The notes beneath the pieces are model-generated. The model had not been told where the DNA came from, ran no database searches, and worked only from the letters and a program-made list of their open reading frames with translations. 64,000 nt of DNA from Mytilus galloprovincialis (lineage: Eukaryota; Mollusca; Bivalvia; Mytilida; Mytilidae): the NCBI RefSeq assembly GCF_965363235.1, contig NC_134843.1, forward strand, positions 5,332,001-5,396,000, written 5' to 3'. The stretch's first letter is position 1, and each line of letters starts with the position of its first letter. The translations under genes and the position numbers were made by a program. Below are positions 1 to 64,000 of the stretch, piece by piece.

Positions 1-520
1 ACTATATTAAACGTTTTCAGCCATGACCCATAAATAAATCCAAACTTTCCTTTTGAAGTATGGAACCATGTGGTAAATTTCACAGGGATCTTTACTCCTT
101 TGCAAAAGTTTTTGTCCTGCAACATTAGAATTCATATTGATGGCTCATTTCTGGCTCTTAATACTAAACAGCTACGACATTAACCTCCCTCATAAATCCC
201 GACCTTTCAATTGTGGTATGGAACCTTGTGCTGAAATCTAATAGAGATCCATACACTTATACTCAAGTTATTGTCTGTTTACCAGAAAATAATTGTGAAT
301 GGCCCCTTTTTGGACCTTAATTACAAAACTGCTACTACAATAACCATATACTAAACCTTTCATACAGGTCCACACACTTATACTCAAGTTATTATCTACG
401 AACTAATTTATTGTCTATGAACCAGTAAAAAATTCTGTTTTTGGACCCTTTTTGACCGCCAATAAACAAAACGTCTACAATACAAAAAAGAAAGGAGTAG
501 GTCCGGTAAGGGCCGATTTT
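1..520. repeat. Degenerate tandem repeat, about 155-160 bp period
   Basis: Recurring blocks read roughly as TATGGAACCTTGTGCTAAAT, then GAGATCC, then ACTTATACTCAAGTTATTGTC, then a GGCCCCTTTTTGG-like stretch. Anchors lie near 60 and 218, about 158 bp apart. The same family reappears at about 2970-3640. Units are diverged and the ORFs crossing them look accidental. Confidence 0.6.
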
Positions 521-1590
521 GGCCTAAATTTTCAAGTTCATCTGAGGAAACACTTTTTATACACTAACGTGTCTATTTCAATTGATTCAATTAGTTTATG
601 TGAAAGATTTTAACTGATTAAGTCATTCAAAACGCTCCGATTCAAGCTTAAATATGGAAAATCTATCAAATATGCCAAAAATCGTCACTTTTCAGATGGT
701 TTTTGTCAAAAATGAAAGTGGTCGTGTTCATCCTCAACCTTTATATATGTTATGGTTTATCATCAAATACAACTTACATTTCAATATTATGAATGAAAAC
801 GAATGCGGCCACTTTCATTTAAGACGGAAACCGTCTAAAATTTAACTAAAATGCTAAAATTGTGAAGATTTCAGTAATTTAGCAAGACTTTATGATGCTA
901 GTACCCGATATATGTGCATTGTATTGTCAAAAACAGCCCATATTTATGTAGCAGAATCATCCTACTTTCCAATAAATAGCTTATCGATTACATTATCACA
1001 ATTTTGTAAAACTGCTATATTTTGGGGCCAAAAAGGAATCTTACTGAACCTACTCCTTTGCGGTCGTATAAAAAACCACTTAGTGTTATCAAACAATAGA
1101 GTTGTTTCATTAGCACTCACACCACATCTTCTTATATTTATATACATGTATGAATATTTTCCAAATATTTTTCTTTCATTTGTTACAAACTAATATCTAC
1201 AACTAATCTATTGTTGTCAACAACTTTATCTATTGTGATGAAAAATATCATTTGATAAAAATGAATTATTATCTTAAAAAACCTCTATAATTGTAAAATA
1301 ATATAATGTAAGGCACAACAGTAAAAATTTCACTTACCTAAATATTCACTTCAACAGACAAAGGTTTATCTTATTTTTATGGAATTTTCAACCATAAAAA
1401 GCATTTCGTACTTGTTAATATTAACAGTCTTTAAATAGAACACAATGCATACACAATTATGACTAAAATTAATATATCGGAATCCGCATAATCTATTTAA
1501 ATCAATTACTCAACTTAGAATTTCTAATAGTTATGCAATACATCTATTACATATTTAATATAGCAAAGTTTCTGACACAAAATGAAAGTA
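521..1590. other. AT-rich intergenic DNA, nothing recognised
   Basis: No coding exon, RNA gene or clear repeat was seen on either strand. The short open frames here have no coding-like composition. Confidence 0.5.
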
Positions 1591-2960
1591 TTCAAATTCT
1601 GAAGAAATCCAACAAAACCTACTTTTGGACACTTTGAACCTCAATGTGAACAAAAAAGATAACAAGACAAAAATCTAGAATCTACATGCACCCGAAATGT
1701 AATTTTGAACTTCAAAACTGTGCCCTACACAAACCAACTAATTATATTTAAAAAAGAAGATGTGGTATACTTAGATTCAGCATATCATAGACTCCCAAGA
1801 ATTATTTTTGTTAAAAACAAACCAAGTTTAATTTTTGGATGCTTTGGAACTTAGTGTAGACCAGTTTGAAAACGGGCCTAGAATCAAAAAGTCAAAGCAC
1901 GGTTAAATTGCACACATTAAAGAACACCAATGATTTAACAAAGTTTAATTTTGGACCCCGAATTTTAGACCCCGATTAAGACCATTTGAAAACCAAGCCC
2001 AAAATCAAAAATCTAAAACACTGATTGGGGTTTCAAATAACAGCAATAATTCATTTTTTGATGGAATCAAATAAAGTTTATCTATTATATAGTCATTTTA
2101 TAAAATTTACTGTTTGCAAAAGTATGCATTATTCTAAATAAAAAGGATGCTCTTAACCCAGGCAGAAAACCCTAGCCGTATTGGTCGCAACGTTTTGGAA
2201 CTTTTGGTCCTCTTTGTAATTTCAACTTTGTACTTTTTCGAAATATTTTCATCTGAGCGTCGCTGGTTAGTCTTGTGCATGTGGACACGCACGTCTGGCG
2301 TATTAAATTTTAATCTGATACCTTTTGTTAGTTTAAACATATTTTATTGTTCAAAACAGGTGTTAGCTATTATTCGTGTGTTTCTCTGTCCTTTATGTTC
2401 TCCCATTTATTTGTATTGTAGTCCTGTCATGTAATGTTTGGCATGCCACAAATCCAGGTTCAACCCACCATTTTTTTTTCTTAAAATGTCCTGTACCAAG
2501 TCAGGAAAATGGCCATTGTTATATTATAGTTCGTTTCTGTGTGTGTTACATTTTAATGTTGTGTTTCTGTTTTGTCGTAGTTTTCCTCTTGTATTTGATG
2601 CGTTTCCCTCAGTTTTAGTTTGTAACCCGGATTTGTCCTTTTTTCAATCGATTTATGAATTCCGAACAGCGGTATACTACTGTTGCCTTTATTTATTCTG
2701 AATTCTTTGGACCTTAATGAGGACCAATTTGAAAACAAGCCCGAAAATGAAAAAAATCTAAATACATCATTATATTTAGCATATCAAAGAACATAAAAAA
2801 ATGATTTTTTGATGAAATTTATTGAACTTTGAACCTTAATATGGATCAATGCAAAAACAGACCTCGATCCAAACAATAAATACCCAATTAGATTTAGCAA
2901 ATTAAGGAACCCCAAGAATTCAAGACTTTGAATTGAACCCCATTTGAAATTGCTAAAGAA
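1590..2960. repeat. Dispersed or tandem TTTGGACC-type repeat, split by an insertion
   Basis: Units containing TTTGGACC, GAACCTTAATGTGGACCAA, TTGAAAAC, AAAATCTA and TTTAGCATATCAAAGAACC recur at about 1610-1700, 1840-1930, 1935-2078 and 2700-2960, with a rough period of 110-140 bp. The array stops at about 2078 and resumes at about 2700. The block between them is a separate insertion (see 2079-2699). Confidence 0.5.
2079..2699 (+). mobile_element. Inserted retroelement tail with a decayed hammerhead-ribozyme repeat
   Basis: It interrupts the TTTGGACC array. At 2257-2301 there is a decayed copy of the hammerhead repeat (GCGTCGCTGGTTAGTC then ACGTCTGGCGTA), with core bases changed, so it is not expected to cleave. 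About 2340-2690 is a T-rich 3'-tail-like segment containing GTACCAAGTCAGGAAAATGG and GAACAGCGGTATACTACTG. I remember this as a common Mytilus repeat next to Penelope-like sequences, but could not check. Confidence 0.5.
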
Positions 2961-2969
2961 GTCAGAATT

Positions 2970-3640
2970 GCAAACAAAGTATTACAAAAGAATTATTTTT
3001 GGCCCCTTTTAACTAAACCGTTACGGTCATAACCCATTAAATCAACCCTAGAATTAACTTATACACACATAAGTGTCCTGAAACTTGAAAAATGTTTCTT
3101 TTTAGCTCCCTTTTGGCTGATAATTCCTAAATATTTACGTAAATAACGCTAAAAAAATTATAAACTTCATATTGTGCTATGGAACCTTATGCTAAATTCT
3201 TATGAACCAGACAAATAATTGGTTTTAATAGGCCATTTTTGTCCCTTAATTCCAAAGCAGCTGTGACAATAACCCCCCAAAAATTAATCCAAACCTTTGT
3301 ATTGTAGTGTGGAACCTTGTGCGAAATTTTAAGACATAATATAACTTATACTCAAGATATTTTTTTAAAACCAGACACACAATTATTTTGTATCCTCTCT
3401 GGCTCCTAAATGCAAAACAACTACGACACTTATCCTACATTTATTGAATGCGAACAAATCAATTTTCTACGAACCAGGAAAACTGACCTTTTTTGGCCCC
3501 TTATTGCTAAAGTGCTGAGACAAACCATCCAAAAACAATCCCAGTCATCATTTAGTGATAAGGAACCGTGTGCTAATATACTCAAGTTATTGTCTGGGAA
3601 TAAAGATGTTTTCGATGCCGACACTGACATCGCCATAACA
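2970..3640. repeat. Second block of the 155-160 bp degenerate tandem family
   Basis: GGAACCTTATGCTAAATTC at about 3180, GGAACCTTGTGCGAAATTT at about 3308 and GGAACCGTGTGCTAATATAC at about 3562 share the anchor seen at 60 and 218. The spacing is uneven because of indels. The open frames at 3410-3741 lie inside this repeat and are not judged to be genes. Confidence 0.55.
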
Positions 3641-3887
3641 TAATACGAGCGCAAATTTTGTTTGCAGTATACAAAAGTAGTACTAAAGCACGAAATAACG
3701 AATGAACAGACTGGCGGACTCCCTGAATCACTATATACCACTGCTTAAAGAATCAGCGTATACTAAATTAACTCTACCAGAATTTATAACATATTTTGGC
3801 AAACAAATTTAATCAGAAACGGTGCAAGCAGACGAAGAAATTCTTATAACATACTGTATCTTTTGATTCATTTTATAAGAAAAACGC

Positions 3888-6800
3888 TTAGTCGTATATC
3901 AAACTTGATCTTTGAATATCCTTCACAAAGTCGGCATGTGTTACGTGAACTTCGTCCCAGAAATGATGTTGTTTAACTCTTGTTAACCATGCTTCCACTT
4001 TCGGCCACATTTTGTAATTAAAGTTTGTCCATTCCAAGAGCACTAAAACAGTTGCTACAGATGTATCTGCAATAGTTGTCCTTGGGCCTGTTAGATATTT
4101 GTTATTCATGAGATACCGATTTTCAATAACTTCCAGAAGCTTTGTCACTTGACGCAGTCCATGTTCAATCAAACACTCATTTGACTCTGTCGTTTTAAGA
4201 CTGTAGTAGTCCAAAAATTGTGGGTAAATGTAAGAATAACCAATTACCCTGAAAAAAATTTAATTTTAGATATTTACAGCAATATGTTTTGTACTTTTAG
4301 ATGCAGCTATTGTTAAAATACCATATATACATATTAAGCAAAAAAAAAAAAAACCCAAATTAACAATAATGCGTTAAAGGTGTATGCTTTGTTATTTTTT
4401 AATCCTTGATGCAAATAAACTCATCATAGATATCAGGAAGCCTGATGCGCGTTTCTTAGATACAAAAGACTCATCAGTGACGCTCGAATAAAAAAGTTAA
4501 AAAGGCAATATAACAGAGAGGCAATGCAAATTCGTTAGTTCAAAAAAGACAGACAATCCAGAGTCCGAATGAAAACAAGAAGTTGCACGTGTTGTCATTC
4601 TAAGCGTACTGTTACTGGAGAAAAGTGTGACCAAAATATCAAGTTCGTTCAACCTATTGAAAAATATAAGATATCGGTATATATGAAGAAGCCGTTCCTT
4701 TGGTTCATGCTCAGTAAGCTGGGTATTCACAACATTCTCTAGAAAATGAATAGTTACGTCTTTAAATTTTGATTTAATGACTTGAAGAGTCGTGGTGTAG
4801 TGGTTAGTGCATCGGACACTAACACAAATGTTCCTGGTTCGATTCCCGTTCGGGATGAAAATTTCAGGAACTCAATTTTCGGCTCTCCCTAATTGACACC
4901 ATTTGCGAGTATGGTCTGGAGGAAACGATGATAGTCCGTTGGAAGGGGACGATAAATGGCTGACCCATGTTAAGAGAGAGCCATATCTCTTGCACGTTAA
5001 ATACACCTTTGTAGCTTTCGAAAAATATTAGGATAATGCCGCTACAAGGCAGCACTCGCACCCGCAATGTGGAAAGGGATTAATATTAGTTGCAAAACTT
5101 GTTTCCCAATCCACTATAAATAAATATGTTTAAACTAAAAGGAAAATGAAAAAAAAAAATAGTATACAAATATACCTGTGTACTTCACTAAAGCACCAAC
5201 TAATGACTGATTCAGATAACATTTGCTGCTGAAGACTTAATCCATATCCGGCATAATTTGTATACTTCATCGCTAGGTATCGCAAAATAGCTTGTCTGTA
5301 AAATACAATTCAGAAATGTACAAAAGGAAAAACATCAAGTTTCTTTATTAATATGTACTGTGAACTTTTCTCCACTAATTTTACCAAGGCTCAAGGTTGT
5401 TAGGTACTGTGGATTAATTTATTTTCGTGGGCTATGTTTTGGACCGTTTTGTTGGTTACTCTAAAACGTGTTATACCTTTGTTCTCGAGCATACCAAATG
5501 AAAGAGTTTATGTAGTAGGGCTAATTTTCCTGAGATTTATTTCACGTCTAGACCTTTCAATCAATAGTCAAATGCATAGTATTGTATAGTGTGTATAGTC
5601 TTTCCGATACAAATTATTTCGTTTTTGTTAACGTCATTCGATGCAAATCTGACAAAACTTATAAGACTCCCGTATAGCAGTTATGTAAAATATACCGTGT
5701 CACCATGACTTATTCATACATACTAGGTTTCGAAAAAAAGATGCTCTAGACTACTGCAAATTATAAGTGCTAATCTAGAGAACGTAATGATCAGGATTAT
5801 AGATCAGAACTTAAAAAGACATGACCTTTTCCATTGGTATAATAAATGGAAAAGACCTATTATTGCTGTTTTAACTAATGCTGGTGCAAAAAAAAGTCAA
5901 AGAGTGGAGGCATATTTCTTTACTTATGTATATATATAAATATATATAAAAATAACATTTAACGGTATGTGTATGTCGAAAACTTGGGTCTCTTCAGTGA
6001 TTCACAAGGACAACAGATATTTCAATGAAAAACTTTATAAAATGTGTGCAAAACTAGAGAAGATTTATTCCTTAGTTCTAAATAGTTGAGAAGTACATCA
6101 TATGATAAGATTGAATGTTAGAAAATATATTTCTGAGAAATGAAAGTAAGTTTATTGAGTTTTTTGTTGTTGTTAATAAAATAGATACCCTTCAAAAACA
6201 ACGATGTCTCCATCTACTAGTAAAGGAACTTCCTGATGAGAATGACTTTTGAACACTTCGGGTATCTTCGTAGAATGCTTTGAGAAGTCTACATCATGTA
6301 AAATGTGTGGAATTTCGTGCTGAAAACAACAGAACAAAAAGATAACAACCGTATGTAATTATGAAAAGCAGTAGACATCACACATTGATTGGAGAATATT
6401 GTGAAGAAAATAACAAAAGATAATAAAAATATATAACTAGACCACGAATATATTTCTCCAACTACGCATACTTTTTTGCATTAGCTTGTGACAATTAATA
6501 AAAATACAGATTGTCACAGACATTGAAAAGTCCCTTCTTTTTTTGCTCGGACTCGTACTGCTTAATCTTAAGATTTCTTTGAAGTGTTTTATGAACTATT
6601 GTGATTTTTGTTTCCCCCTTTTATTAAGAAAAGACTTACATATTCTTTTCTACTTTAGACTTTTCTTCATCCCTTAAGTATAGTCTTTCTTTTTCTAAAT
6701 ATAATACACCAATGAGCTACACCAGTCGATAAATGTTATGGAATGGGCTGAAAAATCTTGGTTAATTTTATTACTAAAAAAAGTTAATCGGGAGATACCA

Positions 6801-9800
6801 AGAACTTGTTGGTAAATATTCAGTAACAACTTCACAATAACAATTGATGGTCTTCAAGTATAGATTCTAGGTTCTAACGTTGTTTCTCATCTGAATTACG
6901 TGTCAATTGTGTGTTTTTTTTTGCCTTTGTAAATTATTAACCTTTACAGTTAAGTAATTTTGGTAATATTCGTTTGGCGTGCCTGGGTACATAAGCCAGC
7001 CGCTAATGTGTTGTTGTGCGGTGGTCATTTTTGTTTTGTATTCCGGTCTTTAACTTCTTTTATATATATATATATTGTTTTTAAGTGATTAGAATTATAA
7101 CACAATGTTGACTGCTGTACCTGTTTCTTTGATGTGTTTTTCATCTATTATGTATGTTAGTTTACACATTGTTGCCAATATAATGAAATTGTATGCCTCT
7201 TTCAAACAATTGGAAGTTTAGCTAGCTATAAAACCTGGTTTAATTCATCAGTTTGTACCTCAGGGAATGCTTTGACCAAATCAGGACAAGTGGCGGACAA
7301 ATTAAAACAATTCAATGCAAACCAGATAAAACACAAATCTACAGAGCCGAAAATTCATAAAAGTTGTGCCACATACGAGTAAAGAAATTTATATGGGGGT
7401 AGAAAATTTACAGAAAATGAACATCATAATAGTTCATGTCAGTATAAAAGTGATGACTGCCGGGCTGGTGATACCCTCGGGTACGAGAGGTTTATAAGCA
7501 GTGGTATGTGACCAAGAATATATATTCAAACGTCATTAAAAAATTCATCATATAGAATCTCTTTATTTCTTATTGAATGACTTTTCCAGTATTACTTTAG
7601 ATATTTAATAAGTTACTACAGGATATTTACAAAACCAACATAAAGTTACCTAAGACGTTTATGATTGAATTATTTTCGTGAATTGAAATACCATCTATGA
7701 AGAAATATCTTATCATACAATTTATCCGTTTGTAATTCTATAACTAGTTAATTTTTCTGCAGTCTATTTATGATAGAATTATAAAACCTGTAAAATTTTG
7801 GATGAACTCTTTTTAACCTATGAATTTCTTGTGAAGATATCAGTACAATAGGGATTTTAATTTCAAGTGTTCCAAAAAATGCCACCATACTGTTCCCTGG
7901 ATGAAAATACTAAATCTCAAATAGATCCATAATAAAAGAAGATATTTATACACTTTAATTGGCATTTATTTTTTTTCTATTTTAATTCAAATCGCTGCAC
8001 TATAGGTTGCATTTCTGTAAATATTGACAATGCAATTTCCCATAGGAACTCCTTTTACGGCTAAAACTGTACCACTTTTACTATGAAGTTTTGAAAAAAA
8101 TCTTATCCTAGAATTGAAAGTTCATATGCACCACAATTTTTTTCAAAGGTCAAAATATAGGGCTGTGCGGCATATTTTCAACGTTTATATGCCCTGAACT
8201 TCGCAGAGTTTAAACTTACACTAATTTTCTTAACTACCCCTACCTCGAATGAAAGGTTACCACAGATTTCAATGTAAACAATATGCACGTGTTTATTTAC
8301 TGGTAACATTCCCAAGTTCTGTCTCTGCGATATGGAACACAGAGAGCATAACTGGGAACCAGTATGTAAACAAAATGAATTTTCTATGAATATTCAATTA
8401 CTCCCCAAAAGAGGCGTGTTTTGAGAAACAGCTGTATTTACAAAGTGCAACCTTTAAATAAAACTGCATACAAAAGGAAAATATGATTTGAGTATAAACG
8501 ATGTTTGATCTATAAATTTTGAATTTAACAAAATGGATGACTATTTTCTCTTGCGAAATGCACAACAGCGTATGGCGGCCCTTTAGTTACAAGTGACTAC
8601 AGAAATTAACAAGAATACATTTTTTTTTTCGTTGTGGTCTAAGTGAATATCTGATGTAACCCTTTTAAAGATATGACTTTTTTAAAAAGGAAGATATTGC
8701 TATTCCTTATTTGGTTGATCCAGAACTTTTTAAAAGGGGGCACTGACTGCCATAAGACGGGGCCTGCTATAGTCATCTTCTGTGATTCCTCATATAATCA
8801 ACTAAATGTTCCCATGAAGCGCCCCCCTTTTTTCCCCCGCTGGATCCGCCGGTGGCCTTGTTCATTGCAAACGTATTGATCATCAGTTTCATTTTGACAT
8901 TTTTTTTCTGTCTTATAATTATGTAACTTAATATATGATTAGGAAGTGTTTTTTTCCTTCTTCTTACATTTACCCTTGATTTCAATTGAGTAGTTCCCCG
9001 CCCTCCTATTCACAAATTGCTCTGTAAATAAAGAACAAGTCTGGTTTTAAATCAAAAGTTATTAACATAGAATTTTGTTTACTAATATTTTCCAGTTATG
9101 TGTGTAGCATAATTATAGTATATTGTAAAATTAAATAAGAGATATTAAAATAACAAACAGAGAGTATCTTAAGTAGTTATTTTAACCGATTATTTCTGTA
9201 CTAGTTCTGTATTTATGAACATAATGATATGTTGATGAATTGCCTCGTCTTAATATGTACATTTAAATGGGATTTGAAAATAACTGTTAATTACTATATT
9301 CGGAATACTAGAAATACGATAAATTTCCTAAATTTTAAGTGATTTTCAAGGAGGAAATTCATGTGGGTATCGGGTATCGACCAAAATAAGGCCTAAACTT
9401 GTTTAGAATACCTTTAATATCTATCAACTTATTAAAGAGGATTTTATTTTCAGCACATAAAACTTCTCTGTTGACGTACACTTGTACTTTGAATTTTAAA
9501 CATTTGTAACATGGCTTACATTGAAACATAAATATTTTCATATAACATAACAACCAGTGGAAAAAAGAAAGACACACTGGTAAACATTTAAACATTTAGT
9601 GAATACCTATGGAAATTAAGGTAATTAAAATCAAATAGTGAATGAAAAGCCCCAGTACTCTTTGAAATTCAATTTGATTATTTTCCTGAATAAATTATTC
9701 AAACAAAATGCGTACTCAGCCTACACATAAAGCATGTTTTGGGGTTAAACACCCGTTTTGTTCATATATTTAATAGTATGGGGAAAATTTCAACTAACAT

Positions 9801-12767
9801 CTCAAATATACGACTTTAAGAGTTGACTTTTGTTACAGGTGGAAAATTTCATAAAATATTTCAAAATTAATAAAATTTTAAGAAACAATCGCACTCTCTG
9901 TTAGTGTAATGTATATGAGTACAAATCTTCGCTAGCCAATAGTAACGATCCAAGAGTGGACTGGATCGTAACCCTTGGCTAGCAAAGATGATCAAAACTA
10001 CAATTTTATGTAATTCGTGATGACAATGAATCGTATTATTAGTAACCTAATATGTACTTAAAAAGCGGTATTATTATTTTTATAATATCCACGTAAATGC
10101 ACAGATGAAAATGCGATTATAACCAGATGACTCTTGTGTCATGCCAAATGTTTCAAACTTTAAATAAGCATGTTCCTTGTTAGTTCTAAAGATGAATAAC
10201 AAGGCTTAATTAAAGTCAAATTTTATTACACAAGTACATTTTCCGCTAAAGACTTCACATATTATAATCGAGCAATTTTTACGGATTTTACACAGAAACT
10301 TCCTAGGCAGACAGAAAAGAAGTTAGCAATATCATCACTTCACTTTACGCTATATAGATGACGTTTCTTTCACTAAATGATTCAAACATTATGTTGAACG
10401 CCTCTATTCCATCGAACTTGAGATAATGGACAAATAGATACAGTTAAGTTGGTATCTTATATCTTGACTTACCACTAGACGTTGCTCATGAGGGTCGACT
10501 GAAAACAAAACTTTACGTCAAAAGAGATGAGTATATAAACTCATCATAGATACCAGGACTAAATTTTGTATATACGCCAGACGCGCGTTTCGTCTACAAA
10601 AGACTCATCAGTGATGATATTCCAAGGTTTGTATTTCGTATCATGATTTCCTTGATTGATCGGTCGCTGCTCAGAAAGAAATTTTAAAGCAAGAGTTCCA
10701 AGTGGTGAGGTTGAAATAGTCCATTTGTAGATTTACGCCATACCCAGTTGGTTGACCGTTATGGAATATTAATTTGACAGATGACAAAAGATATATATTC
10801 CAACTGTCGTAATTGCAATCCCGTCCCCTTTCCGCAAATGTGACCGTCCGAAATAGACTTATTTCCGCTAAGTCCGATACATGCAGGTAGAAGAGCAAAT
10901 AATTATATTGTCGGAGTCAGCATAGATGTCGCATCTTCTTGCTCACTGAATCTTTGTGATTATGCATGATTAAGCAAATTATTAGACATTAATTTGCATC
11001 GCTTATTGTTCAATCTTACCAAATTAAGACAACAGTAGTTAAAGATATTCAAATATAATTAATCGATTATAAAGACAAATTATGGTTACACACAGAAACT
11101 GAAGCTACTGTATGCCCTTCAAAAGTACTAGCGAGACGAGGTTCGTCGACATATGTCTATCAACAAAGTCAACTTTATAACTATTTTGATCTGAGCGTCA
11201 GTGGTGAGTCTTATGAAGACGAAACGCGCGTCTGGCGTACTAAATCATAATCCTGGTACCTTTGATAACTATTGCTGTATGTGAACTCTTCAAAATGCAA
11301 GTCTACTATAATAATTTATTGATTTTAATCCTTTTTATCAATAATTATTCTACATTACAGTTAAGTATATTAGATTTTGAAATATGTTGCCTAGGAGCCT
11401 TCCTCTTGATCTTTAACCCAGAAAATCTATTTGAAAGCAATACAATTTGTGTTTATGACTAATTTGCTAATTCATATAGAAAAAGAAATGTATACTATTA
11501 AACATTTTATTGAACCTTTTTAATTGAATTAAAGTTAAAATTTAAATAATATGGTATATTCATTTAAGCCTTTAACAAAAAGTAAATAATTCTATTTCTT
11601 TGGTTGATTCCAGTTAACATAGAAAAATGTTAAATGATATGTGATAAGTAGATAGGTAAATATCAAAAATTATATCCTTTTGATGTGCACTGCGTCACGA
11701 AATGCCAAAGTTCCGCCTGAGAATAATATTAAATGTTGAATTTAAACCGATGTTGTGTACTTATGTCTTTCAAAACAAAAAAGTTTAAGGAAGGCAAATA
11801 AGTTATATGGGTATATCTTTGATATTTTTTTTATTTATGGTCTTTGAATTCTGAAATTTATAAGCAGAATTTGATTTGTTTTTTGTCCGTTCGGGATTAT
11901 GGATGTTTTTAAACTTTGCGTTTGTCCTTTATATTTTGTGTATTTCCATTTTATAAATTATACTATTATATATATAATGTATAATTCTAGTGATAAGCAG
12001 ATGTTTGCTTTCTTTCCTTTTTGTTTTAGTGAACACATTACCTGGTGACAGTCATACTATATATCCTTAAATATATATCTTATTTACATTATATTGTCTA
12101 CGTTTTCTGAGACACGTTTGCACTGAGAAACTCGTACTTTAAATCATCTATTTATCATTACAGTTATTTGATCAAGACTGTTATATAAGAAGGTCATATT
12201 GCATAATATCTATTACTTATTATGAACATTAGTTTTTTTTGTACATAAAAAATCATATTGAATTACAGGATTTAATTTGTTTAAACTTTACAACAACCTT
12301 TTTTCGCTTTTTTTTATTCATTCCATCATCATAAAAATAGAATAGACAGGGATAGAAATTAATTTACAAAAGAATGATTTATTTATTAAAAGAATATTTA
12401 TTTATTTATATAGTTTTCGATGTGTTGACAAACCTGTAGCAGATATAGCAATACTGCTCTACATAGTGGTGATATTATGAAAATTTAATTTGTTATAACT
12501 TCACATACATTTTCTTTTTCGTTTTTTAAATTTTCATTCTATCATCATAAAAATGAGATACTAGTAGATAGGATTGTAAAAAAAAGGTATACAAAACTAT
12601 GAATTATTTGTTTAATGAATAAAGTTTTCGATTTTCTGACTAACCTGTAATAGATATAACCATACTGCTCTGCATGGTGGTGATATTCTAATGAGGTATA
12701 ATTCCATAGGACCTTTATCATGTTTATGAAATCCGTTTATCTTTTTCTCATCAACTCCGTTTTCCAT
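3888..12767 (-). CDS. Theta-like glutathione S-transferase, 4 exons, about 244 aa
   Basis: Coding exons are 12645-12767, 6189-6319, 5176-5295 and 3888-4248, totalling 735 bp; all joins are GT-AG and in phase (0, 2, 2). Exon 1 gives MELYLIRISPPCRA, the theta-class start with the expected catalytic Ser followed by P-C-R-A. Exon 2 gives EVPLLVDGDIVVFEG, with the cis-Pro and beta-hairpin of the thioredoxin fold. Exon 3 continues QAILRYLAMKY. Exon 4 holds the all-alpha C-terminal domain, including KYLTGPRTTIADTSVA (N-capping box and hydrophobic staple region) and WPKVEAWLTRVK. The enzyme should conjugate glutathione to electrophiles in the cytosol. The first ATG (12767) would add 20 residues before the Met usual for the family (12707), so the start is uncertain. 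Length matches the theta class (about 240 aa). A partial duplicate of exon 1 lies in intron 1. The exact subclass is inferred from the motifs. Confidence 0.9.
4434..4483 (-). repeat. Decayed hammerhead-ribozyme repeat in GST intron 3
   Basis: Read on the minus strand: stem I half GCGTCA, core CTGATGA, GTC, then a scrambled stem II, GAAA, CGCGC and a damaged 3' part. Stem II cannot close (GAC is missing), so the copy should be inactive. The flank on the 3' side, CTATGATGAGTTTAT, is shared with the copies at 10574 and 16189. Confidence 0.6.
4785..5160 (+). mobile_element. tRNA-derived SINE, apparently full length
   Basis: An RNA polymerase III box A-like segment (TGGTGTAGTGGTTAGTGCAT, from about 4793) and a box B (GGTTCGATTCC, about 4834) are spaced as in a tRNA. 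They are followed by about 270 bp of unrelated body and an A-rich tail ending near 5160. It lies in GST intron 3, antisense to the gene, with its tail about 15 bp from the splice donor of exon 3 (5175). A shortened copy with the same two ends is at 61604-61680, which supports the element boundaries. Confidence 0.75.
5296..6188 (-). other. GST intron 2, nothing recognised
   Basis: AT-rich intron. It contains a TATATATATAAATATATATA stretch near 5930-5950 and no exon or named repeat that I could support. Confidence 0.5.
7180..7300 (+). repeat. Degenerate retroelement-tail repeat
   Basis: GAAGTTTAGCTAGCTATAAA followed by ACCTGGTTTAATTCATCA matches, in degenerate form, the sequence found on the minus strand at 20690-20945 next to a reverse-transcriptase relic. 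Only the match between copies supports it. Confidence 0.4.
8002..8458. mobile_element. Candidate MITE with imperfect terminal inverted repeats
   Basis: The left end CTATAGGTTGCATTTCTGTA (about 8000) is mirrored by TTTACAAAGTGCAACCTTTA (about 8438-8458). The inverted repeat is about 20 bp with mismatches. The interior is non-coding. No target duplication could be fixed by eye. Confidence 0.4.
8710..8855. mobile_element. GGATCC-ended MITE, copy 1
   Basis: The left end GGTTGATCCAGAAC and right end TGGATCCGCCGGTG are degenerate inverted repeats. G-rich (AAAAGGGGGCA) and C-rich (TTTTTTCCCCCGC) tracts sit just inside. Three more copies with the same layout lie at 20503, 44502 and 45803. Confidence 0.6.
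9924..9991. repeat. Foldback element ATCTTCGCTAGCC, copy 1
   Basis: The left arm ATCTTCGCTAGCCAATAG and right arm AACCCTTGGCTAGCAAAGAT are nearly complementary and, with GGATC half-sites between them, span under 70 bp. A second copy with different loop bases is at 26365-26442. Confidence 0.7.
10574..10617 (-). ncRNA. Hammerhead ribozyme motif, core conserved, stem I weakened
   Basis: On the minus strand: core CTGATGA, stem II GTC/GAC closed over TTTTGTA, GAAA, minimal stem III C-GCGC-G, cleavage triplet GTC, then TGGCGT. The 5' arm is ATCATCA instead of GCGTCA, so stem I keeps only about three adjacent pairs at the core plus one beyond a mismatch. All core bases needed for cleavage are present; activity is doubtful. 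It is probably the remnant of a Penelope-like element or retrozyme. Confidence 0.6.
11195..11238 (+). repeat. Hammerhead-ribozyme repeat, core mutated
   Basis: Stem I arms GCGTCA and TGGCGT, stem II GTC/GAC and the GAAACGCGCGTC block are intact, but the core reads GTGGTGA instead of CTGATGA (C3 and A6 changed). C3 pairs with G8 in the active site, so this copy should be dead. It is followed by ACTAAATCATAATCCTGGTA, the shared 3' flank of the family. Confidence 0.7.
12271..12696. repeat. 213-bp tandem duplication covering the end of GST exon 1
   Basis: Unit 1 starts at 12271 and unit 2 at 12484, both with TTTAATTTGTT. Shared landmarks include ATCATCATAAAAAT, AGTTTTCGAT and GATATA then CATACTGCTCT then GGTGGTGATATT. 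The copies are clearly diverged in the AT-rich part and closer in the segment corresponding to GST coding sequence. Confidence 0.8.
12434..12478 (-). pseudogene. Partial duplicate of GST exon 1 (catalytic segment)
   Basis: The minus strand reads ISPLCRAVLLYLLQ and is followed by a GT at the same place as the true exon (ISPPCRAVWLYLLQ then GTTAGT). The rest of exon 1 and any splice acceptor are missing. The frame meets a stop a few codons upstream. It is an exon fragment made by the 213-bp duplication. The changes P to L and W to L are the only differences in 14 residues. Confidence 0.75.
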
Positions 12768-14279
12768 AGTTTTTTATAGAGTACTTTCACATGCTTCTAT
12801 CTTATCTGAAATTTAAACTTTAGTATGATACAACCTATATCAATACTACTTGATTTTAGAAAAATAAATTAACGGTTGATTTGAGATCTTTAAAACCACA
12901 AGTATTGACTGAAATGCTTATCTTTTTTCAACCAACAGGTACAGTACTTATATGTGTTTTTTTTTGTGTTCATAAAAGATAGGACCTTGAATTTCGTAAA
13001 AAATCTTGGTTTCATTAATTAAGTCATTAATTCGTAATTTTCAAATCTGGGGTAAATAATGTACATAATTATTTAAACGATTTTGTAGATAACCATCATT
13101 AAATGTTGTAAACATTTTTGACATCACGCAATATAAGTCGTAAACAATTTGTTTAAACTTCTAAAAGGCAGTTAGTCCAAACCAACAGTAATATAAAACC
13201 TTACAAGAAACATATTATAGAAACATTACAGGTAATGTATTTAACTATATATGCTGGTGTTATGTTACTACAAGAGAATGGTACGTTTCATTAAACGGAA
13301 TTGACCCTAGTGTAGATGCCACAATGCCCAATGAGACATTTCTGATTCTACTCATAACTTCAGTTCTATAAGAAGTCGTTTCACTGGTTGATATAATGAT
13401 TCTTTTTCTTTGTCACACGAATAATTAATTTTGAGGAATTCTCGAACTAAAACATAACTGACATCGTCATATGTATCTAATAGGAAATAATGTTGCTGCA
13501 TAAAAAACGTATTACAAAAGTACCCAACTCAAAAGTAAATTCAAAAAGTGTAAGTTCACAAAAACTGACAAACCAAACATTGTCAACAAACGGAACGAAA
13601 CAAATTGCATATTTTCCAAGAAAATGGTAGATTTAAGTTGGTTTTACAACTAGATAAACCTCCAAATTGTATGACAGTTAATTATTGGTCCGTTATATTG
13701 GCAAAATTGGGTCAGGTACCCAAACATACATTAAAGTTAATATAGCAATAATTGAGATACAGCAACCAAAAACTGTGTAAACGTATATCATGGATAGTTT
13801 AGTCTTTCTGGGGTTTTAAATAAACTCAGCTTCGTATGAGAATAAGAACAGATATACTAGCGGGGACGTGCAATTGAAACCTTATGAAAAATACCGATTT
13901 TCACCAGGGATATCAAATCTCTATGAATACTGTCGAACAAAGATTTTTCTACCGACATCAGGACTGGTTCTTCTTATTATGTTTTTGGTTAAATGGTTTT
14001 GGTATGCCCTGAAATTCCCATATCTGTATCAACGTAAATATCAAAATAAAGAGAGTATACAATATCACAAAAGATGTACTATTTTAGGCACCTTTCCGCT
14101 ATCTAGACACACGACTTACATCTAATACCGATACATATGCTCACCTCTCTTTATGTTATAATATGTCTTATTTTGGTAATGAGCTGAAAGTTATGCAACA
14201 AACTACTTCACGCGATGAAAATAAAATACTAATCATATGCCTGTACTTGAGCAATTATACGAAACAACTCCTCCAGTTT

Positions 14280-14540
14280 TTAATTGTTACTCTCGATTTG
14301 ATTTCTTAATCCGACATCGGTTTCAGACTTTGTGTATTGTTGTGTTTGTTTTTTCTATATTGGAATGTATAGAGGTAGGGTTGATATCTCAATAAACATT
14401 ATAAACATTAAGAAAAAAACTATTCTGACGAAGACCCATTGCTGGCATTGGGCTGTTTTCTTCTCTTTTGTCCGGTGGTTGTCTGCTTGACACTTTCTTC
14501 ATTTCCATTCTCAATTTCATAAACAGATTTGAACATCGGC
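14280..14540 (+). repeat. Dispersed repeat, degenerate copy
   Basis: CCGACATCGGTTTCAGACTT, then a GGTTGATATCTCA block, then CATTTCCATTCTCAATTTCA at the end. The same start and end are better preserved at 15470-15830, and the end again at about 45440-45480. Confidence 0.5.
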
Positions 14541-15046
14541 AAACGACTGTTTTCCTAATCTATCTTAATTAGTATAGACAATATTGCAATTGTGTAGTAA
14601 ATAAATGTTTTTGTTTATCCTTTGTGTTATCATTTTTAATATACTAAATTGGGAAAAAAAACCGTCTACCTGGTCTGTTTGACCCTGAAATAGTTATTTT
14701 CCACACAAATGCTAATTACAGTAACAGACTACCTGTTTTAGGTACAGACCCTACTTTTTAAATAACTACAATGATTCAAAAAAAAATTAGACCGCTTATG
14801 ATTTCATCAAAATGATGGGCTGTTTGATTGGTAACACCTTTGCGGAGTTTGAATGATTGATATTTATAAAAGGCAACTGGGTTTCCTATTGGTACTAGTT
14901 GTGCACGCCTACTGGCCGACTTGTTTTGATACTCATATGAAGCATTATTTACAAAGTCCTGTCGTCTCATATACCCCAGTGCACTTGAGGTTATTGACAG
15001 TTCAAGAACTGTAAGGTATGCTTCATATCTTGATGTTTTTCTTTCA

Positions 15047-15330
15047 ATTGATTGATTGATTGATTGATTGATTGTTGGTTGCTTAATGTCCAGTGGCAAA
15101 TATTTCGTGCATATTCAGGACGAGAACAAATTAACAATAAACACAATAGGTAGGTTGTTATAATAGAGGATGATGGTCGGGGAAATTTAGACTGCCACTG
15201 GAAAAAGAGGGTATATTGGATAGGGACCGAAATTTTGCCTTGCAACAGGCCACCTACAGACCCCTCAGAGAGTTGTTGCAAGGGTTCTTAACGTGCAAAG
15301 AGCGTGGCACTCTCTTTATCTTTCAATTGA
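15047..15330 (+). repeat. (ATTG)7 microsatellite plus GTCCAGTGGCAAAT repeat
   Basis: Seven perfect ATTG units (15047-15074) lead into TTGGTTGCTTAATGTCCAGT and GCAAATATTTCGTGCATATT. The family continues to about 15330 (AAAGAGCGTGGCACTCTC). Shorter copies are at 57808-57872 (minus), 59636-59683, 61293-61335 and 63395-63450 (minus). Confidence 0.6.
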
Positions 15331-15469
15331 ACGAAAGTACTTAATTGTTATATGATAAAGACATAATCCTTCAATCACTTTAGTTGAGGTCAGGCTGGCA
15401 TTTCAGTAACTGCTAGTCCTTTATTAATTTATGTATCATTGTAATTTTGATTAATTTCTTTTGTTACCT

Positions 15470-15830
15470 ATTCTGACATCGGACTCGGATTTCTTCTCAA
15501 TTGAGTTTTACTGTTCTTATGCTATGTGTTTATTTATTCTACATTGAAAAGAGGTATAGGCTGAGGGTTGAGATCTCACAAAACATTGCTTAATCCCGCT
15601 GCATTTTTGCACCTGTCCCAAGTCAGGAGCCTCTTGTCTTTGTTAGTCTTGTAATTTTTTTTAAATTAGAGTTCATTTATATGTTTTGAAGTTTAGTGTG
15701 ACGTCCATTTTCACTGAACTAGTACATATTTTTTAGGGGGCAGCTGAGGCCACCTCCGGGTGAGGGATTTCTCACTGCATTGACGACCTATTGGTGGCAT
15801 ATTCCCCATTTCCATTCTCAATTTTATAGA
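15470..15830 (+). repeat. Dispersed repeat, longest copy of the CCGACATCGG-type family
   Basis: TGACATCGGACTCGGATTTC, GTATAGGCTGAGGGTTGAGA, CTGTCCCAAGTCAGGAGCCT and a final CCATTTCCATTCTCAATTTT. Blocks in the same order appear at 14280-14540 and 16270-16450. I remember it as abundant in Mytilus. Confidence 0.6.
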
Positions 15831-16188
15831 CTTTTAACTAGAATCTTAAATCAATATAATGATTTCAACATTCCTTTTCTAGGTGCTCCTTAAATGCTGC
15901 ACGAATTCGCATGGAAGGTAATGTAGGCAAAGGAGGATATTTCTGCCCCATCAACTGTACTATTTAGTCTAAGAGTGTAGGTACATACGATTCCATTGCA
16001 GGTACTTGAGTTAAATTGTACTACAATTTGCCATTACTTTTCATTTCATATATAAATCGATTTATGTGTAGTTACTCTATCTGTGTTTTGGCATTCTGAT
16101 TAACCAATTGCACTTAAAAAACGTTTTTTAGTGCATTTTTAAGTGTTTCACTTGTTTGTTTGCTGATTAAAAAAAATGACAATGGTTA

Positions 16189-16450
16189 ATAAACTCATCA
16201 TAGATATCAGGATTTTGTATTTGAACTAGGTGTGAGTTTCGACTACAATACTAGTATCTTCACCAAATTTTGAAAGCAGAATTTGATGTCCGACTTTATA
16301 CATTTGCTCTGCGATTACGAACTCAGCATTGATTTAATTGAGATTTAGAATATAAGAGGTAAAGTTCTCAAAAAACCTAGCTTAACCCCAATGACATAGT
16401 CCTGTGCCTGTCCAAAGTCAGAAATCTCAGCAGAAATTGTCTTAAATTGC
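16189..16450. repeat. Decayed hammerhead repeat (minus) next to a dispersed-repeat fragment
   Basis: AAACTCATCATAGATATCAG (about 16191) matches the flank of the hammerhead copies at 4434 and 10574. The minus strand then keeps only GTAGTCGAAAC of the ribozyme. At about 16270-16450 a fragment with GTCCGACTT and CCTGTCCAAAGTCAG belongs to the 15470 family. Confidence 0.45.
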
Positions 16451-17294
16451 TTGTTGTCATTTGGATAGTTTGATATCGATGACATTCTTTGGAGGTTTCA
16501 GCTATAACAGTTCATATTTAAAATGATTTATCCTTTTATAATATAAATAGGCTACAATAATTTACCAAGCAGCCTTTTTAATTCATCTCTTCCGACTCAT
16601 ATTTGTTTTCTTAAGGCTCTTGAAATGGTGTTAGTCTAAAGCAAGTGCAGTGATATAAGCAATGTTTCTTGTCATCTTTTTAAATACGTTTTTCATATTT
16701 ACCATCAAGTTGCTGATATCAAAGGGAGATCATTTGAGAGCAAAAATTACTTTGTAAGACACATTCAAAATGATTTCCCTTTAATATCACATATTTAACA
16801 TTAAAAATAATCTCCTCTTGCAAATAAATTTCAGGGTTCTTTTCAGAACGGGAGGGTCTAAAACGCGGAAGTGGAAAAGGTGGAAGTAAACAATTGGTAT
16901 ATTACAATTAATATTTCTGGAATCGCTTAAGATTGATTAATAAATAAAACTGATTTTGCAAGCTTATATAATAGTCTAGCCTAACTTAAGGTTAAATTAA
17001 TATTGAATTTCTAGACACAATATTTTTCATGATCAAGGGTTGCATCCAAAGTTGCTTTTTTAAAAAAAAACTGTCATAAAATATGACAAAAAAAGCATAA
17101 CCTTAATTGTATGAGTCTGAAGCACTTTTGTGGATTTATCATTACCAGGAAACCTAATAGCTCATAAGTGTATTTTCTTTTCTTAATTATGTACTTAAAG
17201 GCAAAAGAGAAGAAGTTTTAAAGGTTGTATGTCAGGGGATGGCCTCTGTGCTGCTTTAACAAATTACATATCAATATTGTCTAGGTATTTTTAT

Positions 17295-20200
17295 TCAACT
17301 GACTTCATTTAAATGTGTGTTAATGTTTTCCCAGTTGTGTTGATTTGCTTTGTGTAGAAAATCTATCCACTGTTGATCATTTTCTGTCACGAAATCACAT
17401 TTTCTGAAAAAGAGAGAGAAGTATGAAGTATTTAGCTCACTAAACAGTTCAATTAAAAGTTGTATATAATATGAAATGATATGAAAAAAAATCTGAATTT
17501 TTCTGGTTAAGGTAAAACCAATATTTTTTTCCAATTGTACTTATACTGGGGATTCATTTATTTTCTTGGGTATCAATTTTCATGGATTGATTATTGGGGA
17601 CTTGCATTTTCATGGATATTTGATTTCATGGTTTTTGCCTATCTCTGCATACATAGCTATAGAAAATTTATTATTTGTTCATCATTTGAATTCATGGCTC
17701 ACATGTACCCAAAATGACGTCATATGTCCAGTTCAAGCATTAAATTTTAACATCAGACGTTTTAAACTTTTTGTACACTTCAAAATGTAATATAATTTGA
17801 CAAAAAGAAGATTTTCAGGCAATAAGTATGAGTGTAATGCATTTTATTGAAGAAATCACATCTGTCTAATGCCATTGACAAAATTTTCATTGTCTGAACC
17901 TTTGAAAGTAATCAATAACCTTAAAATGGCAAATGGAAATTAAATGTTGTGATATCGTTTCAGGATGCTCTAAAAACCAATCCATTTTTTTTTTTTTCAT
18001 TTTTCATACGAGAAATATTTTTTCATGCAAGATATAGATGGCCACGACCATAAGAGAAAACACTGAAATATATAAATGACACCAGTCTTGATAATATAAT
18101 TTTATGCATTTAACTGTTTATGAATTTAAGCTCTTTGAATTATTTGTGTTTAATACTGCTCTTGCTGGAGTCATTGATCCTTATTGTGATATTCAGATTT
18201 TTTTTTTTAATATAAGAAATTCTAACCATGTTCACCGACTCTAATTCTTTTTTTTTAACAGTCATATCACTAGATATAAATTACCTGATAAATTCTAACA
18301 TAGTTCCTTGGATTTGGTAAACAGTCTTTCCCTAAAATTATTAGATATCACACTGTACAATATTCTTATAATTCATCAACATGTATTAACACACAAATAT
18401 TTTTTTTTAATACTGTTAATAAAGTCTTTGTTTTGTAACACTTATCATGCTTATATTTTCTTTCCAGGGGTACCTCTTCCATATGCTAAAATTTTACGCA
18501 TCAAGCTCTGCTATTGTTATCATTATTAATCAAGTTTATATATGCATGGGTGAACTGAAATCTGATATAATTTGTTTTATGCATATAAGCTGAGTGTATA
18601 GATTAAAATAAACCATAGAAAATATCAAAAAATAGTAATGACATGATATGAATATTTCCAGTGAACAAATAATTTTAATTATCATACTTACATTTTCATT
18701 CAATGTCTGGTAATGTAACGGTGGATACAAACTAGATGCCAATTCATCAACGGCAGGACTTAATCTGTCAACAAGATCTGCTAAATCATCAAGCTGTGTT
18801 ACAGTCTGTTCACTATTACAACAGGCATTCTTCTTTACTGTGTCCTTCGTCTTCTTAAGTAATGATTTGGAGGCTTTCAGCAAACCAAGACATGGACCAA
18901 GTAATGTTTTATCTCGTTCTGACCATGTGTTTTCATTATCTGATCCGACATCTTCACCAAGGAGTTCATCAAGGTCATCTCCCATACCTCCACTGTCTAC
19001 AGCCTAGACATTAATAATTTAAAATTACAAAAAAATTAACCAGTTTCCAATTAATTAAATGTATATAATTTTTGGTGGATAATGACACTTTCAGCAGTAT
19101 TGGCGTTTGAGGTTGCCAGTTTTTATTGTTTGAATGACCAGAGAGAACCACAGACCATCAGTAGGTAAACTGGCAATCCAAGTCGATTAGGATTGATGTT
19201 AAATGTAACTACCCAGAGCAGGGTTAAAACTAACAACCATAAAAGTGTTAAAAGTCAGAATCTCAGTGTTCACAAGCTAATGATACAGTAGCTGAACTAC
19301 TAAGATCCAATTTGAAATAAAAATATGAACAATGGGATGAGGAGATGAGACAGCAACCCAATTTTGTACTTTAACTTGACTTGCAACCGGAAGTAGTAAT
19401 TTCTTGGCGTATTGTGATAATAAATATGATCAGTAGTAAAATGCCTTCAGGTTTACACTATTTGTCAAAGATTCAGGCCTCATAACTTTGTGTTTCAGAC
19501 CTCGAAGGTGAGCCCACCCCTCCAAAAAAATAATTTTGTCCAATTTCAATTTTTGAAATTCGTATTTGAGCTCAAAATAAACATTTAAAAAAAAACATAA
19601 CAATCAATAGTATAAGATTGAGGAAACATGCATACACTTCGAATTAATTGGCATTACAATGACCTCCAATTGGTGCCAAATAACGTTGGTCTGGGTACGG
19701 CCGTAATATTACGGCCCCCACATGGTAAGGGTTAAAAATTAAAACTTATATCTTATAAGATAACCTTTGATTCATCATTTTTTTTGGTATTCTGAAGTAA
19801 GAGTCGGATCCTGTGGATTCATTATCATTCTTACCAATTTTCGTGGATTTCATTGCTCATGGTAAATCACCAATTTTAATGTTTGATGAAGAACAACTTT
19901 TCTACAGGTTTGCTTTCAGATTTTTGCAAAACCACGACACATAATTTTGAATACAATTTTTCCTTAATCAACATAAATTGGTATCCATGTTAGTTTTAAG
20001 TTTGCATCATAATTTTAAAATTCATAAAAAGATGTAAGAGACATGCATGACAATGGTAAATCTTTTGCAATGAAATGACTTATTGCTTATTCTTGTACCT
20101 CTTGTATTTCTTGTAAAGCATCAGTAGCCATCCCCTGTGCCTCACATATAACCTTTAATACAGCTTCTCTATTATCTGAAAGTACAATACAAAGTAAATA

Positions 20201-23200
20201 ATAGAATTATTGTCATAACTCAAGATCAAAGAGATATTACTATCAATTTAAAAAAAAAGGCTCTCTACTAAGAGTTACACTATAAGAAAGCTTTATATCT
20301 AACAATCAAATTTAAAGCTTGCTAAATTACATTTAATAAATAAAAATCATATCTTCAATAAATTTATATATAACTCAGCTGATCAGTAAACTTCTTTCTA
20401 AATTTTTAGGAAAGCAATGCCTCATAATCTTCTTGAGATGAAATTTCTAATGGTAATACAAAAGCCATCTTGATTTTATAAAACAGTATTTCATAATTCC
20501 TTGAAGGGGCAGATCCAGTCATTATTTTAAAGGGGGAGGGGGTTCCAACTACCAGTATATGTCCCAATTTAAATGCATTGATTGTCCAAAATAATAGGGG
20601 TTCTAACCCCTGGAACCCTCCCCCTGAATCTGACACTGCCTTGTACATTAAAACACTTCAGAAATTCTTTTTTTCTAAATTTTTGAACAGTTCAGCAATA
20701 TAAATATTATTACCACTTAACTATAAAAAGTAAAATCACAAAAATACTGAACTCAGAGGAAAATCAATTCGGAAAGTCCATAATCACATGGCAAAATCAA
20801 ATAACAAAACACATCAAAAACGAATGGACAAGAACTGTCATATTCCTGACTAGGTACAGGCATTTTCAAACGTAGAAAATGGTGGATTGAACCTGGTTTT
20901 ATAGCTAGCTAAACCTCTCACTTGTATGAAAGTCGTATCACATTCCATTATATTGTCACCGATAGAATTTTAGTCAATCTAATGGACAATTCTTTAGTGG
21001 AACATGAAGATGAGCCAGCAATATACCGTTGTTTGTACGGAATTTTATGAAGCTTTGGTATCCAATACAAACAAGGTAAGTCCTCCGATTTAGTGTTCAA
21101 TGTAATGTTTATTGAAACCATGAAGGACTTATGATTTGATAAAATCTCATCCTTGTCAAATGATATGTCTTTGTATGTGGGATTACCTGAGTGCTCCTTT
21201 ATACCCAATTCTTTTACAAGACATTCGTAGTAATACGATTTACATACAAAGACAATATTATTTGAAGCTTTGTCCGCAGGAACAACAACATACTTATCAT
21301 GAAGAGATGATAGACATTTCATGGCCTCTTTGTCTCTGAAAATGGACTTTGGTCGGACTATTTTACCTTTTGGAATCTGAGGAAATATATCAGCACCATT
21401 CCATACATTGCCTGTAGACTGTAACTGTTCAGATGATCTGGTATATAACAATAGATACTGCTTATAAAACATAGGTCTTCACAATTTATTATTATCAATA
21501 GTTATAGGTCAAACTGGGTTTTTTTTATAAAATTATCTTTATGTATTGTCACATACAGTCATATTTTGCTAGCTTGAAATATATGTGTCAAAAAATAATA
21601 ATTATAATAATGTTGATAAAATCTGCTAGCTTTAATTAACAAATGCAATATATTAAGAAAAAGACGCTTTAATTAAGAAATGCAATATATTTTAAGAAAA
21701 ACACAGAGTCTAAAAAAAAACACAGCATTACCCGGACTTTTTTTTTAAATATGAAAATTTCCCACTTTACAGTAAAGAATTTTGTAAAGATATTGAACAT
21801 CACAGTTCAATTTGTTGACATGAAACTTTCAAACTATGTGTATCAACAGGAAGCTCTAAAATAATCAAATGTCTTAAGTAAGAGTTTTACTTACCCACAT
21901 CCATACTGCTTGACAGCTTTAGCTAAATCTGTAATACCCTGTATCACATCAACCACAGCATTCTGTGTAGACTTCCTTAATCTAAGACCTATCAAAAGCA
22001 AAACACTGAACTTATTTTAGTAACAAGAATGTGTACACAGATGGCCCAATCGCACTATCATTTTCTATGTTCATTGGACAATGAAATTGGGGTCAGAACT
22101 CAAATTTGGCATTAAAATTAAAAAGGTCATATCATGAGGAACATATAAACTAAGTTTCAAGTTGATTGGACTTCAACTTCATCAAAAACTACCTCGACCA
22201 AAAACTTTAACCTAAAGCAGGAGACACCAAATGAACGCACAGACGAACGGATGGATGAACAAACGGAGGCACAGACCAGAAAACATAATGTCCCTTTACT
22301 ATCGTAGGTGGGGCATAAAAATCACTTCCGTCATTATATTAAGTCAAATAGGTTTAGTTATAAAGCTTATGCACGTGTTGGAAGAGTGTCATTCTTAATA
22401 AATTTTATGTGCATGGATTAGCTTTAAGTGTAAATGAACTTCTATGTGAGCCAAGGCTCTATGTTGAAGACCATACTTTGACCTATAATGGTTTTTATTT
22501 TACACATTGTTACTTCGATGGAGAGTTGTCTCATTGACACTCATATAAATTCTTCTTATATCTAATTATTTTCCTACTGTCAGGGGAAGGGAGCAGCACC
22601 CTTTATTTACTTCACCCAAAGATACTGAAATAGAAAGCTCCATTTGTTATTGTTTTTTTCTTCAAAATGATTTGTATCTGTAGAGAACATAGTTTAGTTT
22701 TCAATCTAAATTAATTACTAGATTTTCATCAGCTCCAATTTCATCCTACCTTGAGATTTAGGTAAACAGTAATATAATGACACTAAAGCTAAAGTTGTTT
22801 TCTCCACTCCTGTTATTAATGATTCACACTCCTGCAAACAAAACTTTCAATTTTCAAATTTGTTAAATATCTTTTTAAATTAATGTCTATCATACCAAAT
22901 CCATCACAGTCAACAAATAAAGTATCTTTAATTAATTAATGTGTATCATACAGTTTTGTCATCTGAAACACATCTCATTCAACAAAACAATCATTTCTAG
23001 TGTTATAAAAAAAATAAACAATCATCCAGCCTATTACAGCAGAGCAACCGCATGGAAAACTTTGGTAGCCTATCTTTGAGTGTATAAGTATATATATATC
23101 TACTGTTTTGACAAGACGATAAATATCTGTTACTACTGTTCCTTGTCATGATCATGTGTGTTACTTAAAATGAGTTTTAAAATTGAATGTAAAAATCGAA

Positions 23201-26200
23201 TTATCTCCCTTGAAAGATGATAAATCATGCTTAAATGTTAAATTATTCCTTCTATAATGTATATAGCATTTATCCACTTAAAACTTAATTTAGAAAAAGG
23301 TTTAAATAACATTGGTGTTAAATTTGTCCTATTTGTCAATTTGTGATCAGAATAAAATTGACAATATTCAAAATTTACCTTGTGCAATGTATATTGTGAA
23401 CAAGCATACAAGTCGTGCCATTATGATCTCTAACTGTAGTTTAGGCTAACAAAATTAGAATGCAATGAAACAAAAAACAGAACAGCAACAATGAATTAAA
23501 GATTTTTGTAATGATGATAGCTTTATACCTTGGTTATGATATAACTGATTGAAGGCAAGCGAAAACAATCAATACAACTTCATATATCTATACACTTACC
23601 TGAGAAGAAGGCAATGGAGGGGAAGAAAAAGTCAGGGATAATTTTGTAGCTTCATGTGCTATAGCTTTAAATACCAATCCTAAAATAACCAAGATATTAT
23701 TAAATAAATTTATTAGGCAACATCCACATATTTTACATGCCACAAGACATAGGTATACATGTAGGTATAATTCATTCAAAACACAAGAACAGATATGTCA
23801 TAATTTTAAAACCTTTGACTAAATTTCTCCTGTTAATTTAGAAATTATTACAAAAATCTAAGGCTCCATCCCAAGGACCTTAATCATGGGGATTTGGCTA
23901 CTTTTTGTTGGTCTCTTTTGGTGACCACTCCACAAGTATTTACACCTTCTTTGTATTCAAATTTTTTGGTTTGAAAATTTATCGAAAATGGCCTTAGTGC
24001 TACACAAAAAAGATGTTTTATTTAGTTATTGCCCTTGTACCTTGGATAGATAAAATATACATGTGCAAACATGGCAAAGTAAGGAACATTGGAACTCTGT
24101 TCTTTTATTGAATAGAACTCATGGTATTTAAGCATTAGACTAGTGTATTATGGACTCAAGACAAACAAAAGAGAAACGGCAAAGAGGCGTAAATTTGGCC
24201 ACAAAATTTAACTCAAAAACTAATATTTTCCATCTAAACTGTACAGATTTATATAGACGAAAAAAAATTATGAATGTTATTGTTCTTGTCTTGATTCCCC
24301 AATTTGTTTATAATTTAAGCCATACCTTCTCAAAGTGCAGTGATTTTGTAACCTTCATCTTATTAAATGTATTACAAAAATAAGACATGGTATGATTGCC
24401 AGTCAGACATCTATTAAACAAAGTCAAAATAACATGAATAAAAGCAACTAAAGGTCTCTGTACTATAAATATGGCCATCAACAATGACTTAAATAGAACT
24501 TGCTTGAAGTATTTGATTTTTCTTAGTGTTGAAACTAGTCATTTTCATAAAATTAAGTAGCAATTTTTTTGTTCCTCTTTTTAATATCAAGATTTTAAAT
24601 ATGTCCTGTATACCAGACCTCTCCCAGGACATGTTTTTAACTGTGCAATAACTCACCTAATCTGTTCCAGAAATCTTCTGCATTAAACTCAATTCCATCA
24701 GTTTTTTTAGTTTCTCCTCCTGTAAAATATAAATGACATGTACGGTAAGTTTTGGTTCACGATGATAATATGTACTCTTTCTTTATGATGATTAAAAGTC
24801 TTTTAAGATTTAATGATTTGGCGAATCACATTAAATTTTGTTCAAAAATAATGGTAATGACAATTATTTGAGACCTCTGACTAATCATGATAAGGATATT
24901 TAGACAAATCACATTTAAATTTTAAAGGGGCACTAGCTGTCAAATTCATGTTAACTGTTTTGACACAAATTCTCATATTTTATTCATAACAATGTAAAAC
25001 ATTTATTCCAAACTATCAAAAATCTAAAATAAACAATTTACAGGGCACAGGCTAAATGATATGTAGCTTCATTTCATGTGTATTTTAATCTAGAGGCCAT
25101 CTAATTAACTATTGAGTTGACCTCCGATGAAGCGATGTAAATGTTCCAGACCATATGAGTATTTGTACTGTACGCATACAGTCCGGACCGTATGGGTATA
25201 CTCGTACTGTCAGACCATATGTGTACGGTCGAACCATATGGGTATACTTATACGGTATATATAGGATGAACTAGACAATATATGTATTTGAACAATATGG
25301 GTTAATTTAAGATAAACATTTATCAAAATCTTTTATTGAATTTACAAATTTGTTTTCTTGCAATTAGATGAATAACATGAAATATGTCATCAACCCTACA
25401 CACTAATCTGGAAAAATACTACAATGTATTAACAACTGGTATTATTAGAGTAACAAAGCTACTGTATTCATTCTTTGCATTAATTTTCGACAGGTTTTAA
25501 TTATATTTTCAACAGATTTTTTTTTATAGATTTTGTCTAGTATCTTTGACAGTTTTTTGTAGAAAAGTTCCTAAATATTGTTAAATCTTTTCCTTCAACA
25601 CTCATATATAACTTCAATTTCAGTGAGCAAAATTAAATATCATGTGTTACTGACATGATAAATACAAGAGCTATAAACAGATGAACAGATTGAATTAACT
25701 TGACCTTTTTAAATAGTTAAATTATTAAGTTTTGAATTCATTAACATTTAAACTTTTAAGATTAATTACAGATTTCTTTTTGTTGATTAGTAATATACAA
25801 TTCTATCTAATAAACATGACATCTTAAATAAGCCAGACCGTACACGTACGGTCCGACTGTATGAGTATTTTGAAAAAGTATGTGTACGGTCCAAATACTC
25901 ATATGGTCTGGAACATAAACATAATTATAGATATAAATAGAAAAGGGAACTTGTGCAATTGGATATTTATAGGTCTGTTTGATTTTATATTTTAGGTTAA
26001 AAATATATACTTGCAAGTGAATAGTTCATTATCAATGTTTCTTTAATAGCTTAATTTGATAAGATTGAACCATTTTGGTTGCTAAAAGTAAAATTATTAT
26101 TTCACAATTTCACTTTCATAAATGATTGAACAAATAAAATTAAATTTTAGATCTTTTTATATCTCTTAGCTAGTGCCTAACCAATTTGATGCTGACCATT

Positions 26201-27185
26201 TGATGCCTGATGGTAAACATGGTAAAGGGCTTTTCTACCCTAATTGAAGAGTTGTATACAGTGACAGTGTAGTCTTCATACAAAGTTAAAAAAAAAATTG
26301 TCTTCTTTACAGATTAAAGTCTTTAAGATGATGAGATTTCATTATGGCAGAGGGTGGAGAATTCATCTTCGCTAGCCAAGGGTTACGATCCACTTCCCTC
26401 CTCTCTGATAAGTGGATCTTAACCCTTGGCCCGGGAAGATGGGAGAGATAGACTAAGCATTAAATTATTGAATGTAAATGCATCATAATCATATTTAAAA
26501 GGTGCCTTTTTTAAACAAGTCTATGTTTGTGTGCGCTTTCTTGTCCTGCATTTTCCCAGTCATAAATATACATATATCACAATATACAGAGCTTACATAT
26601 AAAATTTTCACAACAGACACCAGCATGTATGTACTTCAAGATTCCGCCTGTTTAGACGCACCCCTTGGTCGACTGCAAGGGTACAGTGGATCCATATACA
26701 CTCCCTAAAAATTAATGGAGATGTGTCCTTTCCAATATTATCCCACCACCAGAACAATCCCCAACCAACACCGCCCAAGGGAGCGTGTTGGACACTAGGA
26801 AGTCTGTTATTATGATGGAGGAAGCCGAAGTACTCGGAGAGAACCACCGGGCTTCTTGTCGTGAACAGACAACCCGAAGAGATTTCAGAAGATTGATCTA
26901 CGAGAAAAGCTCTACTGTACTGTGATAGTCGACTTTGGTATATTTTTACCCCCTTATTGATAGGATTTCAAACTCCTCAGTCCTGTGAACCCACATGGTC
27001 ATCATGAAAATTGACAAAAACTGAAAAAGTGTCAAGTGTGCTAGACAATTGTCCTTATTTTGTTTCTCCTTTTATCTGGTATCTATCTACTGGTAAGTGG
27101 TCATGTTACCTTTCACTTGATCTATTGCTATAGCTAAATTTGCTGTTAAATTGTGGAGTAGTTCAACATATAAGTTTTCTGCCAT
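17295..27185 (-). CDS. CCNDBP1: Cyclin-D1-binding protein 1 (GCIP/DIP1), 10 coding exons, 336 aa
   Basis: Coding exons are 27110-27185, 24657-24719, 23600-23679, 22750-22831, 21895-21988, 21367-21437, 20099-20175, 18692-19003, 18285-18331 and 17295-17403. They total 1011 bp and all joins are GT-AG and in frame. Signatures of the human protein are kept in order: FNAEDFWNRL, EATKLSLTFSSPPLPSSQ, LPKSQG, FPQIPKDN, the acidic linker DDLDELLGEDVGSDNEN, LLGPCLGLLKASKSLLKK and SPAVDELASSLYPP. A helical tail ends the protein. The family binds cyclin D1 and GRAP2 and is described as a helix-loop-helix-type inhibitor of CDK4/RB signalling and transcription. Human CCNDBP1 has 360 aa, so this copy looks complete. 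It is divergent from PDCD5. Intron 6 carries a Penelope-like fragment that stays open in frame with exon 6. Confidence 0.93.
17535..17665 (+). repeat. TTTCATGGATATTTGATTTC repeat in CCNDBP1 intron or downstream DNA
   Basis: GGGATTCATTTATTTTCTTG, CAATTTTCATGGATTGATTA and CATGGATATTTGATTTCATG form a quasi-tandem pattern. A diverged relative is at about 19818-19890 (CAATTTTCGTGGATTTCATT). The overlapping short ORFs are judged accidental. Confidence 0.4.
19090..19320. repeat. Possible dispersed repeat with GAGAGAACCACAG
   Basis: CCAGAGAGAACCACAGACCA and AGTCGATTAGGATTGATGTT look non-random and share GAGAGAACCAC with the segment at 26840-26860. It lies in CCNDBP1 intron 7, in the 19004-20098 gap. 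Family not identified. Confidence 0.3.
20503..20640. mobile_element. GGATCC-ended MITE, copy 2
   Basis: The left end GGGGCAGATCCAGTCATT and right end CCTGAATCTGACACTGCC are inverted relatives. G-rich (AAAGGGGGAGGGGG) and C-rich (CCCTCCCCC) subterminal tracts match copies 1, 3 and 4. It lies in CCNDBP1 intron 6. Confidence 0.6.
20690..20945 (-). mobile_element. Retroelement 3' tail repeat adjoining the reverse-transcriptase relic
   Basis: On the minus strand: AGGTTTAGCTAGCTATAAAA, CCTGTACCTAGTCAGGAATA, CTTTCCGAATTGATTTTCC. Degenerate relatives are at 7180-7300 (plus), 13610-13700 (minus) and 62325-62440 (minus). Its position directly 3' of the reverse-transcriptase fragment in the same orientation suggests one element with an internal deletion. 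Confidence 0.55.
20948..21340 (-). mobile_element. Penelope-like reverse-transcriptase fragment
   Basis: The open frame contains DKYVVVPADKASNNIVFVCK (motif 1 region, VPADK), YWIPKLHKIPYKQRYIAG (the PKLHK...R-I-G motif) and SCSTKELSIRLTKILS, all typical of Penelope-like reverse transcriptases. Only the N-terminal part of the enzyme is present; the palm motifs with the catalytic aspartates are missing. The piece sits in CCNDBP1 intron 6, in the same orientation as the gene, starting within about 30-50 bp of the splice donor of exon 6. The assignment is from remembered family motifs. Confidence 0.75.
22015..22320 (+). repeat. Dispersed repeat ending in GTGGGGCATAAAA
   Basis: CAATCGCACTATCATTTTCT, AAATTGGGGTCAGAACTCAA, AAGTTTCAAGTTGATTGGAC, CATCAAAAACTACCTCGACC, CGGATGGATGAACAAACGGA and TAGGTGGGGCATAAAAA in order. 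I remember this as a widespread mussel repeat. It lies in CCNDBP1 intron 4. Confidence 0.6.
22435..22560 (+). repeat. Dispersed repeat fragment
   Basis: GTGAGCCAAGGCTCTATGTT, ACTTTGACCTATAATGG and GGAGAGTTGTCTCATTGACA followed by TCTTCTTATAT. The last block resembles the ends at about 48660-48690 and 48820-48860. Confidence 0.5.
25135..25922. mobile_element. Palindrome-ended DNA element, copy A (about 790 bp)
   Basis: The ends ATGTAAATGTTCCAGACCAT and, inverted, ATGTTTATGTTCCAGACCAT continue as CATATGAGTATTTG. Inside each end lie clusters of short dyads such as GACCGTACACGTACGGTC. The interior is AT-rich with no coding potential seen. It sits in CCNDBP1 intron 1. A relative with the same design is at 44113-45280. 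No convincing target duplication was seen. Confidence 0.75.
26365..26442. repeat. Foldback element ATCTTCGCTAGCC, copy 2
   Basis: The left arm CATCTTCGCTAGCCAAGGGT continues to TACGATCCAC. The right arm GTGGATCTTAACCCTTGG ends with GGGAAGATG. The arms pair with a few mismatches around a C-rich loop. It is the same family as 9924-9991. Confidence 0.7.
26610..26890. repeat. GC-richer unidentified segment in CCNDBP1 intron 1
   Basis: The composition is clearly less AT-rich than the surroundings. CCCTTGGTCGACTGCAAGGG is near-palindromic. CCAACACCGCCCAAGGGAGC and GAGAGAACCACCGGGCTTCT follow. It has open frames on both strands but no recognised protein. It may be a dispersed repeat. Confidence 0.35.
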
Positions 27186-27360
27186 TTCCGTGTTTGGTTT
27201 AGAAATTATTTACACAATATTTTCGGATTTTCGGGGTGAATCTGTGTTCTTTACGAACAATCTAGAGAATAAAAATTCCGTTGTCATTCTCAGATTCTGA
27301 ATCAAACACATTTTTCTCACCTTATAAGATCTTATAAATTTGTTTAAAGAACATTACGAA
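27186..27360. promoter_or_regulatory. Divergent promoter interval between CCNDBP1 and PDCD5
   Basis: Only 175 bp separate the two start codons on opposite strands. No TATA box or ETS site is obvious. On the minus strand a good splice acceptor (TTTTTATTCTCTAG, junction at 27261/27262) suggests that CCNDBP1 has a 5' non-coding intron here and that part of this interval is its 5' UTR. The PDCD5 promoter must then lie within that intron. Confidence 0.5.
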
Positions 27361-30300
27361 ATGGCTGATGATGAATTGGATGCCATAAGGGCCAGAAGAA
27401 TGGCAGAACTTCAAGGGGTAATCACAATGAATGAACTATGAATTTATGATTCTGACAAACGTGTTATGGCTTATGTCGTATGATATCCAGGTGTAATGAT
27501 AAGTCGTTATCCTAGGGCTATTTTTTTCTTATTTTTTCTGTACACTTAGCTTTCATTTTTTATTACCATGCATTGTCAAGCTTGGTAACTCATAATTATT
27601 TGTCAGTAACTAAATGTACGATGCTGTCCCATACTGAACCTTCTGACCTTGTTTGTTTACATTTAAATTTCAATGGCGTCAAAATCACGTGATGTCAATT
27701 CGTTCTACCCAATCAAATTGCTCTACTGTCAATTAGGGGGTTTTTCAGTCTACGGCAATTGCGTTATTTCTTTGTGGGATATTGCTTCAAAATAGTTTGC
27801 AATAATTTTGGGTTTTATTCAACAGGAAAACTCTTTTTTTGCCATCCCTTTTGACATCAATGGAATTCTGTATGAATATTTATCTACAGTCATGATGGTC
27901 AGAATATCGATCTTTTTATAATGAATAAAAAGAAAATTCTATGAAAAATAAATGTAAATTATTTTTCATTAACCTACTCTATATTCCTGTACAAAATTAT
28001 GGCATGGGCATCGTTTTTTCAATTAGTTTTCCTTTCATTTTGGTTAGGCTTTTTTCGCGGGAAAATCGCGAAAGACGTAAGGAGCATGTCATTTTAAAAT
28101 TCCTAAAAATACGATTTGCTTGACCTGTATTGCCTGCCACAAGATTGATGACGCTGAATGGAATGTACACAAAGCAATGGAGGCCGGAAGTGGGATTTTG
28201 TGAAGTTCTAGAATGTTTTTAGACATTCGGAAGTCGGGATTGAAACGAGCATTAGAAATTTGGCATTTTTTAGCAATAATTGAAAACAACAATGAAAACT
28301 TACCTTCAGAAATGTTGTTTTATTCAAAAGTGCAGAAAAAACGTATTCTACATTGTTTTTCTACGCCGGAAGTAGCGTAGTGACGTCAATGCGGAGTTTC
28401 CCCGTGTGTTAAGTTCAAACACAAATACCTAACGAACTGACAAGATGAACGATTTTAGACTACGGTAGGATATATGTAATTTAATTTTTCTAGTCACTTC
28501 GGCACCTGGTTAAATCGGACTCTGGTCAAATCGTACCCGGTATAGTCGATTCGGCTGCTTGTCAAATCGGGTCATAGTTAATTCAGCACCCTAGACAGTT
28601 ATTTCTCTACACTACTTCAGGAGCAAGTTAAAAATTTCTGCACCCTTCATTATGTAGATAGTTATTTCAGTACACTACTTCACTAGCTGCAGAACCGTAG
28701 CTCTTACATGTAGGTCCTTATATTATTGTTTGCAAATAGTAAAAAAAAAAAACATAAGATATACACCTTATCGCTATTTGTCCGTTATTACTGGACATTA
28801 CACAGGTTTCCGTAAGCTTTTGATGTCATGATAATACAAGATGTCTGACACCACAATGAAAAAGTGATTGTTGTATGACGCCAATTGTTCAAGCAGGACA
28901 GATTCTCATTAAATTCTACCTTTGTATGGGCCATTTGTGTGTCTTTCAGTAAATTCATATGTCCCCAAATGGGTTTCAATTCTCAAACATTGTCAAACTC
29001 AAGTTTGCCAAAAGTGACTCAACCAAATGTTATGAAAATAGCCATATTGTATGCAAGTTGACTTGTATGCATTCTTTATTTTGTTTAAAGCTTGAAGCTT
29101 ATATAAACACAATGTAGAAAACATGTCAGTCAACTGGCATATATATATTTTAGCTCCATAAAAATCTCTGATGATTTACATTGTGTAGGTGTTAGATATT
29201 CTTAAAAGGATAGGGTACAATGTACATCAAATCCAAGAAATGACCTGCAAAAATAACAAAACCCCAAAACACTATGCAATGGACCTAAAAGCATGTGTTC
29301 ATTATTAATGTAAAAAAGTGGTGTAATTGATAATAAAAGCTATTATTTCGAATGTTTATATTTCCTGTATGCAAGTTCCTTGTGTAACAAAATTTTGGGT
29401 GGCAAAACATTACAATGCATTTTAAATTAGACAGGAAAAAGTCACTAGACAACAAAATAAGTGTTAACATGGCTCCATTCTCAATTTTATTAAAAGTAGA
29501 AAGTTCTGTTTGTTATTCAGATTTAAAAAAAAGTTTATATTGATTGTATAATCCTTTTGATTTAGTTTTACTTTTTTATGTCTATTAAAAGTACTGTACA
29601 ATATTCAAAACATTTTTTAGGGAGGAGGAGGACAGAATATGCCAAGTCCAGAGGAGCAAGCTGAAAGACAAAGACAGATGAGTGATATGAAAAATGGCAT
29701 CCTCAGCCAAGTACTGGATCAGTCTGCTAGAGCTAGATGTAAACTTTGTTTTATCATTTGAGCTTACTTGTTCCAATAAGGCCCACTTGTGAAGGCACCT
29801 GTTGTTGTACCTTAACTTAAGATAATATTTTCTCCTCTAAAGCTACCGCCATTTAGAACAAAAGTCATAGGGTACATGTGAAAAATGTAGATATGGTATG
29901 ATTGCCAATGAGACAACTCTCTACAAGAGACCAAAATGACACAGAAATTAACAACAATGCATGGACTAATAAAACATTAGAATACATGCAACCTAAAAAT
30001 TATTGTGTAGTCTTTCAAGATTTGTTTAAATTAAAGTGACAGTTACAGGTCAAAGTATATTTTTTAGTTATTGCTTCAATGTCCTAATTTGTTCAGGTGG
30101 AAACTTTATAATTAAACATTTATTGAAGTGTTTGATTTTAAAAATTAGAAGATGTTGTACACAAAATGTATGATTGCTAATGAGACAATTATCCACCAGA
30201 GATCAAGTGATAATCAGATATATAAGTTAACAACTATAGGTGACTTTTAACTTTGGATATTTATAATGTACATGTATTCATCTTTCATTAAATCTGTCAT

Positions 30301-33300
30301 TTATTGTCTAATATTTCATTTTCATGTGATTATACTCTTTACTTGCAGTAAACACAATTTCTTTAGCAAAACCTGAAAAAGCCAAGATGATAGAAGGCAT
30401 GTTAATGCAGATGGCTCAAAGTGGTCAGATACAAAATAAGGTATGTGTTAAATAGGTATACGTCTTGAAACAAACAAAAGAAGAACACATACAATGTAAA
30501 TAAAGTACATGTATGTGTTATAAAGGTATTGAAACAAACAAAAGAACACATACAGTGTAAATAAGGTATGTGTTATAAAGGTATTAGGCAAATAAAAGAA
30601 CACATATGATGTAAATAAGGTATGTGTTAAATAGGAATTGAAACAAACAAAAGAACACATACGATATAATTGGTAATATAGAATTGGAGAATGTGTCAAA
30701 GAGACAACAACCTGACAAAAGAGCAGAAAACAGCAGAAGGCATCCAATGAATCTTCAAACACAAGTCTGCTTCTGGAATATGTTTACTTTATAAGAAATC
30801 ATATTTTATAGGATATACATGTACATCATATCCAGCAAAATGTTGATATAGTTTGTTTAAAAACTATTCAAAAGTTCCCATATCAATGTTGTTATTTTTT
30901 TTGTCGTGAGAACTACACTGCAATACTTCTAAGATGATAAGTTCATACTTTCTTGCAATTTCTACTGAAGTAAATATCCTAGATTAACATGTTTTATCTA
31001 CAAATACTTTAATAACCTAAAGCTCTAACTCAACACCACAATGGTCCCACTATGTATTGGCTTTCAAAATTACATATATATATGTATATAGATATATTAA
31101 GTCAGCTTACATATTTTGATACACATATTTCGTTTTTTCTGACTACAATTGATAAGGAATTTTTAAAATATTGTGTCAAAGGGTATGTAAATGGCTACAA
31201 TTCATATTCTTCTTTGAAGGATAATGTAGGTTGTCTCCCTTGACAGTTACTATATACAATATTTTTTCATATTTTTAGCTCACCTGGCCTTCAGGCCAAG
31301 TGAGCTTTTCTCATCACTCGTCTGGGGGTGTTAACCTTTACAAAAAATCTCCTCCTCTGAAACTAATTGGCCAAATTTAAAAAAACTTAGCCACAATCAT
31401 CATTTGGGTATCTAGTTTGAAAAATGTGTCTGATGACCCGGCCAACCAACCAAGATGGCTGCCATGGCTAAAATAGAATATAGGGGTAAAATGTAGATTT
31501 TGGCTTATACCTCTAAAAACCAAAGCATTTAGAGCAAATCTGACATGAGGAGTTGTTTATCAGGTCAAATTCTATCTGCCCTGAAATTTTCAGGTTAATG
31601 GGACAACCCGTTGTTGGGTTGCTGTCCCTGAATTAGTAATTTTAAGGAAATTTTGCAGTTTTTGGTTATTATCTTGAATATTTTTATAGATAAAGATAAA
31701 CTGTAAACAGCAATAATGTTCAGCAAAGTAAGATCTACAAATAAGTCATCATGACCAAATTTGTCAGTTGACCCCTTAAGGAGTAATTGCCCTTTAAGTT
31801 AATTTTTAACCATTTTTTCTCAAATTTTTGTAACCTTTAAAAAAATATCTTCTCCACTGAAAGTATGTAGACAAATTTAACCATACTTGGCCACCATTAT
31901 AATAATAGTGTCTACTTAAAAATATGTGTCCCTTGATCCGGCCCACCAACCAAGATGGCCGACATGGCTAAAAATTAGATATATTAAGTCAGCTTACATA
32001 TATTTTGCTACACATATTTCGGTTCTTCTGACTACAATTGCTAAGTAATTTGTCAAATGTTGTAACAAAGCTTATGTTAATGGCTACATTTCATACACTT
32101 CTTTGAAGGTTATGTTGTCTTTCTTGGCAGTTACTATATATACAATATTTTTTATATATTTTTTTTATAGTATTAGATATATAGATAAAGTAGGGGGATC
32201 TTACGATATACTAAAATATGAATATAAAACCAGTTCATTCCTAAATAATATTAAATTTTAAAAAATATAGACTAAATATGGTTTGTTTAATAAGGTATGC
32301 TGGCACAATACCAGCAAGGGCAGTCACCATTAAACTCTATCTAGCAGTACTCACTGTAGTAATAAAAAAAATATTCATCATGGACAGGCATTCACATATA
32401 TTCATTTTTAGTGGCATGTAATAAAGCAAGCGATAAATAAGCAGAATAAGCAAAATTATACTAAATATGTTTTTATTTTATATAGAATATATGTATGAAG
32501 TATAACATTTTCATTAACATAATGATAATTTTGATTACAGTTTTAGCATAATTATACATTAATAATTCATATCTAGTCAGTGACTTTAAACCATTGGTTG
32601 CAGTACATGTTGTATTCTATATACAATATTATTGCATAGCAATATATTATTTCCTACAAAAAGTAACCAAAAGTTAGCGTGCAATAAATTCTAATATTGC
32701 ACTAGTGCACTAAATCTTCAAAATTCATGACGTCATCAACGACAAAATCTTAGTTATAACCAAGTTTTACTTTCAAATATTATATTGCTATACAATAAAA
32801 GGGTTATTGCATGAATATTGGGGAATATTGTCCCTCGTAGTACATATATTGCACTCGCAAGCTCGTGCAATATAAAATTCTACTCTGGACAATATTCCCC
32901 AATATTCATGCAATAACCGTATATTACCAGATGATAATATCAAACATAAAATTTTCCTACTGTAAATCCAGAAATTATTGCATGCATTGATTATTGTGAT
33001 TTTGTCATTTTAGACTTAAATGCGATTTTTATTCTTTTTTGATTTTGTGAAAAATCCTGTTTGATTCATATAAAAAGATTCTAAATGCGAGTTTAGATTA
33101 ATGTGTTTACAACTCTGTTGCATTTTTCGCAATAATAAAAACCTCGCAATAATTTCTGAATTTATTGTACTTCAATTTTAAGTTCAGTCATAACCTAACA
33201 TTCCCTTCTTACAATTTCTTTTTCATTTTATAAGACTTAAAAGATTTATTTTATTCTTATTTGACATGCAAAGAAAATATGTTAGCTATTAGTTTTTTGT

Positions 33301-34759
33301 TTGAAAATGTTTATGTCGACATTAAACTATCTGAACAACAATGTATGATTAAACTTCACAAAATACTTAACAGGTCAAGGTTTATCTGATCAGCTTATTT
33401 CAGAAAAGTCACATAAACCATTTTCCAGTTATTGCCCTTCAAGAAAGGACCAAAACAGTATTATCTACAAAAGGTCAAACTGCCAAAATGCTAGACAATG
33501 AATATTAAAGAAATAAAATATCATTTTTAATCCAAATTCTGTTGACATGTTTTAGAGAAAACACAGTTTCAAGAGAAAAAAAATGCATATTTTTTGCTGT
33601 CTTGTTTTTCCATATAGATTATTTACATTTATGATCATATTTCATGTGTTTATAGACCTTTTTTTTTTAAATACTTGGTTATATTTTGCATTACAAAGAC
33701 TACATATTATTTTTTCTACATTCAGATGCGGTTCAAGAGTTCTATATGCATACAAAATTTCACCGAATGTATTTTATTGTAAAAAAGGAAATAAGAATTT
33801 GCAACAGATTTTAAGAAAAAGTCTTCAAAAAATGAAAAAGAAAGTGACTCAATAAAATTTAAAAAAATAATATTATAGGAAACCAAAAAATACAACAATC
33901 TATATAATTTGTTTTTGTACTAACACATTGCACATTTTTATGCATCAACAATATATGAAAGAACAGATATAATGTTTCTCACATCTATTAATATTTCAGC
34001 TTGGTGAAGATCAGTTAAAAGGATTGTTAGAAAAAGTCAGTGAGAGAACAAACAAAAAAACTACAGTAAACGTATGTCAAATTAATTCTATCTTAAACTA
34101 AATCATAAGGAAATTTAGTGAATATTCATGAGACACCCATCCTAACTGCTAGACTTGAACTAAGCATATACATGTATCCTAGAATCAGCACTTTTATTAT
34201 GCCCCAGATAAGATATTTTCAGGAAGTTATAACAATTGAAATTTAAGTTAAAAAGAGGCATAGTTAATAACTGTAAACTAAGGTGATCCTGAGCTTGCTG
34301 GTTACACATCCTCTGCCTAATCTTAAGGTGATCCTGAGCTTGCTGGTTACACATCCTCTGCCTAATCTTAAGGTGATCCTGAGCTTGCTGGTTACACATC
34401 CTCTGCCTAATCTTTTCTGTTCATAAAAAAACAACATTTTCTTTTTTCTTTTGAAAAATAATGATTTTATATATATATTCTTTTTTGTTCAGTAAATGGG
34501 AAATCTTCAAAAACTGAAATCAGTCCAAAACATTTTGTCAGACATACAGATGTCATTTAACAAAATTCCGCAAAATCAGCATTTCTAAAAATGAAAATGA
34601 AAATCATCCCAATCTTGTTATTTTGATAGGCTCATCCATTCTATAAATAAAACCCTTGGTTAAAGGAATCTTTTAGCAATTCTTATTCATTTTTTCCTAT
34701 CTGTTTTTTTTTTTTAGTTTAAGAGAAGAGGATTAGACGACTCGGATGATGAGTTTTAG
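27361..34759 (+). CDS. PDCD5: Programmed cell death protein 5, 5 exons, 126 aa
   Basis: Exons are 27361-27417, 29621-29738, 30349-30440, 34000-34071 and 34718-34759 (381 bp), all GT-AG and in frame. The protein starts MADDELDAIRARRMAELQ, continues with a Gly/Pro linker, and carries the conserved triple-helix core (ILSQVLDQSARAR, PEKAKMIEGMLMQMA, LKGLLEKVSERTNKKTT). It ends with FKRRGLDDSDDEF, the usual basic patch and acidic tail with a CK2-type serine. Human PDCD5 has 125 aa, so this is full length. The family is a DNA-binding-domain-like nuclear/cytosolic protein. It promotes apoptosis, binds the TIP60 acetyltransferase, and has been reported to bind the CCT chaperonin. The linker GGGGQNMPSPEEQAERQRQ replaces the KHGDPGDAAQQEAK-type segment of vertebrates. 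Introns hold tandem arrays at 30435-30668 and 34280-34414. Confidence 0.95.
28300..28440. promoter_or_regulatory. Promoter-like ETS/CRE cluster in PDCD5 intron 1
   Basis: GCCGGAAGTAGCG (about 28361) is an ETS-type core and GTGACGTCAATG (about 28379) a CRE-like core, in a locally less AT-rich patch. Two more GGAAGT boxes lie at about 28173 and 28227. On the minus strand TTTCTGAAG is followed by GTAAGT (28303), a near-consensus donor. A CCNDBP1 5' non-coding exon could therefore start near 28370 and splice to 27261. This is inference from motifs. Confidence 0.4.
29880..30240 (-). repeat. Two fragments of the GCCAATGAGACAACTCTC repeat
   Basis: GTATGATTGCCAATGAGACA at about 29897 and GTATGATTGCTAATGAGACA at about 30167, each followed by a CACCAGAGA/TACAAGAGACC block and TTAACAAC. 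They are the reverse complement of the repeat ends at 48600-48690. Both are in PDCD5 intron 2. Confidence 0.55.
30435..30668 (+). repeat. Four-unit tandem array that repeats the PDCD5 exon 3 splice donor
   Basis: Units at 30435-30498, 30499-30559, 30560-30613 and 30614-30668 (64, 61, 54, 55 bp). The first unit includes the last 6 bases of exon 3 and its donor (AATAAG then GTATGTGTTA). Units 3 and 4 carry the identical AATAAGGTATGTGTTA; unit 2 has a damaged version. Other shared blocks are GAAACAAACAAAAGAACAC and ATACRATGTA. Confidence 0.85.
31090..32165 (+). repeat. AGCTCACCTGG repeat flanked by 187-bp direct repeats
   Basis: The centre (31277-31976) begins TTTTTAGCTCACCTGGCCTT. It has two internal copies of a block with CTCCTCTGAAACT, TTGGCCAC(A)AT and CAACCAAGATGG, at about 31345-31475 and 31845-31970. 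The flanks 31090-31276 and 31977-32165 are diverged direct copies (AGATATATTAAGTCAGCTTA ... CAGTTACTATATA ... CAATATTTTTT). It lies in PDCD5 intron 3. A worn relative starts at about 36590. Confidence 0.7.
32802..32918. repeat. Perfect 32-bp inverted repeat with nested hairpin
   Basis: The arms 32802-32833 and 32887-32918 are exact complements (GGTTATTGCATGAATATTGG and onwards). The 53-base loop contains a second hairpin, TATATTGCAC paired with GTGCAATATA. The structure could extrude as a cruciform or fold as a long RNA hairpin inside the PDCD5 pre-mRNA. A foldback transposon is the likely origin. Confidence 0.85.
32961..33169. mobile_element. MITE with AAATCCAGAAATTATTGC ends
   Basis: The left end TGTAAATCCAGAAATTATTG and the right end, inverted, TACAATAAATTCAGAAATTA match over about 22 bp. 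The length is 209 bp and the interior is AT-rich. It is in PDCD5 intron 3, close to the foldback at 32802. Confidence 0.65.
34280..34414 (+). repeat. 45-bp unit repeated three times without mismatch
   Basis: Three identical 45-bp copies start at 34280, 34325 and 34370 (AAGGTGATCCTGAGCTTGCT is the first 20 bases). They lie in the last intron of PDCD5. Perfect identity implies recent expansion. The 79-aa minus-strand open frame over it is a by-product. Confidence 0.95.
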
Positions 34760-35985
34760 AAAGATTGTGCTGTAATGAATGTTTCTTGAGGATGATGTTT
34801 GACATTCTGTGATGAAGCCAGAAGATAACATTGTATGAACTGTGAATGGCTTACAAATGACTTGTTAATATTTATTATCTTTCCAAAGCAAATGTATTGA
34901 AAATATAGAACTGAGAAATTTCATAAGTAAAAAAATATATAGGCTAAAAAGTTTATGGGTAAAATAATGGTTTTATAGATTGATCTCAGTGTATTTGGAT
35001 AGGAATGTTTTATTGTAAAGTGCAAAATGTAGTTCAAAAATGAAAAGATTTCTTCAGTGTAGCATATCACCAATTTTAGAAATATTTAATGCACATTGTG
35101 ATCATTGAAGTAAATTAAGAAATTATCAAACATATACATATATATGATTTATTCATTTTGTTTGTTATGATAAAAAAAATTAAGATTTCATAGAATATTA
35201 AATTGCTTGCCAACTAAATTTCTAAATATGAATCCAACATAAGGTAGGATATGACATATATATTTAAGGAACCAATTTTTGTTAATCTCAAAGAAATCCA
35301 AGAGTTACCAAGCATAAGAATTTCATGAATTGCCTAAGGTTATACAATAAGAGTAAAAACATCATAAACAATGTGAACAGAATGAGGCATGAAAACATCC
35401 CTAAAGCTAACCAATTCTAATTTTGTTGGTGCATTGAAATAAAAAAGTTTTTAAAAGAAGATATCAACACATATTTTTCATGATTTTAATGCATAATATC
35501 ACCCTAGTCTCTAGTACTTTTTATGTATTCTGCTTCATACAAGTTTAAATTGTGCATTAACAGTGGTGTGTAGAAAGTATTCCATTTCCTATCTATAATT
35601 ACTGACTACCTCATTGTTTTGATCAAGTCATCTAGTTAAGGATTACTATTAAAGATCGACAGTAATGTGCCATTATTAGAATGAGATGTTTGCTTCCAAA
35701 TGTTGCAATGTATTTATTGCTTGCTCTTTAAAAAGTATTTATATGACATTTTTACCAAATAAAATTGAACTAAATGACAAACATAGTAATTTTATTGTTT
35801 TTACTCCATGGATTTCAGAATCTGTTGTTTTTGCCATTAGTTTTTAGAAATGTAGTATATTTTAAGGATAACTGTGAAATTAATAAGAGTTTGAAGAGAA
35901 ATGTTCATGTAAGTGGTTATAATGGAGATTACGAGCACAAAAGTTAAAATGTCAAAAGTCTGAAATTGTACCACAACAGGCCAAA
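34760..35985 (+). other. PDCD5 3' UTR and downstream DNA
   Basis: After the stop codon there is AT-rich sequence without another gene. AATAAA at 35758-35763 is a good candidate polyadenylation signal, which would give a 3' UTR of about 1 kb. An earlier end is possible. Confidence 0.45.
35758..35763 (+). terminator. Candidate PDCD5 polyadenylation signal
   Basis: An exact AATAAA about 1 kb after the PDCD5 stop codon, followed within about 30 bases by a T-rich stretch (TTTTATTGTTTTTACT). This is motif evidence only. Confidence 0.4.
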
Positions 35986-36280
35986 TCAAGCATTTTTGTA
36001 GTTTCCGGACAATAACTTGTGTGTTAGTGTGTGGATCTCTCTGACATCGTACCACAAGGTTCAATAGCACAATAGGAAGGCTGGGATTGAGTTTGGCTGT
36101 AATTGCCCCATACATGCAGGAATTAGGTACAAAAAGGGCAAAAAAAAAAGCATTTTTCTAGTTTCCAAACAATAACTTGAGTTTATGTGTATGGATCTCT
36201 CTTAAATTGTACTTTAAGGTTCCATACTACAAAGGAAAACTGGGATTGAGTTTGGGGGTAATTGAGCAAAGGGTAGGCTT
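35985..36280 (+). repeat. 160-bp tandem repeat, two units
   Basis: AAGCATTTTT then GTTTCC then ACAATAACTTG recurs at 36009 and 36169 (period 160), with GGATCTCTCT and GGATTGAGTTTG in both units. The 92- and 114-aa frames across it are not credible proteins. Confidence 0.7.
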
Positions 36281-36589
36281 AAAAAAGATTGGGGGGAGGG
36301 TTCCAATTTTTTTAAGGTGTTCATATTTTTTTTTCAAAATTTTTCAAATTTCAAATTTTTTACAAGTTTTAACAAGAATTTCAATTGCAGTATTGTTAAA
36401 TAGATTTGTAAGATCTTTGACCAGATTTTTTTTTGTCAGAAACCTATATTATGTAAAAAATAATCACAATTCAAATTCATGCAGTATCAAGCTTGAATAT
36501 TTTGTCCAAATTTGCTCCTAGTGTTCAGGGTTGAATCTCTGCAGTCAAATCAGGCTGATCACATTCAATGCATTCTGCTTTAAGTTTTT

Positions 36590-36960
36590 AGCTTACCTGG
36601 TCATATGTCTGTCTGTCTGTCAGTGTTTAAAAAATGTCTTCTCTAAAACTACTTGGCAAATGTATTTTAACTTTACCTTTATTATTTCTGATCGATTATT
36701 ATAAAAAATATCTAAATATTTGTTCCATCACCAAACATGGGCACTGTTGCTGACCATAGAACATAAATGGGTGAAATTCAGTTTTTGGCTTATATTGTAT
36801 CTCACAAACTTGAGCAGTAAAAAATTGGAAAAATTGAAAAAAAATTGAGGAAAGCATAATTTTGATGACTCAAAAAAGTTGTTAGAGGTCTTTAATCAGG
36901 ATTATTTCATTTGTTTCCAGATTTTGTTATTCCGGAAACAGATGGTTTGTAGCTATAAAC
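36590..36960 (+). repeat. Degenerate AGCTTACCTGG repeat
   Basis: TTTTTAGCTTACCTGGTCAT, (TCTG)n, TTCTCTAAAACTACTTGGC and CAGTTTTTGGCTTATATTG correspond in order to the better copy at 31277-31976. Confidence 0.5.
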
Positions 36961-37129
36961 ACAAACAATTTGACATGTGATCAAATGTTTGAATTAGTGG
37001 GTAAATCAAAGTGTGACTGATATGTATATAATACCAGTATGACAATCTCCAATAAGTTCATCTGTAAGTAGTTAAAAAAATACAGTATACAAATGTAAGC
37101 TTATATGATTAAACATGTTATTTGGGCAT

Positions 37130-37337
37130 ATTCTGTTTGTTATGCCCCTATTTATATTTCAAAACGTAGGAGACCTGGATGCTACATATCGTGTATGCAG
37201 GTACCTTATGTTACAAAGTTTCTGTCAATCATTTGTTCATTGTACTTGACCTCATTTTCATGGTACAGCAACTGCTTGAAAAAAAAGTTTTGATTTTGTT
37301 TTGTCATTTTAATTTCTCAATCATTATAGTAATAGGA
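37130..37337 (+). repeat. Left part of a dispersed repeat split by a LINE
   Basis: AAAACGTAGGAGACCTGGAT, GCAGGTACCTTATGTTACAA and TTGACCTCATTTTCATGG. It ends in AGTAATAGGA (37328-37337), the copy of the target duplication that closes the LINE at 40772. The right part resumes at 40772. Confidence 0.65.
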
Positions 37338-40300
37338 ATTTGGACAACAGAAATGTATGCATGTTGGGCAGGTGGAAAAGTTTGCAAGAACCAACGTGGT
37401 CTGAAGATGCATATTGGAAAGATGAAATGCAATCCAAATCAGAGCATAACACAATGCACAGGTCAGCCTGGTGAGACGGAGGAGTAGGTGGTTCAGGATA
37501 CAAACCACACATGCCACAGTGACCACAGCTTCCCTATGTTATACAATGAGGAGGACATTATAGTAGAGAGGAGTCAACAGGTACAAGAGGGTTAATTAAA
37601 CAACAACCGGCAGCCACAAGAGCCAAAAAGAACATCAGACACAAGCAAGTGCAACAAAAGGGGGAAAAAGAGTGAAATGGCCCAACAATAAAAGTAAAAA
37701 GTAATGGCAACAGTTTGATGAGGATGTAGATGCAATTTTGAAAACAACATTAGCAGGTAGCATAGATACTATGATAGAATCGATCACATCATATATTTAC
37801 AACATTGGTATGGACAGATTTGGTGCAGATGAGAAAGAGGTGGTGAGGCGTGAGGGTCAAAAGAACAGACGAGAATCCAAGCTAGCGAAGCTGGGGAAAG
37901 ACCTTAGACAACTTAAGAAAAGATATATTTAAGCTGCAGAGGATGAAAACCAGTTTTATCTGAACTTAAGGAAACCATCAGGAAGAACCTCAAGATTACA
38001 ATGAGAGCAGAGAGAACTAGGAAAAGGAGAAAAAAGAGAGAAAGCAAGAGCTTAATTTACATTTTCAAGATTGTTGGGGAAGAAAGGGTACTGAAAGCTA
38101 GTACATAGGAAGTAGAAGAATATCTAAGAGAAAAGCACAGTGATACAAAAAGGGAAGAAGACCTACCGGAGATAGAACAACTAAAACGCCTGGAAGACCC
38201 AGAGCAGGCTTTTATGAATTACCACCAAAGTGGATAGGGGTAGTAGATGTCATCAAGAAAAGAAGAGCAGTATCAGCACCAGGTCCAAATGAAGTACCAT
38301 ATAAAGTATACAAGAACTGTCAGAGAATTATAAGACGTTTATGGAAACTGATAAGGGTCATTTGGAGAAGAGGTTGACTTGCAGAGAGTTTGCACAAGGC
38401 AGAAGGGTGCTTTACACAAAAGGAAGTGAAGTCCGAGACGGTGAAACAGTTTAGAACAATTTCACTGTAAAATGTGGAAGGAAAAATATTTCTTGCTATT
38501 CTTGCCAAATGACAAACTACATGCTGAGCAATAACTAAGTTGAACTTGCAGTACATAATAATGAAGGTGTACCAGGTTTATCAGGCTGTATGGAACACAC
38601 ACCTGATTATCACAGATAATCCGAGAAGAGAAAGATTCAAAGGGTGAGCTTGCAATCGTCTGGTTGGATTTAGCGAATGCATATGGGACCTTACCACACA
38701 AGTTAGTTGAGTTATTGCTGGAAATATACCATGTACCTGACGGAATAACAGAGCTGATAAAAGAATATTTCAACCATCTACAGCTAAGATTTACAGTTGG
38801 AGATTATACAACATCATGGCAACGTTTAAAAGTGGAAAGAGTGACAGGATGCATGATATCTGCCATCCTTTTCTCAGCAGTAATGAATATGACTTGTGAA
38901 GTCAGTAGAGAAGAAGAGCAGAGGGCCATGGATGAAGTCAGGAGTACGGTAACAACCAAGAAGGTCATTCATGGATGATATGACAAAAAGCACAAAGACA
39001 GTGATTAAAGCCAGATGGGAAATACAAGAGCTTGCTAGAATGGTCAAACGGTCAAGAATGAAAATAAAGACAAGCGAATCCAGAAGTTTGGTGATAAATA
39101 ATGGTAAAGTTTAGGAGGAAAGGTTTAAAATAGGAGACGAGATATTTCCATCAGTCTCAGAGAAGCCAGTTAAATGCCTGAGATAATGGTCAACAACACT
39201 TTGTTAGATAAGTTGAATGTGGAAGATACATATCAGCAGCTGCACGACTGGTTCAAGGAGGTAGATAAGAGCGGATTACCAGAGAAATACAAGGCATGGA
39301 TTTACCAGCATGGGATATTGCCTCGGCTGTTGTGGCCACTTCTTGTGTAGTTTGTACCAATGACAACGGTAGAGGGAATGGAGAGAATTTCAAACGGTAC
39401 TTACGAGATGGCTTGGAGTACCACGCAGGTTTAGCAGCGTCGGCCTATACAGTTTAGGAAGCAAGTTACAGCTACCACTCAAGTCAATCGCTGAGGAATT
39501 CAAGGTGACCAAGGTAAGACAACATCTGATGTTAAAAAACCAACAGGGATGAGAAAGTACGGTCAGCAAAAATAGACATAAGAACAGGAAGGAAGTGGTC
39601 GACAAAGAAGACAATAGAAGATACTGAGTCACGATTAAAACACACTGAGATAGTTGGCAGGGTTGCAGTTGGAAGACAGGGGTTGGATGTAACTTCTACA
39701 GCAAAACGGAAGAAAAAATCCCACCTTGTACAGAAAGAGGTACGATCAATGTAAAAAGAAAGTATAATGGTTGAGGCAGTGATTATGAAGAAACAATGAC
39801 GCTGGTTAAACAGGGAAGGAGCAAGGCAGCTGTAGTTAGGATGGAATGAGATCTGGAAGATGGAGCCATACAGGATGCAATTCAAGCTGAAGTCAGTATA
39901 TGATGTATTGCCAAGCTCAACAAATCTAGCAACTCGGGGATTGATAGATGACCCATAGTGTGTTCTTTGCAGTAAGGCAGCGAACTTGGAGCATATACTA
40001 TCTTCATGCTCGAGTGCTTTGAAAGACGGGAGGTACACATGGCAACACGACAAGGTATTAGGGATATTAGCAGACACACTAGAGAGAAACATCAGGAAGC
40101 CAAGAAAGAACAAGGAAGGCCTTACCTTTGTCAATTTTGTTAAGGAAGGAGAGAAAGGACAGAAGAAGAGTGGGGAAGGAAGTGGTTTACTGGGAACAGC
40201 AACTGATTGGCAAATGTGGGTTGATCTGATGCAGAAATTCCAATTTTCGCCACAAATTTCCGTAGTAAACCAGCAACCTGTCATCGTCATTTGATCAGCC

Positions 40301-40771
40301 TCAACAACACAGGCAATCCTGCTGGAACTTTTGGAAGAACGCATAGAAGATGCCAGCGAAAGAAAGAGATTGAAGCATCAAGACCTACTTGCATAATACA
40401 GAGACAATGGGTTGAGGGTTTGGTTATTTCCAGTGGAGGTGGGAAGCAGAGGGTTTGTTGGGCAGTATATGTGGAGGACATTGAGAGCACTTGGTATTAT
40501 TGGAGGGGAAAGAAGTAAGCTGATTGGTAACTTATACAAAGAGACAGAGACATCATCAATGTGGTTATGGAGGGAAAGGTCTGAGCTGTGGAAGCAGTAA
40601 AGTGTAGAGGCAGGGATGGATAGCCATGTGGTTTCGGGCTGGAACTTGATCGCCCCAAACTGTGCACCACTGGAGGCTGTAGTGGACAACGCCGAAACTG
40701 CCGAGGAAGGAGGATTCAACTGAAGACGGAACCACGCATCTTTCCAACAGGATGTATTAAGGTACTAAAAA
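37338..40771 (+). mobile_element. R2-group LINE (restriction-like endonuclease type), nearly full length, decayed
   Basis: Pieces in order in several frames are as follows. A worn zinc finger (KVCKNQRGLKMHIGKMKC, from about 37380) opens the element. The reverse transcriptase follows with APGPNEVPYKVYKNC (about 38280), WLDLANAYGTLPHKLVELLL (about 38660) and SFMDDMT with the catalytic DD (about 38965). The CCHC segment is LEHILSSCSSALKDGRYTW (about 39985), and the endonuclease-like end is VWLFPVEVGSRGF ... WLWRERSELWKQ (40412-40600). Identical 10-bp target duplications AGTAATAGGA flank it (37328-37337, 40772-40781). The coding frame is interrupted by several stops and shifts, so it cannot move by itself. 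HERO is my best guess for the clade. Confidence 0.85.
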
Positions 40772-41220
40772 AGTAATAGGATAACAACATTTCACCTGAC
40801 CTTGACCTCACTTCATGGATCAGTGATAAAGATTTGGGTGATAAGGTCTGTTTCTGAAATACTATAAGTAGTATGTAAACTATATTTGGTTTATGAAGTG
40901 ATTGTTATGGGTATAATTCGAGTCTGGCAGTTTCATTTTACCGTGACCTAATTTAGATGGTTCATTGGTCAATTTTAATTTTTTGTGTTTTGATCAAACA
41001 CTGTTTTTATAAGTCCTTTGAGCACTACGTCAACTATACTTTGTATATGGAATGAGTGTAAGGTGTACTAGTCTGTCTGGTAGGTATAATCTTTTACCTT
41101 TACCTCAATTTCATGGTTCATTGGTCCATGTTAAGTTTTTGTGTTTTGGTCTTTTTCAATTTAGCATACGCAATAGGTCCACTATATTTGGCCAGGAACA
41201 GTCTATAAATTGTATAGACT
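40772..41220 (+). repeat. Right part of the LINE-split repeat, with internal repeats
   Basis: It continues AGTAATAGGATAACAACATT, then CTGACCTTGACCTCACTTCA. A block TTCATGGTTCATTGGTC(C)A and TTTTGTGTTTTG(G)TC recurs near 40955-40995 and 41110-41150. Confidence 0.6.
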
Positions 41221-44112
41221 GTACCTGATTTAGTGTATGAATAAATTGAAAGGTGTATATATATGTATGACAAAATTTATCTGACTTTTTCCTCCATGAC
41301 ATTTTCTAAAAATGTTATAAATTTTTGTAATGCTTTTAGTTAAACCTTCATTCTTAAGACTTTCAGCATAAAAGCAATTGTCAGTAAAGCAGGCGATGCA
41401 TTTTAGCGTGTCACTCTTGTTCAAAATATAATTTCCGACAAACTGGTAGAGCAGATTTGCGACTTATGGTTACCACCCCAAATGCACTTTTTTACTTCTT
41501 TGTCTTGCATAACTTTGTCGGTGAAGAAATCAAGAAAAAGCAGGAAATTCGGTGCATTTAATTTTGAATTTTATCTTGTACTGACACACGTATATTAGTG
41601 TAGTTTATATCTTAGATTTGTCCGCAAATAATTGCAAGTCGTGCAGATTTTTTTCTATCAAAAAGATAAAATGGTATCGTTCCCTATGCTTACCCCGTTA
41701 TTCACCAAAAGCTAATAAGCCTGTCAATATGTACATATGCACACAGATTCAATGCACGTTTGGTATTTTACCTTGCCTGCGGTTATCTGTTAATGTATAT
41801 ATTTGGTGTCGATATGCATGTCAAATTATCTTAAACAAACTTTACATCAAGTTAATAAGTCGTTGTAATTACACATTCCGTTTCAACAAATAAAATGTCA
41901 AAACTACAAATATATATATATTGTTCTTGCAATAGAATACACAAGTATGCACCTGTCCTAAGACAAAAGGCTGTTCAGTGAATTGTCGTTTAATAGTCGA
42001 ATTGTGTGAATAAATAACAATCTGTATAACAAACAACAAAGATCCAAAGAGGCAAATTAATCGGAAAATGTCAGAATAATTAATTGAAACCTCAGTTGGT
42101 GCACGCGTTTTAGAACTAGAAAAGGGAAATCAACAATAAGAAAATTACGAAATCGATAACAGCTAATGCATATTATTCACCTTGAGGGCTTTCCAATGTA
42201 AAACGTTTATACGAAAATTAGATATTTATACCTATAGCGTGCAATACATAATTATAAATTCCACTGAAAATAACCTGGATGATCTATCTTTTGTGATAAT
42301 AATGGAGTTCTCATACTGTCTTTGTTAAAGGATGGGAAAAATAAATTGTAAATTTTGACATCCCTATTAATTGCCTTAAATTTATATTAAAATGTACTTA
42401 AATTACTCATCACAACCCATCCAAACATTTGTACATTTTATGAACAGAAATTTATTCCTTTTAACCAATAAAACATAGTCAAAATGTAACAATTTATTTT
42501 ACCTATACACGAAAGATCTAGACATACATTATAGGTGTTTTTGACCTGCGGTTAAAATCCTGACGTAATCTAATAGATTATTTCATTAAAGATTATTTCA
42601 TATATGTCAAATAGGTCACCAAAATCAATAGATATTTCCATATCTATGTTTAGTATAGGTAAGTTATAAGTTTTATAAATTTATGAACCGTATAAACAGC
42701 GAATATATGCTTTGAAGATTAAGTTCAAAGGTTGATCGCTTCTAACATACACAAGTTTTTATAACCAAAGGGAAGGTAGATGTATGTGTTAGTGGTCTAT
42801 ACCGTAAAAGTTACACGTTTATAACTTGAATGGTTTACAGTATTTTACGTTGGTGGTATGTATTTAAACTTTATTTGAATACTTTCTTTATTTTTGTTTC
42901 TAATATTTTAAATGACCAATTGATATTTAATATGTTATACTGTTTTATTTTAGAATTAATCTTTACAGAAAGATTTTATTTGTTAATCGTTTAATGTTTT
43001 GTTAAGATTTAAACCACCACACCTTTGTATGTAAACATATTTTTATATACAAGAAATTTCCCTATTTTCAATTCTAATTGTTTGAAACGTGTATTGTTAT
43101 TTTCTTTCCAATTTGTAAGAAACGTTTACCAGTAATTTATTATCAACAAACTTTGTAAAAGGCTATGAAAAATATACGGTTTGTACAGGGACTGTTAATG
43201 TGTATTAGTCTAAGAAAAAAACATTAGAAAGAAAGTTTGGAATTATCCTAGTATATGTGATTTTCTCAACATCATTTAAAATTTCGAGAAAATCCAAGAA
43301 TTAGAGATTACTGAAAGCCAGTGACAAATATTTCATACACACCAAGTAGGCCATGTTATAAGACCAATAAAGTTTGTGTGTATCTTTTATGGTCTTCAAA
43401 TAAATAATACATATCACAAATAATGTAATAACCGTCACATTTGCCTTCACGGGCAAGTATCTCTGTTGACCTGTGTCAAATCCGGAGATAATGCTATTCA
43501 GAATCTAAATGGATATATTAATTAAATGGCATCTTTCAAACATAGACAATCAAAATATATTAAACTTTAATAACCCTTTAAATATTGACGTTCGTGTTTG
43601 TTAGGCTCGTCAATTTGCATTATTTGTTGTTAAAACAGGTTTTATGCCAATACCAAACACAATTGAGTGTATGGCCCCCCTACTTTGACAAAATTGCAAT
43701 GCCTATCCTAGAACACTTAATGGACATTTTGTTAAGCACAATTAAAGTCAACATTTTCCTTTTTGTTTATGAACATATTTAAACTAAAAAGAATTATCTA
43801 TCTACCTTCACAATGATTTCTGTCAGGAACGGACAGGAAACAAGTATATATATGTTTTAGCCTTTCTTAAATTCAATTGTTGGCCTTAATTTGCTTTGTA
43901 TAGAAAGCAGTACACTTTTGTTTCAAACGCATGTCTTTGTTTCGGACTCGATCAACTTTTTAAAACACTGCGGTGTCTACTTCAACCTTTTTAATTTTCC
44001 TTTGTTAGTTCATATTTCAGATTTGAATTTTATTTCACTTAAGAAAACAATACAAGAGCAATCTAGTCACAAGTTTTTTTTTTTATTGTGATTTATTTTG
44101 TTCTTAATTCAT
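41221..44112. other. AT-rich intergenic DNA, nothing recognised
   Basis: No gene, RNA or repeat family that I can support. The open frames of 60-90 aa (41230-41424, 41618-41893, 43585-44091) have no recognisable motif. Confidence 0.5.
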
Positions 44113-45280
44113 ATGTATATGTTCCGGACCATATGAGTATTTGGACCATACGCGTATGGTCATGACCATATGGGTATATACTCATATGGTCCGACCGTAC
44201 GCTTATGGTCCGACCGTACGCGTATGGTCGGGGTAATTAACACTCTGTTACAGTTTACTTTTAATACTTCTAAACTCTTCATATCAAAAAGACGCTATCA
44301 TATAGGTAATTTTATTATTATATTATAATAAAAAGATAAGCTAAATAAAAATTAGAAGTATCACCAAGTAAATTTTATTTACTTGTCAAAACTATAATAA
44401 ACACATTTTATACTTATGGTCATTACCGATGGTCAATATCGATTTGTTATTGCGAGTGAATGGCAATATTTCGAAAAAATAACTTTTAAAAATATCTTAA
44501 TCAGAGGCGGATTTAGGGGGCCCCCTTTTTTGGAAAAAAATTGGTTGCTTATATAGGGAATCACTGAAGCGTGACTGGAGCGGGCCGCCTCTTAGGTCAG
44601 TTAGTGGGCCCCCACTTATGAAAATTTCTGGATCCGCCACTGTTAATGAACTGAACAACATTTATGAAGTACTGGAAAGTAACATAGTTTATTTAAGTGG
44701 TTTGTGAATATAATGTATTGCAGTCATGTTATGATATTTGAGATCTAGAGCTTCTTTTGAAAAACACCGTAGACATATTGGAACGGCCCACGACCTCGGT
44801 GTCACTGTACGCAGAGCTACAAAAAGGCTAGCTTTTCACTCGCAAATAAAAAGTGTAAATGAAAAGGATCGTGCACAACCAAGACTTGCAATTGCAAAAA
44901 AAAAAACTATCATCGGATACCGTATTGAAGTAAATGTCACCCAAGCCTACATGTAAGAATGTAATTAACGATGAAAACTATGGCATCAATGTTTAATTTT
45001 TACGTAGTATTTGTATTATAAAAATATTACCTTGTCATGTTACCATCATTTTGTTTTAGATAAGGTTTTTGTATTATTGAAACTTTTATAATGTAATTAA
45101 AAAAAATATATATACCTATATGGTCCAAATACTCATATGGTCCGGCCCGTTAATAACCAAACGAGTATTATACTCATATGGTCCGACCATACGCGTATGG
45201 TCGGACCATCTGAGTATACGCATATGGTCATGACCATACGCGTATGGTCCAAATACTGATATGGTCCGGGACATATACAT
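44113..45280. mobile_element. Palindrome-ended DNA element, copy B (about 1.17 kb)
   Basis: The left end ATGTATATGTTCCGGACCAT and the inverted right end ATGTATATGTCCCGGACCAT match for more than 50 bp with two mismatches (on through AGTATTTGGACCATACGCGT), and more loosely to about 75 bp. Each end holds repeated exact dyads GACCATACGCGTATGGTC. The interior carries a nested GGATCC-ended MITE (44502-44642) and a 72-aa open frame (44738-44956) that I do not recognise. It is related to copy A at 25135. Confidence 0.8.
44502..44642. mobile_element. GGATCC-ended MITE, copy 3, nested
   Basis: CAGAGGCGGATTTAGGGGG at the left and TTCTGGATCCGCCACTG at the right are inverted. C-rich and G-rich tracts lie just inside. 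It is inserted in the palindrome-ended element B. Confidence 0.75.
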
Positions 45281-45289
45281 TCCTTTTTT

Positions 45290-45480
45290 TCCAAAGTTTT
45301 GGTATGATTTGTTCTGTTTCCTGTTTGTTGTGGGTTTTTTAATTTATTTTTAGGGGTGCAGGGGTTTAATCGTTGTGTTGAAGACATGTATTGGTAGCAT
45401 TGGACTGTTTTCTGCTTTTTGGTCGAGTTATTGTCTCATTGACACATTGTCCATTTCCATTCCCAGTTTTATTTTTTTCC
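45290..45480 (+). repeat. Dispersed-repeat 3' end
   Basis: CATTGGACTGTTTTCTGCTT, GTTATTGTCTCATTGACACA and CCATTTCCATTCCCAGTTTT match the ends of the repeats at 14280-14540 and 15470-15830. Confidence 0.5.
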
Positions 45481-45802
45481 ACATTCTAGCAACTGCTACA
45501 ATATTTATAATAGGTTCTTTAAACAATGCATAAATGCGAATTACAGTGTTTTATTCTGGAGGTTTTATCGATGACTTTGACATCATAAACTGCATAATAT
45601 GATTATTCATAAAATTTAATTCTGACAGGTTTAGGATGTCCGGTTTTTTTCAAGTTGCAGTTTTTATACAATTAATGGAAATATATTACATAATCTTGAA
45701 AGGGAATGGCTACCTAAACGTATACATACATTAAAACAATCAGGACATCATGGAAATTACAAATCTTTGAAAGAAATATTACTCTTTGAAGTCAAAGCTG
45801 GA

Positions 45803-45933
45803 CAGTGGCGGATCCAGAACTAATTGTAAGGGAGGGAGGGGGCAGCCCAGTCATTCTTCAGTGATAACCTCTATAATCAACCATTTTTTTCCCACAAGAA
45901 AGGGGGGTCCATGTCCCCGCTTCGATCCGCATG
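45803..45933. mobile_element. GGATCC-ended MITE, copy 4
   Basis: The left end CAGTGGCGGATCCAGAAC is the best preserved of the four. The right end CTTCGATCCGCATG is worn. Internal GGGAGGGAGGGGGCAGC and AAGAAAGGGGGGTCC tracts are present. The short open frame over it is accidental. Confidence 0.7.
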
Positions 45934-48090
45934 AAGCAATAAATATAGAGTTATTTCTTAAAATAAATATTTAAAAACACATCAGTTTGCAAATACATAT
46001 TTTCAACAAAGAGATCACATTGCTATTACAAATTATACAGTAGAACAAATGACCTATGTCATATTTGTCATAGGTACAAATCGGTACCACTCAGATGTCT
46101 ATATAAAGTAATAACTATGTAAAAATAGAGACATATTATTTCTGGTCAAAACAATAAAAGGGGAATATTCCATTATTTTAGCCTGAAGCAATTGTTATTA
46201 TTTTCACTGACACAGTTTAGGACCATCAATACTATGTAGATCTATGTACTTTATACATAATATCACAATGTTCGAAAAGCAAACGTCGTAGTCCTATATC
46301 TGTTATGATTTAAACCTGTCATATATTACATTTATATATTGGTATAAACAACAGTTAATATGTCAGCAAGAACAAGTTAAGAATTAAAACAATCGCCCTA
46401 TTTCCCTGACTTAAGCCCAAGTATTTATACTTGTTTGAGTTCTTCATTTTTAGTTATAGTTTTTCTGTTCCAAAATATTACGAACTCGATCGTAATTGAG
46501 AGTCACACGTGTCTGCCCACTTATGTATGCATCAAACGAAATATTTTGAAAAATAAACAAATATTCATAAAACTAAATAATTCACAGAATGAAAATACAA
46601 ATTACTAGAACCTGGGCGAAAAAAAGCTACGATACGAACATTCATAAACAATGAATTACAGTTTCGTTGAAGTTGTCTATAAATCTCTGTTTATGCATAT
46701 ATTTTAGTGCACAGTTTGGACTGAATCGGTAAAGTATATCAATAAACATATTGAAGGTGAAATTCATGAAGAAAATGCTTATACATACACTTTTATAATA
46801 TGTCACGTTTTTAATTAAGAACTGTAATGGGGCTTGTCCGTCGACCGAGACTAAGTCCGGGGCCTATATACCTAGTTAACAGACTCGTTCATCAAAGGTT
46901 CCATTTTGAAGAGAAAAAAACGAAACCTACAACTTTCATACATGTGAAGCTAAAACTGTTCTTGTCTTTCCCCTCGCTATCCCACTTTCATTTTTTTAAT
47001 TTTCAAGTTTGATAAAAACTTTTAGATTCTGTTTATCGCTTTAATGAAAACAGCAACTCTTTTTGGTATACTTGTGCAGTTGTTATTTGTTTTAGTTTTG
47101 ATGTCAACTAAAAAATTTCAATGAATTAGTTGTCACATAACACATTTCTTCTTTTCTAGACATGTTCCCCGGATACAAACAAATCCGTGATTATAACATA
47201 TGTGACGGTAAAATATGACGTCTACAAACTATTAAACAAAGACTATATCGTTTTGCCGAAAGCAAAATGAAATTTTTCATCACATTTAACACAATTTTCA
47301 TTTTTATATTCCTTTAAGATCTTATATCACCCCTTATATCCATCAGCCAAAGGCGTTGTAATAATATATGTTTCAAGGTCATTTTGAATAATAACTTTCC
47401 GAAATGTATCCAAGAACATTGCAGGTTTAGAAAAAAAACAGACCCAAATTGAAAAACAAATTGTACGCAAATGGTAACAAGCCCTGCATTTGTGAAGTAC
47501 AATGTATACAAAAGCTCTGTTTAACTGTTATAAATTTGATAATAAACTATGCAAATGTTTTCATTTCAATAAACTGGTTGACATTTGTTATACTATTTCG
47601 GTAATAAATATTATTGAAGTGTAAGTCATTTTAAATCTGTTTTTATCCATATGCATCTTGGTATTAGTATGTATATTGAATCTTAAAATATTGAATTTGC
47701 TTGCTCGACATTTGCCTTCACATTATTTGAAGAGAAAACTTAAGCTTTATTATAAAAATATTTTTCACTTTTAAAGTTTAGTGAAAGGTTAAACAGGCTT
47801 ACTTTCAAGTGAAAAAGTACTGAATGACGCTTCAACAAAATTAAGCAACATGTGCTCGAATTCTGATTCAGATCAACACCAGATATTTATTTGAAATATT
47901 TTAATTCGATCGATCTATGCATGTTTTAAACAAATTCTTTGATCCTTTGAAATATTCGATGAGCTGTTTCTATACAAAGTTCAATAAGGAAACAAATTAA
48001 TAGACCTGTTTAATTCAAAAGCAGAGCAAAAGTAAACAGAGTAACAAAATAATCACCTTAAAAAGGATATACAAGTACCCGGCCACTCTG
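45934..48090. other. Intergenic DNA, nothing recognised
   Basis: AT-rich. The 61-aa frame at 46827-47012 starts in a less AT-rich patch (GGGGCTTGTCCGTCGACCGA) but shows no motif, and its second half is low complexity. Confidence 0.45.
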
Positions 48091-48870
48091 TGTTTTGTTA
48101 TTTCTATTTGTATCCATTTAATGAGTTAAGCCTTTTCAACTGATTTGTTTGTATTACACCACTGTCTCAGATTAAGGGGAGGGTTTGGCGCCCGCTGACA
48201 TGTTTGGCCCGCCACATTCTATATTTGTCTGTCCGACACCAGAAGCCTATAAATGAGTGGTTGTTGTTTGTTGCTGTTGATCATATGCGTTGTTTGTTTA
48301 TTGTTTTATGCAGTTCTTGTATTGTTCTGTTGCACCGCTGCCACATGATTAGGGGAGGGTTCGGTGCCTACTAATATATTTAACACCGTCACATTTTGTA
48401 AGTTTGTGCCTGTCCAACTTAAGTCAGGAGCCTTAATTTAAATGGTTGTCGTTTGTTGCTGTGTTACATATTTGTTTTTCGTTTGTTTTTTGTAAATAAA
48501 TTAGCTGTTAGATTTCTCGTTTGAATTGTTTTATATTTGTCATTTCGGGGTCTTCTATAGCTGACTATGCAGTACGGGCTTTGATTAGTGTTTAATCCGT
48601 ACTGTGACCCATAGTTCATGTTATTTTTTTTGTCATTTGATCTCTTGTGAAGATTTGACTCATTGGCAATCATATCACATCTTCTTTTTTTATATATTTT
48701 AGAGTGCTTTAATACCATACCGTCCGTTATAAGGTTTTTTTGCAGTCGACTTTACAGTATAGATTTCACTTATTGTTGAAGGCCAATCATACATGTGTTT
48801 ATAATCGTTCTTTAGTGGATAGTTGTCTTATTGGCAATCATTCCGCATCTTCTTATAAACAAATGTATAA
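48090..48870 (+). repeat. Dispersed repeat with internally duplicated head and extra tail
   Basis: The head block (ACCACTGTCTCAGATTAAGG ... CCGCCACATTCTATATTTGT) is repeated about 176 bp later (48336: ACCGCTGCCACATGATTAGG). It then continues through TCATTTCGGGGTCTTCTATA, CTATGCAGTACGGGCTTTGA and ACTCATTGGCAATCATATCA to about 48690. A further copy of the tail alone lies at 48715-48870 (CTTATTGGCAATCATTCCGC). Confidence 0.65.
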
Positions 48871-50350
48871 AGTGCGAATACAACAGTATCTTATATATTA
48901 TATGGGGACAATCACTATTTTTGATTGGGCACAGGTGACCCGTGAAAAGTCCAAGAATTTGACCAGAATAGTACAAAATGACCACTGCATTAATTGATTT
49001 TTCTTACATGTTCTTCGTATTAGTTTATTAACTGGTTTACAGAAGGCTGTTATTTCGTTATCAGATTAGGGTGTCTCGTAATACAAACGAAATATATCAA
49101 ATAATAAATAACTTCAATGTCAATAGAAACCAAAAATTGCTATTGATCCTGGTAAAACAGTTCTTAGTAGTGTGATAAAATAATCATATACCACTGTGCA
49201 ATGTCTATATCTTAGTAACTTAAAATGTACTATCACCAAAGTTTAGAGTTAATTTCAAATTTCGATTATTGAGTACTGTCATCGAAATAGTCAGTTTTGT
49301 TTTAACACAAAGTCAACTTATACTGATGGTTTGGCGACTTAGTACGACCTCAGTCTGTCACAAAGAAAACACGAACATGTCTGTATAACAAGCGAGTGAG
49401 GACAGACACTATTGTACTTTATATCGTTTGCTATTGGTAACTTTTCTTCTTAAATTATTTCTGAAGAGATATAATGATTATCAGTAGTAATATATAAAAA
49501 AGACTTTACAACAAATATATTTTGTTCTCAGATTTAGGCAACAGCAGTTAACAAATTAAGTCAGCAACAAACAAAAACTAGGCGAATTGCATGAATTTCA
49601 AAGGGAGAGAGACCGGGTAGGTCGAAAGGGTAAACGTCTCCTTCTTTGCACCAAAGGTCATGAGCGGGTTATATGCCTGAACATATGAACTTATATATTA
49701 ATGGCCGGACGTGTGACCATATTCTCTTCAAACAAGTTCATTTACTACATGCTGTCTTACTGTCAAAGATCTTATTCTAGAATATATCAAGTTTTTATTC
49801 TATCAAATTTCATTTTTGTACTTCCTTTCCACTTTTATTAACTGACTGTGTATATCAGTTAACATAAACCCAAATGTACAATGGTCTACCTAATAATGAC
49901 AAATAGTTAACAAGAGCACGAATTGTGGTAATTATACAAATATATATTTACACATCTTACATGTGCACTTTGACATGCATAGTTTTATCGCCCTGTTATA
50001 AGACTAATATTTTGAACAACCTGTATGAGTCATTAACATGTAGGTAAATATCAAAAGTACACTTTCTATATATACTAACCCCTGATTATATCACCTATCT
50101 TTTTAGGTGTTCTTATGTTATAATATTTCGCTTCACTTAACAAATCAGCCGTATTTCGATTCAGAAAAGTTAATTCATTTATTCGTTATTCAATAAATGA
50201 ATCGCCCCAATTTTATCACATTTACATGCATTGTCAACATCTTTCTATGCTGTGTTTCCTAAAACTTGAGACACGACAGGAACTGAATGTTCAGAATATA
50301 AGTGCAAGCTTGGACAAATTGACTCAAATTATTTAATTCTTTTATTTCAG
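48871..50350 (+). other. Upstream region of the first alpha-kinase-like gene
   Basis: No named repeat or coding exon seen. It ends with a strong acceptor (TTCTTTTATTTCAG, 50337-50350), so at least one upstream exon, probably non-coding, lies farther left and could not be located. Confidence 0.45.
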
Positions 50351-50353
50351 AAA

Positions 50354-53308
50354 ATGGGTAAATGGGATGTGATACAGTGGACAAGGAAATCAACGAACAG
50401 TGTACGTGATAAACAACCAGTAAATTCCTGCTTTGGATTGTATCCACAAGTATATACCCCTACAAAATTGGTATACAAGGCTGCAATAATCTGTAATGAA
50501 TTTGAAAAACCGGAAGTAGGTGTCGTCAAAGCTAGGCGATATAGACCAGGGACAGAAAGATACTGGCAGGGAGAACTGGATCAAAATCGCTATGCACATC
50601 AAGTAGCAACCGCATTTACAGACCAAACGCTTGCTGCTCGAATAGAAATCGTGGACCAATATCTAGCACCACTCCATAGACACACCAGTTGGGACAAAGT
50701 CTGTCTAAAACTAAAGCCAAGATATTTCAGACAGTTGTTGAAGTTTGAAATTGTGTTACTGGAAGAAGTTGTGCGAGATCTAAAGCCTTTCAAAAACGAT
50801 AGAGTTTTAGATGCGTTTTCTCATTTTTCATATTCAGAAAGCAATGGTGAAAACATGTTGAATGCATTTCAAGGCAACAAAACAGATGATGGAATATATC
50901 TATTGTTAACCCCAGACATGTTAACTCATAAGTACGATATTCACAAATGGTTTGAAAAACACACGTGTAATGACATTTGTGGCAAATTTAAAAAGCCACC
51001 AAGTATTACTGAAACCATTCAACCCATGAATATTCCACCAACCGACAATATGTTCTTTAATTTTCAAAACGATTCTCGACCGCCGAGCTACGAAGACGAT
51101 ATGTCGAGAGATGCACCGAACGAAAAGGGTAATGATAATGCTAACTTAGAAACTACTTTTGGAGCTAAATCTTGTGATGGGTCGTTTTCTGTCGTCACTG
51201 CATTAGTACATTCCGACAGTTTTGGGAAGAATAAACCATTATTACAGGAACAAACTTGCAACCAAGTTGGAGAAAAGTCGGCACTTACAACAGAGCAGCT
51301 ACCAATCGACAATGTGGATGTTACCGACCAAGATTGCCTTGACGGGAGAGATAGTCACATATACGATACTGAACCGACGAATATCAACCTTTATAGATTT
51401 AAAAGTTTAGACGAAGATAAACAAATGAATAAGACTATTTCTTTAAGAAGTGAAAACTTGCCTGGAAATGACATTGAAGAAATAGAGGTCGGCAACTACG
51501 ACATGGCAAGTTCAAAGTTCGAGGCAACAACCCTTGTCATGAGACCTAACTTTTATTCTTTAAATGTCAGTGAAATAGGAAATGAAGACAATGTGAATAG
51601 TGCTGAGCACTATGTGGACTTAGAGAAAAAAGAACAACATGCAACAGTTTCCATGGAAAATTGTTTCGGTGACGAAGAAATACCAAGATATGTGAACAGC
51701 TTTGGAAGAGATATAGTAACGTCATCAACATTGCCTAATCAAAATGGGGCAAATGAAAATGATCCATCACAACAATATACATCCGAACAGAATTCCTCAT
51801 CTCAAGAAAGTAGTCCGTTGATACAGCAACAAATTCTATCTGAAGAACATTGCACGAGTGAAAATTCTGACATGACACAGAATCATTCAGAAAACAGTGA
51901 ATTATCATTTTCATCCACATTATCATGTGAACCTGAACAACCAACAGAATTTCAAGTCTGTACTTCTGTACTACAACCGCAATGTCAAAATACATATAAC
52001 ATTTCACAATCAGAAAACATATCTCCATTTATTCATACTGAACAAAATACTAACCAACCGCAACAACGAAATGAACAATATAAGCCTCTTGTTACTGAAG
52101 AATGGAACTCTGAATCAAATACATATTGTGAAATACAAAATGTTGGAACTATTTCTTTGCCAGTGACAGAGGTCTCATCTTCGACTATGATGGAACCAAA
52201 CACTTATGAGCATGACATTTCGAATGAAAGTACACTAAGCTCCTTAGAGATGTTTGCGAGAAATTATATCATACCTGAATATGATGCAAACGAGCAAAAT
52301 AATTCAAATCCTTTTATGTTTAAGGATTTAAAGGAAACAACCGAAGAACTGATACCAGATATCACAGAAAATGTTGAAAATAGCAATAAACATGAATCAG
52401 GAGTAGAATCAGGAGTAGAACGTATTTGTGAAGAACACGACAAAGCAACTCCAAACGCAGGAACAAATATAACAACCAGTACACTTCTTGTGAAAGAAGA
52501 ACCGGAAATATCATCTAAAGCAATAGAATTAAAAAATAACTGTATTAATACAAATCCTACTGATTGTGAAAATGTGTCGGAAAGGGACGTAACAGAACCA
52601 ATGTCTGTCCTTGACGAAAACAAAATTAAAGAAAAACCCGTGGAAACAATGGAGCGTGCAGATTTAATGGCAAATGATAAGACCGAGCAAAATTCTTTTC
52701 TAGACAATGATGATAACGATGTCCAGAAATTACTTGATGTACAGAAGTTACTTATATCAACCTCAGATAACACCGATTCTATGGAAAAAGAAAAGAACGA
52801 ACGCAACTCTCGTCTCAACAGCGATCCTCATAAACCATCCAACCCAGAATTTTTGATAAAATACAATTTACACGAGTTTGTTGATCCAAACGAGAACGGA
52901 AGTTATTGTCATTCTCCAAACTCTACTCCTGCGTCAATACCAACCACTTCAGAACTATTGGAACAACCAAGTTCACCACATATAACAACTACCGAAGCAG
53001 AAGTAGTTCCATTTCAACGACAAAAGCCGCTTACATCATCACTGCGTTCAAGTAAGCAAAAACACAAGACTAAAAGCGTGAAATTTGCAGATGATATAAA
53101 TGTTGGGACAAGAAACAATATTAATGGACAGCAGACTGAAAATGATCTGGGACAAAAACCACAAACAATATCACCAGTGATAAAAATTTCAACGTCAGAT
53201 TCTACAGAAACAAAAAGTTTAGAGCCTATAAACTCGGTGGATGCAAACTGGTATACACATATTCCTTGTGAGTGTTGCGACAACCAAAACATAACCGGAC
53301 GAGACTGA
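50354..53308 (+). CDS. Alpha-kinase-like pseudokinase with long acidic disordered tail, 984 aa
   Basis: One uninterrupted frame. Residues about 25-215 align with the alpha-kinase fold of MHCK/eEF2K/TRPM7: a beta-3-like VGVVKARRY (K59), a glutamate region LLEEVV (137-138), DAFSHFSY (153-160) and the zinc-site end HTCNDIC (H203, C205, C209; H157 as partner). The DLQG catalytic motif reads AFQG and the LTDP motif reads LTP, so both catalytic aspartates are missing. The Gly-rich GxGNxG loop before the zinc end is absent. A pseudokinase or atypical binding domain is inferred. Residues about 220-984 are Asn/Ser/Thr/Glu-rich, without domains, and include KSVKFAD (907-913), a PP1-type RVxF motif. The start is taken as the ATG 3 bases after a splice acceptor; the paralogue at 55666-57441 has the same arrangement. 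AATAAA at 53990 may end the transcript. The family's usual DLQG and TDP residues are cited from memory. Confidence 0.85.
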   Translation: MGKWDVIQWTRKSTNSVRDKQPVNSCFGLYPQVYTPTKLVYKAAIICNEFEKPEVGVVKARRYRPGTERYWQGELDQNRYAHQVATAFTDQTLAARIEIVDQYLAPLHRHTSWDKVCLKLKPRYFRQLLKFEIVLLEEVVRDLKPFKNDRVLDAFSHFSYSESNGENMLNAFQGNKTDDGIYLLLTPDMLTHKYDIHKWFEKHTCNDICGKFKKPPSITETIQPMNIPPTDNMFFNFQNDSRPPSYEDDMSRDAPNEKGNDNANLETTFGAKSCDGSFSVVTALVHSDSFGKNKPLLQEQTCNQVGEKSALTTEQLPIDNVDVTDQDCLDGRDSHIYDTEPTNINLYRFKSLDEDKQMNKTISLRSENLPGNDIEEIEVGNYDMASSKFEATTLVMRPNFYSLNVSEIGNEDNVNSAEHYVDLEKKEQHATVSMENCFGDEEIPRYVNSFGRDIVTSSTLPNQNGANENDPSQQYTSEQNSSSQESSPLIQQQILSEEHCTSENSDMTQNHSENSELSFSSTLSCEPEQPTEFQVCTSVLQPQCQNTYNISQSENISPFIHTEQNTNQPQQRNEQYKPLVTEEWNSESNTYCEIQNVGTISLPVTEVSSSTMMEPNTYEHDISNESTLSSLEMFARNYIIPEYDANEQNNSNPFMFKDLKETTEELIPDITENVENSNKHESGVESGVERICEEHDKATPNAGTNITTSTLLVKEEPEISSKAIELKNNCINTNPTDCENVSERDVTEPMSVLDENKIKEKPVETMERADLMANDKTEQNSFLDNDDNDVQKLLDVQKLLISTSDNTDSMEKEKNERNSRLNSDPHKPSNPEFLIKYNLHEFVDPNENGSYCHSPNSTPASIPTTSELLEQPSSPHITTTEAEVVPFQRQKPLTSSLRSSKQKHKTKSVKFADDINVGTRNNINGQQTENDLGQKPQTISPVIKISTSDSTETKSLEPINSVDANWYTHIPCECCDNQNITGRD

Positions 53309-55665
53309 AGATAATTTTGCGTTTAAACCAATGCTGTAGAACTTTTACTGGAAATTATTCAATGCACACATTGGTTCGGTTCCGTGTAAAAGAAGAATTT
53401 ATCTCGATGTTAAACACATCTGGACAACATTTTAAGCTTACTTATTTCTTTGTCGAGCCAAAAATGTAAAGGTTAGACAAACTATTTCCTTGACTGGATT
53501 AATCAACTCCTTAGATATATAAACGAGTGATACCGATTTCAGTAAAAACCTTTATCAGGTTTGTCAAAGTCAGGCACTGTCAAAGTCCGGCACTGACTTA
53601 TATTTAGCAAACGGAACTTGGATTTTTCATAATGGTTCACCTAACGTACAAGTAAACTTGTACACCCGAAAATGAAAAAAGTCGTGGACAAAAACTAGTC
53701 GTCGGCTTTACACGTAGTTCAACGGTAAACAAATTACGGATATCGTATTTCTATCAACTCTAAAACTCAGTCAGAATTATGTGATAGCTTGGCATGGATT
53801 CCTAATTTCAAACTATGAAAATAGTTGTTTGTGTTTCTATTCATACATTGGATTACGTAAACAACGTCAAGTTAAGACATAATAATATTATGCAATTGTA
53901 AACAATGCTGTATATCAAAATGTTATTACATAAATATAACTGAAATTAACTATTAGTTTATGTGCATGTAGTGCAATTAATTATGTAAAAATAAATCAAA
54001 TTGGTAGTTTTCCAAACAAGTGCAAATTTCATAGCGGATAGTTTGATTCAACAGTTGGTCATATGAAACAGAAAATGCAAACTTGTTGGAAAAGGGGGGG
54101 GGGGGGGGGAGGGGGTAAAGATCTTTTTGCCAACTATGTATTTGAAAGCAATTTATGTATTACTTTTTAATATATACAGTAAATCAATATTTACATAAAT
54201 TGTTCAGTTTAAACGAAATCCGGGTCAAACGTTTGCAAAATGGCTATTACTTTAGAGCAGCAGAAGGAGGGAGGGGGGGGGGGCAATCTTTTTAACGTTC
54301 CTTTTTTTAGAAATATATTTCGTATGGATATGAAATGTAAGATAACTGTGATATTTAGATCCAAATTTGTACAACACATTTTTGGGGAAATAAACTAATA
54401 TATAATATAATATAGTCCTGGTGTGAAATGAAATTATTGGAAACTGTTTATGTTTTTTTAATAAGTTGTAAAATTTCAACGAAATAGTAACAAAAATTTA
54501 AAAGTCACACAATTGATGCAATCATGGGCAATTACTGTTTTATATATGCGATATAATTATTGTTTTCTTAATTTACTGCTTAGAATTAAAAGTACGTCTA
54601 TGGTTTGTAATTATTCATGATTTTTAGCAATTCATTACAAAAGAGCAGAAGACTTTTCTCTATCAGAGAATTTCATTATATCTATTATTATTCTGAATAT
54701 ATCAGACAATTCTTTCCAAATTTGAACACAAGTTTTTTCAGACGAAAAAAAAACACATAACGCTTACGCGACCGGCACCAATGGATGTCAAATACTTATA
54801 TGATTGAACTAATGAGATGATCGTGTTTTGCTGTTTTGTACGGGTTTCTGATGAGTTATTATAGCAGCAATACATGGTCTTTGAGTCGAGGCCAAATGGT
54901 AAGCGATAATCTACGTCAATGAGACAACCGCAGTCAATTTTTTTTAGCCTGATGATTACGGAAAATTAAGCCAAACTAATTAATTCAGAGACGATGGTCA
55001 TCATCAGCGACATATGTCACGGTAGGAAGGGGATGACTTAAAATGTTGGAGAGCAAAACATGACTTGACTTAGTTTGTTGAACACTGGTGGTAAGGTTTC
55101 CAGATTTATAGCTTCAAGTATGACTCTTGTACTGTTGCACATCTCATAATAATGTACTGAAGTGTTTGCTGTCACAGAAATTGGCAATTAAAATGGGATT
55201 GTTTGAAGGTGTCCGTTAATTCAAGTGAATGATATGCAATACCTGACTATACGTATACGGTATGGGTGTTGTGTATTGTTGTAGACTGAACGTTGGTTTA
55301 ATGTCCCCTACATCTACGATATTTTTGTTTCTGGCGGATATATAGTTAGCTCTTTGGCAGTCATACCACATCTTCTAATGATATATAAGGTTTATATAAA
55401 CATAGAATTGTTTCATGAAAATATGTGTTTGATTGAAACAAGTAACAAATAAAATATGCAGGTCTCAATATCAGGTCTCAAAACCCTGGTTTAATAAGAA
55501 TTTCGCAGTAAATATTACGCAACACTTAAATCGCCTCTCTGGACAAATACGTTACAAGTTTCGAGTCAAAAACATGTTTAAAAGGCAGACGGATAGCGGT
55601 TTAGTAATGAACAATTGCATATTGTAACTAAATAATACTGGTATGTAATATATATAATGTATCCA
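53309..55665. other. Intergenic spacer between the convergent paralogues
   Basis: AATAAA at 53990-53995 could serve the plus-strand gene. Two long G tracts occur: 54094-54109 (16 G, then A and 5 G) and about 54270-54282. No gene was found. The 64-aa frame at 55433 is not convincing. A TCTTTGGCAGTCATACCACA fragment at about 55352 is a dispersed-repeat end. Confidence 0.5.
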
Positions 55666-57441
55666 TTAAGAGGCTAATGTAGCCTGTTTCCGAAGAGATT
55701 TTTTAGACTTTACTTTGATTTCACTGACACTGTCGTTGCATTTCGGAGATTCTGCTGCTGCAATGTTGGGTGGATTTACATGTATACTAGGTTCCCGCAA
55801 TGAAGTGTTAGGGAGGTCTTGTTTGTCTGAACGATGTTCTAATTCATTTTTATCTAAATGAGGTACTAAGATAACTTTTTCCGGTTGACTTTCCGGTGTA
55901 TCATTTGTTTGTTCAGATGGCCTATCACTCAGATTTGATTTTAGGAACATTTGTTCTTTGTTGACAACTTTTGGTAATCTATCGGGGAGATTTTGTACAC
56001 TTTTAGTTTCCTGGGTTTGCTTTTCATGTAATTTTAACTTAGGGTCTTGTTTCTCTTTATTAGCTATTCTGGAGAAACGCAACCTGAGTTCATCTTGTAC
56101 GGCCATTTTATGAACACCGTATTTATCGTCAGTACCTGTATCATTTTCATTGTCTATCCTTTCTTGTTTCTTTAATTTTGGTTTCGGTTTGATTTCAGGC
56201 TTTGGTTTTACTTCGGGTTTTTGTTTGATTTCGGGTTTTGGCTTGATTTCCGGTTTTTCTGTCGATTGAGCGTTCATCTTTTTTGGCATCCTAACATTTT
56301 GAACGTCCATAGTATGAACTCTTACCGGTTTATTTTTAGTACTTGGTGAACTATGTTCAGTATTAGTCCGTTTTAGAACATGAACATGTGAATCGGATCG
56401 GTCCTTTCGGATGGCATTGTCAACATATGGCGCACTTGTTCTTTTGATTGACCCACGCCTCTCTTTCTCGTCTTGTTTTTTAAGCGAACCTCGTCTCACT
56501 TTTTCATCGCTTTTAAGTACTGACCCCCTTCTTCCTCTTTCGTCCTGTTTTGGATCTTCATGAACATAAACGGCATGCATAATAGTGGTCACTTTTTTCT
56601 TCGATGATGCAAATGATTGCTCCTGTGGTGGGGCAGATGGATTTCTCAAAATTCCAGGTGAGCGGTGTGGAATTTTAATCTGTGAGGCATGTTCACCGGG
56701 TTCGTGGACTCGTACAGATGTTTGTCGTTGTAGTTTCAAATGTTCGCTGGAAGCAGGTATATGAAATAATGGTGTATCTGTTGTAATCTTAACATCAGGC
56801 TTGCTCCAGCCAACGCACAAATCGTTACAAGCATGGTCGTCGAAAAATTCATTAATTTCCTTTTGTTTCTGTAATATTTTTGGAGTTAGTAGATGGTATT
56901 CATTACCACTTTTAACTCCTTTGAATATGGCGATAACAGACTGATGATTTCCTTCTATAAATGAAAAATGCGAAAAGGCATCTAAGATGATATCTCCTTC
57001 AAAGAAAACCATTGTATCCGAAAGTAAAGGTTCAATTAGCACTATTTCATCTTTTTTAAAATCTCGAAAATCGTACTGTTTCATACTCCGACAAATTTTA
57101 TCCCAACGAGAATATCCTTTTAAGGGGGCAAGATACTGCTGAACAAAACTGATTTTCCCCGCCCCAGTTTTCTCTGTAAAGGCACTAGCTACACCAGCAG
57201 CATGGGTATTTGAATCTAAACGAGGCTCCCAGAACTGCTCCGTTCCTGCTCTGAATCTTCGGAATTTAACAATGGCTTTCTTTGGTTTGGGAAGATGCTC
57301 GCCATACATAACAGCATCATAAACAAGTTGTGTGTACGTTACATCTTTGGGATAAAATCCAAAGCATGCCCACACCGATGGTTCGTCGTCTTTATTCTCC
57401 AACGAGGCCTCCGTAAAGTGAACTATATCAAATAGGCCCAT
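55666..57441 (-). CDS. Alpha-kinase-like pseudokinase paralogue with basic tail, 591 aa
   Basis: A single long exon aligned end to end with the 50354 gene over about 215 residues: CFGFYP, AIVKFRRFRAGTEQFW (K59), YLAPLKGYSRWDKIC, IVLIEPLL (E137), LDAFSHFSF (H158) and DHACNDLC (H203, C205, C209). The DLQG equivalent is IFKG and the LTDP equivalent is LTP, so again no catalytic aspartates; the conserved Q is also lost. No Gly loop is present. The tail differs from the paralogue: it is Lys-rich, with three RRGS sites (residues about 303-331, coordinates 56440-56540) spaced by EK/DEK repeats, and a Lys-Pro array of KPEI/KPKP units (about 394-424). The RRGS sites match the basophilic (PKA-like) phosphorylation consensus. 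The ATG lies 3 bases after an acceptor (TTTTTACAG). The function is unknown; a scaffold or sensor role is only inferred. Confidence 0.85.
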   Translation of the reverse strand: MGLFDIVHFTEASLENKDDEPSVWACFGFYPKDVTYTQLVYDAVMYGEHLPKPKKAIVKFRRFRAGTEQFWEPRLDSNTHAAGVASAFTEKTGAGKISFVQQYLAPLKGYSRWDKICRSMKQYDFRDFKKDEIVLIEPLLSDTMVFFEGDIILDAFSHFSFIEGNHQSVIAIFKGVKSGNEYHLLTPKILQKQKEINEFFDDHACNDLCVGWSKPDVKITTDTPLFHIPASSEHLKLQRQTSVRVHEPGEHASQIKIPHRSPGILRNPSAPPQEQSFASSKKKVTTIMHAVYVHEDPKQDERGRRGSVLKSDEKVRRGSLKKQDEKERRGSIKRTSAPYVDNAIRKDRSDSHVHVLKRTNTEHSSPSTKNKPVRVHTMDVQNVRMPKKMNAQSTEKPEIKPKPEIKQKPEVKPKPEIKPKPKLKKQERIDNENDTGTDDKYGVHKMAVQDELRLRFSRIANKEKQDPKLKLHEKQTQETKSVQNLPDRLPKVVNKEQMFLKSNLSDRPSEQTNDTPESQPEKVILVPHLDKNELEHRSDKQDLPNTSLREPSIHVNPPNIAAAESPKCNDSVSEIKVKSKKSLRKQATLAS

Positions 57442-57444
57442 CAC

Positions 57445-60400
57445 CTGTAAAAATATATATGTAAAGTAGTAAAAGATGCTAAATAGACGCCCCTCTTCCT
57501 ATATACTTAGTATATCATTTTCCTTTCAGTCAATTATTACCTTGCTGTGTCAAATAGTAACTCATTTAACACTGTTTTTTCTTTTTAAATGTTAAAGTTG
57601 TGAATCGTCTATCGAAACATTTTTGATATTGTAGTGTTTTGAGCCATCTTTGTCACATGGTTTCATGTTCATAAACATTACATAATGCTATCAAAACACA
57701 AAATAAAAATATGTAATCAGGAGTATAATTGCAAATTAGACAACTATCCCGAGTTCATGTTTGTAGCTATCATATCTGTATAGGATAAAATCTTATAAAG
57801 GTCGTTCGTCCTGAATATATATGCATGAAATATTGGTCGCTGGACGTTAAGCAACTAACAATCAATCATTATAAAGGTCGTAGAAGTTGTTTAAAAATAG
57901 CCAAAGTGTTAAATAATTTCAGGGACATTTGTTCTTCCTCCTACAAATATACTACATAGGGTTTCCTTCAAAACAAGTGATAAATTGACCACTTCCATTG
58001 TAGATAAAAAAAAGTGTTTGCTTTTGTCCATGATTTACAAGTATTTACATTTTAAAGGGTTTAAGTCCCCACATAATTTCACAATGGAAATAGTCGAAGC
58101 TTATTGATAAAAAAAACATCAACCAAACGAAATACCCAGACATTGAAGCTTGCACTGGTAATATTATATGAATATGAAACTATTCGTAATCCTAATGGAA
58201 TAGCCCGTTTGGGATGTATTATTCAATAAGAGGTATACATTAACTGTGTAAAAATACTTTGATTTCGGAGAAACGATTTCAAATGAGTAAAATCGAAAGG
58301 CAAACACTTTCTGGTTACATGACGACGAATCATTCAAATTCCTCATGTAGAGTTGGTATCGTCATGGTAACTATCAAAACAAAAATTTCTACATTTTTAA
58401 AATATTGGGCGCCGGGCGTATGCGTGTTATTTTTTCTTGTAACACGGAGGACATTTGCGCTACAGGCACTATATGGCAAGTACACTACAAATATTTTGAA
58501 TAAAAAAATTAACACAACCATCCCTTTTATATGACAGAAAATTGAGCGCCATTAGTGCATGCTAAACAGATCGAAAACCTTTACAGAGACAATCAAAGAT
58601 AATTCGTTAAGAATTGGACCACACTATTGCTGCTTCCTATGAATTTAAAGGCAGCGTCGAAGGCCTCGTACAGAGTAAGAAGAAAGGGTATCATTGACCA
58701 GCAATCTATTAATAACATCAAAATTAGGTATGGTACACTTCAGTCCAGAACTGAAAGAAGGAAATAATTAGAGATGTGGGATAAAAACCAGTCAAGATAG
58801 TTTCATCTCTGGGTTACATGTATCAAGCTAAATCGGGCTTGTGATGACTACACATGTCCTACACTCATGTTTTTATAATTTCAACTACTATAGGTGAATA
58901 TAAATATATGAATGTGTTGTTTTGTTTTGGATATGAACTCCTATGAATGTAACCCTATGAAGGTCAAACTTGTGGGTATTTTCCGTATGAAGGGTGAGGA
59001 AAGTCACAAAACATTAAATCTCAGAATGCTGTTTAGATTAAGCGCAAATGTCAAATGTCCTGTAGAAAATCGCAAATGTCATAGCAAAAAGAGAAAACGT
59101 CCCAAGCCTTATACATTCGGATGAAATTCATTCTAAGATCGTTTGAAATTTGTAAATCTATATCCTAAAAGGATTAGTCCAATCATAAGAGATATGATCT
59201 ATAAAGCATCTTGGTAGTTGGGTTACTAGTAACTGGAATTCGTTTTTGTTTTTTGTTTTTTTTTCTACTTTGCAAACTTTCTTGGGTTGGTATTTGAAGC
59301 ATGAAGCATTAAATAAAAGGGTAGGTACGGAAATCCTGCCTTTTTTATAACTCATTTGATGATTGGTCCTAGCCTGTTGTATAGGAAGATATTTAAGAGA
59401 TCCGGATTACTAAAAACTTAAACAAACGAGTTTTATGTAACTTACAAACGCCGGGGGGTGTCAATAAAGGTGCATTTCGTGAGACTATTTGATACTAAGC
59501 CCAAATATAACGTGACTTTGAAGTGTAAAATTGAAATTAAGTGTATTTAAATCTAGTTTAAATTGCAGTGTGTCGAATTTCGTTTTATTTAATGTCCCCA
59601 CAAAAGAAGTAATTTTGATTGTTGATTCTTGCTTGCTGAAAGTCCAGTGGCAATTATTTCATGCATATTCAGGACCAGACTTCTATTATACATTAAACAG
59701 GTTAAATGTTCACATTTAGTCTGACAACACTGGTATTCAGACAGAATGTCCTGATAAAATCAATGAATTGATAGCGGTTTAGGTGTTTGTTTACTTTGAG
59801 CCGAAAACATTATCTGTCAACACAATATATATCTATCAGAAATATATACCATGTGTATCATAGGTCACAGGTTCATATGTAAACAACAGTAGACATAATA
59901 TTTCTGTGATTAAACGATACTGTGATTTAAAAGGCTAAAATAAAATAATGATTGTATATAAGAAACCTTCAATTTTGACAAACTTACCTTTTTCACTTAT
60001 ACATGTTATACACATATCTGTACTACATAACGGTCAATTTAGTCGTGGTAGATGCGTGAAACAAAGGTACAATCAGCTCATTTGCAAAGTAAAAGTAGAT
60101 ATTTCTGTCCCATCTATGGATACCACGTGTTTCATAGAAAATAATAGAAACAATATACTTTGTTTACACATTAATCCTGGCCACATGTGTCACATTCCTT
60201 CGTCACAGGTGAATTTTCATAGGTAAACTTACGCGGGTGGAGGTATTGGTGAATTTAACAAGTTCATGGTCTAGTTGTTAAAATGTGAAACGTCAATTGT
60301 AGTCTATTTATAGAACGTTACTTTTTCAATGCTATATCTTGAGTGCGATAAATAATTTATGGACTGTGCGCATTTGAAGAGACTGTACTAATTATCTCAT

Positions 60401-61079
60401 AAATCATAAATGAGATTATTAGACGGCACTAGTCAAATAAAGGTTAATTGCAATATGCTTATTATCGTCTAAATGCCCCCCTCTAAATGGTAGGGTAATA
60501 GAAGAAATGGAGAGAACAATATGCATGTAGATAAAGATTTAGTTGGGAGACGTGGAAAGTAATTTTTAAAGGTCAAAGGAAAAATAGGAAAGGAAGGATG
60601 AAAAACGGGCATAGTAATCTATCTGTCCGTTTATACAACAGAATTTTTTAAACGCAACTGTAGATTTTCCTTTTTAGTTCAGTTCAGATCATTGTTAGGC
60701 TTTTATGCAATTTTGTAAAATTAATGTATAAACATGAATTGCATTCGCATTCATTTTTTTTATTTTTATTTTTTTATTACTTCATTAGAATGAAAAAAAA
60801 AATGCAGTTCGAGATTTTAATTGATCACGCCATGATTGATCTTCAAACCATGTGATATACACTGAAACACTAGTCTACTGAGTTCCCCCTTATGTAAATA
60901 CCTTGGCATTTCAGTATATGGGACACCTTCATGACAGGAACCTGTATGCCATTGATTTCGAAGCTATGATTGCTAACGAGTGAGCTATCGATCAGGCAAT
61001 TGACTCTGAAAAAAAAACCCCACAAAAAACCACCTTAACAACAGTCATTTCATGTACTTTTCGCAGTTATCAAGTTTAT
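57445..61079. other. Region upstream of the second paralogue, mostly unassigned
   Basis: An acceptor at 57445-57453 (minus) implies an upstream exon at higher coordinates, not located. GTCCAGTGGCAAAT-family fragments lie at 57808-57872 (minus) and 59636-59683. A 60-codon open stretch at about 58600-58770 (SKASYRVRRKGI) is unrecognised. Nothing else can be supported. Confidence 0.45.
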
Positions 61080-61215
61080 CGACAGGATTTAGGTATATTC
61101 CTATGGGAGCGAACTGTGCTTCTTTAATATCAGACATGTGTTACCGTGATGATATTTTCACTTTAAATCAAACGTATCCTTATTATACTGCGGAAGTTTC
61201 CTCTATGCAGGAAAT
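61080..61215 (+). mobile_element. Penelope-like reverse-transcriptase relic (motif B region)
   Basis: The plus frame reads YIPMGANCASLISDM, which corresponds to the (G)IPMGTNCAPLLADL segment of Penelope-like reverse transcriptases. Only about 30 codons are recognisable and no catalytic YxDD segment follows. It is in the same orientation as the hammerhead at 61941, about 730 bp downstream, as expected if both come from one decayed element. Confidence 0.6.
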
Positions 61216-61403
61216 TGACTTTTAAAAGTAAATTTCTTATGATCAGCAATAAAATTCCTTTCAGTTACTGAGTATAATGATAATGATAAAGTAGTTTTTT
61301 AACGTCCAGTGGCAAATTTAAAATGCGTATAAGGACAAAAAAATCCTATGATATAATTCTTTTTCAATTTTCAATTGTTGTTAAATATGACTTTAACATG
61401 TTT

Positions 61404-61481
61404 AACGAATTATTTAACAAAAATAACGTAACGAATTATTTAACAAAAATAACGTAACGAATTATTTAACAAAAATAACGT
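61404..61481 (+). repeat. 26-bp unit repeated three times without mismatch
   Basis: AACGAATTATTTAACAAAAA plus TAACGT occurs three times in exact tandem. It is a recent local expansion in non-coding DNA. Confidence 0.95.
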
Positions 61482-61603
61482 ATCAAATGGTTTTTATGGC
61501 AAAGGGATGACAACTCTAAGACTCATGAATAAAATGCATATTCTGCAATCACGAATGTACAGTAAGAAAGTATTTATGCATCTTAGAATGATTTTACCAA
61601 GGA

Positions 61604-61680
61604 TTTTAGTTTAAACATATTTATTTATAGTGGATTGGGAAACTAGTCCGATGCACTAACCACTACACCACGGCTCTCCA
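61604..61680 (-). mobile_element. Internally deleted copy of the tRNA-derived SINE
   Basis: 61604-61643 is the exact reverse complement of the 3' end of the SINE at 5101-5140 (GTTTCCCAATCCACTATAAA and onwards). 61646-61680 is the reverse complement of its 5' tRNA-like end (GTGGTGTAGTGGTTAGTGCA ... CGGAC). About 285 bp of the body is missing at the junction. Confidence 0.85.
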
Positions 61681-61940
61681 CAAGGAATTACCATCAAATT
61701 TTGTTGTAGATCCGGTATAACGAAAAAACTACAAATTGTGTCGGGCAAAAATTGATTAGAAATATATTGAAATCCTAGTATATTTCATTTAAATCTTTGC
61801 CAAACTCGATGGGGCAAATATTTCTAAAGGCCTTGTGTCAACTTTTTCAAGCATATAAATGATAAGACTTTATCATTTGGATCCCATGTCAATGCTCTTC
61901 AACTTTGTACTTGTTTGGCTTTATAAATATTTTGATTTGA

Positions 61941-61984
61941 GCGTCACTGATGAGTCTTATGTAGACGAAACGCGCGTCTGGCGT
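61941..61984 (+). ncRNA. Type I hammerhead ribozyme motif, all core elements intact
   Basis: Stem I: GCGTCA (61941-61946) with TGGCGT (61979-61984), six pairs including two G-U. Core: CTGATGA (61947-61953). Stem II: GTC/GAC around TTATGTA (61954-61966). Core: GAAA (61967-61970). Stem III: minimal A-C/G-U pairs around GCGC (61970-61977). Cleavage is expected after GTC at 61978. The very short stem III is the form described for Penelope-like elements, which often need paired copies for good cleavage. Expressed small circular RNAs with such ribozymes have been reported in mussels (from memory). It is followed by ACTAAATTATAATCCTG, the shared 3' flank. Confidence 0.8.
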
Positions 61985-62071
61985 ACTAAATTATAATCCT
62001 GTTACTTTTGATAACTATTTATTACATTACATTTGTCATAACATATAGGCAGTACAACTTTTTAATTTCAG

Positions 62072-62321
62072 ATGGTCAAACTCTGTTTTCCTATATAAAG
62101 AAAAACTAAAGTTCTTTACACGACAGTTTAAAAAGAATCGGCAAGAACATGCTTGCAGATACATAAGTATGCAACAATATTTAAACCGACTTCCGACTAT
62201 AAGAGGTAAATGGCTAAAGGAACTATCATGTACCAGTTGTTTTGATGCAGACGAACTTAATGGAAAGAGGCATATTTCTAAACAGAGAACCCTTGTCCAG
62301 CCTTCTATGGTTAAAAGGTAA
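62072..62321 (+). CDS. Possible terminal exon, 82 codons, unrecognised protein
   Basis: A good acceptor (CAACTTTTTAATTTCAG) opens an 82-codon frame (entered in phase 2) ending in TAA at 62319-62321. The peptide is Lys/Arg-rich with Cys residues (FFTRQFKKNRQEHACRYIS, KWLKELSCTSCFDADELNGK) and its composition is more protein-like than nearby frames. I do not recognise it and found no upstream exon. It could equally be a chance frame or part of a retroelement, since repeats lie on both sides. Confidence 0.3.
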
Positions 62322-63082
62322 TTTCTCAAAAATACTGCTCCGAGAAAAATTTAAACCGAAAGTCCGTTATCAAGTGGCAAAATCAAAAGCTTAAACACAT
62401 CAAATAGATAAGCGAATTGTAATATTCCGGACTTGGTGCATTAAGGATTTGTAGGTAAATGTAACAATCTGAAATTAATTATTAATGAATGATTTATTGT
62501 GACACCACCTGCCATAGGAAGCGAAATTATATGGAATGGATGAACACATGAAGTTTAAGAGCATGAATTTGTTGCTTTCCTTCATTTTGAAGGTTGTTTA
62601 AAGATGTGGAAAAAAGCCAAAGTACTAAGTACCTTATTTTTGAAAGGAGACAGACACTTGAAAATTTGGAAAAATTAATTATATGAAAAATTGGATTGTA
62701 AGCTCTATCAAACATTCGTTTCTTGAGAATTATTGCTGTAAAATTTCAATCGAAGAGGTATATAATAAGGGTAATTTCGAAATTCAGCGCTGATAAAGTT
62801 TATAAGAGTTACGTCCCTTAAAATGTAAATTCTGTAGAAATTGCATGGTAAGTAATCTGAAGTTTTAAATACTTGACAGATATTTAAGAAATTGATATCA
62901 AAGTTAGGAACTCAGCGCCGATCAAATATTTTTGAATAGGTTTAAATATCATTCATTAATGTCTCGGGTCGTTTTTTAATTATGCAGCGATGATCTATTA
63001 TTAACAGGAGTTATGTCCCTTGAAAATAGAATTATATGAAAAATAGTATTGTTAGCGATATCAAGCCTGAACTTCTCTTATA

Positions 63083-63113
<31 letters not shown>

Positions 63114-64000
63114 TCAAAGACCAAAAAATGTGTTTAGTTGTTAAGTTAATTGTGTTAGAATATGCGCAACTCGGGGGAAACTTGAACTGAATTCTTTTAT
63201 TGCATATTATATGAAAGTTTATATATATGCATACACTTTCTTTAAGCTGTCTGTGGGGAAGGTAGGTAGTTTTTTTGCAATTCAAAATTCCTGTTTCTAT
63301 CCAATAAAGCTTCATTTCTCAGTGACAGTGCAATTCATCCAGGTTTACACATCTTTCTTAACCTTCCTATTACATCGATTTTTAATTTATTTTTATCCTG
63401 AATACGCATGAAATATTCGATACTGGAAGTAAAGCAAGCAACACTCAACCTATCTGGTTACATTCGAGGTATTAGCTGATAGCCATGCCAGGCGGAAACC
63501 CGGTTGAAATAGAACAAAAGAATCGAAGCTCTGTGTTAGAGAAGGCGATAAATGCTGTGACGTTACGCACGGTATTCGGTCTATTTTTCATTTGACCATT
63601 TCTTGATTCACCAATCGGATCGAAATTAAATAAAACCTGATTTTAATAAATTCAATGTTATGTATTATTACATAATTAAGCAATTATCCCGTGTTCATAA
63701 TGCCATTTTTGCTGTGTAAGACGTAACAACAATAACTAACCACCCAAATATAAACAAAGAAAACATACAAACTACTGAATGAATTTCGATGAAATTTGTA
63801 CAGATGGAATATAATATGATCATATTTATGGTGTGAAACGGTCGAGATAAATATCCTGTCAGTTCGTAATCTAGCGGCTATTTACGAAATTCAAAAGAGC
63901 TGTGAGATTTGAAAATTCGAGTATTCAAAAATGAAAGCAAGCACTTTCATATATCAATATGTTCACATAAATTATAGAAAAGGTTTGCCATCTCTACATG
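62322..64000. other. Right end of the window, mostly unassigned
   Basis: A minus-strand retroelement-tail fragment lies at about 62325-62440 (CGAAAGTCCGTTATCAAGTG). Poly-A of more than 20 bases lies at 63091-63113. A minus-strand GTCCAGTGGCAAAT-family fragment is at 63395-63450. The candidate short exon at 63487 is listed separately. Confidence 0.45.
63487..63597 (+). CDS. Possible first coding exon, unrecognised
   Basis: ATG in good context (GATAGCCATGCC) opens MPGGNPVEIEQKNRSSVLEK and continues to ...NAVTLRTVFGLFFI before a TGA, 36 codons in all. The first 29 codons are much less AT-rich than the surroundings. A GT at 63571 after CGCACG could be a donor, although it is weak (GTATTC). If real, the gene continues beyond the window. 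Confidence 0.2.

Follow-up and report, generated by a model that had tools for sequence, protein, structure and literature searches.

Two convergent genes with a common N-terminal domain

We analysed a 64,000-nucleotide window of the Mytilus galloprovincialis genome in which two long reading frames, P0001 and P0002, lie on opposite strands (Table 1). Both are open and convergent, as had been claimed from the letters of the sequence, and they are separated by a spacer of 2,357 nt. Their stop-to-stop frames extend over 1012 and 610 codons, respectively, against a longest frame of 177 codons in 200 first-order Markov simulations of the 12-kb region. Both genes had been described as single-exon; the coding frames are indeed uninterrupted, but a 5′ UTR intron is likely in both genes, because in each an acceptor-like site ends 3 nt upstream of the ATG. 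By eye, acceptor-like sites also end 5 nt before the ATG of L003 and 13 nt before that of L002, two relatives described below, and no clear one was seen before the ATG of L004. These sites point to a 5′ UTR intron that may be common to the members of this clan. The longest pair of inverted DNA arms between the window genes measures only 48 nt at 77% identity, in the region that encodes LDAFSHFS, and thus gives no hint that the pair arose by an inverted duplication of recent date.

Table 1 Features of the window (positions within the window) and loci of the clan on contig C6
Feature	Position	Strand	Remark
Gene 1 coding frame, P0001 (984 aa)	50354–53308	+	Predicted pseudokinase domain N-terminal, then acidic tail of 769 aa
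Gene 2 coding frame, P0002 (591 aa)	55666–57441	−	Predicted pseudokinase domain N-terminal, then basic tail of 376 aa
Gene 1 alpha-kinase-like domain, residues 1–215	50354–50998	+	Pfam match at residues 38–209
Gene 2 alpha-kinase-like domain, residues 1–215	56797–57441	−	Pfam match at residues 151–209
Gene 1 putative 3′ splice acceptor, pyrimidine-rich + CAG	50336–50350	+	By eye; ATG 3 nt on
Gene 2 putative 3′ splice acceptor, pyrimidine-rich + CAG	57445–57461	−	By eye; ATG 3 nt on
Gene 1 Lys59, likely ATP-site lysine (MHCK-A Lys645 equivalent)	50528–50530	+	Alignment A1; cross-family match non-significant
Gene 1 eroded active site, residues 168–191	50855–50926	+	AFQG for DxQG, LTPD for LTDP
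Gene 2 three tandem 12-residue units DExxRRGSxxxx, residues 300–335	56437–56544	−	Each with RRGS
Glutathione S-transferase C-terminal domain	3891–4259	−	PF00043, 31.3 bits (cut-off 20.7)
GCIP_C, Grap2 and cyclin-D-interacting protein C-terminal domain	18539–19003	−	PF20936, 83.1 bits (cut-off 36.2)
Frame cluster with raised GC and skew	37705–40764	both	One frame reverse-transcriptase-like by eye
Clan locus L002	C6, 73.44 Mb		PF02816 genome search
Clan locus L003	C6, 92.63 Mb		PF02816 genome search
Clan locus L004	C6, 92.72 Mb		PF02816 genome search
Clan locus L005	C6, 92.74 Mb		PF02816 genome search

Outside the gene pair, a Pfam scan of the frame at 38607–38975 gave no match, and Rfam at its gathering threshold found nothing within the window.

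The domain is related to alpha-kinases

Consistent with the original prediction of about 215 near-gapless N-terminal residues common to both proteins, P0001 and P0002 align from residue 1 with 96 of 242 residues identical (40%) and only 2 gap positions (E 3e-56 in a single comparison); in a 220-column alignment of the domain, identity was 42%. The HMMER comparison with the alpha-kinase profile PF02816 that the prediction had proposed gave both proteins scores that exceed the curated threshold of 21.3 bits (P0001, 35.2 bits; P0002, 26.1 bits), the P0002 match covering part of the C-lobe only (profile positions 120–185). No second Pfam family was found in either protein at E ≤ 10, although few matches above about 0.1 survive the HMMER filters.

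Searches of the PDB led to the same family. A profile built from five family members matched 11 distinct alpha-kinase sequences (E 2.4e-17 to 7e-11), including 4kuj (2.4e-17), TRPM7 (1.9e-12), MHCK-A, ALPK1 and eEF2K, followed by two engineered proteins at E of about 0.1. A profile of the window pair alone gave 11 sequences at E ≤ 10, all of them alpha-kinases (E 8e-4 to 1.2). Searching with full P0001 or P0002 by phmmer returned no PDB match up to E 1, which argues that both proteins are strongly diverged, and the N-lobe aligned weakly to sequences outside the family. Taken together, these comparisons show, at the level of sequence, that P0001 and P0002 are paralogous and alpha-kinase-derived.

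A clan of relatives on one contig

We searched the whole genome (1.38 Gb, 331 contigs) with PF02816. Of 11 candidates scored, at least seven places passed; these counts are lower bounds, and intron-split genes may escape. Two of the places are eEF2K-like exons on contig C9, and the others, on contig C6, are L002, L003, L004, L005 and P0001. P0002 is absent from the genome matches; it was recovered by protein searches and passes the cut-off in a direct scan. L002, L003 and L004 each occupy a single stop-to-stop frame (331, 318 and 297 codons), with PF02816 scores of 100, 89.9 and 86.1 bits. The reading frame of L005 is broken in two; its first piece has no Pfam match on its own, and its second was matched in the genome search. 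In two pieces, L005 is 71% and 79% identical to its near neighbour L004, with dN 0.18 and dS 0.73 in one piece and dN 0.09 and dS 0.51 in the other; it is either a tandem copy in decay or a product of misassembly. Among stretches that match a single peptide pattern in viral contigs (34) and genome contigs (43), tblastn confirmed no relatives.

In a tree of 12 sequences over 100 columns, the six clan genes fell together (bootstrap 99), with the window pair as sisters (94), and the nodes that place L002 and L003 were weak (67 and 50). The eEF2K-like exon from the same genome grouped with 7shq (bootstrap 81), apart from the window clade.

The five aligned clan members all start with MG. The starts of L002 (MGQQVS) and L004 (MGNNYS) fit the N-myristoylation consensus MGxxxS/T; those of P0001 and P0002 do not, and N-myristoylation was dropped as a proposal for the window pair.

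Catalytic columns are empty and zinc ligands are kept

We aligned the C-lobe in 12 rows, comprising five solved kinases and the eEF2K-like exon of the same genome as references, together with the six clan members. The Asp of DxQG, present in all six references, is replaced by Ala in P0001, Ile in P0002, Ser in L002 and Lys in L003, and is kept in L004 and L005. The Gln of the same motif, again found in 6/6 references, is kept in P0001, L004 and L005 and is Lys in P0002 and L002 and Glu in L003. The Asp of TDP (6/6 references) is Thr in both window proteins, Val in L002, L004 and L005, and Gly in L003. The Asn of the N/D-loop (6/6 references) is Asp in L002–L005 and is deleted in P0001 and P0002; in P0001, the deletion of this GxxNxG loop falls within a few residues after residues 168–191. 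The predicted absence of the DLQG and LTDP aspartates was thus borne out for both proteins, with the qualification that P0001 retains the DxQG Gln, in AFQG. The 'Gly-rich loop' said to be missing, if taken as the C-lobe N/D-loop, is deleted in both. Relatives carrying the aspartates in these columns, which the original prediction had named as counter-evidence, were found for DxQG (L004 and L005), but the TDP Asp is present in none of the six clan genes.

The zinc end of the domain is retained. DAFSHFS and HxCNDxC occur in both window proteins, as reported from the first reading, and the zinc ligands H, H, C and C (the His of SHFS, then H-x-C-x3-C) are kept throughout the six-member clan; the second zinc His of ALPK1 is displaced by one column in the alignment. 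All 11 rows that cover the column of the hinge Glu, both window proteins included, have Glu there. In the N-lobe, the column of P0001 Lys59 is invariant in all five rows of alignment A1, from which L005 was left out, and its pairing with MHCK-A Lys645 comes from a non-significant HMMER sub-alignment. Two residues that probably lie in the P-loop, a Gly and an Arg, are kept in L002, L003 and L004 and are both Thr in P0001 and P0002; we infer the assignment to the P-loop, as these positions lie beyond the reach of the cross-family alignments.

Asp766 of MHCK-A is indispensable for catalysis and is itself phosphorylated, Asp756 is one of the residues that catalysis requires, and the N/D-loop faces the triphosphate of ATP and forms the wall of that half of its site (PMC4876393, excerpt). 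A lysine of the type corresponding to Lys59, K85 of EhAK1, is required for activity (PMC4192601, excerpt). Loss of the TDP Asp need not abolish ATP binding, because the MHCK-A D766A variant was crystallised with ATP (PMC9921739, excerpt).

The domain could still be an enzyme that uses moved catalytic residues or another chemistry, such as AMP or ADP transfer, with the Asp of LTPD in P0001 as a candidate. Two residues that are invariant in 5/5 aligned members, the hinge Glu and the probable ATP-site Lys, speak for this reading together with the retained DxQG Gln of P0001, as does WNG1, which is active without a Gly-loop (PMC6442604, excerpt), so that inactivity read from sequence is not proof. 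MAFFT placed the Thr of both P0001 and P0002 in the TDP Asp column, and the Asp of P0001 lies outside that column, because FTVP of L002 and LTVP of L004 align their Pro with the Pro of TDP. We therefore rejected LTPD as a shifted TDP and read it as a loss: its Asp follows the Pro, and P0002 has Lys at that position. P0002 moreover has none of the Asp, the Gln and the second Asp, and both proteins have lost the N/D-loop. We consider a surviving enzyme improbable; catalytic inactivity of P0001 and P0002 is the likelier reading of the alignment.

The distribution of residues across the clan suggests a stepwise decay that would have begun with the TDP Asp, continued with the DxQG Asp and ended with loss of the N/D-loop in the ancestor of the pair. 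This order was obtained by parsimony, and its middle step, the DxQG Asp, depends on the weak tree nodes.

The tails differ and the domain is constrained

The tails had been predicted to be unrelated, one acidic and one basic. Charge counts agree (P0001, 57 K+R against 134 D+E; P0002, 77 K+R against 53 D+E), and comparison of tail with tail gave only insignificant short matches. Neither tail contains a Pfam domain. In the genome, the P0001 tail matches itself only, and all matches of P0002 to other genes lie inside residues 1–231.

The P0002 tail carries the RRGS units (Table 1), which we take to be PKA-type sites. Six positions of the unit are invariant (D, E, R, R, G and S), and at every one of them the codon differs silently between two or more units; at the remaining six the residue itself varies. 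Three basophilic sites spaced 12 and 12 residues apart occurred in 0 of 20,000 shuffled P0002 tails, and with spacing ignored the tail has 3 such sites against 0.77 expected (P 0.04). Other short motifs were weak when counted against shuffled tails, and their P values carry no correction for the 9 motifs and 4 tails examined. In the P0001 tail, these were an RVxF-like KSVKF (P 0.30), VKFAD (P 0.06), a single PPxY (PPSY, P 0.06) and one SxIP-like motif (P 0.25); the P0002 tail has a SILK-type GILR (P 0.02) and the L003 tail has PPPY (P 0.01).

Codon-position identities of the pair were 54, 71 and 36% at positions 1, 2 and 3, and Nei–Gojobori estimates gave dN 0.55 and a nearly saturated dS of 3.1. 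The domain of the window pair is under constraint. An intronless coding region and the broken frame of their relative L005 would suit decaying pseudogenes or functionless retrocopies. This explanation is disfavoured by the open frames, far longer than the simulated maximum, by the codon-position constraint and by the acceptor-like sites before both ATGs; nonsynonymous change below synonymous change (with dS near saturation) and the silent-only changes at the invariant RRGS-unit positions also stand against it, and we regard it as very unlikely. That the pair are ordinary active alpha-kinases whose missing residues are an alignment artefact is hardly credible, even with Pfam scores above the cut-off, as the same method recovers the canonical residues in the five solved kinases and in the eEF2K-like exon of the same genome, and neither position is occupied by Asp in P0002.

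A model of phosphorylation-regulated adaptors

Taken together, the PF02816 scores, the PDB matches to alpha-kinases and the catalytic columns left empty in both proteins uphold the earlier view of an alpha-kinase-derived, probably dead pair. Our preferred reading, to which we assign a probability of roughly 0.7, is that P0001 and P0002 are paralogous alpha-kinase pseudokinases that act as phosphorylation-regulated adaptors. Because the catalytic residues are lost, a role as a phosphorylation-regulated scaffold rather than as an enzyme is probable. The domain would fold as a zinc-stabilised alpha-kinase bilobe, a fold that we infer has been retained. It may bind nucleotide, since it keeps the hinge Glu and what is probably the ATP-site lysine, but would be unable to transfer phosphate, and its role would lie in protein interaction or allostery. 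Regulatory input would come through the unrelated tails, which would receive phosphorylation and recruit partners. In P0002, a basophilic kinase, for example PKA, probably targets the RRGS units, which could form a graded phospho-switch. In P0001, the PPxY and RVxF-like motifs might, more tenuously, recruit a WW-domain ligase or PP1. A bolder version is doubtful: an invertebrate radiation of alpha-kinase pseudokinases that decayed in the order given above into nucleotide-sensing, PKA-tuned adaptors, of which the most eroded pair acquired tails of opposite charge and might oppose each other on the same partner.

Relation to known alpha-kinases

An alpha-kinase pseudokinase is not new in principle, since ALPK3 has been named the first pseudokinase of the family (PMC9698156, excerpt), and the window pair is more eroded. 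In muscle, the alpha-kinase-derived domain of ALPK3 reportedly works independently of catalysis, a precedent for the role proposed here. Unlike the pair, ALPK3 retains a predicted catalytic Asp, D1774, and deviates at four interlobe-cleft residues; the window proteins lack both aspartates and the N/D-loop, and their domain is N-terminal. In ALPK2 and ALPK3, Ig-type regions lie beside the kinase domain. No such regions appeared in the Pfam scan of P0001 and P0002, which gave PF02816 only; ALPK2 and ALPK3 have been described as having 'Ig-binding domains' (PMC9921739, excerpt).

The kinase domains of TRPM6 and TRPM7 have an alpha-kinase C-lobe with the zinc end, as in the pair, whereas the pair lacks both aspartates and the N/D-loop; its Pfam scan, with PF02816 as the only family, also contained no TRPM6/7-type channel region. 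The TRPM kinase fusion has been described as a single event in the ancestor of vertebrate TRPM6/7 (PMC13143021, excerpt). eEF2K (human 7shq and the eEF2K-like exons of this genome at C9:65.58 Mb) belongs to the same family and has the same zinc motif, but the eEF2K-like exon is canonical, with DIQG, TDP and GNLG, unlike the pair. Among solved structures, the family profile matches 4kuj from Entamoeba best (PDB 'Protein kinase, putative'); 4kuj also has canonical catalytic residues in the aligned C-lobe, unlike the pair. Presumably, 4kuj is EhAK1 or a relative. The original prediction knew of no named family with this layout, and none was found in excerpts of the open-licence literature in a partly mollusc-directed search. 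In the mussel or oyster papers checked, 'alpha kinase' refers to the EIF2-alpha kinase.

Within one genome, the clan forms a six-gene series that runs from members that keep the DxQG Asp and Gln to the window pair, with empty catalytic columns and a deleted loop. Counts of PF02816 matches can therefore overstate the number of active kinases in such genomes, and the series makes the role and ATP binding of the alpha-kinase fold after the loss of catalysis directly testable.
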